DNA of 64,000 bases from Comamonas sp. SCN 65-56. GTDB taxonomy: Bacteria > Pseudomonadota > Gammaproteobacteria > Burkholderiales > Burkholderiaceae_C. The DNA lies in contig NZ_MEDS01000025.1 in assembly GCF_001724135.1 (NCBI RefSeq), forward strand, positions 62,001-126,000. The letters run 5' to 3'. The notes beneath the pieces were generated by a model. That model saw only the letters and a list, made by a program, of their open reading frames with translations. It was not told the DNA's origin and made no database searches. Within the stretch, counting starts at the first letter, position 1; each line of letters starts with the position of its first letter. Shown in pieces: positions 1-64,000 of the stretch. Both the position numbers and the translations under genes were made by a program.

Positions 1-1092
1 GAGCACGATATGACCGTCCAGAATGGCGCGTGAGGCGTCGGCGATCGGGTCCTGCTGGTCGTCGCCTTCCGAGAGCACGGTATAAAACGCGGTGATGGAA
101 CCCACGCCGTTCAAGCCGTTGCCGCTGCGTTCGACCAGCGCCGGCAACTTCGCAAAACAGCTCGGCGGATAGCCCTTGGTGGCCGGCGCCTCGCCAATGG
201 CCAGCGCAATCTCGCGCTGCGCCATCGCATAGCGCGTCAGCGAATCCATAAGCAGCAGCACATGCTTGCCCTGATCGCGAAAGTACTCCGCCACTGCCGT
301 GGCATAGCTGGCACCCTGCATGCGCAGCAGCGGCGGCGCATCTGCGGGTGCCGCCACCACCACCGCGCGGCTGCGGTCCTGCTGCCCCAGGATGTCTTCG
401 ACGAATTCCTTGACTTCACGACCGCGTTCGCCGATGAGGCCGACCACGATCACATCGGCGGCGGTGTAGCGCGCCATCATGCCCAGCAGCACGCTTTTGC
501 CGACACCCGAACCGGCGAACAGCCCCAGCCGCTGCCCGCGCCCGACGGTGAGCAGCGCATTGATCGCGCGCACACCGGTATCCAGCGGTTCGCGCACCGG
601 AGCGCGTTCCATCGCGTTGATCGGCTCGCGGCGCAGCGAGCGCGCCGCGACGTTCTGCAGCGCTCCCGCATGGTCCAGCGGTTGTCCCTGGGCATCGACC
701 ACGCGACCGAGCAAGCCATCGCCCAAGGGCAGACGCAGCACGCCCACACCTGCGGGAGGATCGCCGCCCGCATCACTGGCCAGACGCAACGGCGGCACAT
801 AGGCGTCGGCGGGAGTGACGGTAGCGCCCGAAGACAGCCCGTGGATATCCCCCGCTGGCATGAGAAAGGCCTTGTCACCGGAAAAACCGACCACCTCGGC
901 GAGCACCGGCGTGCGCGTACCCTGGCGCACTAGGCACTGCGCGCCCACGGGCACACGCAGACCCGCCGCCTCCAGCACCAGCCCCGTCAGACGCGTCAAC
1001 GTGCCGCGCGATGCCAGCGGCACTTCACCGCCGGCACGCATGCGGGCCCGCTCCATCAGATGCGCCCAGGCGGCGCTGGCTTCAATCGGCAT
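1..1092 (-). CDS. fliI: Flagellum-specific ATPase FliI (C-terminus beyond window)
   Basis: This is the ATPase of the flagellar type III export apparatus; it energises delivery of rod, hook and filament subunits at the cytoplasmic face. The reading frame is open to the window edge (364 codons) and is not in the ORF track because its end lies outside. The translated sequence begins [20 protein letters not shown], carries a Walker A loop ([10 protein letters not shown], about residue 183), the family segment [13 protein letters not shown], a Walker B-like [16 protein letters not shown] and [18 protein letters not shown]. FliI is usually about 440-480 residues, so roughly 90-110 are missing. The ATG overlaps the end of fliH by 11 bases, which suggests translational coupling in a fliF-G-H-I operon. 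Confidence 0.97.
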
Positions 1093-1804
1093 CGCTCATC
1101 TCCCGCCAGGCGGACACCAGCCCCAGCGCCGCAATTGCTCGGCGCCAGCGCGTTTCCAGCGTTCCATCGACGACGGCACCGGCGCATTCCACGCTGCAGC
1201 CACCGGGTGCCATCGACGCATCTGCTTGCCATTGCACGCGCGTACTGCCGAATTCATCGCGCAGCGCGCCCTCCAGCGCTTGCCAATCCGCCGGATTCAG
1301 GCGCACCGTGGCCGGGCGGCTGTCCTGCACAAAGGTGGCCAGCGCCTCACGCACCACCGGCAGCAGTGCGCGCGGATTGGCCTGCAACTCCTGGCGCACC
1401 ACCTGGCGCGCAATGTCGCACGCCAGCTGCATCAGGCTTTCGGCCATCTGCTGCTGCAGCCCCCCCAGGCTTTCCTCGAAGGTATTGGCCACGCTCGCCA
1501 GCTGCGCAGCCACCTGCTGCCCCTGACCAGCGACATAGTCATCCAGCCGCTGCTGCCACTCGCGCGCCGCCTGCGCCTGACCCTGGCGCAGACCTTCTGC
1601 GAACGCCGCGTCGTGCACCTGCTGCGCCTGCGCGGCGGCGGCCTGTGCCGCTTCCTCGACCTGCTGCTGCTCGACCTCGGCAGACTGCATCGGCAACAAG
1701 GCCGGCTCACCCAGGCCGACATCGCCAAAGCGCCACTGCACCGCCTCGGCGATCTCCTCGCCCGGTATGAAGCGGGTGTAGTGACGGGTGCTGGAAGTCG
1801 CCAT
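1082..1804 (-). CDS. fliH: Flagellar assembly protein FliH
   Basis: FliH is the peripheral-stalk-like regulator of FliI in the flagellar export apparatus. The 240-residue product has a glutamine- and alanine-rich helical centre (about residues 40-110, with repeated small-residue spacing such as [17 protein letters not shown]) followed by the conserved C-terminal FliH/VATE domain ([15 protein letters not shown], then the TVRLNPADW region). The ATG at 1804 lies 12 bases after fliG and the end overlaps the fliI start. Length and position are typical. Confidence 0.95.
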
Positions 1805-1816
1805 GGAGGATCCCCG

Positions 1817-2812
1817 TCAGACGAAGGCGTCGTCACCGCCGCCGGCCAAAGCAATCTGGCCCTCGTCGGAAAGGCGCCGCACAGTCTTGAGGATTTCCTT
1901 TTGCTGAGCCTCGACCTCGGACAGGCGGATCGGCCCGCGCGACTCGAGGTCTTCGCGCATCGCCTCGGCGGCGCGCGTGGACATGTTCTTGAGGAATTTC
2001 TCGCGCAGTTCGGGCTGGGCACCCTTGAGCGCAACCACCAGGGTTTCGGACGCCACTTCGCGCAGCACGGTCTGGATGGCGCGATCGTCGAGCTTGAGCA
2101 CGTCGTCAAAGACAAACATCTTGTCCATGATCTTCTGCGCCAAGTCGGCGTCCTGCTCGCGAATGCTCTCGATCACCACGCCGTCCATGCCCCCGCGAAA
2201 CAGATTGACGATTTCCGCCGCGGCCTTGACGCCGCCCAGCGAACTCTTGCGCACCTTGTCGCCACCGGCGAGCACCTTGAACAGCACCTCGTTGAGGTCC
2301 TTGAGCGCGGTGGGTTGTATGCCTTCGAGCGTGGCGATGCGCAACATGATCTCGCCGCGCTGGCGATCGGTGAACTGGGCGAGGATGTCGGCGCACTGCT
2401 CCGGATCGAGGTGCACCATGATCGCGGCGATGATTTGCGGATGCTCGTTGCGCAGCAGCTCGGCCACCGCCAGGGGGTCCATCCACTTGAGCTGCTCTAT
2501 GCCCGAGACATCCCCACCCTGCAGGATGCGGTCGATCAACAGGGCGGCCTTGTCATCGCCCAGTGCACGCTTGAGCACCGAACGCACATAGTTGCCGGTA
2601 TCGGACACCAGCAGGCTCTGCGCCGCCGCCTCGCTGGTGAAGCGCGACACCACCTCGTCCACGCGCTCATGCGAGACGGTGCGCATGCGGGCAATCGTCT
2701 CACCGAGCTTTTGCACCTCCTTGGGCGAGAGGTGCTTGAAGACTTCACCCGCCTCTTCCTCGCCAAGGGACATCAGCAGGATGGCGGCATCGTTCAGGCC
2801 CTGATCGTCCAT
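1817..2812 (-). CDS. fliG: Flagellar motor switch protein FliG
   Basis: FliG is the rotor protein that sits on the FliF ring and engages MotA to generate torque. The 331-residue product has the usual start (MDDQGLNDAAILLMSLGEEE), the EHPQ segment of the middle domain (LRNEHPQIIAAIMVHLDPEQ) and the C-terminal charged torque helix region (FVFDDVLKLDDRAIQTVLRE). It lies 27 bases downstream of fliF and 12 upstream of fliH in the same direction. No missing part is seen. Confidence 0.97.
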   Translation of the reverse strand: MDDQGLNDAAILLMSLGEEEAGEVFKHLSPKEVQKLGETIARMRTVSHERVDEVVSRFTSEAAAQSLLVSDTGNYVRSVLKRALGDDKAALLIDRILQGGDVSGIEQLKWMDPLAVAELLRNEHPQIIAAIMVHLDPEQCADILAQFTDRQRGEIMLRIATLEGIQPTALKDLNEVLFKVLAGGDKVRKSSLGGVKAAAEIVNLFRGGMDGVVIESIREQDADLAQKIMDKMFVFDDVLKLDDRAIQTVLREVASETLVVALKGAQPELREKFLKNMSTRAAEAMREDLESRGPIRLSEVEAQQKEILKTVRRLSDEGQIALAGGGDDAFV

Positions 2813-2839
2813 GGTGGTTTCACTCCGTGTGCATCAACG

Positions 2840-4537
2840 TCATTCGCCGTTGATCCAGGTCTTCACGATATTGGCCACGGCCACCGGATTGGCCTTGGCC
2901 AGCGTGCGCGCCTCCGACAGCCGCAATTGTTCCTGCGTCGGTGGCTGATCCCTGGCCTGCTCTGGCGCCGGCAGCGCCGGGCGCTCGATCTGCTCGGCGG
3001 CAATCGCATCCACCTTGTGCAGCGTTGCCGCGGACGCCGCGCCGCCCTGCCGCGCCGCCTTGAGCGCCGGGCGCACCACGCCCATCAGCAGCAGGGCTGC
3101 GGCCAACGACAGGCCGATCGGCATGCCCAGACTGCGGGCCAGCTCGATCACCTCGGGCTGCTTGTAAAAAGGCAGCTCCACCGGCGTGGCCGTATCGACC
3201 TTGAACGGCGCGTTCATCAGATTGACCGAATCGCCGCGCTCCTTGTTGTAGCCCACCGCCTCGCGCACCAGCGCCGTCATCTGCTCGATCTGCTCGGGCG
3301 AGAGCGGTTTGGCGACCGGCGGCTTGCCCGCCGCCTCGGCCACCGACTGGTAGTTGACCACCACGGCGGCGTTGACGCGCTTGACCATGCCCTGAGCGGC
3401 GCGCGTCACGCTGGTGGTCTTGTCCACCTCGTAGTTGGTGGTGATTTCACGGTGGCCGACGCTGCCGCCACCGGCGCCCGCACCGCCCTGCGCGCCGGCA
3501 TCGGGTGCCGGGTTGGCGCCATTGACAGGGGCGTTGGCGTTTTGCGGCGGCTGATTGCTCACCGCCCCGGGTACACCCGAAGGCAGCTTGTCGCCCGGCT
3601 TGGCAGCGTTTTCCACCACTTGCTGGCTGCGCACGGCACTGGCATCTGCAGCCAGGTTGGGGCGGTGCTGCTCGGTGGTGGATTCGGTCTGGTTGAAATC
3701 AACCTCCGCATTGACCGTGGCCTTGACGTTGTCGCGCCCGACCACCGGCGCGAGAATATCCGTGATGCGCTGGGCATATTGCTGCTCCAGCTTCTGCACG
3801 TAAGCAAGCTGCTCGCCCGTGGGCGCGCCACCGCCTGCGCCATCGGGCGTTTGCGACAGCAGCTTGCCGGTATCGTCGAGCACGCTGACCGCCGCCGGTG
3901 CGAGGTCGGGCACGCTGGAAGCCACCAGATGCACGATGCCGGCCAACTGCGTGCGATCGAGGAAACGCCCCGGATACAAACTCACGAGCACCGAGGCCGA
4001 GGGTTTCTGCTGTTCGCGAAAGAATCCGTTCTGATTGGGCAGCGCCAGGTGCACCCGGGCGCTTTGCACCGGCGCGAGCGACTGGATGGAGCGCGTGAGC
4101 TCACCCTCCAGGCCGCGCTGGAAATTGAGCCGTTCCTGAAACTGCGTCACGCCGAAACGGCTGGTTTCGGTCACTTCAAACCCGGTCACCGATCCCTTGG
4201 GCAGACCCTGCGAGGCCAGACGCAGGCGCACGTCATGCACCCGGTCCGAAGGCACCATGATCGCGCCGCCGCCTTCGGTGTACTTGTAGGGCACGTTCAT
4301 CTGCGTGAGCTGGGCAACGATGGCGCCGCCATCCTTGTCGCTCAGGTTGGAAAACAGCACGCGGTAATCGGGTCGGCTGGCAAAGAACGCGGCGGCCACC
4401 ACCATGGCCAGAAACAGTACCAGCCCCAGCACCAGCCGCAGGCGCGCGGCGCGGTCCAGGCCGGCAAACCGCTGCGACCACGGCACGCCGGCCAGCGGCG
4501 GAGCGATCGGCATTTCGGCAACGGCAGCAGAGGGCAT
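2840..4537 (-). CDS. fliF: Flagellar MS-ring protein FliF
   Basis: FliF forms the MS ring in the inner membrane on which rotor and export gate assemble. I place the start at the ATG at 4537 (565 residues, MPSAAVAEMPIAPP) rather than the track's GTG at 4603, because FliF proteins normally begin just before the first membrane segment. Two membrane helices are visible (LRLVLGLVLFLAMVVAAAFF near the N-terminus and GLSLAAALLLMGVV near the C-terminus) with the YscJ/FliF ring-building domain between (FSNLSDKDGGAIVAQLTQMN, then NVKATVNAEVDFNQTE). A glycine/alanine/asparagine-rich linker about residues 325-365 is low complexity. The C-terminal tail matches the FliG-binding region of the family. It is divergent from fliE. 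Confidence 0.96.
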   Translation of the reverse strand: MPSAAVAEMPIAPPLAGVPWSQRFAGLDRAARLRLVLGLVLFLAMVVAAAFFASRPDYRVLFSNLSDKDGGAIVAQLTQMNVPYKYTEGGGAIMVPSDRVHDVRLRLASQGLPKGSVTGFEVTETSRFGVTQFQERLNFQRGLEGELTRSIQSLAPVQSARVHLALPNQNGFFREQQKPSASVLVSLYPGRFLDRTQLAGIVHLVASSVPDLAPAAVSVLDDTGKLLSQTPDGAGGGAPTGEQLAYVQKLEQQYAQRITDILAPVVGRDNVKATVNAEVDFNQTESTTEQHRPNLAADASAVRSQQVVENAAKPGDKLPSGVPGAVSNQPPQNANAPVNGANPAPDAGAQGGAGAGGGSVGHREITTNYEVDKTTSVTRAAQGMVKRVNAAVVVNYQSVAEAAGKPPVAKPLSPEQIEQMTALVREAVGYNKERGDSVNLMNAPFKVDTATPVELPFYKQPEVIELARSLGMPIGLSLAAALLLMGVVRPALKAARQGGAASAATLHKVDAIAAEQIERPALPAPEQARDQPPTQEQLRLSEARTLAKANPVAVANIVKTWINGE

Positions 4538-4710
4538 CGTCAGTTCCAGGCAAGGGCTAGTGCCACGCAGGGGCAGCGGCGGTGCAATGATTATTCCCGT
4601 CACCCCCGGCCGCGTTCCACCAATAAGGCGCCGGTTTGACCGGCTGTTTGCGCTGCTGCAGCCCGGGCACCGCCCTACGATAGGCCTACCTTCAGACCAG
4701 ACCCACTGCC
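4538..4710. promoter_or_regulatory. Divergent fliF/fliE intergenic region
   Basis: The 173 bases between the fliF ATG and fliE ATG must hold promoters for the fliF-G-H-I operon and for fliE. I see no sigma-28 match. A TTGACC hexamer at about 4635 and an AATAAGGCG half-site-like string near 4622, resembling the AATAAGCG near flgB, are the only candidates. This is a weak call. Confidence 0.3.
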
Positions 4711-5022
4711 ATGGACTTGCGCATCACCAGCACCCCCTTGCCGCTCACCAGCGCGCTGGCGGCGCGGCGCAATGCCGTGGCGCAGGGCGGCGCGTCAGAG
4801 GCCGGCTTCTCCGGCGCCCTCAAGGGCGCACTGAACGACGTCAGCAAGGCGCAGAACCAGGCCAACGAGCTGCAAAAACAGGTGCAGCTGGAAAACCCCA
4901 AGGTCAGCATTGAAGAAACCATGGTCGCGATCCAGAAGGCGCAGGTCAGCTTTCAGGCCACGCTGCATGTACGCAACCGGCTGGTGCAGGCCTATACCGA
5001 CATCATGAACATGCAGGTCTGA
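4711..5022 (+). CDS. fliE: Flagellar hook-basal body complex protein FliE
   Basis: FliE is the small adaptor joining the MS ring/export gate to the proximal rod. The 103-residue product has the conserved C-terminal half (NPKVSIEETMVAIQKAQVSF, then RNRLVQAYTDIMNMQV), the diagnostic FliE pattern. It is transcribed away from the fliF operon. The next gene on this strand is not flagellar, so fliE may be a single-gene unit. Confidence 0.96.
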   Translation: MDLRITSTPLPLTSALAARRNAVAQGGASEAGFSGALKGALNDVSKAQNQANELQKQVQLENPKVSIEETMVAIQKAQVSFQATLHVRNRLVQAYTDIMNMQV

Positions 5023-5174
5023 CGCTCTGGCGCCGGCTTGCGCCCCGGCCGCATCGGCCATCGGGACTGCCGGTGGCTCCTGCCTGCGCGTGCACCGCGT
5101 CTTGACAGCACTCGAACGAGAGGCGCAGGATGTCCCTCCTCGCACAGGGGTCATTTCGGCCCAAGGAGCTTCTC

Positions 5175-5543
5175 ATGGCACAGGATTCGAGAGAACTGGT
5201 GGTACTGATCACCCACGGCACCGACCATGAACTGTCGTCGGTGGCGTTCACCATTGCCTGCGGCGGCCTGACCGCCGGCATGCGCGTGAGCGCGTTTCTG
5301 ACCAGCTCGGCCGTCGATCTCGTGCGCCGCGGCAGCGCCGACCACACCCATGTGGCACCGCTGGACCCGCTGATGGCCCTGATGAGCGACTTCATGGCGC
5401 GCGGCGGCACCATCTTTGCCTGCACCCCCTGCGTCAAGGCGCGCGGCTACACGCAAGAGGACCTGATCGATGGCGTGGTGATCAGCGGCGCCAGCGCCAT
5501 CCATGAGCGGCTGAAGACCGGCGCCGCCAGTCTCAGCTTCTAA
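5175..5543 (+). CDS. DsrE/DsrF-like family protein
   Basis: A 122-residue protein starting at the ATG at 5175, chosen because an AAGGAG ribosome-binding site lies 8 bases upstream (the track's 5130 start lacks one). It has a Rossmann-like DsrE fold pattern (VVLITHGTDHELSSVAFTIA, then an AGMRVSAFLTS strand) and a Cys pair in CTPCVKARG at about residue 85. DsrE-family proteins act as sulfur carriers or as small uncharacterised peroxiredoxin-like proteins; the substrate here is unknown. It points convergently at yraN. Confidence 0.75.
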   Translation: MAQDSRELVVLITHGTDHELSSVAFTIACGGLTAGMRVSAFLTSSAVDLVRRGSADHTHVAPLDPLMALMSDFMARGGTIFACTPCVKARGYTQEDLIDGVVISGASAIHERLKTGAASLSF

Positions 5544-5567
5544 GCACCCGGCAGCGGCTGCGCCGCA

Positions 5568-5960
5568 TCAGCCCGCGTCAAACGCCGCCCGCAGCCACTG
5601 CACGCCCGCCGCTTCGATGAGCACCACGTCAAAACGGCAGGGCGGCAGCGGCTTGCAGCGCAGCAGATAGTGGCGCGCGGCAAAGACGATGCGCCGCTGT
5701 TTGCCCGTGCCTATGCTGGCGCCGGCACCGCCAAAATCGGCACGGGTGCGGCTGCGCACCTCGACGAACACCAGCGTGCCATCGCGCTCGCGCATGATGA
5801 GATCGATCTCGCCGCCGCCGCGTCCCGGCGTTCGATAATTGCGTTCGACCACCGCCAGCCCGGCCTCGCGCAGATACGCCAGCGCCGCATCCTCCGCCTG
5901 CTGGCCACGCACGCGGGTGGTTTCTGTTGCACCATCGCGCCTGCCACCAAGGAATCCCAT
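5568..5960 (-). CDS. yraN: YraN family (UPF0102) predicted nuclease-fold protein
   Basis: A 130-residue protein of the UPF0102 family, which has a Holliday-junction-resolvase/restriction-endonuclease-like fold and no firmly established role. Visible family signatures are GQQAEDAALAYLREAGLAVV, the GGGEIDLIMRERDGTLVFVE active-site segment and a late RFDVVLIE strand. Its ATG overlaps the TTG start of divergent rsmI. The yraN-rsmI divergent pair is common in proteobacteria. Confidence 0.9.
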   Translation of the reverse strand: MGFLGGRRDGATETTRVRGQQAEDAALAYLREAGLAVVERNYRTPGRGGGEIDLIMRERDGTLVFVEVRSRTRADFGGAGASIGTGKQRRIVFAARHYLLRCKPLPPCRFDVVLIEAAGVQWLRAAFDAG

Positions 5961-6886
5961 TGAGCGCCTCCTATGTCACCGCACTTGCCGCCGCCCGCGA
6001 TGTGGCGGCTGCGCAGGATTATCCAAAGAGTGCGCTCTACGTCGTCGCCACACCCATCGGCAACTTGGCCGACATCACGCTGCGTGCCCTGCATGTGCTG
6101 GAGCTGGCCGACACCTTGGCCTGCGAGGACACGCGCCATACGCAGCAGCTGCTGCGCGCCTACGGCATCCACAAAAGCCCCGGGCAATGGCTGGCGCTGC
6201 ACCAGCACAACGAGGCCCAGGCAACGCAGGCCGTGCTTGCCCGGCTGGCCGAGGGCCAGCGCGTGGCCTATGTGAGCGATGCCGGCACTCCGGCCGTGAG
6301 CGATCCGGGCGCGCGCCTGGTGGCTGCAGTGCAGCAGGCCGGGCTGCGCTGCCTTCCGTTGCCGGGCGCGAGCAGCGTGGTCAGCGCGCTAAGCTGCGCC
6401 GGTGCCGTCGCGCCGGACGATGCGGCGGCGGGATTTGTCTTTGCCGGTTTTCTGCCGACCAAGGCGGCAGAGCGCAAGGCGGCGCTGGCACGGATCGCGC
6501 AGGAGTCACGCACGGTGGTGCTGCTGGAGGCGCCGCACCGCATCGCCCAGATCGCGCGTGAGCTGGAACCGCTGGGCCAACGCCCCGTGACGCTGGCGCG
6601 GGAGCTGACCAAGCAGTTCGAGGAAATCGCCACCGTGCCGGCCAGCGCCTGCAGTGCCTGGCTGGCCGAGACCGCGCAGCGCAGCCGCGGCGAATTCGCG
6701 ATCGTGATCCATCCCCGGAGCCATGCCGCCAGTGCCGATGCCAACCAGGGCGAAGCAACCTTGCGCCTGCTGCTCGCCGAACTGCCGCTCAAGACCGCCG
6801 TACGGCTGGCGGCCGAGTTGACCGGTGCCAGCCGCAACCAGCTCTACCAGCGCGCGCTGGCGTTGCAAGGCGACGGCAATGATTGA
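5960..6886 (+). CDS. rsmI: 16S rRNA (cytidine-1402-2'-O)-methyltransferase RsmI
   Basis: RsmI methylates the ribose of C1402 in 16S rRNA using SAM. The 308-residue product shows the tetrapyrrole-methylase fold: LYVVATPIGNLADITLRALH near the N-terminus, CEDTRHTQQLLRAYGI, VAYVSDAGTPAVSDPGARLV, LLEAPHRIAQ and VTLARELTKQFEE. I prefer the TTG at 5960, preceded by AAGGA at good spacing, over the track's TTG at 5927; both start codons are TTG, so the exact start is uncertain. It runs convergently into dsbD with 12 bases between. Confidence 0.95.
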   Translation: MSASYVTALAAARDVAAAQDYPKSALYVVATPIGNLADITLRALHVLELADTLACEDTRHTQQLLRAYGIHKSPGQWLALHQHNEAQATQAVLARLAEGQRVAYVSDAGTPAVSDPGARLVAAVQQAGLRCLPLPGASSVVSALSCAGAVAPDDAAAGFVFAGFLPTKAAERKAALARIAQESRTVVLLEAPHRIAQIARELEPLGQRPVTLARELTKQFEEIATVPASACSAWLAETAQRSRGEFAIVIHPRSHAASADANQGEATLRLLLAELPLKTAVRLAAELTGASRNQLYQRALALQGDGND

Positions 6887-6898
6887 TTCAGCGGTGCC

Positions 6899-9067
6899 TC
6901 AAAGCGCCGCCATGGCGTCCCGCAATTCGCGCACCCCGAGGATTTCGCTGAACACCACCGGCTGCCTGCCAGGCGCATAGAGCACATACAGCGGCACGCC
7001 GCTCCTGCCCAGCGATGCCAGCGAGGCGGTGATGGCCGGATCGCGCCGCGTCCAGTCGGCCAGCAGCAGCGCCACCTTTTTGTCCGCAAAATCCTGGCGC
7101 ACACCGGCGTTTGCCAGCGTGGTTTTCTTGTTGTACTGGCAGGTCACGCACCAGGCGGCGGTGTAGTCGACAAACACCGGCTGCCCCTGGGCCAGCAGCT
7201 CGGCCGGCAGCCCGGCGCGCCACGGCTGCCAACCGCCAGCCTGCGCAGACTGCGCCGCCGCAGGCGTGTGCATTTCAATGATTTTCGGGCCCAAAGCGCT
7301 TGCCAGCCATGCGCAAGCCGCTATTGATAAAGAAGCAAAAACCGTACGCGTACGGCCACTCAGCGTGAAGGCCCACACCACCAGCGCCAGCAGCACCAGC
7401 AGCACCAGCAGCGCGCCTGCGCCATCGATGCCGCTTTGCTGGCCCAGTACCCAGACCAGCCACGCCACGGTGGCAAACATGGGAAAGGCCAGCAGCTGGC
7501 GCAGCGTCTGCATCCAGGCGCCGGGCCGCGGCAGCAAGCCTGCCACCGCGGGCCACCAGCTCGCCAGCAGATAGGGCGCCGCCAGACCCAGCCCCAGCAC
7601 GGCAAAAATCGCCAGCGCCTGCACCGCCGGCAGCGCCAGCGTGAGACCAAGCGACGCACCCATGAAAGGCGCGGTGCAAGGGGATGCCACCGCCACCGTC
7701 AGCACGCCGGTGAAAAAGGCATCGGTCACCGGATTCCTGGCCTGCGTCGCCGCCCAGCGCGAAGGCAGCAGCATGCCGACCTCGAACAATCCCGCCAGGT
7801 TCAGGCCAATCAGCGTGAACAAGGCGGCCAGCAAGGCCACCACCAGCGGCGATTGCAACTGAAAGCCCCAGCCCACGGCCTCGCCCGCCGTACGCAGCAT
7901 GAGCATCAACGCCCCCAGCGCCAGGAAGGAGAGCACCACGCCCGCGGTGTAGGCCAGCCCACCCATGCGCTGCGCGCGCAGATTGCCCGCATGCCGCGCA
8001 AAGCCGACGACTTTGACCGCCAGAATCGGAAAAACGCAGGGCATGAGGTTGAGCAGTACCCCCCCAACCAAGGCTCCGACGAGCGCCAGCAGCCAAGCCT
8101 CCAGCGGCGCACGGCCGGGCACTGGAGCTGCTACCGGCGCCGCAGTCTGTGACACGCTCAGGGAGGCAGGCAGCGCCTTGACCGCCGGCCACGCGCCCGC
8201 CACCGGCAGACGCACACGCCAGCCCGTGCCGCCCTGGGCCAGCACCAGATCCATCGCCTCGGGGCTGGCGGCACGCTCGGGCGAGATCGGCACACGTGCC
8301 GTCCAGGTGGCACCGTCCCACTGCTGCACCGGGTCCTTGGCGTTATCCACCACCTCGGGCGTTTCAGGAAAGACCTCGAGCCGCTTGCCCTGCCAGGTCT
8401 GCGGCAGATGCTGCACGCGCAGCACCAGCGCATCCTGCTCCACCTGCGCGCTGCTCTCCCGGGCATTCATGTCGCCCGGGTGTGCCTGCGCGGCCGCGGC
8501 AAAGGCTGCCGCATTGGGCGCCGTCGTGCCCGCCAGCGGCACCTGCAACGTGAAGTTGCCCTCTTCCGGCACGCACTCCATGCGGCACACCAACCAGGCG
8601 GCCTGCAGATGAAACGTGGCTTGCGTCTCTCCCGGCGCTGGCTGGAACATGCTGGAGACCGTGACCGGCACCGGCAACAGCACTTGCCCCTCATAGCCGT
8701 AGTTGGCCAGCGTGCCTATGGGGATCTTGCGTGGCAACGGCCAGGCGATCTCACCTGCGTCCAGGCCAGCCGGAAGCTGCCATTGCAACTGCGTGGGCAG
8801 GCCGGAATCGCCTGGATTGAGCCAGTAGGTGTGCCACTCGGGCTGGTGCGTGAGCAGCAGGCCCAGGGTGAGTGGCTTGCCCGGCGCCACCCCCTCCGGC
8901 GCCTGCGCCACGAGCTCGGCCCGCACATGGTCAGTCGTGACCACGCTGCTGGCAGCGGGCATGGCTGTCTTTTTGAGCTGAAATTGGGCATTTGCGCCCG
9001 TGCACAGGGCGCCAGCAGCTATCAAAAAAAGAAATTGGCGGAAAAATGACGGCAATCGACTGAACAT
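6899..9067 (-). CDS. dsbD: DsbD/ScsB-type thiol:disulfide reductant transporter
   Basis: An inner-membrane protein that carries reducing power from cytoplasmic thioredoxin to the periplasm. From the ATG at 9067 it has 722 residues: a signal peptide ending GANAQ, a periplasmic ScsB-type domain with a CRMEC pair, an eight-helix DsbD-beta core with NLMPCVFPILAVK and ASPCTAPFMGASL, and a C-terminal thioredoxin domain with AAWCVTCQYNKKT. All three cysteine pairs needed for the electron relay are present. The N-terminal WHTYWLNPGDSGLPTQL type is closer to ScsB than to E. coli DsbD. Two copies of the dispersed repeat lie in its reading frame, one over the signal peptide (8970-9036) and one over the last membrane helix (7272-7336). 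It is divergent from a copper-related gene pair. Confidence 0.92.
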   Translation of the reverse strand: MFSRLPSFFRQFLFLIAAGALCTGANAQFQLKKTAMPAASSVVTTDHVRAELVAQAPEGVAPGKPLTLGLLLTHQPEWHTYWLNPGDSGLPTQLQWQLPAGLDAGEIAWPLPRKIPIGTLANYGYEGQVLLPVPVTVSSMFQPAPGETQATFHLQAAWLVCRMECVPEEGNFTLQVPLAGTTAPNAAAFAAAAQAHPGDMNARESSAQVEQDALVLRVQHLPQTWQGKRLEVFPETPEVVDNAKDPVQQWDGATWTARVPISPERAASPEAMDLVLAQGGTGWRVRLPVAGAWPAVKALPASLSVSQTAAPVAAPVPGRAPLEAWLLALVGALVGGVLLNLMPCVFPILAVKVVGFARHAGNLRAQRMGGLAYTAGVVLSFLALGALMLMLRTAGEAVGWGFQLQSPLVVALLAALFTLIGLNLAGLFEVGMLLPSRWAATQARNPVTDAFFTGVLTVAVASPCTAPFMGASLGLTLALPAVQALAIFAVLGLGLAAPYLLASWWPAVAGLLPRPGAWMQTLRQLLAFPMFATVAWLVWVLGQQSGIDGAGALLVLLVLLALVVWAFTLSGRTRTVFASLSIAACAWLASALGPKIIEMHTPAAAQSAQAGGWQPWRAGLPAELLAQGQPVFVDYTAAWCVTCQYNKKTTLANAGVRQDFADKKVALLLADWTRRDPAITASLASLGRSGVPLYVLYAPGRQPVVFSEILGVRELRDAMAAL
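7272..7336 (-). repeat. Dispersed repeat copy A, inside dsbD
   Basis: On the minus strand this reads TCAATAGCGGCTTGCGCATG followed by GCTGGCAAGCGCTTTGGGCC and an AATCATTGAA tail. It matches the same repeat seen after cheZ (35957) and before the oxidase gene (60064). It is translated in frame as SIAACAWLASALGPKIIE, the end of the last membrane helix of DsbD. Confidence 0.8.
8970..9036 (-). repeat. Dispersed repeat copy B, inside the dsbD signal peptide
   Basis: On the minus strand this reads TTTTTTGATAGCTGCTGGCG, then a GCGCCC...GGGCGC inverted core, then a CAATTTCAGCTCAAAA tail in the repeat's usual order. It is translated as LIAAGALCTGANAQFQL, the hydrophobic core and cleavage region of the DsbD signal peptide. 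Confidence 0.75.
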
Positions 9068-9085
9068 GGCGTTACATGGGAGCGG

Positions 9086-9117
9086 GTGCACCGCAATTGG
9101 TTCCGGCTGCGGTGCAC
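9086..9117. promoter_or_regulatory. Inverted repeat between dsbD and the copper gene pair
   Basis: Perfect 10-base arms GTGCACCGCA and TGCGGTGCAC are separated by 12 bases, in the 96-base gap between the divergent dsbD and DUF2946-like genes. It could be an operator for a dimeric regulator or an RNA hairpin in a leader. No known binding site was recognised. Confidence 0.5.
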
Positions 9118-9163
9118 TGGCGCATCTTAGCGATGGCTGCCGGCGTGGTTATCATGCGCCACC

Positions 9164-9526
9164 ATGCCCTTTTTCGTGCGCCTTCGCCAGATGACCGCCG
9201 GCCTGCCGGGCCGCGGGCTGCTGGCATGGTTTACCCTGACGGTGATGGTCGCCGCGGCCGCGCCTCTGGCCTACGCACAGGGCTGGCCGGATGTCTGCAG
9301 CAGCGCCGGTGGGTCCGCGCTAGCCGCGAGCGCTGACGGCCTGCCGGCCGGCGGCGCGCTGATGCACTGCCCGCTGTGCCTGCCGACGGCGCCGCCGCCC
9401 GCGGCGTGGAGCATGCCACCCGCCACCGCCGTGGCACCCGCCGTGGCATTGCGCCCCGTTGCCGGCAGCACGCCAGCCGTCTGGCGCTTTGCCCTGCCGC
9501 CGGCGCGCGCATCACCCGGGCTCTGA
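9164..9526 (+). CDS. DUF2946-like exported small protein
   Basis: A 120-residue protein with an N-terminal hydrophobic segment (LLAWFTLTVMVAAAAPLAYA) ending in a signal-peptidase-like site, a central CSSAGG and a HCPLCLP motif, and a proline/alanine-rich tail. Small proteins of this layout (DUF2946) often precede copper proteins, and here a PCu(A)C chaperone follows 76 bases downstream. The cysteine and histidine motif suggests metal binding, but no activity can be claimed. Confidence 0.65.
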   Translation: MPFFVRLRQMTAGLPGRGLLAWFTLTVMVAAAAPLAYAQGWPDVCSSAGGSALAASADGLPAGGALMHCPLCLPTAPPPAAWSMPPATAVAPAVALRPVAGSTPAVWRFALPPARASPGL

Positions 9527-9602
9527 CTGCCACAACCACGCCTCCTGGTGCCGGCGCTTGTGCCGCCCCAGGCCTGTTTTCGCATTTTCAGAGTCTCTTC
9601 CC

Positions 9603-10091
9603 ATGTCCCCATTTCTCTTGCGCAGCGCGATCGTGGCGCTGGCCTGCGCCACCTCCAGCGCGCTGGCCCAAACCCCTGCTGTCTCCATCTCCGGCGCCTG
9701 GGTGCGCGCCACCGTCCCGGGTCAGGGCGGCACCGGCGCGTTCATGACGCTGCAATCACCCCAGGCCCTCGAACTGGTGGGCGCCTCCACGCCGGTCGCT
9801 GGCGTGGCCCAGGTGCACGAAATGAAACTCGAGGGCAACACCATGCGCATGCAGCACCTGCCCGCACTGGCGTTGCCGGCGCACCAGAGCGTCACGCTCA
9901 CGCCCGGCGGCAACCACCTCATGCTGATGGATCTCAAGCAGCCGCTGGCGGCGGGCAGCACCATTGCCATCACCCTGCAGTTCAAGGATGCCGCCGGCGC
10001 CGCGCTCACGCAAACGCTGCAGGTGCCGGTGCTCCAGCGGGCGCCCGCAGGCCCGGCCCCCGCCGCGGCGCACGGGCACCACGGCTCTTGA
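9603..10091 (+). CDS. Periplasmic copper chaperone PCu(A)C
   Basis: A PCu(A)C family Cu(I) carrier that delivers copper to cytochrome oxidase or other periplasmic targets. From the ATG at 9603 it has 162 residues with a signal peptide (ending SSALAQ), the core GAWVRATVPGQGGTGAFMTL and the methionine/histidine copper site (VHEMKLEGNTMRMQHLP, then GGNHLMLMDL). The tail AAAHGHHGS adds a histidine-rich stretch that may also bind metal. It is cotranscribed with the DUF2946-like gene upstream. Confidence 0.92.
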   Translation: MSPFLLRSAIVALACATSSALAQTPAVSISGAWVRATVPGQGGTGAFMTLQSPQALELVGASTPVAGVAQVHEMKLEGNTMRMQHLPALALPAHQSVTLTPGGNHLMLMDLKQPLAAGSTIAITLQFKDAAGAALTQTLQVPVLQRAPAGPAPAAAHGHHGS

Positions 10092-10104
10092 TTACCATTG
10101 GCGC

Positions 10105-10935
10105 ATGTCCTATCCGTCACGCCACTGGGCCGAGCTTTGCACGCGCGATTTCGCCGAGGCGCGCGATTCGGGGCTTGCAGCGCGGACCGTGGCGGTACTG
10201 CCGGTGGCGGCGATTGAGCAGCACGGGCCGCATCTGCCCTTGAACGTGGATGCGGCACTGCTGCACGGCGTGATCGACGCCGCGCTGGCGTTGCTGCCCG
10301 CCGATCTGCCGCTGCTGCTGCTGCCCCAGCAAGCCATAGGCCTTTCGACCGAGCACCTGTCCTACCCGGGCACGCTCTCGCTGGCGCCAGAAACCGTGCT
10401 GGCGCTCTGGGGCGAGATCGGCGCCGCGGTGGCGCGCGCCGGCATCTCCAAACTGCTGCTGCTCAACAGCCACGGCGGCAACGTCGCGCCGATGGACATC
10501 GCCGCGCGCACGCTGCGCCAGCGCCACGATCTGCTGGTCTACCGCTGCAGCTGGTTTGACCTGCCGCTGCCCGCAGCGGTAGAGAACCTTTTCAGCGCCG
10601 AAGAGCACCGCTTCGGCATCCACGCCGGGGCGATAGAGACTTCGATGATGCTGCACCTGGCGCCACACCTCGTGCGCATGGAGCATGCGCGCGACTGGCA
10701 TTCAAGCTCGCAGGACCGCGCCGCGCGCCACGCCATCCTCGGCAACGGCAAGAGCGCGAAGATGGGTTGGGCCATCGAGGACTACAACGCCAGCGGTGCC
10801 GTCGGCAATGCGCCATCGGCCAGTGCCGACAAGGGCGCGCAGGTGGTGCAGGCTGCGGCGAAGGCGCTGGCGCAATTGCTGCTCGAGCTGCACGCACTGG
10901 CGCCGGATACGCTGGCGCGACGACCTCAGGCGTGA
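10105..10935 (+). CDS. Creatininase-family amidohydrolase
   Basis: A 276-residue cytoplasmic metal-dependent hydrolase of the creatininase/MftE/ArfB fold. The start is the ATG at 10105 (MSYPSRHWAELC), 14 bases after the copper chaperone gene. Expected metal ligands are visible in AAIEQHGPHLPLNVDAAL, LLNSHGGNVAPMDI and GIHAGAIETSMMLHL. The family includes creatinine amidohydrolase and enzymes of deazaflavin and peptide-cofactor synthesis; the substrate cannot be told from sequence. Its 3' end overlaps the convergent phosphatase gene by 10 bases. Confidence 0.85.
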   Translation: MSYPSRHWAELCTRDFAEARDSGLAARTVAVLPVAAIEQHGPHLPLNVDAALLHGVIDAALALLPADLPLLLLPQQAIGLSTEHLSYPGTLSLAPETVLALWGEIGAAVARAGISKLLLLNSHGGNVAPMDIAARTLRQRHDLLVYRCSWFDLPLPAAVENLFSAEEHRFGIHAGAIETSMMLHLAPHLVRMEHARDWHSSSQDRAARHAILGNGKSAKMGWAIEDYNASGAVGNAPSASADKGAQVVQAAAKALAQLLLELHALAPDTLARRPQA

Positions 10936-11597
10936 GTGATCAAAGTCGCATCGTCGGGCGCCGACAGATGCGGCACGGTGTTGAAGGTCTGCAGCATCAG
11001 GCGCCTGGCGCTGATGCTCAACTCACTGATGGCGCTGTTGCGCAGCCGCATGTTGAGCGCGATGCCGACTTCGGGCGTCAGACCCAGCACCTGCGCCACC
11101 GCCGTCGAAATCGGCCCGCCGCTGGACACCACCAGCACCTGCTGATCCCTGTGCCCATGGCGCACTTGCTCCAGCAACCCGTGCACACCGGCGGAAAACG
11201 CCTCCCAGTCCGGCATGCCGTGCGGGCTGATGGTGCCCGCCATCCATTGCGCCAGCGCGTCGCACAGCAGCCTGAAATGCGCCCGATAGCGCTCGGGCGT
11301 ATCCGCCTTTTCCAGCGGCTCGGGGTGGATAGCATGGATCAGCGCCAGGCTGTCGTACTCGTCCAGCCCCGGCACCGCAACGGCCGGGGGCAGGCCCGGC
11401 AATGCCTCGCCTATGCCGGCGAGCGTCTGCGCGTGGCGCTTGAGCGTGCCGGTGAACACCGCATCGAAACGCTGGCCATGCGAGCGCCAGTGTGCGCCCA
11501 GGCGCCGCGCCTGCACGCTGCCACGCGCGGTCAGTTCGTCGTAGTTGGCGGCGCCAAACGAGGCTTGCCCGTGGCGCACAAGGTGGAGCGTTCCCAT
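10926..11597 (-). CDS. Histidine phosphatase family protein (variant active site)
   Basis: A 223-residue protein from the ATG at 11597 (MGTLHLVRHGQASFG); the track's longer N-terminus is arginine-rich and unlikely. The RHG motif with the nucleophilic histidine is intact and the phosphate-binding arginine (LKRHAQT) is present. The place where the second catalytic histidine normally stands (often VSHGG) reads VVSSGGPIS, so Ser replaces His. Such variants may have altered activity. The substrate is unknown. Confidence 0.8.
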   Translation of the reverse strand: MGTLHLVRHGQASFGAANYDELTARGSVQARRLGAHWRSHGQRFDAVFTGTLKRHAQTLAGIGEALPGLPPAVAVPGLDEYDSLALIHAIHPEPLEKADTPERYRAHFRLLCDALAQWMAGTISPHGMPDWEAFSAGVHGLLEQVRHGHRDQQVLVVSSGGPISTAVAQVLGLTPEVGIALNMRLRNSAISELSISARRLMLQTFNTVPHLSAPDDATLITHA

Positions 11598-11669
11598 GAG
11601 CGGCGATTGTCCCGAGCGCCCCGGCGCGCGCTTGTCCCGGCGGCGACGCCGGGCCCGTCCTGCTGTCAC

Positions 11670-12269
11670 CTACGCGGCAAGCATCCACAGCGCCGTCAGC
11701 GCCAGCACCAGCCCCATGCCGCGGTTGAACCAGAGCAGGCGCTGCCCCCGGGCCAGCCAGCCGCGCAGCAGCGCGCCCAGCGCCGCATAGGCAAAGTTGC
11801 TGGCAAAGGCAAAGCCGGCCATGACGGGTATCACCAGCAACAGGCGCGCGCCGCCATCGTCGCGGCCGATGATCCAGCTGGCCACGATGGCCAGCAGCAT
11901 CAGCCACGCCTTGATGTTGACGAACTGCAGCAGCACGCCCTCCCAGAAACCCACCAAAAGATGCGAGCCATCCGCCTGCGCCATGCGCGCCGAGCGCGTC
12001 AGCCGCCAGGCCAGCCACAGCAGGTAGGCAATGCCCGCCGCCTTGATGGCCCAGCGCAGCGCGGGCAGCGCCAGCACCGCCGCGCCCAGCCCGGCAAAGC
12101 ACAGCAGCAGCATCAGACACCAGCCCACCGGCACCGCCAGCACGAAGCGCAGCGCCGGCCTGAGCCCCCGGTTGGCGGCAATCGCCGTCGCCAGCGAGGT
12201 GTTGGGCCCGGGCGTGAAGCTCATGGCCGTGGCCAGAAGAAACAGGGCGGTGAATTCGGTCAGGGGCAT
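11670..12269 (-). CDS. LysE/RhtB family amino-acid exporter
   Basis: A 199-residue inner-membrane protein from the ATG at 12269 (MPLTEFTALFLLATAMSFTP); a GTG at 12302 is possible. It has the LysE signature TPGPNTSLATAIAANRG after the first helix and about six hydrophobic helices. Family members export basic or neutral amino acids; the substrate here is not predictable. It lies between a phosphatase and a flavoprotein gene on the same strand. Confidence 0.88.
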   Translation of the reverse strand: MPLTEFTALFLLATAMSFTPGPNTSLATAIAANRGLRPALRFVLAVPVGWCLMLLLCFAGLGAAVLALPALRWAIKAAGIAYLLWLAWRLTRSARMAQADGSHLLVGFWEGVLLQFVNIKAWLMLLAIVASWIIGRDDGGARLLLVIPVMAGFAFASNFAYAALGALLRGWLARGQRLLWFNRGMGLVLALTALWMLAA

Positions 12270-12332
12270 GAAGGCGGCATGGTGCGCGAGCGAGGCATGC
12301 ACTATAGGAATTTTTGACGGACCGCCGCCGGT

Positions 12333-13784
12333 CTAGTCGCCGCCCATTTCCACCGGCGCCAGGGCGGCCTGGTACAGGCGGCTCACTTCCGCGCAGGCCA
12401 GCGCGCATGAGCCGTCGAGCTGACCTGCCAACCCCTGCCATTGCTGCGCCATCTCACGGCGTACACCCGTGAGCCACTGCAACCGTTCCTGCACGTCCGG
12501 CATCGACCGGCCCTGTTCACACAGCCCGCTTGGCACAGCATCCGGCCGGGCGTCCAGGGCACGCAAAGCGCGCACCAGCACCCCACACGCCTTGGCCTGT
12601 TCGTGCAGCAAGGATGCGAGGCATGGATGCAAGGCGGTGCCCTGCGCCTCGCGCAGGCTCTCGAACACCAACTGCGTCAGCGCCCGCTCGCGCAGCAGCA
12701 AGTCTTGCAGCGCAGCCACCACCGGCTGGCGTTCACCCTGCTGCACTTCGGCGGCATAACAGACCGGCGAGGCCAGCGGCTGCACCGCATTGCCCACCAG
12801 GCGCAGGTGCGCCGCCGCAGCTTCCGCGATCTGCCGCAGCCGCTCGGCTGCCGGGACGATGGCGCTGATGCGATCAATGCCCTTGCCTGCGTACAAGGCC
12901 ATGGTTTCGAGCTCGCCGGTCATGGAGCGCAAGGGCGAATCGGTGCTGAAGAGGTAGATCGGGCGGCCTTCTTCTTCGCCGATCACCTGCGGCGCGCTGG
13001 TGAACGGGTCGCCGCGCTCGCCGCGCGTGACCGCATTGGGCAGCACGCGCACCGCGGCGTGGGGCGGCCAGTTGACATGGAAGTCTTCGGTCAGCAGGGT
13101 GTCTGCGGCCTTGCCCGAGACCAGGCGCTGCTTGTGCACCTCGTGCGCGAACGATTCGGTGGTTGCCATCAACGCGGTGCCCAGCACGGCGGCCTGCGCC
13201 CCCTGCGCCAGCACGCGCCCGACATCGCGGCCGTCGGCCAGCCCGCCGGCCGCGGCCACGGGAATGCCGACGCAACCCAGCACCTCGTCGAGCAAGGGCA
13301 GCAAAGGCTGGCGGCCCCAGACATGGCCACCAGCCTCCACGCCCTGCGCGATCAGCGCGTGCGCGCCGGCGGCTTGCGCGTGCAGCGCGTCCCTGGCCGA
13401 ACCCACCTGGTGCACCACGGTGATACCGGCGCTGCGCAGCCGCTCGATCACCCATGCGTCGATGTCCCAGAACAGCTCGACCGCGGACACGCCCAAAGCG
13501 ATGCACAGGTCGACTTGCGAGCGCAGCAACGCACGCGCCGTGCCCGCCGGAATCAGGTTCACGCCAAAGGGCTGGTCCGTCAGGCGCCGCACCTGGGCCA
13601 CCTCGCGCTCGATGAGCGCCAGCGGCTCGCGCACCATGCCGAGAAAGCCGAAGCCGCCAAAACCGCTGACGGCCGCTGCGAGCTCGGCGCGTGCCACGCC
13701 ACCCATGCCGGCCAGAATCAGCGGCTGGCGGCAGCCCAGCAAATGGCACAGTGGCGTGGCTGCAAGCGAATGAATGTCGGGCAC
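12333..13784 (-). CDS. Nitronate-monooxygenase-like flavoprotein with C-terminal extension
   Basis: I choose the GTG at 13784 (483 residues) because GAAGGAG lies 6 bases upstream; the ATG at 13811 overlapping the HDOD stop is the alternative. Residues 1-345 form an FMN-binding TIM barrel of the nitronate monooxygenase/2-nitropropane dioxygenase family (PLILAGMGGVARAELAAAVS, GVEAGGHVWG, VAAAGGLADGRDVGRVLAQG, AVLGTALMAT). The remaining 130 residues are helical, cysteine-containing and not part of the usual 310-370-residue family; they look like a helical bundle of unknown function. It follows the EAL-HDOD gene closely, so co-expression is likely. The substrate is unknown. Confidence 0.8.
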   Translation of the reverse strand: MPDIHSLAATPLCHLLGCRQPLILAGMGGVARAELAAAVSGFGGFGFLGMVREPLALIEREVAQVRRLTDQPFGVNLIPAGTARALLRSQVDLCIALGVSAVELFWDIDAWVIERLRSAGITVVHQVGSARDALHAQAAGAHALIAQGVEAGGHVWGRQPLLPLLDEVLGCVGIPVAAAGGLADGRDVGRVLAQGAQAAVLGTALMATTESFAHEVHKQRLVSGKAADTLLTEDFHVNWPPHAAVRVLPNAVTRGERGDPFTSAPQVIGEEEGRPIYLFSTDSPLRSMTGELETMALYAGKGIDRISAIVPAAERLRQIAEAAAAHLRLVGNAVQPLASPVCYAAEVQQGERQPVVAALQDLLLRERALTQLVFESLREAQGTALHPCLASLLHEQAKACGVLVRALRALDARPDAVPSGLCEQGRSMPDVQERLQWLTGVRREMAQQWQGLAGQLDGSCALACAEVSRLYQAALAPVEMGGD

Positions 13785-13807
13785 GGGGGTCTCCTTCGGA
13801 AACCCGA

Positions 13808-15040
13808 TCATGCACCTCTTGAGCGCTGGACCACGCAGGCGCGCAGCATGTGCAGCAAATTGCGGTTGAGCTGCTCGCGGTCGAATTCGTGCGCCTCGCA
13901 CAGCTGGCGCACCACGGCGCTGTCCTCGCCTTCCAGCGCCACCGCCATGTCCAGGCTGGGCGCATAGGGGCCGGTGTGCAGCACGGCCGCGTCGTAGACG
14001 CGGTCCGACAAGGGCAGGCGGCGCAAGATCGTGCCCAGCGGTTCGCCCAGCAGCGCATCGAGCTGGGAGAACAGCGCGCACAGATACATCTCGGCGCGCA
14101 GATCCTTGCCGACACCGGCTTCGATGAGCTGCTCGGCCAGGCGGGCGCGCAGCACCATGGTCTCGCGCACCGGGCGCAGGTCCGGTTCGGTGGATGCATT
14201 GGGCAGCTGGTCACCGAGCCAGCGGCTGATGGAGCCGTAGCCCATCATCACCAGGCCACGGCGCAGCGAATCAACCCCGGTGCGCAGCCCCAGCGCGGCC
14301 GAATTGGTGTAGGTCATGAAGCGGTAGGCGAGCAGCGGGTCTTCGCCCAGGATCTGCTCCTGGCCGTCGATCGACTGCTCGTCGTCAATCGCCTTGAGCA
14401 GCTTGAGCACCACCTCATGTGCCGCCTGCAGCGGCTGGTGGCGCAGGCTGTAGAGCACATCCTCGATCGGCCAGCCTGCCAGTGCCAGAGCGTTGCCCTG
14501 GTCCAGGCAATGCGCCATCAGCGCGCGGCTGGCCACGCCGTCGTACATCTGCCCGGCAATGATGGGGCTGGCCGCAGACGCGCCAGCCTTGGCGACGGCG
14601 GCCTTGCCGGCGTTCAACGCCGCCACGGCATCGCCGGGGTCCAGCATGAGGATGCTGGTGTAGAACAGGCTCGCGACCTCCGGCTCAGGCAGGCGCGCCA
14701 GTGGCCCGCTCCAGACCAGCTTGAGCCCCCTGCGCTGCGCCGCGCGCGCACGCGCCAGCAGGGCGGCATCGGCCAGCCAGGCGTCGGTCACTTCGATCGG
14801 CGGCGAGCCGGGCGGCGCATGCTGCAGCCAGTCGGCCAGGATCTGGGGCGTACGCGGCGCCAGCAGCAGCGGCGGGGAAGAAGACGTCCACAGTTCTTCT
14901 ATCGTGCGCAGCAGATGCAGCGCATCCACGGCCACCTGCGCCTCGCCTTCGACGAACAATTGCACGCCCGCCATGCGGCGCGCCCCGTTCCACAACGGGC
15001 GATACCCCAGAACCAGACTGCCTAGAACCGATTGAACCAT
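13808..15040 (-). CDS. EAL-HDOD signalling protein (degenerate EAL)
   Basis: A 410-residue protein with an N-terminal EAL-like domain (about residues 1-190) and a C-terminal HDOD domain (about 200-400; LLKAIDDEQSIDGQEQILGE, FMTYTNSAALGLRTGVDSLR, YLCALFSQLDALLGEPLG). EAL catalytic motifs are not seen, so the domain is probably not an active c-di-GMP phosphodiesterase. YuxH/CdgJ-type EAL-HDOD proteins influence motility in other bacteria, and this one lies beside flgL, which fits a regulatory role by inference. It ends next to the flavoprotein gene. Confidence 0.83.
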   Translation of the reverse strand: MVQSVLGSLVLGYRPLWNGARRMAGVQLFVEGEAQVAVDALHLLRTIEELWTSSSPPLLLAPRTPQILADWLQHAPPGSPPIEVTDAWLADAALLARARAAQRRGLKLVWSGPLARLPEPEVASLFYTSILMLDPGDAVAALNAGKAAVAKAGASAASPIIAGQMYDGVASRALMAHCLDQGNALALAGWPIEDVLYSLRHQPLQAAHEVVLKLLKAIDDEQSIDGQEQILGEDPLLAYRFMTYTNSAALGLRTGVDSLRRGLVMMGYGSISRWLGDQLPNASTEPDLRPVRETMVLRARLAEQLIEAGVGKDLRAEMYLCALFSQLDALLGEPLGTILRRLPLSDRVYDAAVLHTGPYAPSLDMAVALEGEDSAVVRQLCEAHEFDREQLNRNLLHMLRACVVQRSRGA

Positions 15041-15111
15041 GGGCCTTGAAGCGAAGGTGATGCCTTCGAGCTATTGTCCGCGATCGGCCCCACGGAGCAG
15101 GCGGCCGTGCA

Positions 15112-16371
15112 TCAATTGATGAAGTTGAACAGCGACAGCTTCTGCACCGAGGCGTAGGACTTGAGCGCGGCCTCGTAGCCCACATTGGCATTCTGAAAAT
15201 CGGAAATGCCCTTGACCATGTCCAGGTCCTCGGCACGCGAGCGGTCGCCTTCGAGCTGGATGGAGCGGCTCTCCTGGTCGCCCGAGATGCGGTCCGCGCG
15301 GTTGAGCAACTCGCCGGCATAGCCGCGCACATTGCTCAGGCGCTGCAGGCCGGCATCGATGCTGGCGAGCGCCGAATTGCTGGCCTGCGCCGCCAGGATG
15401 CTGTCGGGCGCATTGGCAATGCCGTTGATGGCACTTTGCACGCTGCTCATCAGGCTGGCGCTGGGCGCAACGCTCACCGTATCTCCTATGGCGGGTGTTC
15501 CCTGCAGCGTGAACTGCAGCACCGTATCCAGCCCCTCGGTGATGGTGACCGGCATAGCCTGGCCGCTGAGCACGGCCGGCGTGCTGCCGGTGCTGGTGGT
15601 CACGGTGCCGTCGCGCGCAGTCTTGGTCAGCGAGTAATTCACTGACGTGGTGCCACCCGAGCTCGTCACGCCCGTCACCTGCAGCGCATAGCTTGCACCA
15701 TCGAGCTGTGGCAGATTGGAGGTCTGCACCGCACTGGAAAACATGGTGCTCGTCGCGCTGCCACGCGCAAGCGTGGCGGTGTAGACGCCGTCGCGTACCG
15801 GATCGAACATCAGCGCCGCATGGCCATCCATCTGCGACGCTATCGCCACACCCTCGCTGGCGCCCTGGCCCGGCAGACCGTTGAAAACATAGTCCGGCGC
15901 GCCCGGCAGCGGTCCGACAAAGGGCGCCAGCGCACTGCCCAGCGACCCCAGCAGCGGCATGCCGTTGACATCCTTGCGGTTGATGACTTCCTTGAGCTGG
16001 TCTTGCAGGCTCTGCAGCTGCATGGCGTAGGTCTTGCGATCGTCCTGCGTCAGCGTACCGCCGCCGGCCGCAACGATGGCCTGGCGGATCTCTTGCACCA
16101 GACCCACCGCGTCGCCCAGCGTCGATTCGGCCTGGGCCACGTTGCCCTTCTGGATTTCCAGCTGGCGCTGCTCGGCCTGGATACGCGTGAGCCGCGTGAG
16201 TGCGCGCTCGGCCTGGGCGGCAGCCACCGGATCGTCACTGGGTCGCACCACGCGCTTGCCGCTGGTGAGGTTTTCCTGCAGATCCACCAGCGATTTCTGC
16301 CGCGTACCGAGGTTGCGGATCGCGCTGTCGTACATGTTGGCCGTGCCAACGCGGTAGAAACTGTCTGCCAT
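15112..16371 (-). CDS. flgL: Flagellar hook-filament junction protein FlgL (HAP3)
   Basis: FlgL joins the hook to the filament. The 419-residue product has a flagellin-like N-terminus (YRVGTANMYDSAIRNLGTRQ, then LQENLTSGKRVVRPSDDPVA) and C-terminus (DRSRAEDLDMVKGISDFQNA, ending LSLFNFIN). The middle is a threonine/serine-rich variable domain. It follows flgK by 11 bases with a GGGAGG ribosome-binding site. Confidence 0.95.
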   Translation of the reverse strand: MADSFYRVGTANMYDSAIRNLGTRQKSLVDLQENLTSGKRVVRPSDDPVAAAQAERALTRLTRIQAEQRQLEIQKGNVAQAESTLGDAVGLVQEIRQAIVAAGGGTLTQDDRKTYAMQLQSLQDQLKEVINRKDVNGMPLLGSLGSALAPFVGPLPGAPDYVFNGLPGQGASEGVAIASQMDGHAALMFDPVRDGVYTATLARGSATSTMFSSAVQTSNLPQLDGASYALQVTGVTSSGGTTSVNYSLTKTARDGTVTTSTGSTPAVLSGQAMPVTITEGLDTVLQFTLQGTPAIGDTVSVAPSASLMSSVQSAINGIANAPDSILAAQASNSALASIDAGLQRLSNVRGYAGELLNRADRISGDQESRSIQLEGDRSRAEDLDMVKGISDFQNANVGYEAALKSYASVQKLSLFNFIN

Positions 16372-16382
16372 GGCCGTCCTCC

Positions 16383-18338
16383 CTATCGGCTGATGACCGA
16401 GATCAGGTTGTCAAAGATGTTCTGCGCAATCTGCAGCACCTTGGCCGAGGCCTGGTAGGCCTGCTGGTACTGGATCAGCTTGGAAGCCTCCTCGTCCAGG
16501 TTCACGCCCGAGACCGCGGTGCGGCTCGCCTCCAGGTTGTCGGCGATCTGGCCGGAGACCTGGGCCGCGTAAAGCGCGCTTTGCGTGCGCGTACCCACTT
16601 GCGCCATGAGGCTGGCGTAGCCGTCGGCCATGGTGGATTCGTCAAACAGCTTGGTGTCGCGCAGATTCATCAAGGCCTTGGCGTTGCCCGCGTCACGCGT
16701 ATACCAGTCGCCATACTGGGGATCGCTGGCATTGCCAACGTTCACCGTGTCGCCCACCTGCGGCGTGCCCTGCAGGGTGATGCTCCAGCCATTGACCGTG
16801 ATCGGCTGGCCGGGCACATAGCTCTGCGCCGTGGCCAGCGTGGTCGGCGGGTTGCTGCCGCGATCGAGCACGTCAAACGTCCCCGCCGCGGTAAAGCGCA
16901 GCTGGATGCCGCCCGGATAGGTCGGCGGAAGCGCCGTATCGCCCAGTGGCGGCGGGGTAAACCCCGCGCCCACCTGCAGCCCCGCCAACTGCAGCGTGCC
17001 GGTGTTGGTCGTACCCATGGCAGCGTTGATCGGGTTGGCGGCCGCCAGATCGCGCGGCGATTTCACCAGAGCCTGAATGCTTCCCGCGGCGCTGGAAAAC
17101 GGTTTGAACAGCACACGTTCACCGGCGGCGCCTGGCGCGGTGAACTGGAAATTCAGTCCATCAACCACCTGGCCGACGGTGAAATCAGCCACGTTCGTGA
17201 CCTGGTTGTCCGAAAGGCGCACCACCACGCCCGCCGGCGGCGTGGTGAAGCGCACTTCGTAATCCGAAGCGGCGAACGCGGCGGGATTGGTGAAGGCCAC
17301 CGTCCCGACCGTCGCCGGGTTGCTGCTGTATCCGGGCATGCTGACCGGCACCGAAAACAGCGGATTACCGGCCACGCCATCCAGCGTCAGTCCGTTGGCC
17401 TGCTGGGCATTGAGGGTTTGGCCAATGCTCAGCGCCATGCGCCCCAGCATGTTGCCGGCGTCCGTCAAATCGGTATTGGCAAAGCGCATCAGACCGGTCA
17501 CTTCCCCGCCGCCGAGCAAATCCGTGCTCATCTCTATCGGCCTGCCACCCGGTGGCGTGAAGTACAGCGCGCGCTGGCCGCTGCCCGGAAAGCTTTGCGA
17601 CTCGCGCACCGAGAGGCTGGCGGCCACGTTGCCCAGCACCAGCGCCTGGCTGCCGCCGACGAACACACCCATGGTGCCGTCATCGGCCGGTATCTGCGTC
17701 GTTTGCACATACTGGTTGAGCTCACGGATCAGCTGGTCGCGCTTGTCCAGCAGGTCGTTGGGCGTCTGGCCATTGCCCTTGGCGCTCGCAATCTGCTCGT
17801 TCACGGCGGCGATGTTTCTGGCGAGCGTATTGACATGGTCCATGTCGCTCGCCAGCTGCTGGTCCACCGCGTAACCCAGCTCCTGCAGCTGCTGGGCGCC
17901 CGAACGCATGCGCGCCGCCATCTCGTCCATGCGCGTGAGCGACACCATGCGGGCGGTGAGGTCGGTCGGCGAGCTGACGACATCGCCGAGCGAATTGAGC
18001 ATGTCGTTGATCGACGCCCCCAGGCCCTGCGTTCCGCCCTGAAAGATGTTCTGCAACTGCAGCAGGCGCTGCGAGCGCACCCCATCACCCGCCTGCACCG
18101 ATTGCGCCGCCGCCGCCTGGCGCGTCAGCAACTCATCGTGGTCGCGCAGCACGGTGGTGACACTCACCCCCTTGCCGATGTACCCGCCGCCGGTGAATTG
18201 GCCTTCCACCGAATTGAGCACCACCTTCTGGCGCGAGTAGCCCGCCACATTCACGTTGGAAATGTTGTGGCCCGCGGTCTGCAGCGCCACCTGGTTGGCC
18301 ATCAGGGCGCGTGCGCCGACGTCAAGAAGCCCACTCAT
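16383..18338 (-). CDS. flgK: Flagellar hook-associated protein FlgK (HAP1)
   Basis: FlgK is the first hook-filament junction protein. The 651-residue product starts LLDVGARALMANQVALQTAG, has the rod/hook motif HNISNVNVAGYSRQ and ends with the DEEASKLIQYQQAYQASAKV helix and FDNLISVISR. The length is at the long side for FlgK because of an expanded central region. It sits between flgJ and flgL. Confidence 0.96.
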   Translation of the reverse strand: MSGLLDVGARALMANQVALQTAGHNISNVNVAGYSRQKVVLNSVEGQFTGGGYIGKGVSVTTVLRDHDELLTRQAAAAQSVQAGDGVRSQRLLQLQNIFQGGTQGLGASINDMLNSLGDVVSSPTDLTARMVSLTRMDEMAARMRSGAQQLQELGYAVDQQLASDMDHVNTLARNIAAVNEQIASAKGNGQTPNDLLDKRDQLIRELNQYVQTTQIPADDGTMGVFVGGSQALVLGNVAASLSVRESQSFPGSGQRALYFTPPGGRPIEMSTDLLGGGEVTGLMRFANTDLTDAGNMLGRMALSIGQTLNAQQANGLTLDGVAGNPLFSVPVSMPGYSSNPATVGTVAFTNPAAFAASDYEVRFTTPPAGVVVRLSDNQVTNVADFTVGQVVDGLNFQFTAPGAAGERVLFKPFSSAAGSIQALVKSPRDLAAANPINAAMGTTNTGTLQLAGLQVGAGFTPPPLGDTALPPTYPGGIQLRFTAAGTFDVLDRGSNPPTTLATAQSYVPGQPITVNGWSITLQGTPQVGDTVNVGNASDPQYGDWYTRDAGNAKALMNLRDTKLFDESTMADGYASLMAQVGTRTQSALYAAQVSGQIADNLEASRTAVSGVNLDEEASKLIQYQQAYQASAKVLQIAQNIFDNLISVISR

Positions 18339-18351
18339 GGCTCAGCCCTCG

Positions 18352-19263
18352 TCATGCCTGTGTACCGCCTGCGCCGCGCGCCACTGACAGCGTGCTCTGG
18401 ATGGCGCGACTGAGCTTGCTGGCGTACTGCGGATCGGTCGCGTAGCCGGCCTTCTGCAGTTCGGCCGCATAGGCCTGGGCCGAGCCCGACTTCGCCACCG
18501 CCTGCGCCTTTTCGTAGCGCGGGTTGTCCGTGATGAGTCGCGCGTAGTCGCGAAACGATTCCTCGTAGGAGTCGTAGGCGCGGAACTTCGCCACCACCTT
18601 GCGCGGCTCGCCATCGACATATTCGGTGGTGGTCACCTGCGCCACCTTGCCGGTCCAGCCACCGGTGGCCTTGATGCCGAACAGGTTGTGCGAGTTGCCG
18701 CCGCCCGCCGTCTGGATGGCGCTCCTGCCCCAGCCGGTTTCGTGCCCCGCCTGACCGAGCATGAAGGCGGCGGGAATGCCGCTTTCCTGCGCCACGCGCT
18801 CCGCCGCGGCGCGGTGTTGCTGAACGAAATCGTCACGGCCTTTCGATGGCGCCGTGGGTGCGGCCGTACCGGCAAAGCGGAACGTGCTCTTGCCCAGCGC
18901 TGAAGCCGCGCCGGCCGGTGCGCTGGCGGCCTCGCTGGCGCCCAGCTGACGCGAGAGCTCGCGCTGAATCAGGCCCGCCAGGCCACCGGGCTGGCCTGCC
19001 ATCTGCACCGACATCTGCTGATCGAACAAATCCGTGGCCAGGCCCCCTTCGCCGCCACTGTCGGGATTGAGCTGCTTGGTCGACTCGCGCATGCTCTTGA
19101 GCAACTCGCGCATGAAGAGCGATTCAAGCTGGCGCGAGGCTTCCTTGAGCGCGGCGCGCTGCGCCTGCACATCGCCCTGCGCCGCCTGCAGCTTGAGCGC
19201 ATCCAGGCCGCGGCCATCGGCGGCCAGGCCTGCAGAACCCACGACTGTCGGCGAGAGAGCCAT
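18352..19263 (-). CDS. flgJ: Peptidoglycan hydrolase / rod cap protein FlgJ
   Basis: FlgJ caps the growing rod and locally cuts peptidoglycan. From the ATG at 19263 (303 residues) the N-terminal rod-binding domain shows QLESLFMRELLKSMRES and the C-terminal glucosaminidase-type domain (about 150-300) shows PAAFMLGQAGHETGWGRSAI with the catalytic Glu in HETGW, then NLFGIKATGGWTGKV and FRDYARLITDNPRY. A near-perfect GGAGGTGATT ribosome-binding site precedes the start inside the end of flgI, with the stop and start overlapping by one base. Confidence 0.95.
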   Translation of the reverse strand: MALSPTVVGSAGLAADGRGLDALKLQAAQGDVQAQRAALKEASRQLESLFMRELLKSMRESTKQLNPDSGGEGGLATDLFDQQMSVQMAGQPGGLAGLIQRELSRQLGASEAASAPAGAASALGKSTFRFAGTAAPTAPSKGRDDFVQQHRAAAERVAQESGIPAAFMLGQAGHETGWGRSAIQTAGGGNSHNLFGIKATGGWTGKVAQVTTTEYVDGEPRKVVAKFRAYDSYEESFRDYARLITDNPRYEKAQAVAKSGSAQAYAAELQKAGYATDPQYASKLSRAIQSTLSVARGAGGTQA

Positions 19264-20384
19264 CAAATCACCTCCAGCTCCGCGTTGAGCGCGCCCGCGG
19301 CCTTGATGGCCTGCAGGATGGCCAGCAGGTCTTGCGGCGTGGCACCCAGTGCGTTGAGCGAGCGCACCACGTCCGCCAGCTGCGGCGAGGCTGGCATCTG
19401 CTGCACCTGCCCGCCCTGCTGCTGGATGGTGATCGCGCTTTGCTGCGCCACCACGGTCTGGCCCTGCGACAGCGGGTTGGGCTGGCTGATGACGGGCGTG
19501 CTGCTGATCGTGACCGAGAGGTTGCCGTGCGCGATCGCGCAGGGTCCCAGCGTCACCGCCTGATTGAGCACCACCGAGCCGGTGCGCGCGTTGATGACCA
19601 CCTTGGCAGCGGGCGTGGAATCGGGCAGTTGCAACTCCTCCAGCTCGGCAATGAAGGCGACGCGCGCACCGGGATTCACCGGCGCCTTCACCTGCACCGT
19701 GCGGCCATCGAGCGCCATCGCCGTGCCGGGACCGGAGCGTGCATTGATGGCCAGCGCCACCTTGCGCGCCATCTGGAAATCCGAGGCATTGAGCCCCAGC
19801 GTGATCGTGTCACCATCGTTCAGCGGCGTGGGTACGCTGCGCTCCACCTGCGCACCCTCGGGGATGCGCCCGGCGCTCAAATGGTTGATCTGCACCTTGG
19901 AGCCACCGGCCGACGCACCTGCGCCGCCCACCACCAGGTTGCCCTGCGCCAGCGCGTAGATCTGCCCATCGGCACCGCGCAGCGGCGTGGCAATCAGCGT
20001 GCCGCCGCGCAGCGATTTGGCATTGCCGATGGAAGACACCACCACGTCAATCGCCTGCCCGGGCTGCGCAAAGGCCGGCAGCTCCGCCGTGACCACCACG
20101 GTGGCCACGTTCTTGAGCTGCGGCGCCGTAGTGCCGGGCGGCAGCGAGATGCCCATCTGCTGCAGGTAGTTGGCCATGGCCTGCGCCGTGAACGGCATCT
20201 GCGTGGATTGGTCGCCCGTGCCGTCCAGCCCCACTACCAGGCCATAGCCCGAAAGCTGGTTGCTGCGCACACCCTGCACCGCCGCGATCTCCTTGACCCG
20301 CGCCGCTTGTGCGGGAGCCAGCCACGCCAGCAGCAGCAAGGCCAGCAGCCACGGCAACAAGGAGGATGGTGACAGGGATCTCAT
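19263..20384 (-). CDS. flgI: Flagellar P-ring protein FlgI
   Basis: FlgI forms the periplasmic P ring around the rod. The ATG at 20384 gives 373 residues with a signal peptide (LLPWLLALLLLAWLAPAQAA), the family start ARVKEIAAVQGVRSNQLSGY and GLVVGLDGTGDQST, and ends GALNAELEVI. The track's longer ORF reaches back towards the IS element and is not credible. In many relatives flgI follows flgH directly; here an extra gene and an IS element lie between, so flgI-J-K-L probably depend on a promoter in 20385-20490. Confidence 0.96.
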   Translation of the reverse strand: MRSLSPSSLLPWLLALLLLAWLAPAQAARVKEIAAVQGVRSNQLSGYGLVVGLDGTGDQSTQMPFTAQAMANYLQQMGISLPPGTTAPQLKNVATVVVTAELPAFAQPGQAIDVVVSSIGNAKSLRGGTLIATPLRGADGQIYALAQGNLVVGGAGASAGGSKVQINHLSAGRIPEGAQVERSVPTPLNDGDTITLGLNASDFQMARKVALAINARSGPGTAMALDGRTVQVKAPVNPGARVAFIAELEELQLPDSTPAAKVVINARTGSVVLNQAVTLGPCAIAHGNLSVTISSTPVISQPNPLSQGQTVVAQQSAITIQQQGGQVQQMPASPQLADVVRSLNALGATPQDLLAILQAIKAAGALNAELEVI

Positions 20385-20490
20385 GCGCCCATTGTGGGCA
20401 GCCTGGCGGATTTCTAAAGTGCGAAAAACCAGGCTTTCATCGCGCTGTTGGGCGTTTGAGCGCTGCTTTTGCAGCATTGCAGAGTTTTGA
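20385..20490 (-). promoter_or_regulatory. flgI upstream region with GATTTCTAAAG motif
   Basis: The 106 bases between flgI and the IS target site contain GATTTCTAAAGTGCGA (from 20409 on the plus strand), nearly the same string as upstream of flgB (27784). It lies on the flgI side of the IS, so it stays attached to flgI. I infer a flagellar class II-type control site; no sigma-28 match is seen. Confidence 0.45.
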
Positions 20491-20498
20491 TGAAAAGT
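20491..20498 (+). repeat. Left 8-bp target site duplication of the IS element
   Basis: TGAAAAGT directly precedes the left inverted repeat and occurs again directly after the right inverted repeat (21574-21581). Eight bases is the target duplication size expected for IS1595-family elements. Confidence 0.95.
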
Positions 20499-20525
20499 GG
20501 CTCTTATAGCGGATATTAGTGATGC
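20499..20525 (+). repeat. Left terminal inverted repeat of the IS element
   Basis: Begins GGCTCTTATAGCGGATATTA and pairs with the reverse complement of 21547-21573 (GGCTCTTTTAGCGATTATTG...) with five mismatches in 27 bases. Confidence 0.92.
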
Positions 20526-20596
20526 CTCTTGCTCAGCGCTCTTTTGCCCACACCTTGGGAGTGAGGGCGCGCAAGCGCCCGCTCTGGGAGAAAGCA

Positions 20597-21541
20597 ATGA
20601 GACAGCAGCAGATGGCGCGACTCATGGGTCGCTTGCCTGCGCTCACGCACCATCAGCGCCAGGCGCTCATGCAAGCGCTTGAAGCATTGAGCGCACGCGA
20701 CCTGGCCAGCGCCGTCGCTCAAGCACGCATTGGCGAGCACCCTGCCTGCCCGCACTGTGCCAGCACGCATATCGTCAAAAACGGCTCGGCCAGTGGTCTG
20801 CAGCGCTACAAGTGTCGCCAGTGCCAGCGCACCTTTAATGCGCTCAGCGGCACACCTCTGGCGCACCTGCACCTGCGCGGCAAATGGGCGGCGCATGCCA
20901 GTGCGCTCAGCCAAGGCCTGACATTGAGCCAGGTGGCGCGGCGCCTGCACGTTGCGCAAAGCACCGCCTTTCGCTGGCGCCATCGGTTTCTCTGCTGCGC
21001 CAAGGCGCTGCAGGCCAAGAGCTTGCGCGGCATTGCCGAGGCCGATGAGTCCTACTTTCTCGTCTCCGCCAAGGGGCAAAGGGGGCTGTTGCGCCGGGCG
21101 CGTCGACGCGGGGGCAAGGCCCTTGCTGGCTGCAAGGGCAGCGAATACACCCCGGTGCTCATGGCCCGCGATCGCTCTGGGGCGACAGCCAATCTGATCC
21201 TGGACACGAGCAAGGCGCAGAGCGTGCAAGCGGCTCTCGGGCCGCGACTGGCACGTGACGCCATCTTGTGCACTGATGCAAGCCGCACCTTGGCGTGCGC
21301 CGCCCGGGCCCTTGGTGTTGAACACCGCGCGGTCAACGTCAGCAGGCATGGGCCGGTCAGTGGGCCGTGGCATGTGCAGAACGTCAACGCCTTTGTCAGT
21401 CGCCTGCGTCAGTGGATGGTGCGCTTCAAGGGGGTCTGCACCAAGTACCTCGCTTCTTACCTGGGCTGGTTTCGCGTGCTCGATCGCGCGCCTGCTGGCG
21501 GCGTGCAACCCGCTGCAATGCTGGCTTTGGCGATGGGGTAA
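20597..21541 (+). CDS. IS1595-family transposase
   Basis: A 314-residue DDE-type transposase from the ATG at 20597, preceded by GGGAGA. It has an N-terminal zinc ribbon (CPHC about residue 50 and CRQC about 73), a helix-turn-helix-like region (LTLSQVARRLHVAQSTAFRW), a first catalytic Asp in EADESYF, a second in CTDASR and a C-terminal VNAFVSRLRQWM segment where the third catalytic position falls. Zinc-ribbon plus ISXO2-like catalytic domain is the IS1595 architecture. The longer track start at 20519 overlaps the inverted repeat and is less likely. Confidence 0.9.
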   Translation: MRQQQMARLMGRLPALTHHQRQALMQALEALSARDLASAVAQARIGEHPACPHCASTHIVKNGSASGLQRYKCRQCQRTFNALSGTPLAHLHLRGKWAAHASALSQGLTLSQVARRLHVAQSTAFRWRHRFLCCAKALQAKSLRGIAEADESYFLVSAKGQRGLLRRARRRGGKALAGCKGSEYTPVLMARDRSGATANLILDTSKAQSVQAALGPRLARDAILCTDASRTLACAARALGVEHRAVNVSRHGPVSGPWHVQNVNAFVSRLRQWMVRFKGVCTKYLASYLGWFRVLDRAPAGGVQPAAMLALAMG

Positions 21542-21546
21542 CGGAT

Positions 21547-21573
21547 GCATCATCAATAATCGCTAAAAGAGCC
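21547..21573 (-). repeat. Right terminal inverted repeat of the IS element
   Basis: Plus-strand end ...CGCTAAAAGAGCC; its reverse complement begins GGCTCTTTTAGCGATTATTG, matching the left end. Confidence 0.92.
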
Positions 21574-21581
21574 TGAAAAGT
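21574..21581 (+). repeat. Right 8-bp target site duplication of the IS element
   Basis: TGAAAAGT, identical to 20491-20498. Confidence 0.95.
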
Positions 21582-21627
21582 GGCTCAAACGCCCTGTAGT
21601 CAATCGCTACCAGCTATCTTTCATGAA

Positions 21628-22611
21628 TCACTGTTGCGCTTTGCCTCGCACCGCCTTGGCCGCCTGCACGGGCGCCGCATGGCGCACGCAGTAATACAGC
21701 CCATTGGGCACGCTGGCGATGAAATTCGGGCGCACGCGCGAATCGCCATCCTGCGCCAGCGCGGTGTCGTACAGGCCGCTTTGCACGTGGTACATACCGC
21801 CTTCGCGCAAGGCCACGCCGCCGCCATAAAAGCCCGCCGCCTCGGCCATCTCCAGCTCGGCGGCGGTGGGCAGCACCGCGCCTTGCGTGGCGCAGTAGCG
21901 CACCGCCACCTCGCGCGACACCAGCCGGTCCATATGCCCGGGCGCGGCGGCAATCCACTCGCCCGCACTGGCGGGCCGGCGGTGGGCGGAAAAGCGCGCG
22001 CCCTCAAAATAGTCGAACACCTGCGTGGCCAGCGTCTTGGCCAGCAGGTTCACCGGCACCGTGGCAGAAAAGCTTTGCGAGGCGCCGCTGCGCAGCTTCA
22101 CCAGCGTGAACGTGGCCTGCACCAGGTTGCCATCCAGCCGTGTATAGGTGATGTAGCCCGCCAGCTGCACGCGGTCGATGCGCTTTTTGAGGTCATCGAG
22201 CACCATGGGCCGCTGCAGCTGCTGCGGCGTGATGTCGGCGAAATCAAAATGCAGCTTGGGGTTGGCCATCCCGCGCTGGCGCGCGAGCGCATCAAGCTCG
22301 GCGATCAGCTGCACGTTCAGGCTGCGCCCGAGCTCGTTGAGTGCGCCTTGCTGGGCATGTGCCTGCAGGGTGTCGACCGCCTGCAGAGCGGCGACCAACT
22401 TTTCCGGATCGCCCTTGCCCGCGTGCAGATTGGCAATCGCCTGGCGATCCTGCGCGTATTCGGCGAGGTCGGAGGCGCGCACCACCGCGATGTTGGGCCA
22501 GACGGCAAAGCGCTGCTGCGCCGGATCACGAAAATCCTGCGCGCCTGCACCGACGGTCAGGCTGCAGCACAGCCACAGCAACCACCAGCGCGCCAGAGTC
22601 GCCCACCGCAT
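21628..22611 (-). CDS. Unrecognised exported protein in the flg operon
   Basis: A 327-residue protein from the ATG at 22611 (GAGG five bases upstream; the GTG at 22614 is too close). It has a signal peptide (LARWWLLWLCCSLTVGAGAQ). The middle, about residues 85-200, contains LGRSLNVQLIAELDALARQR and strand-rich text (YITYTRLDGNLVQATFTLVK) resembling periplasmic FlgO/LpoB-like folds. The C-terminal part, about 210-315 (REVAVRYCATQGAVLPTAAE, then PNGLYYCVRH), has two cysteines spaced like a formylglycine-generating/C-type-lectin-like domain. Neither resemblance is firm. It sits 7 bases behind flgH and is very probably cotranscribed with the P- and L-ring genes, suggesting a periplasmic or outer-membrane basal-body accessory. 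Confidence 0.7.
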   Translation of the reverse strand: MRWATLARWWLLWLCCSLTVGAGAQDFRDPAQQRFAVWPNIAVVRASDLAEYAQDRQAIANLHAGKGDPEKLVAALQAVDTLQAHAQQGALNELGRSLNVQLIAELDALARQRGMANPKLHFDFADITPQQLQRPMVLDDLKKRIDRVQLAGYITYTRLDGNLVQATFTLVKLRSGASQSFSATVPVNLLAKTLATQVFDYFEGARFSAHRRPASAGEWIAAAPGHMDRLVSREVAVRYCATQGAVLPTAAELEMAEAAGFYGGGVALREGGMYHVQSGLYDTALAQDGDSRVRPNFIASVPNGLYYCVRHAAPVQAAKAVRGKAQQ

Positions 22612-22618
22612 CACGGCC

Positions 22619-23323
22619 TCAGAAGGGGGTAATGCTGTTGAACGCGCGTGCCAGCCAGCCCATGGCCTGCACCTCGGCCTGCTCGCCCAGACCGCGCGAG
22701 ATCACGCGCACATTGGCCACATACTGCGAATCGATGACGTTGCCGGTGTGCCCGTTGGGGCCGCGGCGCAGATGGCGCGGATCGACGATGCCCGAAAAAC
22801 GCAGCACATCGACGGCGCGGTTCACGCCCACCTGCTTTTCGCCGGTGATGACCAGATTGCCGTTGGGCAGCACCTCGGAGACGATGGCGGTGACGCTGCT
22901 CTTGAACTGGTTGGTGCTGCTGGTATCGCCCTTGCCACTGAAGTCGCTGTCGTAGCCCGCGCCGATGCCGCTGCGCCCGGCAATCTTGCTGACCGCCCCG
23001 GGCGCCAGCAGCGGCAGCGCCGTGATGCTGCCGCTGTTTTTGGAGGTGCGGCCGACGTTGGACTGGCTGTTTTGCTTGGCATCTATGGTTTCGAGGATTT
23101 CGATCGTCACCAGATCGCCGACGAACCGCGCGCGCTGATCCTCCATCACCGGGCGGTAGGTAGCGGAGTTGAAAAGGCTGCCAGAGGCCGGCCCCGTGGC
23201 CTGCGGTGCGGGCGCCAGGCGCGGCGGCTCGGTGGGCAGCACATCCACCGGTGGCGGCGGATTGATGCTGGCACAGCCGGCAGCGAGCAATGCCAGGGCG
23301 CAGGAAAGCAAGCGGACAAGCAT
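22619..23323 (-). CDS. flgH: Flagellar L-ring lipoprotein FlgH
   Basis: FlgH forms the outer-membrane L ring. The 234-residue product has a lipoprotein signal with lipobox LLAAGC (Cys at residue 17), the family core (SLFNSATYRPVMEDQRARFV, then VGDLVTIEI) and the C-terminal NGHTGNVIDSQYVANVRVIS. It follows flgG by 12 bases. Confidence 0.96.
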   Translation of the reverse strand: MLVRLLSCALALLAAGCASINPPPPVDVLPTEPPRLAPAPQATGPASGSLFNSATYRPVMEDQRARFVGDLVTIEILETIDAKQNSQSNVGRTSKNSGSITALPLLAPGAVSKIAGRSGIGAGYDSDFSGKGDTSSTNQFKSSVTAIVSEVLPNGNLVITGEKQVGVNRAVDVLRFSGIVDPRHLRRGPNGHTGNVIDSQYVANVRVISRGLGEQAEVQAMGWLARAFNSITPF

Positions 23324-23335
23324 GGTGGCCCCCCG

Positions 23336-24118
23336 TCAAAGTTGCGACAGACGCGAGAGCATCTGATCGCTGGTCTGCACCGCCTTGGAGTTGAGGTCGT
23401 AGGCGCGCTGGGTCTGGATCATGTTGATGAGTTCCTCCACCACGTTGACGTTGGAGTTCTCGACGAAACCCTGCTTGATGATCCCCAGCCCATTGGTGCC
23501 GGGCTGGCCCTGCTGTGGCGCACCCGAGGCGGCCGACTCCTTGAACAGGTTCTGCCCCACCGGCTCCAGTCCGGCCGGGTTGATGAAGCTGGACATCGTG
23601 AGCTGACCAATCTGCTGCGGCGCGGCATTGCCGGCGACGGTGACCGAGACCGTGCCATCTTGCGCAATGCTGATGGCCTTGGTGTCCGGCGGCACCGTCA
23701 GGCCCGGCGCCACGGGCAGGCCGTTGGAAGTGACCACCCGCCCCTGGGAATCGAGCTTGAACGAACCATCGCGCGTGTAGGCCGTGGTGCCATCGGGCAT
23801 GGAAATTTCAAGGAAACCCTTGCCGTCGATCGCCACATCCAGATTGTTGTCGGTCTGTTGCAGGCTGCCCTGCGTGAACTTGCGGCTGGTGGCCACCACG
23901 TTCACGCCCAGGCCCAGATGCAATCCGGTGGGCAGCTGGTTTTGCTCGTCGGTCTGCGCGCCGACCTGGCGCAGGTTCTGATAGACGAGGTCCTCGAACA
24001 CCGCGTTGTTGCGCTTGAAGCCGGTGGTGGAGACGTTGGCCAGGTTGTGCGAGATCACGTCCAGCTGCGTCTGCTGCGCCGTCATGCCGGTCTTGGCGAT
24101 CCAGAGCGAATTCATCAT
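23336..24118 (-). CDS. flgG: Flagellar distal rod protein FlgG
   Basis: The distal rod subunit, 260 residues. It shows SLWIAKTGMTAQQTQLDVIS with HNLANVSTTGFKRNNAVFED (rod-protein motif) and the C-terminal NVNVVEELINMIQTQRAYDL with KAVQTSDQMLSRLSQL. An AAGGAG site precedes the start. It lies between flgF and flgH in normal order. Confidence 0.97.
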   Translation of the reverse strand: MMNSLWIAKTGMTAQQTQLDVISHNLANVSTTGFKRNNAVFEDLVYQNLRQVGAQTDEQNQLPTGLHLGLGVNVVATSRKFTQGSLQQTDNNLDVAIDGKGFLEISMPDGTTAYTRDGSFKLDSQGRVVTSNGLPVAPGLTVPPDTKAISIAQDGTVSVTVAGNAAPQQIGQLTMSSFINPAGLEPVGQNLFKESAASGAPQQGQPGTNGLGIIKQGFVENSNVNVVEELINMIQTQRAYDLNSKAVQTSDQMLSRLSQL

Positions 24119-24130
24119 GGCGAAAACTCC

Positions 24131-24871
24131 TTATCCGTTGAGGCTGAGCAAGCGCCCGGCGCTCTTGTCGTCGCTCTCCGCCGTCTGCAAGAGCTTCATC
24201 TGCTGCTCGAACTGCCGCGCCGCCGCGATCATCCCGACCATGCACTCCACCGCGTTCACATTGGAGCCTTCGAGCATGCCGGCGCGCATCTGGGCGTTCG
24301 GGTCCTGCGCCAGCGGGTCACCGGCCGCGGTGCGAAACAATCCGTCATCGCCGCGTTTGAGCGGCGTATCGGCCGTTTCGGTGGCCAGCTTCAGCCGCCC
24401 CACCGCCTGCGCCGGCTGGCCCTGCAGCTTGGCAGTGACGGTGCCATCGCCACCGAGCACGATGTCGGCCCCCTGCGGGATGTCGATCGGCGCGCCGCCG
24501 TCGGAAAGCACCGACAAACCGTTGCCGGTGACCAGTTGCCCTTGCGCCGTCACCTGGAAGTCGCCGGCGCGCGTGTAGGCCTCGGTACCGTCGAGTCCCT
24601 GCACCGCAAACCAGGCATTGCCGACCGCCATGGCATCGAGCGGCCGGCCGGTGGTCTGCGCCGGGCCGGCGCTGGTGCGATGGCCGGATGTCGCCTCAAG
24701 CGCAAACACCCGCGTCTTGGCGCCGTCGCCCTGCATGGGCACCGAGCGGAAATTCGCCATCTCGGCACGAAAACCCGTGGTGGAGGCATTCGCCAGATTG
24801 TTGGCCAGCACCGCCTGGCGGTTCATCGAGGCGTTGGCGCCCGTCATCGAGGTGTAGATGATGCGATCCAT
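24131..24871 (-). CDS. flgF: Flagellar proximal rod protein FlgF
   Basis: A proximal rod subunit, 246 residues. It starts DRIIYTSMTGANASMNRQAV followed by LANNLANASTTGFRAEMANF and ends with a NVNAVECMVGMIAAARQFEQ helix. GAGGAG precedes the ATG. Gene order flgE-F-G supports the call. Confidence 0.95.
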   Translation of the reverse strand: MDRIIYTSMTGANASMNRQAVLANNLANASTTGFRAEMANFRSVPMQGDGAKTRVFALEATSGHRTSAGPAQTTGRPLDAMAVGNAWFAVQGLDGTEAYTRAGDFQVTAQGQLVTGNGLSVLSDGGAPIDIPQGADIVLGGDGTVTAKLQGQPAQAVGRLKLATETADTPLKRGDDGLFRTAAGDPLAQDPNAQMRAGMLEGSNVNAVECMVGMIAAARQFEQQMKLLQTAESDDKSAGRLLSLNG

Positions 24872-24897
24872 GGCGCGTGCTCCTCAGCCTTGCTTCA

Positions 24898-26154
24898 TCA
24901 CCGCAGGTTGACCAGCGTGGACATCACCTGGTCCTGCGTCTTGATGGTCTGCGCATTGGCCTGGTAGGCGCGCTGCGCGGTCATCATGTTCACCAGTTCG
25001 GCCGTCAGGTCGACATTGGAATCCTCCAGCGCCCCGGCGCGCAGGGCGCCGAAGTTGCCGCTGGTCGGAGTGCCCATGATGGGTTGGCCCGAGCTGAAGG
25101 TCTCCATCCACAGGTTGTTGCCTACGTCCGCCAAGCCTTGCGTGTTGCGAAACGAGGCCAGTGCAATCTGCCCCTCGGGGCGGCTCACGCCATTGGAATA
25201 GCGCGTGAGAATGGTGCCATCCGGGCCGATGTTGATGCCGGTCAGCTGCCCCGAGGTGTAGCCATCCTGGGTGAGTTCGGTGACGGCGAATTTGGTGCCG
25301 AACTGCGTCGCCTTGCTCAGGTCAATGGTGACCGGGAACGGCGCTGGCGGGTTGTTCGGGTTGGTCAGTGCCGGGTCCACGGTCAGCGTCAGTGGCGAGC
25401 CGCTGGTCAGCACGCCCGTGCCGTCGAACACCAGCTGTCCCACCGGCGTCGCCACCACGGGCGGCGTCGCCGTCGGGTCATCGAGCTTGTCGTAGATGTC
25501 CCAGGTGTTGGACGTTGCCGTCTTCTGGAAATACAGACTGACAGGCACGGCCACGCCCTGGCTGTCGTAGACGTTGACCGAAGTGCCATAGGCCGAGCGC
25601 GGCGTCGCGGCAATCGGGGGCGGGCCGGCGCTGCCCGCCGCATCGGTGGCGCGCGCATCCAGGTTCATCGACACCACGACGTTCTCCGTCACCTTGGCCG
25701 CGATCGGCGCACCGGCCGGGAACACCATCGGGGTGGGCGAGCTGGCGCTGCGCTGCCCCGTCAGCGGATCGACCGGGTAGCCCATGAGCTGCGCCATGTT
25801 GTTGGTCAGGACGTTGCCCTTGTCATCGAGCTTGAAATTGCCGGCGCGCGTGTAGGCCATGCTGCCATCGGGCTGCCTCACCTGGAAGAAGCCATTGCCG
25901 TTGATGGCCACATCCAGGTTGTTGCCGGTAATGGAAATATTGCCCTGGGTGAACTGCTGCGCCACCGCATCCACCTGCACGCCGATGCCGGCGTTGTTGC
26001 CGCCCGCCGAGCCGATGGCCGTGGCCACCATCTCGGCGAACTCGGTGCGCGAGGCCTTGAAGCCCACGGTTTGCGAGTTGGCGATGTTGTGGCCGATCAC
26101 GTCCAGGTTCTTGCTGGCAGCGTTGAGACCGGTCAATCCTTGCTGGAATCCCAT
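24898..26154 (-). CDS. flgE: Flagellar hook protein FlgE
   Basis: The hook subunit, 418 residues. The N-terminus GFQQGLTGLNAASKNLDVIG plus HNIANSQTVGFKASRTEFAE and the C-terminus NVDLTAELVNMMTAQRAYQA with TIKTQDQVMSTLVNLR are diagnostic. The centre holds the surface-exposed hook domains. CAGGAG precedes the ATG. It is about the usual length for the family. Confidence 0.97.
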   Translation of the reverse strand: MGFQQGLTGLNAASKNLDVIGHNIANSQTVGFKASRTEFAEMVATAIGSAGGNNAGIGVQVDAVAQQFTQGNISITGNNLDVAINGNGFFQVRQPDGSMAYTRAGNFKLDDKGNVLTNNMAQLMGYPVDPLTGQRSASSPTPMVFPAGAPIAAKVTENVVVSMNLDARATDAAGSAGPPPIAATPRSAYGTSVNVYDSQGVAVPVSLYFQKTATSNTWDIYDKLDDPTATPPVVATPVGQLVFDGTGVLTSGSPLTLTVDPALTNPNNPPAPFPVTIDLSKATQFGTKFAVTELTQDGYTSGQLTGINIGPDGTILTRYSNGVSRPEGQIALASFRNTQGLADVGNNLWMETFSSGQPIMGTPTSGNFGALRAGALEDSNVDLTAELVNMMTAQRAYQANAQTIKTQDQVMSTLVNLR

Positions 26155-26184
26155 GGTGTGCTCCTGAAAATCGCTGGGCTGGTG

Positions 26185-26847
26185 TCAGACAACGCCACGA
26201 ATGGCGGAATAGGCGACGGTGGAGCCATTGCCCAACGTCAGCGTGAGGCCCTTGGCGTCGGTACCCGTGGCGAGCACCGGCTGCTGCATCAGCGGCGTGG
26301 CGGTCACGGCATCCTTGCCGTTGGCGGCAACGACGCGGTAATGCAGCGCACTGGCGTCGCCGCTGTAGCCGCTCGCATCCCACTCAAAGGCGTGGCGTCC
26401 GCCGCCCTGCGCACCCAGCGGCACGCTGCCAACCACGTTGCCGCCGGGGGTGACGACTTCCACCTTCACGTCGGTCGCCGCCTGGTCCAGATCGAACAGT
26501 CCCTGGCCCTTGCCGGCGCTGACGCTCAATGCATCGCCCTCGGCCAAGACCGAGCGGCCAATCAGCGAGACGCCCGCCAGCTGCTGCATGCCGGCGAACT
26601 GCTGCGACAGCGACTGCACCGTCTGGTTGAGCTGCTGAATGCCGGTGACGGTGTTGATCTGCGCCATCTGCGTCGTCATTTGCGCGTTGTCCATCGGATT
26701 CATCGGGTCCTGGTGCTGCAGCTGCGCCACCAGCAGCTTGAGGAACCGGTCCTGCATCGCGTTCGGGTCGGTATTTTTCTGCGTGGTGCTGGACGTGCTC
26801 GCGGCGCCGGCATCGAGCGCGCTGGTGTCTATGGGGCTCATGAACAT
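26185..26847 (-). CDS. flgD: Hook capping protein FlgD
   Basis: FlgD caps the growing hook and is needed for FlgE polymerisation. The 220-residue product has the N-terminal motif FLKLLVAQLQHQDPMNPMDN and a C-terminal FlgD Ig-like/Tudor part (GNVVGSVPLGAQGGGRHAFE, then WDASGYSGD). Start at 26847 with GGAG nearby; an ATG two codons later is possible. Confidence 0.95.
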   Translation of the reverse strand: MFMSPIDTSALDAGAASTSSTTQKNTDPNAMQDRFLKLLVAQLQHQDPMNPMDNAQMTTQMAQINTVTGIQQLNQTVQSLSQQFAGMQQLAGVSLIGRSVLAEGDALSVSAGKGQGLFDLDQAATDVKVEVVTPGGNVVGSVPLGAQGGGRHAFEWDASGYSGDASALHYRVVAANGKDAVTATPLMQQPVLATGTDAKGLTLTLGNGSTVAYSAIRGVV

Positions 26848-26863
26848 GGGATGGCTCCGGGGC

Positions 26864-27268
26864 TCACTGGCCCATCTGCAAGGTCTTGAGCAGCAGCCCC
26901 TTGGCCGTGTTCATCACCTCGACGTTGTTCTGGTAGGCGCGCGAGGCGGAGATCATGTTGACCATCTCCTCCACCGCGTTGACGTTGGAATGCGTCACAT
27001 ACCCCTCCCCATCGGCCAGCGGGTTGGTCGGATCCAGCACGCGCCGCCCGGGCGTATCGCTTTCCTGGATGGTGGAGACCTTCACGCCGGCAGCGCCATC
27101 CGTGCCCATGGGCGTGGTCTGGAATACCACCTGGCGCGCCTTGTAGCTCTGACCATCGGGGCCTGCCACCGCGTCGACGTTGGCCAGATTGCTGGCCACC
27201 ACGTTCAGGCGCTGCGCCTGCGCGCCGATGGCGCTGGCGGAAATGTTGAAGATGGAGAACATCGACAT
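26864..27268 (-). CDS. flgC: Flagellar proximal rod protein FlgC
   Basis: A proximal rod subunit, 134 residues. It contains SIFNISASAIGAQAQRLNVV, then ASNLANVDAV at the N-terminus and YVTHSNVNAVEEMVNMISAS with RAYQNNVEVMNTAKGLLLKT at the C-terminus. GAGGAG precedes the ATG. Confidence 0.97.
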   Translation of the reverse strand: MSMFSIFNISASAIGAQAQRLNVVASNLANVDAVAGPDGQSYKARQVVFQTTPMGTDGAAGVKVSTIQESDTPGRRVLDPTNPLADGEGYVTHSNVNAVEEMVNMISASRAYQNNVEVMNTAKGLLLKTLQMGQ

Positions 27269-27289
27269 GGCGGCTCCTCAGTGCAGCGG

Positions 27290-27700
27290 CTACTGGCCGG
27301 TGATCGCACTCTGCAGCGTGCGCGACTGGTAATTGATGAAGCGCAGCGTGGCCTCGTAGCGCACCGCGTTGTCCATGAAGGCCGCACGCTCGCGGTCCAT
27401 GTCCACGCTGTTGTTGTCCAGCGCCGGCTCGGTCTGCAGCGCATAGCCGGGCTGCTGCGGCCCGGAAGCCACCGGATGCAGCGGGATATGGCGCGGGTTG
27501 CTCGTGCCCTGCGCGGCAAGCCGGCTGCCGGCCGACGACGCATCCGCCTGCTGCAAGGCGTCGGCAAATTTGAAATCCCGCGCCTTGTAGCCCGGCGTAT
27601 CGGCATTGGCAATATTGCTCGCGAGCACGCGCTGGCGTTCGGAGCGCAGCATCAGCGCGTTGCCTTGCAGATTCAGCGAAGAGGTCAGTTTGTCGAGCAT
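27290..27700 (-). CDS. flgB: Flagellar proximal rod protein FlgB
   Basis: The first gene of the flgBCDEFGH series; a proximal rod subunit. I start at the ATG at 27700 (136 residues, MLDKLTSSLNLQGNALMLRS) with GAGG 8 bases upstream; the track's ATG at 27715 lacks a site. The rod motif LASNIANADTPGYKARDFKF is clear. It is divergent from flgA. Confidence 0.96.
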   Translation of the reverse strand: MLDKLTSSLNLQGNALMLRSERQRVLASNIANADTPGYKARDFKFADALQQADASSAGSRLAAQGTSNPRHIPLHPVASGPQQPGYALQTEPALDNNSVDMDRERAAFMDNAVRYEATLRFINYQSRTLQSAITGQ

Positions 27701-27914
27701 GCTTTGGCCTCGCATGGTGCAGAGGATGGGTCGTCAGGGCCACGGGGACTTCATGGCGTGCGTCGATTATGGAAACCGCGGCCGATTTCTAAAGGGCAAT
27801 AAGCGCTGGCTGCCGGCCGCTGTTTCCCGCTTCAGCGCACCGGCAACTGCCCTACAGTGGCAGGCGTCCCATAGTCCCTGTGCGGGACTGAAGCAAGACT
27901 GGAGGTTGGGCACC
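27701..27914. promoter_or_regulatory. flgB/flgA divergent control region
   Basis: These 214 bases must contain start signals for the flgB operon (minus) and flgA (plus). The plus strand holds GATTTCTAAAGGGCAATAAG (27784 onward), whose first 11 bases also occur upstream of flgI and whose AATAAGCG portion resembles an FlhDC half-site of enteric bacteria. I infer a class II flagellar control element. No sigma-28 match was seen. Confidence 0.45.
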
Positions 27915-28640
27915 ATGAAGCTATTTCGCCTGATGCACGTCATGACCGTCGCGGCTCTCTCGCTGCTGCTGGCGTGGCCTGCGCATGCACAGCAGCAGGT
28001 GAACACGCCGCAGGACCTGGTGGCGCTGACGCAGCAATGGGTGGACCAGGCGCTGGCCCAGCTGCCCGCCGATGCCTCGCCACTGCGCATGCAGGTCCAG
28101 GTCGGGCAGCTCGACTCACGCCTGCGGCTCGCACCGTGCCAACGCGTGGAACCCTATCTGCCCCCGGGCGCACGCCTGTGGGGGCGCACCCGGCTGGGCT
28201 TGCGCTGTCTGGAGGGTGAAACCCGCTGGAACGTTTTCCTGCCGCTCACGGTGCAGGCCTTTGGCCCGGCCTGGGTGCTCACCGGCAACGTCGCCAGCGG
28301 CGCCACGCTGACCGAAAGCGATGCCATGCAGTCCGAAGTGGACTGGGCCGCCAACCCCGCCGCGGTGGTGACCAACCCGCAGGCCTGGGTGGGCCAGGTC
28401 GCTGCACTGCCGCTCTCCGCCGGGCAGGCACTGCGCCAGAACATGGTGCGCGCGCCCTATCTGTTCAAGGCCGGCGCGCCGGTACAGATCCGGGTACAGG
28501 GGCCGGGCTTTGCCGTTACCTCGTCGGGCCAGGCAATGGCTGCCGGCGCTGCGGGGCAAAATGTGCGCATACGCATGGCCAATGGCAAGATAATATCCGG
28601 CATTGTCAATTTTGACGGAACAATTGAAGCGGCTTTATGA
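27915..28640 (+). CDS. flgA: P-ring assembly chaperone FlgA
   Basis: FlgA is a periplasmic chaperone for FlgI P-ring assembly. From the ATG at 27915 (GGAGG nine bases upstream) it has 241 residues with a signal peptide ending WPAHAQ, an N-terminal SAF-like region (SRLRLAPCQRVEPYLPPGAR) and a C-terminal domain ending VRIRMANGKIISGIVNFDGT. Two Cys (LAPCQR and GLRCLEGE) may pair. It is followed by flgM. Confidence 0.95.
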   Translation: MKLFRLMHVMTVAALSLLLAWPAHAQQQVNTPQDLVALTQQWVDQALAQLPADASPLRMQVQVGQLDSRLRLAPCQRVEPYLPPGARLWGRTRLGLRCLEGETRWNVFLPLTVQAFGPAWVLTGNVASGATLTESDAMQSEVDWAANPAAVVTNPQAWVGQVAALPLSAGQALRQNMVRAPYLFKAGAPVQIRVQGPGFAVTSSGQAMAAGAAGQNVRIRMANGKIISGIVNFDGTIEAAL

Positions 28641-28668
28641 TGCACTGGTGCTCCGCCAACAAATTCCC

Positions 28669-28695
28669 TCAAGATCGATGCGGAGTTGCCGTTAA
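28669..28695 (+). promoter_or_regulatory. Sigma-28 (FliA)-type promoter of flgM
   Basis: TCAAGATC, 11 bases, GCCGTTAA. The -10 matches the FliA consensus GCCGATAA at 7 of 8 positions, with the standard 11-base spacer. It lies 45 bases upstream of the flgM ATG. Confidence 0.7.
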
Positions 28696-28740
28696 CCTGC
28701 CTACAGGCCCCATGCCATGTCCGGGGCGGCGGAGAGTGTC

Positions 28741-29082
28741 ATGAAAATCGGAAACAACGCAGACCTTGCCAGCACGCTGTCGCACACCGCTGCCGCCAAG
28801 CAACAGGCCAAGGTTGCAGCCACGCCCGCCCCTGCCGCTGAAACCGCTGCACGCTCCGCTGCCAAGGCGGGAAACGCCGGCGTGCCGGTCACGCTCTCAG
28901 AGAACGTGCTCACGGCCGCGCTGGGGCGCAGCGCCACCGATTTCAATGCCGAGAAGGTGGCCGCCGTCAAAAGCGCCATTGAAAAGGGGAGCTTTCGCGT
29001 GAACGCCGAAGCGGTGGCGGACAAGATGCTGGAAAACGCCGCCGAAACCCTGTCCTACGCGCAGGCGCGTCGCAGTCACTGA
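28741..29082 (+). CDS. flgM: Anti-sigma-28 factor FlgM
   Basis: FlgM binds FliA and is exported when the hook is complete, freeing FliA for late genes. From the ATG at 28741 (113 residues, MKIGNNADLAS) it has an alanine-rich middle and the sigma-binding C-terminus (FNAEKVAAVKSAIEKGSFRV, then NAEAVADKMLENA). The upstream sigma-28 promoter fits autoregulation through FliA. The track's start at 28717 is less likely because GGAGAG precedes 28741. Confidence 0.93.
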   Translation: MKIGNNADLASTLSHTAAAKQQAKVAATPAPAAETAARSAAKAGNAGVPVTLSENVLTAALGRSATDFNAEKVAAVKSAIEKGSFRVNAEAVADKMLENAAETLSYAQARRSH

Positions 29083-29098
29083 ACCCCAAGACGGCTCC

Positions 29099-29446
29099 AT
29101 GCCTGTGGGCACCCCGCTGGACCAACTGGAAGCTGCGCTGTCCGAGCTCCAGGCCAGCATTGCCTCGCCCAACCCCGATGCCGTGCCAGCGCGTGCGCAG
29201 GCCGTTCGCGCCGCTATGGGCGCACTGGCCGACTGGATGGCCCAAACCACCGAGAGCCAGCGGCCGCATGATTGCGCATTGCGCCTGCAGGCGCTGGGCG
29301 CACGGCTGGGCAGCACCCGCGAGCAACTGGCGCGCATGCTGGCAATCACCGGGCAGCAAGCGGCATCGCTGCTTCCCCCGGCCGATGCCGTCACCTATGG
29401 GCCATCGAACGCCAGCAAGGCGAGGATCTACCGCGCGCCCGGTTGA
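29099..29446 (+). CDS. flgN: FlgN-like flagellar export chaperone
   Basis: A 115-residue helical protein 16 bases behind flgM, where FlgN, the chaperone for FlgK and FlgL, normally sits. Sequence similarity in FlgN is low and the assignment rests mainly on position, size and helical character (LEAALSELQASIASPNPDAV, LGSTREQLARMLAITGQQAA). Confidence 0.75.
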   Translation: MPVGTPLDQLEAALSELQASIASPNPDAVPARAQAVRAAMGALADWMAQTTESQRPHDCALRLQALGARLGSTREQLARMLAITGQQAASLLPPADAVTYGPSNASKARIYRAPG

Positions 29447-29483
29447 ATCCTGACCAAGCCACCAGATGCGTGCCGTATTTCAG

Positions 29484-29578
29484 ACTCCTTCCCCCTTTGG
29501 GGGAAGGCATGGATGGGGGCCCGCACACGCAGAACGCTGACCTTCAGGTGCTGCAGATCCCCAATGGGGAAGGAGCAA
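29484..29578. repeat. REP-like hairpin element between flgN and fliA
   Basis: CTTCCCCCTTTGGGGGAAG forms a perfect inner hairpin (arms CTTCCCCC and GGGGGAAG), and the outer CTCCTTCCCC pairs with GGGGAAGGAG at the far end. It lies between the convergent ends of flgMN and fliA. It may act as a transcription barrier for both, and resembles REP-type intergenic elements. No other copy was noticed in the window. Confidence 0.6.
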
Positions 29579-29606
29579 CAGCCACCTGAGGCATGTGCCG
29601 ATCAAG

Positions 29607-30332
29607 TCAATGCTCGCGCATCTTGTTGCGCAGGCGCGCCACGGCTTGGCTGTGCAGTTGGCACACACGCGATTCGGTCACGCCCAGCACCGCGGCGATT
29701 TCCTTGAGGTTCATGTCCTCTTCGTAGTACATGCCCATGATGTGCTGCTCGCGTTCGGGCAGCAGCTTGATGGCGGCCACCAGCGCGCTGCGTATGCCCT
29801 GTTCACGCAGCAGCGTGACCGGATCGGCCCCCTCGTCGGCCACGTTGCGATCCAGAAACCCGTCGCTGCCACCGTCCTCATCGCTCGCGTGGCCCATGTC
29901 CTCCAGATAGACCAGCTGTGCGCCGCGCACCTTGCCCAGCAGCGATTGGTAGTCGGCCAGCTCCATCTGCAGCTCCCGGGCAATCTCCGACTCGGTGGCG
30001 CAGCGGCCGGCCTTCTGCTCCGCGCGGCGCACCGCCTGTTCGATGTCCTTCTGGCTCTTGCGCGAGCTGCGGCTCATCCAGTCGTTCTCGCGCAGCTCGT
30101 CAAGCATGGCGCCGCGGATGCGCTGGGTGGCAAAGGTCTCGAACTGCACGCCTTGCGTGACTTCGTAGCGCGTCAGCGCATCATTGAGCCCGATCAGGCC
30201 CACCTGGATCAGATCGTCCAGCTCCACATTGGGCGGCAGCTTCGCGATCATGTGGTGCGCAATGCGCCGCACCAGCGGCACATGCTGGTGAAACAAAGCG
30301 TCGCGGTCGAGCTGGCCTTTGGCGGTGTACAT
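29607..30332 (-). CDS. fliA: Flagellar sigma-28 factor FliA
   Basis: FliA directs RNA polymerase to late flagellar promoters. The 241-residue product has region 2 (HHMIAKLPPNVELDDLIQVG, FATQRIRGAMLDELRENDWM), region 3 (ATESEIARELQ) and a region 4 helix-turn-helix (NLKEIAAVLGVTESRVCQLH). It lies 9 bases after the flhG-like gene, as the last gene of the flhB operon. FlgM nearby is its antagonist. Confidence 0.97.
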   Translation of the reverse strand: MYTAKGQLDRDALFHQHVPLVRRIAHHMIAKLPPNVELDDLIQVGLIGLNDALTRYEVTQGVQFETFATQRIRGAMLDELRENDWMSRSSRKSQKDIEQAVRRAEQKAGRCATESEIARELQMELADYQSLLGKVRGAQLVYLEDMGHASDEDGGSDGFLDRNVADEGADPVTLLREQGIRSALVAAIKLLPEREQHIMGMYYEEDMNLKEIAAVLGVTESRVCQLHSQAVARLRNKMREH

Positions 30333-30341
30333 GCGAAAAAT

Positions 30342-31106
30342 TCAATGCGGCTGGCCAAGATGGTAGCGCGTTGCGCCCGGGCTGTACGCCGGCGCCGTGC
30401 CGACCTCCCGGCCAGCCATGGTGCAGGCGTTTTCCAGCAGCTGCAGCGCCAGCGCACCGAGCTCTGCCTCGTCACCTGCGTTCACCACCCCCCCGCGCAA
30501 ACGGGTGCCGAGCCACTGCGCACTGCCTCGGCGCAGCGCCTGCAACACCCGCTCGCCACCGTCGCGCCGGCTGCCCGGCGCCTGCACCACGGCCACCGTG
30601 CACGGCAGGGAACTGCAGGCCGCCATCTGCTTGAGCAGCGAATAACTGCGCAGCAGCGCCGCCTCACCCGGCGTGGCAATGATGAGCGGGGTCACGGCTT
30701 GGTCACGCATCAGTGCGGCAACGGTAGGCGCCGTCGCATACAGCAGCACCACCGCAAACGGGTGGACGACATCCGCCAGCGCCTGCACCGCCGCGGCGCC
30801 TTCCCCATCCATCAGCTGCGCCAGCCCGCGCGCGGCAGGCACCACGGTCGGCATACCCATGTCGTCGGATCGCGGGGATGCCTGGCGTGCCAGCCACGGC
30901 GCAAGGCCCGGCTCCTGCGCCTGTTCTTCTGCCGTGGCATCCAGCACCAGCACCGGATAGCCCTGCTGCTGCAACTGCATCGCCAATTGCCACAGCACTT
31001 CCAGCTCCATCGTCGCCTCGGGATGGCTGAGCACCGGCAGCAGACGAGGCCCCTGCCCGGCGGCAAAGCCGAGCAACCCTGCGCCCTGGTGAATCTCAGG
31101 CAACAC
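30342..31106 (-). CDS. FlhG/FleN-position protein lacking a P-loop
   Basis: A 254-residue protein between flhF and fliA, where the MinD-like ATPase FlhG (FleN), which limits flagellar number, is usually encoded. Stretches such as LEVLWQLAMQLQQQGYPVLV and LLYATAPTVAALMRDQAVTP followed by LIIATPGEAALLRSYSLLKQ follow the MinD/FlhG fold, but the N-terminal KGGxGKT Walker A motif is absent (the start reads GAGLLGFAAGQGPRLLPVLS). It overlaps flhF by 11 bases. I take it as a degenerate or non-ATPase FlhG-type protein. Confidence 0.7.
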   Translation of the reverse strand: MLPEIHQGAGLLGFAAGQGPRLLPVLSHPEATMELEVLWQLAMQLQQQGYPVLVLDATAEEQAQEPGLAPWLARQASPRSDDMGMPTVVPAARGLAQLMDGEGAAAVQALADVVHPFAVVLLYATAPTVAALMRDQAVTPLIIATPGEAALLRSYSLLKQMAACSSLPCTVAVVQAPGSRRDGGERVLQALRRGSAQWLGTRLRGGVVNAGDEAELGALALQLLENACTMAGREVGTAPAYSPGATRYHLGQPH

Positions 31107-32607
31107 TCGCCAGCTCCGTGTCTGCCGTCAGCGCCACCGGCGCCTGGGTGAAAAAGTAGTTGAGTTCGATGTCCTTGGGGTCGAACGCCGACTTGACCGT
31201 GCTGCGCATGGACGCGGCCACCAGCTGATTCGCATCGGCAGCCTGCCAGTCCTCGGGCACGCGCTGGCCATTGGTCACGCCGCGCAGCACCATCTGGTGG
31301 CGAATCAGCGCATCGATCGCCGGCCCCAGCTTCACCGCCTCGTCGATCTTGGAAAGCAAGGCCTGCTGCGCGCCCGTGGTCTTGAAGCCGGCCAGCACAT
31401 CGTCAAAGGTATCGCCGTGGTTGCAGGCGTTGAGCACCAACAGTCGGCGGATGCCTGGCAGGTCCAGCAGCTGCAGCATCTCCTGGCGGCGCGGATCGCG
31501 CGGGGCGATGCCGGTGGTGTCGATCAGCACCATCTTCTTGGACGACAGCAAACCCAGCAAATCCTGCAGCGCCGCGCGGTCATGCGCCAGGTGCGCCACC
31601 ACGCCCAGCATGCGGCCATACGAGCGCAGCTGTTCGTGCGCGCCCACGCGGTAGGTATCGAGCGTGATCAGGCCGACGCTGCCGGGCCCGTGCACGCGGG
31701 CGCACAGCGCCGCCAACTTGGCAGCAGTGGTGGTTTTGCCCACGCCGGTCGCGCCCACCAGCGCGTAGATGCCGCCCTCTTCGTACAGCGGCAGCTGCAA
31801 CGCGTCCGTCTTGAGATTGCGCTCGAGCACCGCCATCAGCCAGTGCAGCGCATTGGCTGCCGGCAGGTTGTCGGGCAGGTGCTCCAGCACCGCACGCGAC
31901 AGCGCGGGCGAATAGCCGGAGCGGATCAGCTTGAGCATCAGACTGGATTGAATCGGGTTCTGCCTCGCCTGCCCCAGCCACGCCAGGGTATTGAAGCGGT
32001 CCTCGATCAGGTCTTTCATCGCCTGCAGCTCCTGCATCAGGTGCTGCTGGCCCACCCCTGCGGCCAGCGTGGGTGCGCTGGAGGCTGGTGCACTGCGCCG
32101 CGGCGCGGGCGTTGGCAGCGCGCGCTCGGACAGCGGCTGCGCAGTCTCACTGCGTCGCACAGTAGCGGCCGGGGCCGACGCTGCTGCCGCTTCAGCACCC
32201 GCTGGCGCAGCGCCGCCGTGCAGCGCCTCATGCCGACGACGCAGCATACGCTCGCGCACATAGTCCTGGAACGAGAGCGTGCTCATCGCCAGCTTTTCCG
32301 TGTCCTTGGCCACCGAGCTGCGCACCAGGCCTTCCGAGGCGTGCTGGCTGCGCAGCGGGCTCGCCGCGAAATCATCGGCGCGCTCCTGCAGGCGCCCGCG
32401 CGGCTGCGATGGCGGCGCGCTCACCGGCTGCAGGCGCGCCTGCATCTGGCTTTGTGCTTCCGGCAAGGTGTCTTCTGCCGTAGCCACCACTTCCACGCCG
32501 CCGTCGACCGGTCGGTTGGAGAGGATGAGCGTGCCATCGCCAAAGGTCATGCGTGCCTTCGCCAGGGCCTCGCGCGCGGTGGGGGCGTGAAAACGCTGGA
32601 TGTTCAT
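31096..32607 (-). CDS. flhF: Flagellar SRP-like GTPase FlhF
   Basis: FlhF is an SRP54-type GTPase that places flagella, typically at a pole. The 503-residue product has an N-terminal B domain (QRFHAPTAREALAKARMTFG), a low-complexity alanine/serine/proline middle and a C-terminal NG domain with GTP-binding motifs YALVGATGVGKTTTAAKLA, TLDTYRVGAHEQLRSYGRML and LIDTTGIAPRDPR. It overlaps flhA by 4 bases. Confidence 0.95.
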   Translation of the reverse strand: MNIQRFHAPTAREALAKARMTFGDGTLILSNRPVDGGVEVVATAEDTLPEAQSQMQARLQPVSAPPSQPRGRLQERADDFAASPLRSQHASEGLVRSSVAKDTEKLAMSTLSFQDYVRERMLRRRHEALHGGAAPAGAEAAAASAPAATVRRSETAQPLSERALPTPAPRRSAPASSAPTLAAGVGQQHLMQELQAMKDLIEDRFNTLAWLGQARQNPIQSSLMLKLIRSGYSPALSRAVLEHLPDNLPAANALHWLMAVLERNLKTDALQLPLYEEGGIYALVGATGVGKTTTAAKLAALCARVHGPGSVGLITLDTYRVGAHEQLRSYGRMLGVVAHLAHDRAALQDLLGLLSSKKMVLIDTTGIAPRDPRRQEMLQLLDLPGIRRLLVLNACNHGDTFDDVLAGFKTTGAQQALLSKIDEAVKLGPAIDALIRHQMVLRGVTNGQRVPEDWQAADANQLVAASMRSTVKSAFDPKDIELNYFFTQAPVALTADTELASVA

Positions 32608-34688
32608 GAAGTTGCTCCTTTGAGGACGGGACCAATGCGGATGGTGTGGGATTCAGGAATTTCGCTGTGCGAGAGCACCTGCAGGCGCGGTGCCATGCGG
32701 CGCACCAGCCGGGCAATCGTGCTGCGGATCGCATCGGGCACCAGCAGGCAGGCGGGGATGCCCAGCTCTTCCTGCTTGTTGGCGACTTCGGCCGCCTTGT
32801 GCGTCAGCAGGTCGGCCACGCCGGGGTCCAGCGCCGGGCCATTGCTGCCCGCCAGCGCCTGCACCAGCAGATGCTCCAGGCCGGGTTCGATGGCGATCAC
32901 GCTGAGCTCGTTGGTCGGACCGTAAATCTGCTGCACGATGGCGGGCGCCAGGGCGATGCGCACCTGCCTGACCAGCTCCGCCGGGTCCTGCGTGCTGCCG
33001 GCGAATTCGGCCAGGGTTTCGATGATGGTGCGGATGTCGCGGATGTGCACGGCCTCTTCCAGCAAGAGCTGCAGCACTTTCTGGAACGTCGTGATCGAGA
33101 CCATCTTGGGCACCACTTCTTCAATCAGTTTGGGCGCGAGACGCATCACGTGTTCGACCAGTTGCTGTGTCTCGGTGCGGCTCAGAAGCCGCGCCGCCTG
33201 CACCTGCATCAAGTGTGACAAATGGGTGGCCATCACGGTTTCCGAATCAACCACGGTAAAGCCCGCCATTTGCGCCGCTTCCTTCTGCGCCGCATCGATC
33301 CAGTGCGCGGGCAGACCGAAGGCCGGGTCGGTGGTCGCGGTACCGATCAGCGGCGTGCTGATGCCACCGGGGTTGATCGCCAGAAACATGCCGGGAAAGG
33401 CCTCGCCCTCGCCCACTACCACGCCGCGCAGCAGGATGCGGTAGCCGCTGGGCTTGAGCTCCAGGTTGTCGCGCACATGCACTGCCGGCGGCAGAAAGCC
33501 CACCTCCTGCGCAAACTTGCGCCGCACGCCCTTGATGCGCGTGAGCAGGTCGCCCTGGCGGTTCTTGTCCACCAGCGCGATCAGGCGATAGCCCAGCTCC
33601 AGGCCCAGCAGATCGACGGGCTGCAGATCGTCCCAGCTCGCCTCGCCATCGCTCACGGGCGCTGGCGCCGCTTCCTCGGCCGCCGGCTTCTTCTGGCGCT
33701 GCAACAGCATCCAGGCGATCCAGCCCAGGCCACTGCCGATGATGAGGAACACCGCATGCGGCATCCCCGGGATCAGCCCCAGCAGCACCAGAATGCCGCC
33801 GGCCATGCCCAGCACACGCGGCGACATGAAGACCTGCTGCAGGATCTGCTTGCCCACATCGTCGTCGCGCGCACCCACGCGCGAAACCACCATCGCCGCC
33901 GCCACGGAGATCAAGAGGCCCGGAATCTGCGCCACCAGTGCATCGCCCACCGCCAGCAGGATGTAGCTGTTGGCCGCCTGGCTCGCGGAGAGGCCATGCG
34001 ACAGCATGCCGATGGCAAAGCCGCCGATGATGTTGATGATGAGGATCAGGATGCCGGCAATCGCATCGCCGCGCACGAACTTGCTCGCACCATCCATCGC
34101 ACCAAAGAAATTGGCCTCATCCTGGATATCGATGCGCCGCTGCTTGGCGGTTTTCTCGTCGATCAGGCCGCTGTTCAGATCCGCATCCACCGCCATCTGC
34201 TTGCCCGGCATGGCATCCAGCGTGAAGCGCGCCGACACCTCGGCGATGCGCTCCGCGCCCTTGGTCACGACGACGAAGTTGATCACCACGAGGATGGCAA
34301 ACACGATCAGGCCGACGGCGAAATTGCCGCCGATCAGGAAGTGGCCGAAGGCCTCGATCACCGCGCCGGCCGCGCCCGGGCCGGTGTGGCCATCGAGCAG
34401 CACCACCCGGGTCGACGCCACGTTGAGCGACAGCCGCATCAGGGTGGTCAGCAAGAGCACCGCCGGGAATGCCGCAAAATCCAGCGGCTTGATCATGTAG
34501 GCTGCCACCATCATCACCATCAGCGCCACGGCGATGTTGAAGGTGAAGAAGGTATCGAGCAGCCACGCCGGGAAGGGCAGCACCATCAGCGCCAGGATGG
34601 CCACCACCAGCACGGGGATGGACAGCCCCTGCAGCGCGGACCGGTTGTCGCCGGCCCAGGTACGGACGGATTGGATCGAAGGGCTCAT
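32604..34688 (-). CDS. flhA: Flagellar export gate protein FlhA
   Basis: FlhA is the major export-gate component of the flagellar type III apparatus. The 694-residue product has about eight N-terminal membrane helices, the FHIPEP-type cytoplasmic-loop region (ARFTLDAMPGKQMAVDADLN) and a large C-terminal domain (VIAIEPGLEHLLVQALAGSN, ending HTIRIGPVLKG). It overlaps flhB by 4 bases and flhF by 4 bases, indicating tight coupling. Confidence 0.97.
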   Translation of the reverse strand: MSPSIQSVRTWAGDNRSALQGLSIPVLVVAILALMVLPFPAWLLDTFFTFNIAVALMVMMVAAYMIKPLDFAAFPAVLLLTTLMRLSLNVASTRVVLLDGHTGPGAAGAVIEAFGHFLIGGNFAVGLIVFAILVVINFVVVTKGAERIAEVSARFTLDAMPGKQMAVDADLNSGLIDEKTAKQRRIDIQDEANFFGAMDGASKFVRGDAIAGILILIINIIGGFAIGMLSHGLSASQAANSYILLAVGDALVAQIPGLLISVAAAMVVSRVGARDDDVGKQILQQVFMSPRVLGMAGGILVLLGLIPGMPHAVFLIIGSGLGWIAWMLLQRQKKPAAEEAAPAPVSDGEASWDDLQPVDLLGLELGYRLIALVDKNRQGDLLTRIKGVRRKFAQEVGFLPPAVHVRDNLELKPSGYRILLRGVVVGEGEAFPGMFLAINPGGISTPLIGTATTDPAFGLPAHWIDAAQKEAAQMAGFTVVDSETVMATHLSHLMQVQAARLLSRTETQQLVEHVMRLAPKLIEEVVPKMVSITTFQKVLQLLLEEAVHIRDIRTIIETLAEFAGSTQDPAELVRQVRIALAPAIVQQIYGPTNELSVIAIEPGLEHLLVQALAGSNGPALDPGVADLLTHKAAEVANKQEELGIPACLLVPDAIRSTIARLVRRMAPRLQVLSHSEIPESHTIRIGPVLKGATS

Positions 34689-35842
34689 CGTGCGCTACCT
34701 TGCGCCAGGGGCGAATGGGGATCGAGCTCGGGTGGAATGTGAGCATCCGGGATGGGCTCGGTGTCGGGCATGCGCGCCTCGCCGCGCAGCGCCGCCTTGA
34801 GCCGGTACACATAGGCCAGCACCTGCGCCACCGCGGTGTAGAGCTGGGCCGGGATGGGCTGTTCCAGATCCGCATGCGCGTACAGCGCCCGCGCCAGCAT
34901 GGGCGAGCGCAGCACCGGCACCTTGTGTTCATTGGCCAGATCGCGGATGCGAAAGGCCACCAGATCCGTTCCCTTGGAAATCACCTGCGGCGCGCTCATG
35001 GTGGAATCGTCATAGCGCAGCGCCACCGCATAGTGCGTCGGGTTCATCACGACAAAATCCGCCTCGGGCACGCGCCGCACGCTGGCGCGCTCCGCCACCT
35101 CGCGCTGCTTCTGGCGAATACGCCGCTTGATCAGCGGATTGCCGTCGGAATCCTTGTGCTCCTGCTTGACTTCCTCGTGGCTCATCTTCAGGCGCGATTT
35201 GTGCAGGTACTGCTGCAGCGGCACGTCCACCACGGCAAACAGAAAGACCACCAGCAGCAGCAGTGCCAGGCCGGTGCCCATCCACTCGCCCGCCTCGCGC
35301 AGCGACGGCGCACTGGGCTGCAGCACCAGCTGCGCCATTCTCTCGGCGCTGCCGGCCATGTACTTCCACGCCGCCCAGACCAGCACCGTGGCCAGCAACA
35401 GCATCTTGCCGAGGTTGGCCATCTTCTGCCCGGACACCAGGTTCTTGGCACCTTGCAACGGGCTCAATCGACTGAATTGCGGCTGCAGCGCCTTCAGGCT
35501 CCAGATCCATCCGCCCGAGCCCAGGCTGGCAGCGACAGCCGCCACCGCCGCCAGCAGCGCCAGGATCAGGCTGATCACCAGACCCGCCAGCAGCATGGGC
35601 TGCAGCCGCGCCAGCATGCTGGCCGGCACCTGGACGGTGGCGGCATCAAAAGTGAACTGGCGCACCATCTCGCGCAACAGGGCATCGATCATCGTCGGGA
35701 AGAAGGTCCAGAGGATGAGCCCCAGCACGCCCAGGACCGCCAGGTGCGACAACTCCTGCGAACGCGGGGCCTGCCCGTCTTCGCGCGCTTTCTGGAGCCT
35801 GCGCTCCGTTGCCGGTAGTTGTTTGTCTTCGCTGGAGTCCAT
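34685..35842 (-). CDS. flhB: Flagellar export switch protein FlhB
   Basis: FlhB is the export-gate subunit that switches substrate specificity. The 385-residue product has four membrane helices, the autocleavage motif NPTHYAVALRYD and the C-terminal domain that follows (APQVISKGTDLVAFRIRDLA). It is first in the flhB-A-F-G-fliA operon; the C-terminal tail after about residue 360 is acidic/proline-rich. Confidence 0.97.
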   Translation of the reverse strand: MDSSEDKQLPATERRLQKAREDGQAPRSQELSHLAVLGVLGLILWTFFPTMIDALLREMVRQFTFDAATVQVPASMLARLQPMLLAGLVISLILALLAAVAAVAASLGSGGWIWSLKALQPQFSRLSPLQGAKNLVSGQKMANLGKMLLLATVLVWAAWKYMAGSAERMAQLVLQPSAPSLREAGEWMGTGLALLLLVVFLFAVVDVPLQQYLHKSRLKMSHEEVKQEHKDSDGNPLIKRRIRQKQREVAERASVRRVPEADFVVMNPTHYAVALRYDDSTMSAPQVISKGTDLVAFRIRDLANEHKVPVLRSPMLARALYAHADLEQPIPAQLYTAVAQVLAYVYRLKAALRGEARMPDTEPIPDAHIPPELDPHSPLAQGSAR

Positions 35843-36016
35843 GACTGGCCTGCTTTCAGGTCAGCCCATTGTCGGAACAAGCGCGAAGGACTAAAGCGCG
35901 AACAGGGGGTGGAGTGCGCCGCTATTCAGCAGGAAGACCGTGCTGCGGAAAACAGCAAATTGATAGCTGCTTGCGCTTGTCCATCCTGCGCAAAGCCGTA
36001 TTTTCATCTCAACAAC
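35843..36016. promoter_or_regulatory. flhB upstream region (also 3' of cheZ)
   Basis: 174 bases between cheZ end and flhB start. It contains CTAAAGCGCGAACAG (from 35891), related to the CTAAAG motif upstream of flgI and flgB, near the flhB end, and a copy of the dispersed repeat near the cheZ end. The promoter of the flhB operon is expected here. Confidence 0.4.
35957..36010 (+). repeat. Dispersed repeat copy D, downstream of cheZ
   Basis: AAATTGATAGCTGCTTGCGC then TTGTCCATCCTGCGCAAAGC and a CCGTATTTTC tail. It can fold through its GCGC arms and sits directly after the cheZ stop, where it may act as a 3' end structure. Best matched by copy G at 60064. Confidence 0.8.
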
Positions 36017-36652
36017 TCAAAAACCGAGGCTGGCCAGCAGATCGTCCACCTGCGACTGGTCGGTCACTACGTCTGCCGTCTGTGCCGGGTCCACCACCGG
36101 ACCTTGCAATGCCGCAGGCGCCTGGGGCGTTGCGGGCACCGGCACGTTGCCTGGCGGCGCCGTCTGCACCACCAGATGCAACAGCTGCTCTTCAATCGTT
36201 GCCGCCAGCGTCACCACGCGGGCGATGACCTGGCCCGTCAGGTCATGGAAATCCTGGGCCATCATGATTTCCGTCAGGTGCGAATCCAGCGCGTCCCCCG
36301 CCTTGCCCAGGTCCACGAGGAAGTTGTAGACCTCGCCCCTGGCCACCACGGCCACCGGATCGGCCACCAGGGACTTGAGCACCCGCGCACCGTCATCGGC
36401 CACCTGGTCGCGGATGTTCTTGGCCATCTCCACGCGGCCCAGCACCTTTTCTGCCGCCTGCCCGGTCAGGCGCGAGATGTAGGAAAGGCGGCTTTGCGCA
36501 TCCGGCAGCTCACCCATGGTGCCGCGCAGCTGGTTGGCGTAGCCGAGCTCGGTCAGCGCCGTGTGCAGCTGGCGTGTGAGCTGGCCTATGCGGGTGTGAA
36601 CGTCGTCGGCCTCGGCAGCGGGTGGATCGGCCCTGGGTTCATCCTCACTCAT
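36017..36652 (-). CDS. cheZ: CheY-P phosphatase CheZ
   Basis: CheZ dephosphorylates CheY-P and ends the chemotaxis signal. The 211-residue product carries the active segment [14 protein letters not shown] (about residue 135) and the C-terminal CheY-binding peptide [10 protein letters not shown]. Its start overlaps the end of cheY by 4 bases. Confidence 0.95.
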
Positions 36653-37041
36653 GCGGCAAGCCCCAGCTTTTTCAGAATGAGCGTGACTTTCTCTTCCAGT
36701 GTGGCCTTGGTGAAGGGCTTGACGATATAACCCGCCGCTCCGCCCTGCGCCGCGGCCACGATGTCTTCCTTGCGCGCCTCGGCCGTCACCATCAGCACCG
36801 GCAAGTGCTTCAAGGCGTCGTCCTTCTTGATCTCGCCCAGCAGCTGAAAGCCGTTCATGTTCGGCATGTTGATGTCCGAGACGACGAAATCGAACTTGGT
36901 GGTACGCAATTTTTGCAGCGCGACCACGCCGTCTTCGGCCTCATCGGCCTCGGTGAATCCGCTCTCCTTGAGCAGATTGCGCACGATGCGGCGCATGGTC
37001 GAAAAATCGTCAACGATCAGAAAACGAAGGGGTGAAGACAC
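36649..37041 (-). CDS. cheY: Chemotaxis response regulator CheY
   Basis: A 130-residue single-domain response regulator that, when phosphorylated, binds the motor switch. The acidic pair and phosphorylated Asp are in [20 protein letters not shown] and [20 protein letters not shown]; the Thr and Lys positions are in [12 protein letters not shown] and [14 protein letters not shown]. It lies 68 bases downstream of motB and is coupled to cheZ. Confidence 0.96.
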
Positions 37042-37109
37042 AAGAGACCCTTTCGGTCGAAAAACAGGTGAATACGATTGTCATTGCAACCGGAGCACGC
37101 GCCAAGCGC

Positions 37110-38069
37110 TTACCCGGGCGCAGCCTTGACCAAATTGTCGGGCTTTTTGTCTTCAGGTTCGGCAGGCACGGTGATCGTTGGCAAGTCGCGGCTCATCAGG
37201 CGCTCTTCCGCCTCCTTGGTGAGCACGGTGATCGTGATGCGCCGGTTGGATGCCGCGCGCGGGTCCTGCGGCTCCAGCGGATCGCTGGACGCCAGACCGA
37301 CCACGCGCACCAGCTTGCTGTCGGGCATGCCACCGGCCACCAGCTCGCGGCGCGAGGCATTGGCGCGGTCGGCCGACAGCTCCCAGTTGCTGTAACCGCG
37401 ATCGCCATTGCCGTACGGCGTGGAGTCGGTATGACCGGCAATGCTGACGTGGTTTTCCACTCCGCCCAGCGCCCCGCCGATGGCGCGCAGGATGCTGCGC
37501 ATGTAGTTCTTGACCAACGCGCTGCCGCTGTCGAACATCGGTCGGTTCTGGTCATCGACGATCTGCACCTGCAGGCCATCGGGCGTCACGTCGATGCGAA
37601 TCTGCGAGCGGTATTCCTTGAGCGCCATGTCCTGCGTGATGACGGATTCGAGCTTGCCCTGCAATTCCTTGATGCGCTGCGCGTCAACGCGGGCGCGCTC
37701 GGCGCGCTGCGCCTCGATGCTTTGTGTCTGCTTTTGCTGCTGGCTGGAATGGCCCTTGCTCGCATCGCTTTCGCTGCGTTTCATCTGGCCGTACACCCGG
37801 GCCAGATCGGTGCCGCCGCCCTGGATCACGCTGGAGCTGTTGCCAGCGCCGTCCCCCCCCTGCATCGCCACCTTCATGGGCGATGCGAAATATTCGGCAA
37901 TCCCCTGCAGATCGCCCTTGGCGGTGGAGCCCAGCAGCCACATCAGCAGGAAGAAGGCCATCATGGCCGTCACGAAGTCGGCGTAGGCGATCTTCCACGC
38001 GCCGCCATGCGCGCCGTGCCCGCCCTTCTTGACGCGCTTGATGATGATGGGTTGCAGCTTGTCAGCCAT
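37110..38069 (-). CDS. motB: Flagellar stator protein MotB
   Basis: MotB anchors the stator to peptidoglycan. From the ATG at 38069 (319 residues, MADKLQPIIIKRVKKGG) it has the single membrane helix with the proton-path Asp (WKIAYADFVTAMMAFFLLMW), a plug/linker, and a C-terminal OmpA-like domain (SIAGHTDSTPYGNGDRGYSN, WELSADRANASRREL). The upstream ATG at 38078 is possible. It is 28 bases behind motA. Confidence 0.95.
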   Translation of the reverse strand: MADKLQPIIIKRVKKGGHGAHGGAWKIAYADFVTAMMAFFLLMWLLGSTAKGDLQGIAEYFASPMKVAMQGGDGAGNSSSVIQGGGTDLARVYGQMKRSESDASKGHSSQQQKQTQSIEAQRAERARVDAQRIKELQGKLESVITQDMALKEYRSQIRIDVTPDGLQVQIVDDQNRPMFDSGSALVKNYMRSILRAIGGALGGVENHVSIAGHTDSTPYGNGDRGYSNWELSADRANASRRELVAGGMPDSKLVRVVGLASSDPLEPQDPRAASNRRITITVLTKEAEERLMSRDLPTITVPAEPEDKKPDNLVKAAPG

Positions 38070-38097
38070 AACAGCCATGCCGAAGCAAGCCCGACGC

Positions 38098-38958
38098 CTA
38101 CTTCTTGCCCTTCACGTGCTGCTCGAGCTCATTGAAACTCGGGCGCACATCGGAGAAAAGCACCTTGCGGCCAAACTCGATCGCCGTCGCCGGGTTGTAG
38201 CCCTGCATGCTCGCCAGCAGCGTCGATTTGATGCACAGGAACTCCTTGCTCGCATCTTCGTTGCGCTGCTCCAGCAGCCCCGCCAGCGGCTCGGCCACGG
38301 CGTAGGCCAGGAAAATGCCCAGAAAGGTACCCACCAGCGCCGAGGCGATCATGCCGCCCAGCACGGCCGGCGGCTGCCCCACCGAACCCATGGTATTGAC
38401 CACGCCCAGCACCGCCGCCACGATACCGAAGGCCGGCAGCGCGCCCGCCAGGCGCGTGAGCGCCGCCACCGGGCCATGCGCCTCCTGGTGGTGGGTTTCG
38501 ATTTCGCTGTCCATCAAGGCCTCGATCTCATGCGCATTGAGGTTGCCCGAGACCATCATGCGCAGGTAGTCGGTGGTGAATTCGAGCACATGGTGGTCCG
38601 TGCCTACCGAGGGGAATTTTTTGAACAGCTCGGATTTTTCCGGTTCTTCCACATCCGCCTCGATCGCCATCAGCCCTTCCTTGCGCGCCTTCTGCAAGAT
38701 CTCGTAGAGCATTGCCAGCAGCTCAAGGTAGCGTGCCTTGGTGTATTTGCTGCCCTTGAAGAGCTTGGGCAGGGCCGACAGCGTGGCCTTGAGCACCTTG
38801 GTCTGGTTGTTCACCACGAAGGCGCCGAACGCAGCGCCGCCGATCGTGATCATCTCGAACGGCAACGCCTCCAGCAACACATGGATGTTGCCGCCATGCG
38901 CGACGAAAACGCCAAACACGCTTCCGAAGACGACAACGTAGCCGATGATGATGAACAT
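38098..38958 (-). CDS. motA: Flagellar stator protein MotA
   Basis: MotA is the proton-channel and torque subunit of the stator. The 286-residue product starts MFIIIGYVVVFGSVFGVFVA and has four membrane helices; the PAFGIVAAVLGVVNTMGSVG and FLGIFLAYAVAEPLAGLLEQ segments are typical. It heads a motA-motB-cheY-cheZ unit. Confidence 0.97.
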   Translation of the reverse strand: MFIIIGYVVVFGSVFGVFVAHGGNIHVLLEALPFEMITIGGAAFGAFVVNNQTKVLKATLSALPKLFKGSKYTKARYLELLAMLYEILQKARKEGLMAIEADVEEPEKSELFKKFPSVGTDHHVLEFTTDYLRMMVSGNLNAHEIEALMDSEIETHHQEAHGPVAALTRLAGALPAFGIVAAVLGVVNTMGSVGQPPAVLGGMIASALVGTFLGIFLAYAVAEPLAGLLEQRNEDASKEFLCIKSTLLASMQGYNPATAIEFGRKVLFSDVRPSFNELEQHVKGKK

Positions 38959-39079
38959 GGTGCGTGGATTGTGTCAGGTCGCCGCGTGCTGCAAACGCGC
39001 GATCAGGCTTGACAAAGCAGCCCAATCAAGAGAGCCGCCGGGCGCGGGGCATTATCACTGACCCCGCCGGCGGCACGCG
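38959..39079. promoter_or_regulatory. motA upstream region
   Basis: 121 bases between motA and the fliT end. It contains a CACTGAC...GTCAGTG inverted repeat (39056-39085) that could close the fliT transcript. I found no sigma-28 promoter good enough to report, although motA is usually a FliA-dependent gene. Confidence 0.3.
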
Positions 39080-39379
39080 TCAGTGCACGAACTGCGGTCG
39101 CCCCTGCAGCAGCGGATCCAGGCTGGCAAGCCAAGGCTCGGCCAGGATGCGGATCTGCGCATCGTTGTCCAGAATGCGCCGCATGATGCGGGCCTTCTCC
39201 TTGCGCAGCTGTGGCGCCAGTCGATGGCCTTGCGCGCTGCTGCGCAACTGCTCGATGAGCACGGCGCAGGTGCCCTCATGGTGCATCACACCGCCCCAAT
39301 CCTCGCGGGATGCGGCAGCCAGCATGGCGGCGCTGCTGTCTTCAATGGCGCGGTAGAGATCGATCAAGGACTGCTCCAT
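39080..39379 (-). CDS. fliT: FliT-like flagellar export chaperone
   Basis: A 99-residue helical protein from the ATG at 39379, with GGAGG inside the end of fliS eight bases upstream. It sits behind fliS where FliT, the FliD chaperone, is expected. Sequence features are limited to helical charged text (LRKEKARIMRRILDNDAQIR), so the call leans on position and size. Confidence 0.8.
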   Translation of the reverse strand: MEQSLIDLYRAIEDSSAAMLAAASREDWGGVMHHEGTCAVLIEQLRSSAQGHRLAPQLRKEKARIMRRILDNDAQIRILAEPWLASLDPLLQGRPQFVH

Positions 39380-39382
39380 CAC

Positions 39383-39805
39383 TCAGCCCTCCGCGGCCTG
39401 GCCGGAGGTACCGATTTCCTTCCAGCCGCGGGCCACCGGCTCGATGAGCGCGATGACTTCCTCGACCGGCTTGACGTCGTTGTGCAAATTGGCCAGGGTC
39501 AGCTGGCGAATGCAGTAGTCGTACAAGGCGTTCAGATTCTGCGCCAGCTCTCCGCCCTGCTCGGTGTTGAGCGACGCCTTCAGCCCCTCGCCCATGATCT
39601 GCACGGCCTGCCCCAAATGCAGCCCTTTGGCCTGCACGTCGCCACGCTGCAAATCGCCGCGCGCCGCCTGCAGGCGCTGCATCAGACCGTCGAACAGCAT
39701 CTGCACCAGCGTGTGCGGCGTGGCGTCGGTGACCGCCGATTGCACGCCCACCTGGCGGTAGGCATTGGCGGCGCGGGAGCTCGTGGGGGTGTACATATCG
39801 GCCAT
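39383..39805 (-). CDS. fliS: Flagellin export chaperone FliS
   Basis: FliS binds flagellin before export and prevents premature polymerisation. The 140-residue product has AANAYRQVGVQSAVTDATPH followed by TLVQMLFDGLMQRLQAARGD at the N-terminus and LNALYDYCIRQLTLANLHND towards the C-terminus, the family core. Its start is preceded by a sigma-28-type promoter and followed by fliT. Confidence 0.95.
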   Translation of the reverse strand: MADMYTPTSSRAANAYRQVGVQSAVTDATPHTLVQMLFDGLMQRLQAARGDLQRGDVQAKGLHLGQAVQIMGEGLKASLNTEQGGELAQNLNALYDYCIRQLTLANLHNDVKPVEEVIALIEPVARGWKEIGTSGQAAEG

Positions 39806-39832
39806 CCTTGGTAGTCAACGTCTTGCCTTATC

Positions 39833-39859
39833 TTTTCGGCAAACGCTCCCGAAACTGAA
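39833..39859 (-). promoter_or_regulatory. Sigma-28 (FliA)-type promoter of fliS-fliT
   Basis: On the minus strand TTCAGTTT, 11 bases, GCCGAAAA. The -35 matches TAAAGTTT at 6 of 8 and the -10 matches GCCGATAA at 7 of 8, with the standard spacer. It lies 28 bases upstream of the fliS ATG. Confidence 0.7.
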
Positions 39860-39882
39860 GTGCAAACCCCACGTTCGCACCC

Positions 39883-41214
39883 TCAAGTCTTCTTGTTCCA
39901 ATTGGCCACCTGTTGCTGCATGTAGGTACTGAGCGACTGCAGCGCCGCCATCTGCGTATCCAGCGCCGAATACTGGCGCGTGAGGCGCGCCTGCAGCACG
40001 CTGGCACGCTCGTTGACCTTGTCCTGGTCGCTCTGGTTGGACTTGATGCGCGAGGCCAGCGAATCGCTCTTGCTGTTGAGCGTGCCATCAAACGCCAGCA
40101 GCTGGCTGGTGTACTGCTTGAAATTCACCGCGATGCCGCCGCCGGAGCCATCGGACGACGCCTTGGCGGCAAACAGCGATTTGAGGTCGTCCGGAGATTC
40201 CTGCAATGCCTTGCTCAGCTTGGTGTCATCCACCGTGAGCTTGCCGCCGGCCTGCATCTGTATGCCCACGTCCGCCAGGCGCTTGAGACTGCCGCTGGCA
40301 TTGCCCGCCGTGCCCATGGTGAGCATGCGCAGCGCATTCTGCAAGCCCACCGTGGCGGAATCTCCCTGCAGCAAACCGGCGGTTTTGGTATCGGCGTCGT
40401 ACTTGGTCGAATCCGCCAGCAAGCCATTGAGCTCGTTGTAGGCATCCACGAAAGCCTGGATGTTCTTGCGCGTGGCGGCCGTATCGGCGGCCACGCTCAC
40501 ATGCGCATCCGTGGTCGTCACCTGGCTGACGGCAATCTTCAGACCCGGCAGCACGCTGTCAAAGCTGTTGGTGCTCGATTCCGTGGCCACGCCATTGACG
40601 GTGATCCGGGCGTTCTGCGCCGTCTGGCTCGCGGTGAAATTCAGGTCGCCAGTCACCGTGAAGGCGGCATCGGCCCCGGTGGTCTTGGAACGCAACATCA
40701 GCCGTTCGCCCGTGGCATCGCGCATGATGGTGGCGGTTACGCTGCCCACCGCATCGTTAATCTTGCCGGCCAGCGATTCCAGCGTGTCGTCGCCCGTATA
40801 GGCAATGCTGATGGCGGTGCCACCCTGGGGCGTGAGCTGCAGGGTGCCGGCCGCGGTCAGCTTGGCGCCAGGCGTGAACGCGTCGCTCACCGAAGTCTGG
40901 GCGCGTGCCAGCTGGCTCACGCCGATGTCATAGCTGGCCGCCTGCGCCAGACCAGATACCGTCATGCTGACCGCATCGCTGCTGGACTTGGCGGCCAGCG
41001 CATTCCAGCCGCTGTCCAGCGTCAGCTTGGAGACTGCATCGGAGAGTTTGCTGGTGAGCGACTTGATCTGCGCATAGGTGGACACCTGCGCCTGGATGCC
41101 CGCCTGCTTGGCCTGCAGGCCCGCGAGCGGCTGCTTCTCCAGATCCACCATCTTGGAGATGATGCCCTGCACGTCGAGCCCGCTGCCCACGCCTATGGAT
41201 GAAATCGTTGCCAT
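39883..41214 (-). CDS. fliD: Filament cap protein FliD
   Basis: FliD caps the filament and guides flagellin assembly. From the ATG at 41214 (443 residues, MATISSIGVGSGLDVQGIIS) it shows the N-terminal FliD domain (KMVDLEKQPLAGLQAKQAGI) and C-terminal coiled-coil domain (NERASVLQARLTRQYSALDT, MQQQVANWNKK). The track's longer N-terminus includes non-conserved sequence. An AAGGAG lies upstream of the chosen start. Confidence 0.95.
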   Translation of the reverse strand: MATISSIGVGSGLDVQGIISKMVDLEKQPLAGLQAKQAGIQAQVSTYAQIKSLTSKLSDAVSKLTLDSGWNALAAKSSSDAVSMTVSGLAQAASYDIGVSQLARAQTSVSDAFTPGAKLTAAGTLQLTPQGGTAISIAYTGDDTLESLAGKINDAVGSVTATIMRDATGERLMLRSKTTGADAAFTVTGDLNFTASQTAQNARITVNGVATESSTNSFDSVLPGLKIAVSQVTTTDAHVSVAADTAATRKNIQAFVDAYNELNGLLADSTKYDADTKTAGLLQGDSATVGLQNALRMLTMGTAGNASGSLKRLADVGIQMQAGGKLTVDDTKLSKALQESPDDLKSLFAAKASSDGSGGGIAVNFKQYTSQLLAFDGTLNSKSDSLASRIKSNQSDQDKVNERASVLQARLTRQYSALDTQMAALQSLSTYMQQQVANWNKKT

Positions 41215-41296
41215 GTCAGACTCCTTGCGACTCGCGCATGCGGCAGTGTGTGCCACCGCCCGCCATTGTGGCGGCAAAGCCTGCCGCCAAAAGCAC

Positions 41297-41328
41297 AAAA
41301 AGCAGCCTCAGGCATTGCCTGAAGCCGC
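41297..41328 (-). terminator. Rho-independent terminator of fliC1
   Basis: On the minus strand a GGCTTCAGGCAATGCCTGAG hairpin is followed by GCTGCTTTTTG. A second GC-rich hairpin (GCCGGGCA...TGCCCGGC) lies just before it, so read-through into fliD is unlikely. Confidence 0.8.
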
Positions 41329-41394
41329 TTTGAGCGCCGGGCATTGCTGCCCGGCTTTGGCTTACCGCCCAAGGCGGCCTCCTGCCCGATTTGC

Positions 41395-42606
41395 TTACCG
41401 CAGCAGCGAGAGCACTTGCTGCGGCAGCTGGTTGGCCTGCGCCACCATCGCGGTGCCGGCCTGCTGCAGGATCTGCGAGCGGCTCAGGTTCGCGGTTTCC
41501 TTGGCGAAGTCGGCATCCGTGATGCGACCCCGCGAGGCGGACACGTTCTCGACCATGATGTCGATGTTGTTCACCGAGTTCTCGAAGCGGCTTTGCAAGG
41601 CACCCAAGTCAGCACGGGCGGTGTTCACCTGGTCGATCGCCTTGTCGATCTTCTTGAGCGCTACCCAAGCATCCTTTTGCGTATCGACCGTCAGGGTATC
41701 GATGCCCTTCTGGCTGTTCTTCGCGGCCAAGGTGGGGGTGGCGAAACCAGAATTGGCTACCGTGAAGCCAGCGAGCGCCGGCACGTCCGCATTGCCGGTG
41801 GTCGCATCCACCTTCGATGACATCAACTCCAGCTTGTAAGTGCCATCGTCGTTCTTGGTCAGGAAGGCCGTCACCCCGGTATCGGCAGACTTGTTGTTGA
41901 TCGCCGACACCACTTGCCCCAAGCGCTCGGTCGTCGAGCCGGCCGCCTTGATGACACCCAGATCGACCGTCGTACCGGCGGAGCCCGTTGTCGTGATGGT
42001 CAGCGTATTGGCGGCGATTTCCGTGTTGTAGCCCGTGAAACCCGCTGCCGCAGTGTCAATACTTGCCACTGAACCTTCGGCATAGGAAACACTGGACAAC
42101 CCGCTGGTGCGGGTATCCGCAAGCGCGCCGACGGTAATGTTGTCGCCCGCATTGGCGCCCACCTGGAACAGCGCACCTGCAAAAGAGCCATCCAGGATTT
42201 TTTGACCATTGAATGTGGTCGATTTCGCCACGCGGTCGATTTCGTTGGTCATCTGCTTGACTTCCGCCTGCAGCGCCTCGCGGTCGGCCTTGCTGTTGGT
42301 GGCGTTGCTCGCCTGCACCGCCAGTTCACGCATGCGCTGCAGCATGTCGCCCACCTTGCCCAGCGCACCTTCAGCCGTCTGCGCCAGCGAGATGCCGTCG
42401 TTGGCATTGCGTGAGGCGACGGTGAAACCGCGGATCTGCGTCGTCATGCGCTCGGCAATCGCCAAGCCGGCCGCGTCGTCCTTGGCGCTGTTGACGCGCA
42501 AGCCCGACGAAATGCGCTGCATGGATATGGACAACGAAGCCCCGGAAAGACCCAGGTTGCGCTGGGCCGTGAGCGATGCGACGTTGGTATTGATGGTCAT
42601 TGCCAT
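41395..42606 (-). CDS. fliC: Flagellin FliC, first copy
   Basis: The filament subunit; 403 residues from the ATG at 42606 (AAGGAG eight bases upstream). Conserved ends are QRISSGLRVNSAKDDAAGLA, IAERMTTQIRGFTVASRNAN and the C-terminal NVSASRGRITDADFAKETAN, LSRSQILQQAGTAMVAQANQ. The central variable domain (about residues 175-300) is rich in Ser/Thr/Ala, the usual site of O-glycosylation. It is inverted relative to a second flagellin gene 327 bases away. A clear sigma-28 promoter and a leader palindrome lie upstream. Confidence 0.97.
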   Translation of the reverse strand: MAMTINTNVASLTAQRNLGLSGASLSISMQRISSGLRVNSAKDDAAGLAIAERMTTQIRGFTVASRNANDGISLAQTAEGALGKVGDMLQRMRELAVQASNATNSKADREALQAEVKQMTNEIDRVAKSTTFNGQKILDGSFAGALFQVGANAGDNITVGALADTRTSGLSSVSYAEGSVASIDTAAAGFTGYNTEIAANTLTITTTGSAGTTVDLGVIKAAGSTTERLGQVVSAINNKSADTGVTAFLTKNDDGTYKLELMSSKVDATTGNADVPALAGFTVANSGFATPTLAAKNSQKGIDTLTVDTQKDAWVALKKIDKAIDQVNTARADLGALQSRFENSVNNIDIMVENVSASRGRITDADFAKETANLSRSQILQQAGTAMVAQANQLPQQVLSLLR

Positions 42607-42670
42607 GATCTCACTCCTTGAGAGGCGGTCCAGCGCCTCGATTGCTTGCACCGGCTGAGCCCGGCTACCG

Positions 42671-42690
42671 ACAAATTCACGCGAATTTGT
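42671..42690 (-). promoter_or_regulatory. 20-base palindrome in the fliC1 leader
   Basis: ACAAATTCACGCGAATTTGT: perfect 8-base arms around a 4-base loop, starting about ten bases downstream of the sigma-28 -10 element, so at or near the transcript 5' end. It could be a 5' stabilising hairpin in flagellin mRNA or a repressor operator. Confidence 0.6.
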
Positions 42691-42698
42691 TATCAGGG

Positions 42699-42725
42699 TT
42701 ATCGGGGCGGTGCCGGGGAACTTGA
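42699..42725 (-). promoter_or_regulatory. Sigma-28 (FliA)-type promoter of fliC1
   Basis: On the minus strand TCAAGTTC, 11 bases, CCCGATAA. The -10 matches GCCGATAA at 7 of 8; the -35 matches TAAAGTTT at 6 of 8. It lies about 93 bases upstream of the fliC1 ATG. Confidence 0.8.
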
Positions 42726-42933
42726 GGGTTTTGAAACAAATTTTGTCGGCCCTGCCTTGCGGGCCGCCTTCAGAACCGCCGAGATAGCGCCCGTTCCCGG
42801 CTTTTTTCCCCCTTATGGCACAGCGGCAATTGGGAAGAATCACCTCCATCGCCGGGCTTGCCGATTGCTCGACCGTCCCCCAACCCGGGATTTCGGCGAT
42901 GAACAAGCCCAATCAACGTGGAGGTTTCCCGAC

Positions 42934-44163
42934 ATGGCTGCCACTATCAACACCAACGTCCCATCGCTCAACGCCCAGCGCAACCTGAGCCTGTCGAGCG
43001 CGTCGCTGGCCGTTTCCATGCAGCGCCTGTCCTCGGGCCTGCGGGTCAACAGCGCCAAGGACGACGCAGCCGGCCTGGCCATCGCCGAGCGCATGAACAC
43101 CCAGATCAAGGGCCTGACCATGGCCTCGCGCAACGCCAACGACGGCATCTCGCTGGCGCAGACGGCCGAAGGCTCGCTGGGCAAGATCGGCGACATGCTG
43201 CAGCGCATGCGTGAACTGGCGGTGCAATCGAGCAACGCCACCAACAGCGCCGATGACCGCAAGGCCCTGCAGGCCGAAGTCAAGCAACTCAGCGACGAAA
43301 TCGACCGCGTGGCCAAGCAGACCACCTTCAACGGCCAGAAGATTCTCGATGGCAGCTTCATCGGCGCAGTCTTCCAGGTGGGCGCCAATTCTGGCGACAA
43401 CGTCACCGTCGGCGCACTCACCGACACACGCGCCGCCGGCCTGTCCAACATCATGTTTTCTACCGGCTCGCTGCCGGCGGTAGATGCCACCGATGCCACG
43501 GTCAGTACCTTCGCCGCCAAGATCGACGCCGGCTCGCTCACCATTCAAGTCGGCAGCGCCCCGGCGGTGGATATCGGCGAAATCCGCCCCGCCGGCTCAG
43601 GCGTGCAGCGCCTGGGTGATGTGGTGGCGGCCATCAACAACAAATCCGCCGATACCGGGGTGACGGCCTTCATGACCAAGAACCCGGACGGCAGCTACAA
43701 GATTGAATTCATGTCGTCCAAGCTGGACGGTGCGACCCCGCCCATGCCGGAAGCCGTCACCTTCACCGGCTTCCAGGCTGCGTCCACCGGTCTGACCGAT
43801 GCGGCAATGAACGCCATGCTGAGCCCAGCCACCGGCACCGACATCAAGGGCATAGACCAGCTGACCATCGCCACCCAGAAAGACGCCTGGATCGCGCTCA
43901 AGAAGATCGACAGCGCCATCGACCAGGTCAACGGCGCGCGCGCAGAACTGGGCGCGCTGCAAAGCCGGTTTGAAAACGCGGTGAACAACATCGATATCCA
44001 GGTGGAAAACCTGGCGGCTTCGCGCGGGCGCATCATCGACGCCGACTTCGCCAAGGAAACCGCCAACCTCAGCCGCACGCAGATCCTGCAGCAGGCCGGC
44101 ACCGCCATGGTGGCCCAGGCCAACGCCATACCGCAGCAGGTACTGCAGTTGCTGCAGCGCTGA
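42934..44163 (+). CDS. fliC: Flagellin FliC, second copy
   Basis: A second filament subunit of 409 residues from the ATG at 42934 (GGAGG upstream). N-terminal conserved parts (QRLSSGLRVNSAKDDAAGLA, QIKGLTMASRNANDGISLAQ) and C-terminal parts (NLAASRGRIIDADFAKETAN, LSRTQILQQAGTAMVAQANA) closely follow the first copy, while the central domain differs. It is divergent from fliC1 and leads into the modification island after a terminator. Confidence 0.97.
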   Translation: MAATINTNVPSLNAQRNLSLSSASLAVSMQRLSSGLRVNSAKDDAAGLAIAERMNTQIKGLTMASRNANDGISLAQTAEGSLGKIGDMLQRMRELAVQSSNATNSADDRKALQAEVKQLSDEIDRVAKQTTFNGQKILDGSFIGAVFQVGANSGDNVTVGALTDTRAAGLSNIMFSTGSLPAVDATDATVSTFAAKIDAGSLTIQVGSAPAVDIGEIRPAGSGVQRLGDVVAAINNKSADTGVTAFMTKNPDGSYKIEFMSSKLDGATPPMPEAVTFTGFQAASTGLTDAAMNAMLSPATGTDIKGIDQLTIATQKDAWIALKKIDSAIDQVNGARAELGALQSRFENAVNNIDIQVENLAASRGRIIDADFAKETANLSRTQILQQAGTAMVAQANAIPQQVLQLLQR

Positions 44164-44195
44164 GCAGCCCTCTGCAAGGTTTTTCCAAGGCCTCG

Positions 44196-44235
44196 GCCGT
44201 TCTGGCGTCTATCATGGCGACAGAACGGCTTTTTT
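44196..44235 (+). terminator. Rho-independent terminator of the second flagellin gene
   Basis: GCCGTTCTG and CAGAACGGC form a perfect 9-base stem followed by TTTTTT. It separates flagellin transcription from the ACP gene, whose start is 28 bases further on. Confidence 0.85.
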
Positions 44236-44262
44236 CATTTTCCATAGCACCTAGCGCACACC

Positions 44263-44490
44263 ATGACAATCGCCATCGCTGATTTCATCGATCAATTCCA
44301 GACCGCCGTGGACTTTCAGGAGCCCGTCGAAGTCACCGCCGACACGGAACTGCGCAGCCTGCCCGAATGGGATTCGCTCGCCGCGCTGGGCGTCATCGTG
44401 ATGTTTGACGTGGAATTCGGCAAAACCATCACCGGCGACGACATCAAGGCCTGCACCACCATCGCCGACCTGCACCGGCTGCTTGGTTGA
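44263..44490 (+). CDS. Acyl carrier protein
   Basis: A 75-residue stand-alone ACP. The phosphopantetheine Ser is in LPEWDSLAALGVIVMFDVEF, matching the usual DSL context, with acidic helix character and a DDIKACTTIADLHRLL C-terminus. It is 19 bases before a ketoacyl-ACP synthase III gene, so this ACP is probably dedicated to the island rather than housekeeping. A carrier for a short acyl chain is inferred. Confidence 0.9.
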   Translation: MTIAIADFIDQFQTAVDFQEPVEVTADTELRSLPEWDSLAALGVIVMFDVEFGKTITGDDIKACTTIADLHRLLG

Positions 44491-44509
44491 CCACTTCGGG
44501 AGACGCACC

Positions 44510-45547
44510 ATGGCACTTTCCACGCTGCACCACGTGCGCTTTGCCGGCATTGCCAGCTGCGTGCCGCACCGCGTGCTCGACAACCTGCGCGACTGCCCGC
44601 CCTCGCAGCGCTCCGAGCGCGAGCGCCTGGTGCGCAACATCGGCATCCAGACCCGGCGCATCTGCCCCGAATGGCAGACCTTCTCAGACCTGGCCTGCGT
44701 CGCCACTGAAAAGCTGCTGGAGGAGCTGCAGTGGCAGCGCGAGGAGATCGACGCACTGATCGTCGTCACCCAATCGCCCGATTACCTGACCCCGGCCACC
44801 GCCATCATCGTGCAGGACCGCCTGGGGCTGGCGCATTCGACGATTGCCTTTGACGTGAACCTGGGCTGCTCGGGCTACCCGTTCGGCCTGCACCTGCTGG
44901 GCAGCATGATCAGCGCCGGCGGGGTGAAGAAGGCGCTGCTGCTGGTGGGCGATAAATGCGCGAACGTGAAAGACCCTTTGTTTTCCGACGCGGGCACTGC
45001 CACCGCGCTGGAATTCGACGCCAGCGCGCCGCCGATGTACTTTGATTTGAACAGCGACGGCAGCGGCCAGCGCGCCATCATGCTGCCGGCAGGCGGGCAC
45101 CGCGAGCCCTACAGCATCCGCCACGCCATCCCCTCGCGCGACGAACACGGAAACACCGTCATGCCCGGCGACTTGATCCTCGATGGCCCGGCCGTGCTGA
45201 GCTTTTCCACGCAACGCGTACCGCCTGCCGTGCAGCGTCTGCTGGAGTACACCGGGCTGGAGAAGGACGCGATCGATTATTTCGTCTTCCACCAGGCCAA
45301 CCGGATGATCAACGAGACCATCCGCAAAAAGCTGCAGCTGCCGCCAGAAAAAGTACCCAGCACCTTGCACGACCTGGGCAACACCAGCGGTGCCTCGCTG
45401 CCCATCACCATGACGGCTCGGCTGCATGACACCTTGGCGCAAGGCAGGCACAAGCTGCTGCTCAGCGGTTTCGGCATCGGGCTGTCGTGGGGTTCGGTGG
45501 TCCTGGATATCGAAGGCGCACGCTTTCCGGCGATGCTGGAGGCGTGA
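44510..45547 (+). CDS. 3-oxoacyl-ACP synthase III family protein
   Basis: A 345-residue FabH/KAS III-type condensing enzyme from the ATG at 44510 (GGGAG upstream). The catalytic Cys is in FDVNLGCSGYPFGLHLLGSM, the His in FVFHQANRMINETIRK and the Asn in LHDLGNTSGASLPITMT. Stand-alone KAS III enzymes like this occur in flagellin and O-antigen sugar islands, where they make a short 3-oxoacyl-ACP. Beside an ACP and a reductase gene, synthesis of a hydroxyacyl-ACP is the natural reading. Confidence 0.92.
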   Translation: MALSTLHHVRFAGIASCVPHRVLDNLRDCPPSQRSERERLVRNIGIQTRRICPEWQTFSDLACVATEKLLEELQWQREEIDALIVVTQSPDYLTPATAIIVQDRLGLAHSTIAFDVNLGCSGYPFGLHLLGSMISAGGVKKALLLVGDKCANVKDPLFSDAGTATALEFDASAPPMYFDLNSDGSGQRAIMLPAGGHREPYSIRHAIPSRDEHGNTVMPGDLILDGPAVLSFSTQRVPPAVQRLLEYTGLEKDAIDYFVFHQANRMINETIRKKLQLPPEKVPSTLHDLGNTSGASLPITMTARLHDTLAQGRHKLLLSGFGIGLSWGSVVLDIEGARFPAMLEA

Positions 45548-45637
45548 GCTGCATGGTATGGCGCCGCGAAAATTTCTTCTGCCACAACTCCAAAAAAGTA
45601 GCATTCTGCGCATATTACGCGGGCGTCAGAGCAAAAA

Positions 45638-46405
45638 ATGACTGATGTATTCAAAAACCCGTTCTCGCTCCAAGGCAAACGCATTCTGGTGACTGGATCG
45701 ACCTCTGGCTTGGGCAAAACCATCGCCATCACCTGCGCCCACATGGGCGCTGAACTGATCGTCACCGGACGGGATAGCGAGCGCCTGGCACACACCCTGG
45801 CGCAATTGCAAACCATCTCCGCACGCGCGCACCTGGCCGTACAGGCTGATTTGACCCAAGCACGAGGGCGCGATGCCTTGGTAGCCGCCGCAGGTCAGGC
45901 GCCACTCGATGGCGTGGTGCACAGCGCAGGCATCTCACGCCTGAGCCCGGTGCGCATGATCACAGAGCAACACCTGCGAGAAGTGCAAGCGATCAACGTG
46001 GACGCGCCCATGCTGCTGACGCAAGCCCTGCTCAAGCGCAACCTGGTGGCCACGGATGGTTCCATGGTGTTCATCGCCAGCATCGCGGCACACATCGGCG
46101 TCCCCGGCGTTGCCGCCTACTCGGGCACCAAGGCCGCACTGCTGGCCATGGTGCGCTGCCTGGCCATGGAAGTAGTCAAGCGGCGCATCCGCGCCAATTG
46201 CCTCTCACCGGCGCTGGTCGAAACGCCACTGCTCGATGCCACGGCCACCATGATCGGCTCGATGGAGCAAGAGCGCAGCAACTACCCGCTGGGGTTCGGC
46301 AAACCGCAAGACGTGGCCCATGCGGCCATCTTCATGCTGTCGGACGCCAGTCGCTGGATCACCGGAACCACGCTGGTGATGGATGGCGGGCTCACCATAA
46401 GCTAG
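45638..46405 (+). CDS. SDR-family oxidoreductase (FabG-like)
   Basis: A 255-residue short-chain dehydrogenase with the NAD(P) motif VTGSTSGLGKTIAI and catalytic Ser...Tyr-x3-Lys in VFIASIAAHIG and AAYSGTKAAL. The C-terminal ASRWITGTTLVMDGGLTIS is typical of FabG-like enzymes. By context it would reduce the 3-oxoacyl-ACP made by the upstream synthase. It is separated from that gene by 90 bases, unlike the tight spacing downstream. Confidence 0.9.
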   Translation: MTDVFKNPFSLQGKRILVTGSTSGLGKTIAITCAHMGAELIVTGRDSERLAHTLAQLQTISARAHLAVQADLTQARGRDALVAAAGQAPLDGVVHSAGISRLSPVRMITEQHLREVQAINVDAPMLLTQALLKRNLVATDGSMVFIASIAAHIGVPGVAAYSGTKAALLAMVRCLAMEVVKRRIRANCLSPALVETPLLDATATMIGSMEQERSNYPLGFGKPQDVAHAAIFMLSDASRWITGTTLVMDGGLTIS

Positions 46406-46411
46406 GCCAAC

Positions 46412-47056
46412 ATGTCGGACACTCGCCGTTGGGCCTTGATCGTTGGTGCCGGAGGGTTCGGGCGCGAGGTGTTGAGCTACATCGAAGACGACAACCCGCT
46501 GTTTCGCGTCAAGGGTTTCCTCGATAGCCGAGCCCACGCGCTGGACGCCACGCCGCGCGATACCCCCATCGTCGGCGACCCCTTGACCTATGAACCGGCG
46601 CCCGACGAGGTCTTCCTCGCCGCCCTTGGCGATCCGCGGCAGCGCTTCAAGTACACCGCCACACTACGCGACGTGCACCACGCGGACTTCGCAACGGTGG
46701 CTCATCCGAGCGCGCACATCAATCGGCACGCCCGCATGCGCCACGGCTGCATCATCGGGCCGCGCGTCAGCCTTTCCGTCGACGTGCAGATCGGGGAATT
46801 CAGCCACCTGCAGGAATACACCGTGGTGGGCCACGATGCGCGCGTAGGCAACTGGTGCCAGATCAACAGCCACTGCTCCATTGCGGGCGGCGCCCACATT
46901 GGCGACTTCGTCACCATCCATCCCAATTGCGTTGTTACCAGCGGCGCCGTGATTGGCGATGGTGTCACCGTGGCGGCGGGGAGTGCGGTCATCGGCCGTA
47001 TTCCTGACGGCATCACGGTGTTGGGCAATCCGGCGCGTCGCTTTTCTTTTCGTTAA
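46412..47056 (+). CDS. PglD/NeuD-type acyltransferase
   Basis: A 214-residue protein with an N-terminal Rossmann-like segment (ALIVGAGGFGREVLSYIEDD) and a C-terminal left-handed beta helix of hexapeptide repeats (NRHARMRHGCIIGPRVSLSV, GGAHIGDFVTIHPNCVVTSG, VTVAAGSAVIGRIPDG). This is the PglD/NeuD/VioB fold that N- or O-acylates amino sugars. With the ACP genes and a DegT aminotransferase, transfer of an acyl group to a 4-amino sugar is inferred. The start is 6 bases after the SDR stop. Confidence 0.88.
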   Translation: MSDTRRWALIVGAGGFGREVLSYIEDDNPLFRVKGFLDSRAHALDATPRDTPIVGDPLTYEPAPDEVFLAALGDPRQRFKYTATLRDVHHADFATVAHPSAHINRHARMRHGCIIGPRVSLSVDVQIGEFSHLQEYTVVGHDARVGNWCQINSHCSIAGGAHIGDFVTIHPNCVVTSGAVIGDGVTVAAGSAVIGRIPDGITVLGNPARRFSFR

Positions 47057-47080
47057 TACAACTCCGGTATCGACAACTCC

Positions 47081-48238
47081 ATGAGCCTCCTTGCACCCCT
47101 CATCGCATCGCTTGAGCGCTCTGCGGAACCCATCAGCCCCGCCGATATCGCTGCTCGATCATTCATCGCCCTAGGACCGAATTCGTCCTTGGGACTGAGC
47201 AAACTGAAGCCCCTTGTGCAAGCTGGAGCCCGCTTTGAATGGGCGGTGGATGACTACTGCACGGCTTCGCACATTGAAGGCATACCCGTCATCACCTCAG
47301 CACAATTGCTGGAGCGCGCCAAGAGGCTTCCTGCCGACGTAGTCGCCATTGATTTCACCCAATCGTCCTACAGCACAGGGTATTTCAAGGCGCTCACAGA
47401 GCGTGCAGGCATCGAATTGCGCGATCTTCTCCAGGCGCAGGCCTACTTCGATACCGTAGGGGTCTACGAGAGCGTACGCACGTATCGAGCCCGCACCATC
47501 GCGCGGGCCGATGACTGGCTGAAATTCGCGCAGCGCCTCGCAGATGATCGGAGCCGAGAAACCCTGTATGCCGTGCTTCTGCAGCGCCTGGAGCATGACC
47601 GGAACTGGGCTGCTGACATTCGCCTTGACGGCCGTGATGAATATTTCGGAAATGCAGACAGCAACACCTTCATCCTCGGGCACCAAGAGCACTTCGTCGA
47701 TTGCGGGGCCCACCGCGGCACAGTGCTACACAAGCTGCTGGGCATCACTTCTTGACGCTATGCCAGTTTGCATGCGTTCGAGCCTGATTCAGAAAATTTT
47801 GCCGTGTTGGCGCAGCCGACGCCGTGGCCGTTGGAGCGTTTTTACCCACACCCATGCGCAGTGGCTGAAAAAGCGCAAACGCTGCGTTTTCACCAAACCG
47901 GCACCGTCAGCAGCCATATGTCTGAACAAGGAGCGGTCAGCGTGCAATGCGTTCCTGTGGACGACTGGGTGGAAAAAGCCAGCTTCATGAAATTTGACGT
48001 CGAAGGTTTCGAGTCACGCGCACTGCGTGGGTCGCAGCGATTACTGCAACAACATCGCCCGCGCCTGGCCATCGCGGCTTACCACTACGCCACCGATATT
48101 CTTGACATCGCACAAACGCTGGATGATCTGGCACCCGGATACACCCTGTATCTGCGCCACCATCTCGGCTACCACTTCGACACCATCCTGTACGCCACGC
48201 CCCGCAAAGACTGGCATCCTATTGATACTGCTGCATGA
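47081..48238 (+). pseudogene. FkbM-family methyltransferase interrupted by an in-frame TGA
   Basis: The two track ORFs 47081-47755 and 47768-48238 are in the same reading frame, separated only by TGA at 47753-47755 and three codons. Read through, the text is ...FVDCGAHRGTVLHKLLGITS, stop, RYASLHAFEPDSENFAVLAQ..., which is the continuous SAM-binding core of FkbM methyltransferases. The N-terminal 130 residues resemble the extra domain seen in sugar-modifying FkbM proteins; KFDVEGFESRALRG and the C-terminal YTLYLRHHLGYHFDTILYA follow the family. One base change would restore a 385-residue enzyme. The second half has only a TTG as possible start. The 3' end overlaps the Rieske gene by 4 bases. 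Base composition is visibly lower in GC than the flagellar genes. Confidence 0.85.
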
Positions 48239-49347
48239 CTGATTCCACCCACCGTGTCAATCCAGAGGCCTATCGCGCACCAGAACACCACCTGCGTGAA
48301 TCGCAAACGTTGTTTCACACCAGCTGGCTCTTCGCCGGCCTCCTGCTAGAACTCGAAGCAAAAGCGCATTACGGCGTGCGACTAGGGGATACCGAGCTAC
48401 TTTTGCAGCGCGACAAACAGGGACGGCCGCGCGCCTTCCTGAATGTCTGCACCCACCGCCAAGCCCAGTTGTGCGAGCCTGGAGTGCATGCCGGGCCAGT
48501 GCGCTGCCCCTACCACAGTTGGGTCTTTGACCAGGAAGGCATGCCGACAGGCATTCCCTGCCGGCAGGCTTTCCCACAGGTCACGGCGTCCCCGGAAAAA
48601 TTCCGCCTGACCGAATTTGCCTGCGAAGCCGTGGGGCAGTCCATCTTCGTGCGCCTGGCCGCCGAAGGCCCCAGCTTGCGCGCCTATTTGGGCAACCAAT
48701 ATGCGTTCCTTGAACGCGCCAGCGCTGGCATGCACAGCGTGCAGGATGAATTCCAGGAAGAAGTCCACGCCAACTGGAAGGTGGTGATCGAGAACTCGCT
48801 GGAGGGCTATCACGTGCCCGCCGTGCATACCCGCACCTTCGGGCAGATCGACGGCATGAGCCGCGAAGAACAAGCCCCGGTCTTTTTTCTGGATGACCCA
48901 CGGCACAGCTATCTGGAGCATGCTGCCGACCCCGATTGGATCCGGCGATTTACCAGTGCCGAACGCAAGATCGGGCAGTGGCCGTGGCGATTCGAGCACT
49001 ACACGCACCGCATGATCTTTCCCAATCTCACGGTGACATCGTTCATGGGCTACAGCTTCCATATTCAGCGGTTTGACCCCGTCGCCACGAACCGCACCCG
49101 CGTGCATTCGCGCACGGTGGGCGTGCAGTTCGCCAACAGCACGGCAGTCGGTGCCAAGATGATCGAGCGCATTTATGCCGATGGCCATGCCTTCACCCGG
49201 CGGGTTTTCGCCGAGGACTGCGGCATCTGCCGAAGGGTGCAGGCCGGCCTGGAGCAGGCCACGCGCACAGCGGTGCTAGGTATCGGCATCGAGGACCGGG
49301 TGGCGCACTTTCAACGTGCATACCTGCAAGCCATGCCGCCCGCCTGA
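48235..49347 (+). CDS. Rieske non-heme iron oxygenase, alpha-type subunit
   Basis: A 370-residue Rieske 2Fe-2S oxygenase. The cluster ligands are CTHRQAQLC and CPYHSWVFD; the mononuclear iron motif is ENSLEGYHVPAVHTRTF. Family members hydroxylate or demethylate small aromatic or aliphatic substrates and need a reductase partner, which is not in the window. It overlaps the broken FkbM gene by 4 bases, so the two were translated together. In a sugar-modification island it may oxidise the sugar or its acyl group; this is inference. Confidence 0.9.
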   Translation: MTDSTHRVNPEAYRAPEHHLRESQTLFHTSWLFAGLLLELEAKAHYGVRLGDTELLLQRDKQGRPRAFLNVCTHRQAQLCEPGVHAGPVRCPYHSWVFDQEGMPTGIPCRQAFPQVTASPEKFRLTEFACEAVGQSIFVRLAAEGPSLRAYLGNQYAFLERASAGMHSVQDEFQEEVHANWKVVIENSLEGYHVPAVHTRTFGQIDGMSREEQAPVFFLDDPRHSYLEHAADPDWIRRFTSAERKIGQWPWRFEHYTHRMIFPNLTVTSFMGYSFHIQRFDPVATNRTRVHSRTVGVQFANSTAVGAKMIERIYADGHAFTRRVFAEDCGICRRVQAGLEQATRTAVLGIGIEDRVAHFQRAYLQAMPPA

Positions 49348-49388
49348 AAATTTCGTCATCCGCTTGTCTTGATCCGCGCGCATTCACT

Positions 49389-51290
<1,902 letters not shown>

Positions 51291-51299
51291 AGGGCTGTC

Positions 51300-51839
51300 G
51301 TGAAAGGCGATTCAACACAGTCTCTCAAACTTCACGTCGGGTGCGCGGATCTGCGCCTGGACGGGTTCATCAATATCGATTGCCGCCCTACCCCTGCCAC
51401 CGATCTGGTAGCACCGGCATGGGGCATTGCCGGGGTGGCGGGTGGCACCGTCGGTTTCATTTACTCACGGCACATGCTCGAACACCTCGACCCTGAAAAT
51501 GCACGAAGAACACTCCAGCATTGGCTTGCACTGCTGGAGCCTGGTGGCACGGTCAATGTCATCGTGCCGGACATCGAATTCCACGCACGGCAGCTTCTGG
51601 GGCTAACCCACAGTGTCTTGCCTGACCAAGAGCAGCACGCATTCGCCGGCTTCTGGGGTTGGCGCGACGTAGCGCGCGGAGGTGATCGAGAGGATGCCCA
51701 CCGATGGGGTTACACGCAAAAGACGTTAACCGCCGAGTTGATGCAGGCGGGCTTCGTCGGCGTCTACCGGCGTACCGTGGGCGCGGACACTAACCCTTGG
51801 CACCTTAATCTTTGCGCCAGCAAAGCAACGTCAGATTGA
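51300..51839 (+). CDS. Small SAM-dependent methyltransferase
   Basis: A 179-residue class I methyltransferase-like protein with a GTG start 9 bases after the previous stop. It begins LKLHVGCADLRLDGFINIDC (binding loop variant) and has IYSRHMLEHLDPENARRTLQ with HWLALLEPGGTVNVIVPDIE, the pattern of predicted sugar-island methyltransferases. It ends the plus-strand part of the island. Confidence 0.8.
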   Translation: MKGDSTQSLKLHVGCADLRLDGFINIDCRPTPATDLVAPAWGIAGVAGGTVGFIYSRHMLEHLDPENARRTLQHWLALLEPGGTVNVIVPDIEFHARQLLGLTHSVLPDQEQHAFAGFWGWRDVARGGDREDAHRWGYTQKTLTAELMQAGFVGVYRRTVGADTNPWHLNLCASKATSD

Positions 51840-51900
51840 TCGCCTTGATGACCGTCCTCGCCAGCAGAACCCCCTGACTTCTGATCGGGAATCATCATCA
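51840..51900. other. Short convergent gap
   Basis: 61 bases between the plus-strand methyltransferase and the minus-strand aminotransferase. ATCATCATCATCAAAAAAC adjoins the aminotransferase stop. No clear terminator hairpin was seen. Confidence 0.5.
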
Positions 51901-53043
51901 TCAAAAAACCGCTTCCACCACCGCCCGCACCCGCTCACGCTGCCCCTGGGCCATCCCCGCAAAAAACGGCAGCCCCAGCAGTGTCTGCGCCAAATCCTCC
52001 GCGCAGGGCGTGGGCAGGCGCACCGTGTCGCCGGGCAGCGCCTGCATTTGGCTGAGCAGCGGCTGGTACCAGCGCCGCGTCATGAGCCGTGCCTGGGCGC
52101 AGGCGGCTTCCAGGGCGTTGCGCGTGGCGGCGTCGGGCAGGCGGGCGCAGAGGGTGGTGGGGGCCATCAAGGGTGCGTCGCAGGCCGGGGTTTGCCAGCG
52201 CAGGCGCGCGCCGCTGGCGGCGTTCAATATTTGAATCAAATCAGCCTCAAGCGCTTGCCTGGCTTGCGCACCACACTCCCATTTTGAAAGTGACACCAGG
52301 CCAATCGCGGCGTGGTATTCGCTCATCTTGGCGTTGCTGCCCACGCTGGCCAGAGCGCCCGGGGGTACGCTGGCGGCGGGGTTCAGGTTGATGCCGAAAT
52401 TGGAGAGCTGGCGCACGCGCTCGGCCAGGCCCGGGCGGGTGGAGACGACCAGACCGCCCTCGCCGGCAGGCAGGCTTTTGGTGGTGTGCAGGCTGAAGAC
52501 CAGCGTGCCGCCGGTCCCCTGCAACCACTGGCTGCCATACGCTGCAGCGGCGTCGATCACCACGGGCAGGCCGCTGCCCTGCTCGAACTGCTGCCACGCT
52601 GCCATGTCGTGCGGCATGCCGAAGGCGGCCACGGGCAGCACGGCGTCGATGCGGGTGCGCTGGCAGGCATCGCGGGCAATGGCGGGTGTGAGCAGCCAGC
52701 TGTGCGCGTCCACGTCGGCCAGCACCGGAATGGCGCCTGCGCGCACCACGGCGGTAGCGGTGGCAACGAAGGTGAAGGCCGGGATCAGCACGCGTGCGCC
52801 CGGGGGCAGGCCCAGCGCCTGCAGCACCAGCTCCAGTCCGAGCGTGGCGTTGGCTACGGTGGTGAGCTGGCTTTGCGGCAAGGCAAAGCGGCGGGCGAAG
52901 GCGGCTTCCAGCTCCAGCACCAGCGGGCCGAAGTTCGAATACTGGTGCGCCGCGTGCATGCGCTGCAGATAGGGCAGCAGCTCCTCGGGGCTGGGCATGT
53001 CGGGCACCAGCAGGGGGATCCACTCTGGCACGGCGGCGCTCAC
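51901..53043 (-). CDS. DegT/DnrJ/EryC1/StrS sugar aminotransferase
   Basis: A 380-residue PLP enzyme that converts keto-sugar nucleotides to amino sugars. Visible are YSNFGPLVLELEAAFARRFA near the start, GARVLIPAFTFVATATAVVR and the PLP-lysine region SLHTTKSLPAGEGGLVVSTR. A copy of the dispersed repeat lies inside the reading frame (residues about 252-275). VioA, the dTDP-viosamine-forming enzyme, belongs to this family, but the exact product cannot be told from sequence. It is translationally coupled (4-base overlap) to the glycosyltransferase gene upstream. Confidence 0.88.
   Translation of the reverse strand: MSAAVPEWIPLLVPDMPSPEELLPYLQRMHAAHQYSNFGPLVLELEAAFARRFALPQSQLTTVANATLGLELVLQALGLPPGARVLIPAFTFVATATAVVRAGAIPVLADVDAHSWLLTPAIARDACQRTRIDAVLPVAAFGMPHDMAAWQQFEQGSGLPVVIDAAAAYGSQWLQGTGGTLVFSLHTTKSLPAGEGGLVVSTRPGLAERVRQLSNFGINLNPAASVPPGALASVGSNAKMSEYHAAIGLVSLSKWECGAQARQALEADLIQILNAASGARLRWQTPACDAPLMAPTTLCARLPDAATRNALEAACAQARLMTRRWYQPLLSQMQALPGDTVRLPTPCAEDLAQTLLGLPFFAGMAQGQRERVRAVVEAVF
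52226..52288 (-). repeat. Dispersed repeat copy E, inside the DegT gene
   Basis: On the plus strand TTTGAATCAAATCAGCCTCA then AGCGCTTGCCTGGCTTGCGC and an ATTTTGAA tail, in the same order as the other copies in reverse orientation. It is translated as SKWECGAQARQALEADLIQI in the aminotransferase. Confidence 0.75.
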
Positions 53044-54689
53044 TCGGGGGCTTCCACGGCTGCGAGCTGCGCTGACAGATCGTCTGCCACGCTGCGGCTT
53101 TGGCGGTTGCCGCGCAGGTAGTTAAGCCACATCAGGCGGTAGGCTACTTCCAGCTCGCCGGTACGCGCGGCATAGTCCATGAGCACGCTGCGCTGCAGCT
53201 GCGCGCGGGTTGCATAGCGCAGGGCGCTCAGGCGATCGGGGTCGTCCATGAAGGCCAGGGCGCGCTGCACGTAGCAGTCTTCATCAGGTGCCACCCATTC
53301 GGGCCAGCCCAGGCCTTGGAGCATGCGGGCGGTGGAGGCATCCACACCGCGCTCGGCATTGAGGGAGACGATGGGCAGGCCCATCCACAGCGCATGCAGC
53401 GTGGTGGTGCCACCGGAGACGGGGGATGTATCCAAAGCCACATCGGCCACATGGCCTAGTTCCATGAACTGGTTGAGCGGCTGCTGATGCATCACGAACA
53501 CGCGCTCGAGCGGCATGCCCGCAGCCTCCACGCGGGGCTGCATGTTGGCTTGCGCGGCCTCGGCGGTGCGCTCCTTGACCATGATGACCAGGCGCGCGTC
53601 GGTACGCGCATGCAGGATGCGCGCCCACAGGCGCAGCATGGCATCGGTGATTTTGGCCGAGCTGTTGAGTGATATCAGTGTGGGATAGCCGTTCTTGAGC
53701 AGCGGTGGCTCTTCGCACAACGGTGCGTAGGCGGGCGGCGCGTAGCTGGCCATGCCAGCGACGCGAAACAGCGTCTCGTCGTAATACTTTTCATGCCCGG
53801 CTGGAGCAATCCCGTAGTCGACGATGCGGTAGTCCATCGCCTTCATGCCCAGCGGCAACATGAAGCCCAGCCAGGTGACCTGCACCGGCGCGGCGCGGCG
53901 CGCAAAGGTGAGCAGGCGGTGGCCTGCGGTATGGCCGGAGAGATCTACCAGGATATCGATTCCATCGGCGCGGATCTGCGTGCACAGGTCCTCATCGCTG
54001 ACTTTGATGACGTCGTGCCAATGCGCCACGAAGCGCTGCAGCTCAGCGGTATAGGCGTCGTGCCGACCGCTGGAATACACATGGATTTCCACGTTGTCCG
54101 GGTTGTGGTGCTCAAGCACCGGCCGCATGAAGAAGGCGATGGAATGCTCGCGAAAGTCGGCCGTGACATAGCCCACCTTCAGGCGCTTGCGCGGATCACG
54201 ATTGCGCACCACGAGCGGCCTGGCCTTGCGCGTGAGCGGGTCGGCAAAGCGCCGGCCCCAGTCGCGGTAGACCTGCAGCGCGTTCATCGGATCGCGGTCG
54301 GTGTGCGCGCGGATGTAGGCGCGCATGGCCCAGATATAGCTTTGCTGGCTGCGCCTGGCGACCTGGTCGATGAGCTCGCAGGCGCGTTCGCGCTGGCCCA
54401 GGCTGTAGTAGGTGAACGCCAGCGCGTGCTGGGCTTCCAGCAGGTTGGGCTGCAGCGCCAGCGCCGTCTCGAGCGCCGGCAAGGCCTGCGCGAAGTTGTC
54501 CATCTTGATGTAGATGCGCCCCACCCGCGCCCAGATGTCGGCACGCTGCGGATCGATGGCGAGTGCCGAGGTGTATTGGGTCAGCGCGGCGACGAGGTTC
54601 TGGCTGCGATCGGCCTCGTCGGCCAAGTGCATGTTGATCAGCAGATCGGCTTCGTCGTCAAGGTTCAGGGTGTTGCTCTGTGCGGCCAT
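53040..54689 (-). CDS. TPR-SPINDLY family O-linked glycosyltransferase (GT41-like)
   Basis: A 549-residue protein from the ATG at 54689 (MAAQSNTLNLDDEADLLINM). The N-terminal TPR units (ALTQYTSALAIDPQRADIWA, ALPALETALALQPNLLEAQH) precede an O-GlcNAc-transferase-like catalytic part: KVGYVTADFREHSIAFFMRP, ILVDLSGHTAGHRLLTFARR, APVQVTWLGFMLPLGMKAMD, SLNSSAKITDAMLRLWARIL, VALDTSPVSGGTTTLHALWM. Such enzymes glycosylate Ser/Thr of proteins and are a common flagellin glycosyltransferase type. It lies in the island behind fliC, so flagellin is the likely acceptor (inference). The next gene, DegT, overlaps by 4 bases. Confidence 0.88.
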   Translation of the reverse strand: MAAQSNTLNLDDEADLLINMHLADEADRSQNLVAALTQYTSALAIDPQRADIWARVGRIYIKMDNFAQALPALETALALQPNLLEAQHALAFTYYSLGQRERACELIDQVARRSQQSYIWAMRAYIRAHTDRDPMNALQVYRDWGRRFADPLTRKARPLVVRNRDPRKRLKVGYVTADFREHSIAFFMRPVLEHHNPDNVEIHVYSSGRHDAYTAELQRFVAHWHDVIKVSDEDLCTQIRADGIDILVDLSGHTAGHRLLTFARRAAPVQVTWLGFMLPLGMKAMDYRIVDYGIAPAGHEKYYDETLFRVAGMASYAPPAYAPLCEEPPLLKNGYPTLISLNSSAKITDAMLRLWARILHARTDARLVIMVKERTAEAAQANMQPRVEAAGMPLERVFVMHQQPLNQFMELGHVADVALDTSPVSGGTTTLHALWMGLPIVSLNAERGVDASTARMLQGLGWPEWVAPDEDCYVQRALAFMDDPDRLSALRYATRAQLQRSVLMDYAARTGELEVAYRLMWLNYLRGNRQSRSVADDLSAQLAAVEAPE

Positions 54690-54870
54690 GCGTGCGTTCC
54701 ATCCGGTGCGCAGACGCCCCCAGGACGCCTTGTTGCCGAATGCTAACCTGCACGCGCGGCGCGAAAAGCCGGAGATATGCACCCTTGGGCGGGTATCCGG
54801 CGTCTTGCGCGGCCTGGCGCACGGGCCTGTGCACTACAGTGCCGTCAATCCTCCGGTATTGGTGACTCTT

Positions 54871-54921
54871 GGTTTGATAGCTAATGACGCAAAACATACA
54901 AGCGCTTCCGGCTGAAATGAC
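54871..54921 (+). repeat. Dispersed repeat copy F, over the start of the MBL gene
   Basis: GGTTTGATAGCTAATGACGC then AAAACATACAAGCGCTTCCG and GCTGAAATGACC. The TGATAGCT and CAAGCGCTT...GGC parts match the repeat; the first arm has decayed. The ATG at 54884 lies within it. Confidence 0.7.
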
Positions 54922-55810
54922 CGTGTTTCAGCGCGGCTGGCTTTCGGCCAACAACATCCTTTTCACCGACGGGGGCGAGACGGCCGTCGTGGATACGGGC
55001 TACCACACCGATGCGGCAGAAACCGTGGCGCTGATGGAGCGGGCGCTGGGCGAGCGTCCGTTGGAGCGCATTCTCAACACGCATCTGCACAGCGACCACT
55101 GCGGTGGCAATGCCGCGCTGCAGGCGCACTGGCCCGGTGCGCAGACCGCCATTCCGCCGGGGCAATGGGCGCAGGTGCGCGACTGGGACCCGGTGGCGCT
55201 CTCCTACGAGCCCACCGGGCAGTTCTGCCCGCGCTTTCGCGTCGATGGCGTTTTGGAACCTGGCACTGTGACTGACTTGGGTGGTCGCAGCTGGCAGATT
55301 CACGCCGCACCGGGGCACGACCCGCATGCGGTGGTGCTGTTTCAGCCCGATCTGCGTTTGTTGATCTCCGGCGACGCGCTGTGGGAGAACGGCTTTGGCG
55401 TGGTGTTTCCCGAGCTCGAGGGCGAGCACGCCTTCGAACAGGTCGCCGCCACGCTGGATCTGATTGCATCACTGGCGCCAACCACCGTCATTCCGGGCCA
55501 TGGCATGGTGTTTGATGACGTTCCCGGTGCACTGGTGCGCGCCCGCGCGCGCCTGGCGGGCTTTGAGGCCGACCCCGTCAAGCACGCGCTGCATGCCGCC
55601 AAGGTGCTGCTCAAGTACAAGCTGATCGAATGGCGCAGCCAGCCGCTGGAAGATGCCTACGCTTGGCTCTCGCGCACCGCCTATTTCCAGCGCGTGCACC
55701 AGCGCTTCTTTGGTACTGCCGACCGGCGTGCGTGGTTCGACCAGCTGGTGCAGTCGCTGGCCCAGTCGGGCGCATTGCGGCTGCAAGACGGCGTGCTGCT
55801 CGACGTCTGA
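54884..55810 (+). CDS. MBL-fold metal-dependent hydrolase
   Basis: A 308-residue metallo-beta-lactamase-fold protein. The metal site THLHSDHCGGNAALQAHWPG and later His ligands in HAAPGHDPHAVVLFQPDL and VIPGHGMVFDDVPG are present. The first 11 residues (MTQNIQALPAE) are coded by a dispersed repeat copy; the ATG at 54917 (MTVFQRGWLSANNILF) could be the true or ancestral start. The substrate is unknown; glyoxalase II-like or lactonase-like activity is possible. Confidence 0.85.
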   Translation: MTQNIQALPAEMTVFQRGWLSANNILFTDGGETAVVDTGYHTDAAETVALMERALGERPLERILNTHLHSDHCGGNAALQAHWPGAQTAIPPGQWAQVRDWDPVALSYEPTGQFCPRFRVDGVLEPGTVTDLGGRSWQIHAAPGHDPHAVVLFQPDLRLLISGDALWENGFGVVFPELEGEHAFEQVAATLDLIASLAPTTVIPGHGMVFDDVPGALVRARARLAGFEADPVKHALHAAKVLLKYKLIEWRSQPLEDAYAWLSRTAYFQRVHQRFFGTADRRAWFDQLVQSLAQSGALRLQDGVLLDV

Positions 55811-55988
55811 GCGCCGGCGCGCCCGGTCGCGGCACGCCACCGTCTTTCGTATCGCCGCCGCAACAGCCACGGCGCGCAAGCCCTTGCAATCCCCGGGTTT
55901 TCCCTTGGTTTGTCCAAATTTTCATTGAATGCGAATGATTCTCACTGATAATCCACACCGTTTTTGTTTGTAACCATTGCTCCATCCC
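55811..55988 (+). promoter_or_regulatory. Fur-like box upstream of the siderophore receptor
   Basis: Around 55926-55952 the sequence TGAATGCGAATGATTCTCAC then TGATAAT resembles the Fur consensus (AATGATTCTCA core). It is 37-63 bases upstream of the receptor ATG. Iron repression is inferred. Confidence 0.7.
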
Positions 55989-58331
55989 ATGCCAGCCCAG
56001 TCCTCCATCTTTCGTCCTTCCAGCCTGCGCCTGGCCACCAGCGTGGCTGCCAGCCTGTCCGCCGCCGCCCTGCTGCCACTGGCCGCGCAGGCGCAGAGCC
56101 AGCCCGCCGCCGCCAGCGGCACCGCGCTGCCCACGGTGACGGTCAAGGAAGAAGCCATCGACCCCAACCCGAACGCCGAAGTCGGCGCGCCCTACAAGGC
56201 CAAGACTTCGGCTGATTCGCGCCACACCAAGCCGCTGGCGGAAATCCCGCAGACCATCTCGGTGATCACCGGCGCGGAGATCCAAGATGCCGGCCACACC
56301 GATCTGAAACAGATTCTGGCAACCCAGCCCGGCATTACGCTGGGCACGGGCGAGAACGGCAATGCCTTTGGCGACCGCTACATCATCCGCGGCCAGGAAG
56401 CGCGCTCGGACGTGTTCGTCGATGGTCTGCGCGACCCGGGCATGACGACGCGCGAGAGCTTTGCCATCGAGCAGCTTGAGATCACCAAGGGTCCGAGCTC
56501 CAGCTTCGCCGGGCGCGGCTCGGCCGGTGGCGCGATCAATGCGATCACCAAGCAGGCGACGACCGACCTGGATTTCACGCACATCAACGTGGGCGTGGGC
56601 ACCGACAAGCACTACCGCCTGACGGGCGACGCCAACCACGTCTTCTCCGACAGCTTTGCGCTGCGCGCCAACGCCCTGCTCGGCCGTGAGGACGTGCCTG
56701 GCCGCGGCCCGTCAAGCCGCAGCCGCGACGGTCTGGCACTCTCGGGCCTGTGGAAGGCGAACGAAGATCTGTCGGTCACGGTCGATTACTACGGCCTGCG
56801 CGCCAAGGACAAGCGGCCCGACCTGGGCTATTTCCTCGTCGGCACGCCGCCCAACCGCCATCCGGCCAGCAATGTGCCGCTGTACGCGCAGAACAACGAT
56901 TTCTTGAGTTCCGACGTGGACACGCTCACCGCACGCGTGAACTGGCAGATCAACCCCGACGTGAAGCTCACCAGCCTGACGCGCTACGGTCAGTCGCAGA
57001 ACGGCTACGGAACCACCGGTGCATCGATGGGCAGCATCGTCGATGCCGGTGGCAACCACCTATACGACGCGATCAAGCTCGACGGCGGTCACACGGGCTG
57101 GCAGGACGTGAAGTATTTCGCGCACCAGAGCAACATCCGCTGGGATGCGGACCTGGCGGGCATGATGCACGCCTTCATCTTCGGCTTTGAGTACACCGAC
57201 CACAAGGTGATCTCAGGCAACTACAAGGTGAGCAATACGGCGGCAACCAACTGCCTGTCGCCCGGGCGCGGCGGCGGCGTGAGCGGTGCCTGGTGCCTCA
57301 CCGGCGTCGACGGCGCACTGGTGACGGGTGATGCGGGAAGTTTCCTCGGGCGCGACTACACCCGCCAGACCTGGACGCGCGACTGGCGCGTGAAGACCAC
57401 CTCGCTGTACGCGATGGACACGGTCGATCTGAACGAGCGCTGGACAGTATTCGGCGGCGTGCGCGCCGATCACTACAAGCTCACCATGCTGACGCAGAAC
57501 AACACCACCGGCGCCGACACGGGCGACTACGGCTTCAGCGACACGCTGGCCAACGGCCACCTGGGCGTGAGCTACAAGCTGAGCGCGCAAGGCATGGTGT
57601 ATGCCAGCATCGGCACCGCGCAGGACATCAATGGCGGCGAGCCCGACACCGGCACCAGCAGCGGCTATGGCGGCCTGGTCATCCACGACGGCAGCGCGGC
57701 CGGCGCCAAGCCGGAAAGCTCGGTCAACCTGGAGATCGGCACCAAATGGAACTTGCTAGACGACAAGCTGCTGGCGACTGCCGCCGTGTTCCAGACCACC
57801 AAGCGCGACGTGATGGAAGGTGCGGACTACGACACCATCGGCACCTTCAACACCGGCAAGAACCGTGTGCGCGGCATCGAGCTGGGGCTGGTGGGCAACG
57901 TCACGCCGCGCCTGCAACTGCAAGCGGGTCTGGCGCTGATGCAATCGCGCGTGCTGGCCTCGGCCACGGCGGCGAACGTCGGCAACCCACTGTCCAACTT
58001 CGCCAACCGCAGCGCGGTGCTGGTCGGCAAATACCAACTCACACCGCAACTGTCGATCGGCGCGGGCGCACGCTATGAAAGCGGGCGCTGCGGCGGCCAG
58101 CCTGATACCGGCGCCGGGTTCAACGCCCAGGGCTATTGCTCGCAACCGGTCCCGGGCTACAGCAGCTACGACCTGTTCGCGGCCTACCGCTTCAACAAGC
58201 ACGCGACGCTGCGCCTGAATGTGCTCAACGCGACCAACAAGGATTACTTCACCGCCGTCTACCGTTCGGGCGCCTTCCTGTACAAGGGCGACAGCCGCGC
58301 AATTCGCGTGACGCTGGACATCGAGCTGTAA
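55989..58331 (+). CDS. TonB-dependent siderophore receptor
   Basis: An outer-membrane ferri-siderophore receptor of 780 residues from the ATG at 55989. It has a signal peptide, a TonB-box-like GTALPTVTVKEE, the plug domain (PQTISVITGAEIQDAGHTDL, GRGSAGGAINAITKQATTDL) and a 22-strand barrel ending KGDSRAIRVTLDIEL. It resembles the Fiu/PiuA catecholate-type receptors, which often sit near a PKHD hydroxylase, as here (61205). Confidence 0.93.
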   Translation: MPAQSSIFRPSSLRLATSVAASLSAAALLPLAAQAQSQPAAASGTALPTVTVKEEAIDPNPNAEVGAPYKAKTSADSRHTKPLAEIPQTISVITGAEIQDAGHTDLKQILATQPGITLGTGENGNAFGDRYIIRGQEARSDVFVDGLRDPGMTTRESFAIEQLEITKGPSSSFAGRGSAGGAINAITKQATTDLDFTHINVGVGTDKHYRLTGDANHVFSDSFALRANALLGREDVPGRGPSSRSRDGLALSGLWKANEDLSVTVDYYGLRAKDKRPDLGYFLVGTPPNRHPASNVPLYAQNNDFLSSDVDTLTARVNWQINPDVKLTSLTRYGQSQNGYGTTGASMGSIVDAGGNHLYDAIKLDGGHTGWQDVKYFAHQSNIRWDADLAGMMHAFIFGFEYTDHKVISGNYKVSNTAATNCLSPGRGGGVSGAWCLTGVDGALVTGDAGSFLGRDYTRQTWTRDWRVKTTSLYAMDTVDLNERWTVFGGVRADHYKLTMLTQNNTTGADTGDYGFSDTLANGHLGVSYKLSAQGMVYASIGTAQDINGGEPDTGTSSGYGGLVIHDGSAAGAKPESSVNLEIGTKWNLLDDKLLATAAVFQTTKRDVMEGADYDTIGTFNTGKNRVRGIELGLVGNVTPRLQLQAGLALMQSRVLASATAANVGNPLSNFANRSAVLVGKYQLTPQLSIGAGARYESGRCGGQPDTGAGFNAQGYCSQPVPGYSSYDLFAAYRFNKHATLRLNVLNATNKDYFTAVYRSGAFLYKGDSRAIRVTLDIEL

Positions 58332-58379
58332 GGCAGGAAGCCGTACGCATTGCGGGGGAATCCTGGTGGGGAACTCCCG

Positions 58380-58399
58380 GGAGCCTGTCCGCAGGCTCC
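58380..58399 (+). terminator. Hairpin after the siderophore receptor gene
   Basis: GGAGCCTG TCCG CAGGCTCC, a perfect 8-base stem followed by TAAAATTT. It may terminate or attenuate transcription between the receptor and the downstream enzyme genes. Confidence 0.7.
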
Positions 58400-58438
58400 T
58401 AAAATTTGCGCCTTTGCCACCCCCATTGAAAGCCCGCC

Positions 58439-60064
58439 ATGAAGGTCCATGAAGCCATCGCCCACACCCTGCACGAGGTGGGCGTCAAGGAGTTGTTCGG
58501 CCTGATCGGCGACGGCAATCTCTACATGGTGGACAGCTTCGTGCGCCAGGGCGCGGGGCGCTACATCCGCGCGGTGCACGAGGCGGGCGCGGTGCTGATG
58601 GCGCTGGGCTGGGCGCAGGTCACCGGCCGCATCGGCGTTGCAACGGTGACGCATGGCGGCGGCCTGACCAACGCGGTGACGCCGCTGGTGGAGGGCGTGA
58701 AATCGCGCACGCCCATGGTGCTGCTCGCCGGTGACACGCCGATGGAAGACCGTGAGCACCTGCAGAAGGTCAACCAGAGCGAGTTCGTCATCGCCACCGG
58801 CGCCGGGTTCGAGCAACTGCGCAGCCCGCGCACCGTGGCGCGGGACGTGGTGCGCGCGTTTCACCGCGCCTGGCTGGAACGGCGCCCCGTCGTGCTCAAC
58901 ATGCCGGTGGATTTCCAGTGGCAGGAGGCGACGCCGGAAAAAGTCTCGCTCAAATTCCCCGAGGTGCGCAGCGCCACCACCGCGAGCAACGACATGGACA
59001 ACGCCGTCGGCATCATCGCCTCCTCGCGCTTGCCGGTGGTGCTGGCCGGGCGCGGCGCGATGGCGCCCGAGGTACAGGCCGCCATCCGCCGTTTTGCCGC
59101 ACGCATCGAGGCGCCGCTCACCACCACGCTGCGCGGCAAGGATCTGTTTCAGGACGACGAATTCAACCTCGGCTTCTGCGGCACGCTGAGCAACCCGCTG
59201 GCGCTGGAGGTGCTGACGCAAAGCGATTGCATCATCGCCTTTGGCGCCAGCCTGAACAAATACACCGCGGCACTGGGCAGCCTGACGAGCAAGAAACGCA
59301 TCATCCAGATCAGCCCCTTCCCCGAGGACATCGGCCGTTATGCCGACTTCGAGGCCGGGCTGGTCGGCGATCTCGACCTGCTCGCCGACGCCATGGTGGC
59401 GCTGATGGACGAAGCGGAAATCCCCGGTTCGGGCTGCCGCAGCGACGAACTGCGTGAGCGCATCCGCGACTGGCAACCCGCCACCCGTGTGCGCGGCACG
59501 CCGCGCCCCGGCACGGTGGACGTGCTGCAGGCCTTGCAGGCGATCAACGCCGCGCTGCCACCCGAGCGCCTGTTCGCCACCGATGGCGGGCGCTTTGCGA
59601 TTGCCGCCTGGGCCGAGATCGACGTACAGACGCCGCGCCACTTCGTGCACACGCAGAGTTTTGCCGCGATTGGCCTGGGGCTGGGCGAGGCGATCGGCGC
59701 GGCGATCGCCGCCGAAGGCAAGCCCACGCTGCTGGTGGCGGGCGACGGCAGCTTCATGCTTTCAGGGTTGTCGGAGCTCACCACCGCGGTGCGCGAAAAG
59801 CTCGACCTGGTGATCGTCATCTGCAACGACGGCAGCTACGGCGCCGAGTACATCCAGTTCACCAAAAAGGACATGGACCCGTCGCTCTCGCTGCTCGATT
59901 GGCCCGATTTCGCCCCGGTGGCGCAGGCGCTGGGCATCCCGGCGGCCACCGTGAGCAGCAGCGCGGAGTTGGACGCCGCGATGGCGCAGCTCAAGGCGCG
60001 GGACCGCAGCCGGCCCTTTCTGATCGACATCAAGCTCGATCCGAAAGTGATGCCTGAGTTTTGA
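58439..60064 (+). CDS. Thiamine pyrophosphate-dependent enzyme (acetolactate synthase-like)
   Basis: A 541-residue TPP enzyme with the three-domain layout of acetolactate synthase/benzoylformate decarboxylase. The N-terminal PYR domain has the catalytic Glu in VHEAGAVLMALGWAQVTGRI; the C-terminal TPP motif is GDGSFMLSGLSELTTAVREK...ICNDGSYG. The middle FAD-like domain is present as a fold but the activity is unclear. It is the first of three enzyme genes behind the receptor. A 2-oxoacid decarboxylase or carboligase role is possible. Confidence 0.85.
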   Translation: MKVHEAIAHTLHEVGVKELFGLIGDGNLYMVDSFVRQGAGRYIRAVHEAGAVLMALGWAQVTGRIGVATVTHGGGLTNAVTPLVEGVKSRTPMVLLAGDTPMEDREHLQKVNQSEFVIATGAGFEQLRSPRTVARDVVRAFHRAWLERRPVVLNMPVDFQWQEATPEKVSLKFPEVRSATTASNDMDNAVGIIASSRLPVVLAGRGAMAPEVQAAIRRFAARIEAPLTTTLRGKDLFQDDEFNLGFCGTLSNPLALEVLTQSDCIIAFGASLNKYTAALGSLTSKKRIIQISPFPEDIGRYADFEAGLVGDLDLLADAMVALMDEAEIPGSGCRSDELRERIRDWQPATRVRGTPRPGTVDVLQALQAINAALPPERLFATDGGRFAIAAWAEIDVQTPRHFVHTQSFAAIGLGLGEAIGAAIAAEGKPTLLVAGDGSFMLSGLSELTTAVREKLDLVIVICNDGSYGAEYIQFTKKDMDPSLSLLDWPDFAPVAQALGIPAATVSSSAELDAAMAQLKARDRSRPFLIDIKLDPKVMPEF

Positions 60065-60116
60065 ACCAAATACCGGCTTTGCGCTTGCCCATCAAGCGTC
60101 AACAGCTATCAATTGC
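60064..60116 (-). repeat. Dispersed repeat copy G, between TPP enzyme and oxidase genes
   Basis: On the minus strand CAATTGATAGCTGTTGACGC then TTGATGGGCAAGCGCAAAGC and a CGGTATTTGG tail. It fills nearly the whole 52-base gap between the two genes and supplies sequence right up to the next ATG. Confidence 0.85.
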
Positions 60117-61211
60117 ATGGCAAACACAGAGCGCATTCCAGACGGCATCCACAACGCCATCGACTACGAATACCGCGCGCCCGAGGTGCTGGGCGCCCAG
60201 CGTTTTGCCTACATCGCCGGCGGCAGCGGCCTGGACGTGACGGTAGCCGCCAATCGCTCGGCGTTCGGGCGCTGGGCCAGCGTTCCCCGGCTGCTGCGCG
60301 ATGTGCGCGGTGGCCACTCCCGCCTGCAGCTCGCCGACATGGCGCTGCCCCACCCTTTTGTGCTGGCACCGGTGGCGCACGGCCTGCTGGCACACTCGCA
60401 GGCGGAACTCGCCACCGCGCGCGCCGCCGAGGCCACCGGCACCTGCCTCGTCGCCAGCACGCTGAGCTCACGCCCGCTGGAAGTGATTGCCGCGGCCGCC
60501 GGGCCGGCGCGCTGGTTTCAGCTCTATCTGCAGCCCGAGCGGGCGCACACGCTGGACCTGCTGGCGCGCGCCCAAGCCGCCGGGTATCGCGCCATCGTGC
60601 TGACGCTGGACGCCAGCCTGCAGCTGCCCAGCCGCAGTGCGCTGGCGAGCGGCTTCGTGCTGCCCGCCGACTGCGTGGCGGCCAACCTGGCGCGCTATCC
60701 ACAAGCGCCAACGCCGCAACCAGGCGAGGGGCAAAGCCGCATCTTCCAGGGCGCAATGCGCCATGCCCCCACCTGGGACGATCTGCGCTGGCTGCTCTCG
60801 GCCACGCACTTGCCGGTCTGGGTCAAGGGCGTGCTGCATGCCGAGGACGCGCGCCAGCTCAAGGCCGCGGGCGTGGCCGGCATCGTCGTCTCCAACCACG
60901 GCGGGCGCGGCCTGGACGGCAGCCCGGCCAGCCTCAGCATGCTGCCAGCCGTGCGCGCCGCAGTCGGCAAAGGCTATCCGGTGCTGATGGATGGCGGCGT
61001 GCGCAGCGGCCACGACGCCTTCAAGGCACTGGCGCTGGGCGCCAACGCGGTGCTCATCGGCCGACTGCAGCTCTACGCCCTGGCCGTCGCCGGCGCACTC
61101 GGCGTGGCGCACCTGCTGCAATTGCTGACCGAAGAGCTGCACGCCACCATGGCGCAGGCGGGTTGCGCCACCTTGTCCGACATCACCCCCGAGGCACTGC
61201 TGCCATGCTGA
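60117..61211 (+). CDS. FMN-dependent alpha-hydroxyacid oxidase/dehydrogenase
   Basis: A 364-residue lactate/glycolate-oxidase-family flavoprotein. The active-site segment [20 protein letters not shown] (catalytic His, substrate Arg) and FMN-binding [20 protein letters not shown] are present, with [10 protein letters not shown] and [17 protein letters not shown] before. It would oxidise an alpha-hydroxyacid to a 2-oxoacid, which could feed the TPP enzyme next door. It overlaps the hydroxylase gene by 7 bases. Confidence 0.9.
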
Positions 61212-61888
61212 TTGCCATCGATCACGTCCTCACCGCGGCGCAGGTGGCGCAGTTTCGCGCCCAGCTCGACAGCGCGGATTGGCACGACGGCGCGCGCACC
61301 GCCGGCACCCTGGCCAAGACCGTCAAGCGCAATCAGCAGCTGCCCGACGGCAGCGAACTGGCCGTGCGCCTGGGCCGGCAGATCCTGCAGCGCCTGGCGG
61401 CCACACCGCTGTTCGTCAGCGCCGCCTTGCCGCGCACGATTTACCCACCCAAGTTCAACCGCTATGCGGACGGCGGCGAATACGGCGCGCATGTGGACAG
61501 CGCGTTGATGGTCTTGCCCGATTCCAGCCAGCAGATGCGCACCGATCTTTCCGCCACCCTGTTCCTGGCCGAGCCCGAGGACTACGACGGCGGCGTGCTG
61601 GAAGTCGATGGGCCGTTCGGCGTGCAGCAGGTCAAGCTCGCGGCCGGCGACATGGTGCTGTACCCGTCCAGCAGCCTGCACCGCGTAACGCCCGTCACCC
61701 GCGGTGCGCGCCTTGCCTCGTTCTTCTGGATCGAGAGCCTGGTGGCGGACGAGACCGAACGCAGCTTGCTGTTTGACCTGGACCAGAGCGTGCAACGGTT
61801 CACGCCACTGGTCGCACCCGATGACGCGCGGCTGGTGCAACTCAGCGGCGTCTATCACAACCTGCTCAGGCGCTGGGCCAGGCCCTGA
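61205..61888 (+). CDS. piuC: PKHD-type Fe(II)/2-oxoglutarate hydroxylase (PiuC/YbiX-like)
   Basis: A 227-residue Fe(II)- and 2-oxoglutarate-dependent oxygenase from the ATG at 61205. The iron site is visible as His and Asp in [14 protein letters not shown] and His in [20 protein letters not shown], with the Arg for 2-oxoglutarate in the same stretch. Homologues are linked to catecholate siderophore receptors (PiuC with PiuA, YbiX with Fiu), and a receptor lies 3 kb upstream on the same strand. A role in iron acquisition is inferred. Confidence 0.9.
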
Positions 61889-61915
61889 GCCTCGGCTCCC
61901 AAGCCGCGATTCGCG

Positions 61916-63946
61916 TCAGGGCAAATCGGGGTTCGGCTCGCGATCGCTGCTCCCGCGCGGGCCGACCTTGCCGAGGCGGCTTTTGAGCGACTGCGGCTCG
62001 CCGGTGATGATGGCGGCGTAGTTCACCGTGTTGGCCAGCACTTTCTTCACGTAGTCGCGCGTTTCGGTGAACGGCACGTTCTCGGCCCAGATGGCGGCCT
62101 CGATCACCGGGCCGTTGCGCCAGGCGCGCGGGCGCCCCGGCCCGGCGTTGTAGGCGGCGGCGGCCAGCGGCATGGAATCATCGAAGTCGTCCAGTGCCAG
62201 CTTGAGGTAGGCCGTGCCTATGGTGATGTTGGTTTCCTGATCGGTGAGCTGATCCTGCGTGAAACCGGTCAGACCGATCTTCCTGGCCGTCCAGCGCGCG
62301 GTGGCGGGCATGACCTGCATCAGGCCCGAGGCACCGACATGCGAGCGCGCATCCATGATGAAGCGGCTCTCCTGGCGCACCAGGCCATAGACGTAGGCCG
62401 GATCGAGCCCGATTTCCTTCGCGCGCCTGAGCACCGCGTCGTGAAACGGCATGGGGAAGCGCTGCGCGCTGGCTATCACCGTCTTGGTGCGCTCGCTGGT
62501 GTTGATGCAGCGGTCCCACACCTCCTGGCTGCAGGCAAAGTCGGCAGCGGCGAGCAGTTCGCGCTCGCCCATGCCGCCGGGGGTGTGCAAATTGGTGGTG
62601 TAGTTCCACTCGCGCACGCCTTCGCCGCGCAGGCCCAGCAAGATGGCGTAGAGCGCGCGGTTGAGCCCCGGATTGGCGCGGGCGGCGGCCTTTTCTTCAG
62701 CGCTGAGCGGCGCGGGTGCCGGCGGCGTCTGGATGCGCCCGCCGAGCTCCTCCATCGCCAGCTGCTCATAAAAGCCGCTGGTGCCGGCGATGCGTGCATA
62801 CAAGGCCTCGGCCTGCGCCCTGGCGTCGGCGCTGGGCTGGCCTGCCATCAGCGCACGCGCCTTCCAGTAGACCCATGTGCTTTCCTCGCGCAACGCGGGG
62901 CGCATGGCATCGATGGCCTGGCGCACCTGCTTGAACTGGCCGGCGCGCAGCGCGGCACGCGCCTTCCAGGCCAGCATGTCGTCGGACAAGTCGGCATCGC
63001 GCTTGACCTTGGCAAAGTAGGCCATCGCGTCGTCCGAGAGCGACAGCGCCGCCTGCCGCGCTATCGCGCCCCAGACCCAGTCGCGCTGCTCGCTGCTAAG
63101 GCGCTCGGCCCAGGTATCGGACAGCAGCCGCGCCGCGCCGGTGTAGTTGCTCATCGCCAGGCGCACCAGCGCCAGCGTGACGAGTTCACTGGGGTGCTCG
63201 CGCAGCGCCGGTTCAGCCGCTTTGTGCTTGCCTTTGGTTTTGGCTTTGGTCTTGGCCGCAGGGCCGCCCAGCGCGAGGTATTTGCTGGGCGCGCCAAAGG
63301 CGTCGCCGAACTGCGCCAGCAGCTGCGGCGCCACCGCCTCGACGGCAGCGCGCGACTGCCCCGGATGGTTGATCTCACCGCCCAGCCGCACCTTGCGCCA
63401 GACATCCAGCGGTTGGATGCGGCCATCGGCCAGCAGCTGCGCGGCGGCCTGGGTGCAGCCGTCGCTGCTTCGCTTCTGGGCATACCAGCGGCTCAGGACC
63501 TGATCGCCCGCATCCGCCGGTGCCTCTCCCCTGAGCTCGGCCACCAGCAAGGCATAGCAGCGAACGTTCGGATCGTCGCGCATGCGAAAGTCCTGCAGCA
63601 CATCGGAAAAGCGCTGCCAGTCGCGGCGTTGCCCGAGGATCAGCAGCCAGTCGTTGCGCAGGCGGTCTTCCTGGTAAGTACCCTTCCAGCGCTGGAAAAA
63701 CGCCTGCACTTCCTCATCGCTGGCGGACTCCAGGCGCGCCTTGAGCTCCCAGTACGCGGCCCAGGCCTCGATGGGACTGCCCGCCGCCTGCGGCAGCAGC
63801 TGCGTCAACTGGGCGCGGTCGCCCTTGCGAAAGGCCTTGTGCATCTGCAGCAGCACTTCGTCACTGACGTTTTGCGCCGTCGCGGGCATGGCCGCCATCA
63901 CCACCAGGGCCGCAAGCAGCAGTGTCAGAATCCGGATGAATTGCAT
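61916..63946 (-). CDS. slt: Soluble lytic murein transglycosylase (Slt70-like)
   Basis: A 676-residue periplasmic lytic transglycosylase. It has a signal peptide (LTLLLAALVVMAAMPATAQ), a long superhelical TPR-like U domain and a C-terminal catalytic domain with the Glu in YVYGLVRQESRFIMDARSHV, followed by GASGLMQVMPATARWTARKI and AAAYNAGPGRPRAWRNG. A lysine-rich patch (AAKTKAKTKGKHKAA, about residue 240) is unusual. It is divergent from the cyclo-ligase gene. Confidence 0.93.
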   Translation of the reverse strand: MQFIRILTLLLAALVVMAAMPATAQNVSDEVLLQMHKAFRKGDRAQLTQLLPQAAGSPIEAWAAYWELKARLESASDEEVQAFFQRWKGTYQEDRLRNDWLLILGQRRDWQRFSDVLQDFRMRDDPNVRCYALLVAELRGEAPADAGDQVLSRWYAQKRSSDGCTQAAAQLLADGRIQPLDVWRKVRLGGEINHPGQSRAAVEAVAPQLLAQFGDAFGAPSKYLALGGPAAKTKAKTKGKHKAAEPALREHPSELVTLALVRLAMSNYTGAARLLSDTWAERLSSEQRDWVWGAIARQAALSLSDDAMAYFAKVKRDADLSDDMLAWKARAALRAGQFKQVRQAIDAMRPALREESTWVYWKARALMAGQPSADARAQAEALYARIAGTSGFYEQLAMEELGGRIQTPPAPAPLSAEEKAAARANPGLNRALYAILLGLRGEGVREWNYTTNLHTPGGMGERELLAAADFACSQEVWDRCINTSERTKTVIASAQRFPMPFHDAVLRRAKEIGLDPAYVYGLVRQESRFIMDARSHVGASGLMQVMPATARWTARKIGLTGFTQDQLTDQETNITIGTAYLKLALDDFDDSMPLAAAAYNAGPGRPRAWRNGPVIEAAIWAENVPFTETRDYVKKVLANTVNYAAIITGEPQSLKSRLGKVGPRGSSDREPNPDLP

Positions 63947-63963
63947 ATGAGGGGAATTATCGG

Positions 63964-64000
63964 ATGGACAAAGCAGCCGTACGCAAACGCCTGGTGGCCG
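63964..64000 (+). CDS. Probable 5-formyltetrahydrofolate cyclo-ligase (5' end only)
   Basis: Twelve codons from the ATG at 63964 read MDKAAVRKRLVA, a typical start for the YgfA/FTHFS cyclo-ligase family in Burkholderiales, where it commonly lies beside a slt gene. Too short for certainty. Confidence 0.5.
   Translation, partial: MDKAAVRKRLVA

Follow-up and report, generated by a model that had tools for sequence, protein, structure and literature searches.

The analysed sequence (the window) is a stretch of 64,000 nucleotides from Comamonas sp. SCN 65-56. On its minus strand, flgH and flgI flank a gene for a 327-residue exported protein, which we call X, together with an insertion sequence. 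The features of the locus are the following:

19263-20387, minus strand: flgI, P-ring protein (Pfam FlgI, E 6.8e-137)
20491-20498: left copy of the target-site duplication TGAAAAGT, 8 bp
20499-21573, plus strand: complete IS1595-family element of 1075 bp in the X/flgI interval, with imperfect terminal inverted repeats and an 8-bp target duplication
21574-21581: right copy of the target-site duplication TGAAAAGT, 8 bp
21628-22611, minus strand: gene X, 327-residue exported protein directly behind flgH, in the same slot in 15 genomes
22537-22611, minus strand: signal peptide of X, residues ~1-25 (..AGAQ/DF), seen in the sequence and as helix 2-21 of the structural model
22619-23323, minus strand: flgH, L-ring lipoprotein (Pfam FlgH, E 1.3e-46)

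Gene X and its surroundings

The X reading frame comprises 327 codons and a stop. Its ATG lies 7 bp beyond the end of flgH; a start at the GTG that precedes it by one codon would give 328 codons. TGAGG, which overlaps the flgH stop, is a possible ribosome-binding site (sequence context cttcTGAGGccgtgATG). The sequence-only reading had described an exported 327-residue protein within the P/L-ring gene series, and the reading frame, the signal peptide and the FlgH and FlgI flanks all bear this out. The tight spacing to flgH that it also described is there, and only this side is tight, since the complete IS1595-family element, which it had not mentioned, separates X from flgI. The transposase matches NF033547 (E 7.2e-46), and its gene is oriented against the flg operon. 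The element may affect flgI expression in the window strain.

Homologues of X are present in all nine genomes searched of the window's genus, and its dN/dS was 0.18-0.25 when the window was compared with four genus-mates; X is therefore a real gene, held under purifying selection. This ratio is close to those of FlgH and FlgJ and above those of FlgI and FlgG. Judging from these ratios, X is kept under selection and yet evolves faster, as expected for a peripheral part. No Pfam or NCBIfam family reached threshold for X, a tblastn search of plasmids gave no match, and our literature searches found no paper on the gene.

Conservation of the flgH-X order and the wider family

All 15 genomes with a close homologue in the flgH-flgI slot carry X directly behind flgH. 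They belong to three genera, and nine of them, Comamonas badia included, to that of the window. The flgH-X gap is -1 to 35 bp in 14 of the 15; in the last one (G210) one small exported ORF lies between the two genes (L050, about 5719-6385). The gap between X and flgI is longer, about 100-353 bp where the interval holds nothing else. In the X-negative relatives with both genes in the locus, 21 in number, flgH and flgI are never separated by another gene. The place of X beside flgH, whose conservation the sequence-only reading had proposed as a check, is lineage-specific and fixed.

Four lineages show an invasion or rearrangement of the DNA just 3' of X. The IS1595-family element was inserted there in the window strain, RND efflux genes follow X in C. 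badia and unrelated transport genes in G002, and in G105 flgI and flgK-L have moved elsewhere, away from X. Among the 15 slot genomes we observed no break that parts flgH from X. This bears on the main rival explanation, by which X would be a general envelope protein, for example one for cell-wall or outer-membrane housekeeping, placed in the flg operon for its expression only. We consider this rather unlikely, since the coupling to flgH is strict (15/15) and was kept through the four disruptions. However, several observations outside the slot favour it.

Counting strong matches only, 21 of the 401 genomes in a GTDB family sample have X; they belong to seven genera. An automatic tally of 30 genomes takes in short weak matches, and very weak ones in other genera (E about 1e-4 to 1e-2, over short stretches) were left out. 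A search of genome contigs returned C. badia and one MAG only. Four homologues of about 50% identity, all outside the flgH-flgI slot, come from the genus g145. Three of the g145 assemblies span the interval; there, X is found 11-16 kb downstream of flgI and in the same orientation. A DsbD-family gene of the same orientation follows immediately after X in three of the four, which speaks for the general envelope protein. The regions compared are 7147-9381 in L054, 3700-5913 in L057 and 6899-9091 in the window. The window has a matching neighbourhood (dsbD, a creatininase-like gene and a histidine phosphatase) ~12 kb downstream of X, and X is absent from it.

Profile searches revealed a second, distant clade at about 25% identity in the genera g113, g106 and g108. 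The X tree splits it with full support from the flagellar clade, which consists of the 15 slot members and the four of g145. In g113, 7 of the 16 members adjoin fliJ, the last gene of fliEFGHIJ; of these, six are downstream on the same strand (L089, L090, L092, L093, L095 and L132) and one convergent; the other nine lie elsewhere. Eight of the 17 members in g106 come from genomes without a FlgI match, two of which are at least 92% complete. A remote relative in G486 likewise belongs to a genome without FlgI. At L086 (4782-5849), a remote relative without the usual N-terminal motif lies near rplI and dnaB-like genes in a genome with no FlgI match; this gene is possibly truncated or misassembled.

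The co-occurrence of the distant homologues with FlgI is not tight, and the X family, taken in full, is not tied to the flagellum. The flagellar clade is therefore best read as a recruitment. The sequence-only reading would have been undermined by homologues lying mostly outside flagellar operons. As 15 of the 19 close ones belong to the flg operon, the reading held up in this part. It fared less well with the distant ones, most of which lie outside flagellar operons and some in genomes without FlgI. Such distant members, in many non-flagellar contexts, are what a general envelope protein would lead one to expect, but their presence at a second flagellar locus is not.

Predicted structure and comparison with known families

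The structure of X was predicted with AlphaFold from 50 sequences (pLDDT 82.8); this model replaced a poor earlier one that was built from 10 close sequences (pLDDT 57). The following parts of X were distinguished:

22003-22509, minus strand: N-terminal/middle alpha-beta domain, residues ~35-203, predicted to be TolB-N-like, with a WPNIxVxRAxDL motif (AlphaFold, Foldseek)
21682-21963, minus strand: C-terminal domain, residues ~217-310, weakly C-type-lectin/FGE-like, with two cysteines (Pfam, sub-threshold)
21892-21894, minus strand: codon of C240, invariant in 50/50 homologues
21688-21690, minus strand: codon of C308, invariant in 50/50 homologues
21631-21681, minus strand: basic C-terminal tail, residues 311-327, specific to the flagellar clade (net charge)

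The region of the middle domain is mostly at pLDDT 78-95. In Foldseek, the 17 best PDB matches were all TolB (probability 0.94-1.00, E 1.1e-3 to 5e-2), with TM-scores of only 0.21-0.26; these are normalised by the whole X query and are low because only one X domain aligns. The match is supportive, but not proof, of the predicted TolB-N-like fold. A Foldseek search of viral proteins yielded nothing at E<=0.001, and sequence searches of the PDB gave only matches with E>0.1, FGE among them. X resembles the TolB N-terminal domain in this predicted fold and in being soluble and periplasmic. It differs from TolB in that it has no beta-propeller and no significant sequence similarity, and its gene lies outside the tol-pal locus.

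The middle of X had been described as possibly FlgO/LpoB-like. This stands at the level of the fold only, through the TolB matches of Foldseek, and not by sequence profiles: none of the FlgO, FlgT, LpoB and CsgG profiles of Pfam and NCBIfam matched any of 34 family members at E up to 5. The comparison of X with E. coli LpoB by hhalign gave a probability of 0.6%, with a single sequence on one side, and the single-sequence comparison with TolB was not significant. Membership in the FlgO, FlgT, LpoB or CsgG families by sequence was rejected on these grounds. LpoB is, like X, exported, and the weak alignment is in a register that would suit a shared fold class; however, the alignment is insignificant, X has no lipobox and the genomic context is different. 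Indeed, no lipobox was found in a scan of the window X and all 19 members of the flagellar clade. It is thus very unlikely that X is a true member of the FlgO, FlgT or LpoB family and an H-ring protein by descent, even though the predicted fold class is similar and the gene adjoins that of the L ring.

The two cysteines of the C-terminal domain that the sequence-only reading had pointed out were confirmed, as C240 and C308, and are invariant. In C-type-lectin-like domains, a whole-domain disulfide joins the first helix and the last strand. In our model, C240 is within helix 233-242 and C308 on the last strand, 308-310, positions that would suit such a bond; C240 and C308 may form a disulfide in X. 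The Pfam matches were all short: FGE-sulfatase was hit in 14/34 members and Xlink in 9/34, and these weak matches hint at a C-type-lectin-like fold. Those that we inspected individually cover about 30-65 residues and are below the curated cut-offs; FGE-sulfatase against the window X reached 15.3 bits over 35 residues (cut-off 23.3). X shares with these families an AxxxC..LPTxxEL motif and a closing cysteine in the C-terminal ~95 residues, whereas its domain is much smaller than that of FGE. Since the FGE likeness amounts to a short motif below the cut-off, we rejected the reading of X as an FGE-like enzyme.

Each of the 30 proteins from the distant clade (g113, g106 and g108) has a second pair of cysteines, equivalent to positions 50 and 162, and the 19 flagellar-clade proteins all lack it. 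This distribution suggests that the distant proteins form a second disulfide. The C-terminal tail carries a net charge of +2 to +5 in 19/19 flagellar-clade members, and most distant members are tailless. The basic tail and the absent second cysteine pair set the flagellar clade apart, which argues against a general envelope protein. X points to a two-domain periplasmic family outside the coverage of Pfam and NCBIfam.

The FlgH insertion and a possible role at the L ring

The FlgH protein encoded next to X has an insertion of its own:

22748-22765, minus strand: insertion of six residues in FlgH (187-192, RGPNGH), restricted to genomes that have X behind flgH

The insertion was seen in FlgH of all 15 slot genomes and was absent from the 24 FlgH proteins compared with them (22 from X-negative relatives and two from g145). 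The stretch concerned measures 15 residues in the slot genomes and 8-9 in the other 24. In the FlgI tree, the slot genomes form one clade (100/97), and its sister, G013, has neither X nor the insertion; the entry of X into the slot and the FlgH insertion therefore fall on one branch. This co-appearance speaks against a general envelope protein. However, it is a single evolutionary event that is not replicated, and it may be a coincidence. The solved structure of the L ring shows FlgH as two beta-barrel layers with an outer chain (PMC8298488). The insertion is a candidate contact site for X, through which X may bind FlgH.

We propose that X is a soluble periplasmic accessory of the L ring, made together with FlgH and drawn from a recruited family, which would act as a collar or as an assembly factor. 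We regard this as evenly poised between right and wrong. A periplasmic family made of a TolB-N-like domain and a small C-terminal domain closed by a disulfide would have been recruited once into the flgH-flgI slot, in the ancestor of the three carrier genera. X would be translated right behind FlgH, exported by Sec and placed at the L ring, where it could form a peripheral collar set between the L ring, the outer membrane and the cell wall; a basal-body or collar component was also what the sequence-only reading had suggested. With its basic tail it could attach to an anionic surface. Alternatively, X could aid L-ring assembly or passage through the outer membrane.

The flgH-X order, the four disruptions that it survived, the FlgH insertion and the second flagellar locus near fliJ all support a role at the L ring. 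The undivided flgH-flgI pair of the X-negative relatives, the g145 homologues downstream of flgI, the predicted TolB-N-like fold and the dN/dS values count on this side too. Against it stand the wider family, which is not flagellum-specific and has members in genomes without FlgI, and the flagellated relatives, most of which manage without X. Accessory parts of this kind do exist, since the H-ring of Vibrio (FlgO, FlgP and FlgT) encircles the L ring and aids passage through the outer membrane (PMC6375700, PMC7990780). Its proteins are exported accessories of the L-ring region, the role we propose for X, and occur in some lineages only; FlgT is also, like X, periplasmic and not a lipoprotein (PMC6375700, PMC7990780). 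FlgO and FlgP, in contrast, are outer-membrane lipoproteins, and X is not; X also matched no H-ring profile in Pfam or NCBIfam, and its gene has its own place, between flgH and flgI. The proposed collar would resemble the H-ring in position and not by descent.

In a more specific form, X would be a structural part of an unseen ring or collar near the outer membrane, docked on the FlgH insertion that arose with it. Such a ring, built from TolB-N-like and lectin-like domains with no descent from FlgO, FlgP or FlgT, would be an independent origin of an H-ring-like structure; we hold this to be possible, though doubtful. X could instead serve FlgH, or the passage through the outer membrane, as a transient chaperone or checkpoint factor, and not be a structural part of the motor. 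In role this would compare with FlgA, which serves FlgI, or with FlhE. The translation directly behind FlgH and the soluble periplasmic form with no lipid anchor agree with such a factor. Nevertheless, we find it unlikely, as the X-negative relatives must all assemble FlgH without X and no similarity of X to FlgA or FlhE was found in the Pfam and NCBIfam scans.

Vibrio, Campylobacter and Helicobacter have well-described outer-membrane accessories of the flagellum, and the literature that we consulted on motor accessories names none for Comamonas-like bacteria. X as an L-ring accessory would be a recruitment on one branch, paired with a change in FlgH as its candidate docking site. Close relatives without X provide natural controls, and C. 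badia DSM 17552, a sequenced type strain, carries it. The one-branch event, the paired change, these controls and the type strain make the gain of a part by a motor directly testable. Several of the X-negative relatives (G016, G023, G025 and G032) have two FlgH genes each and thus probably two flagellar systems.
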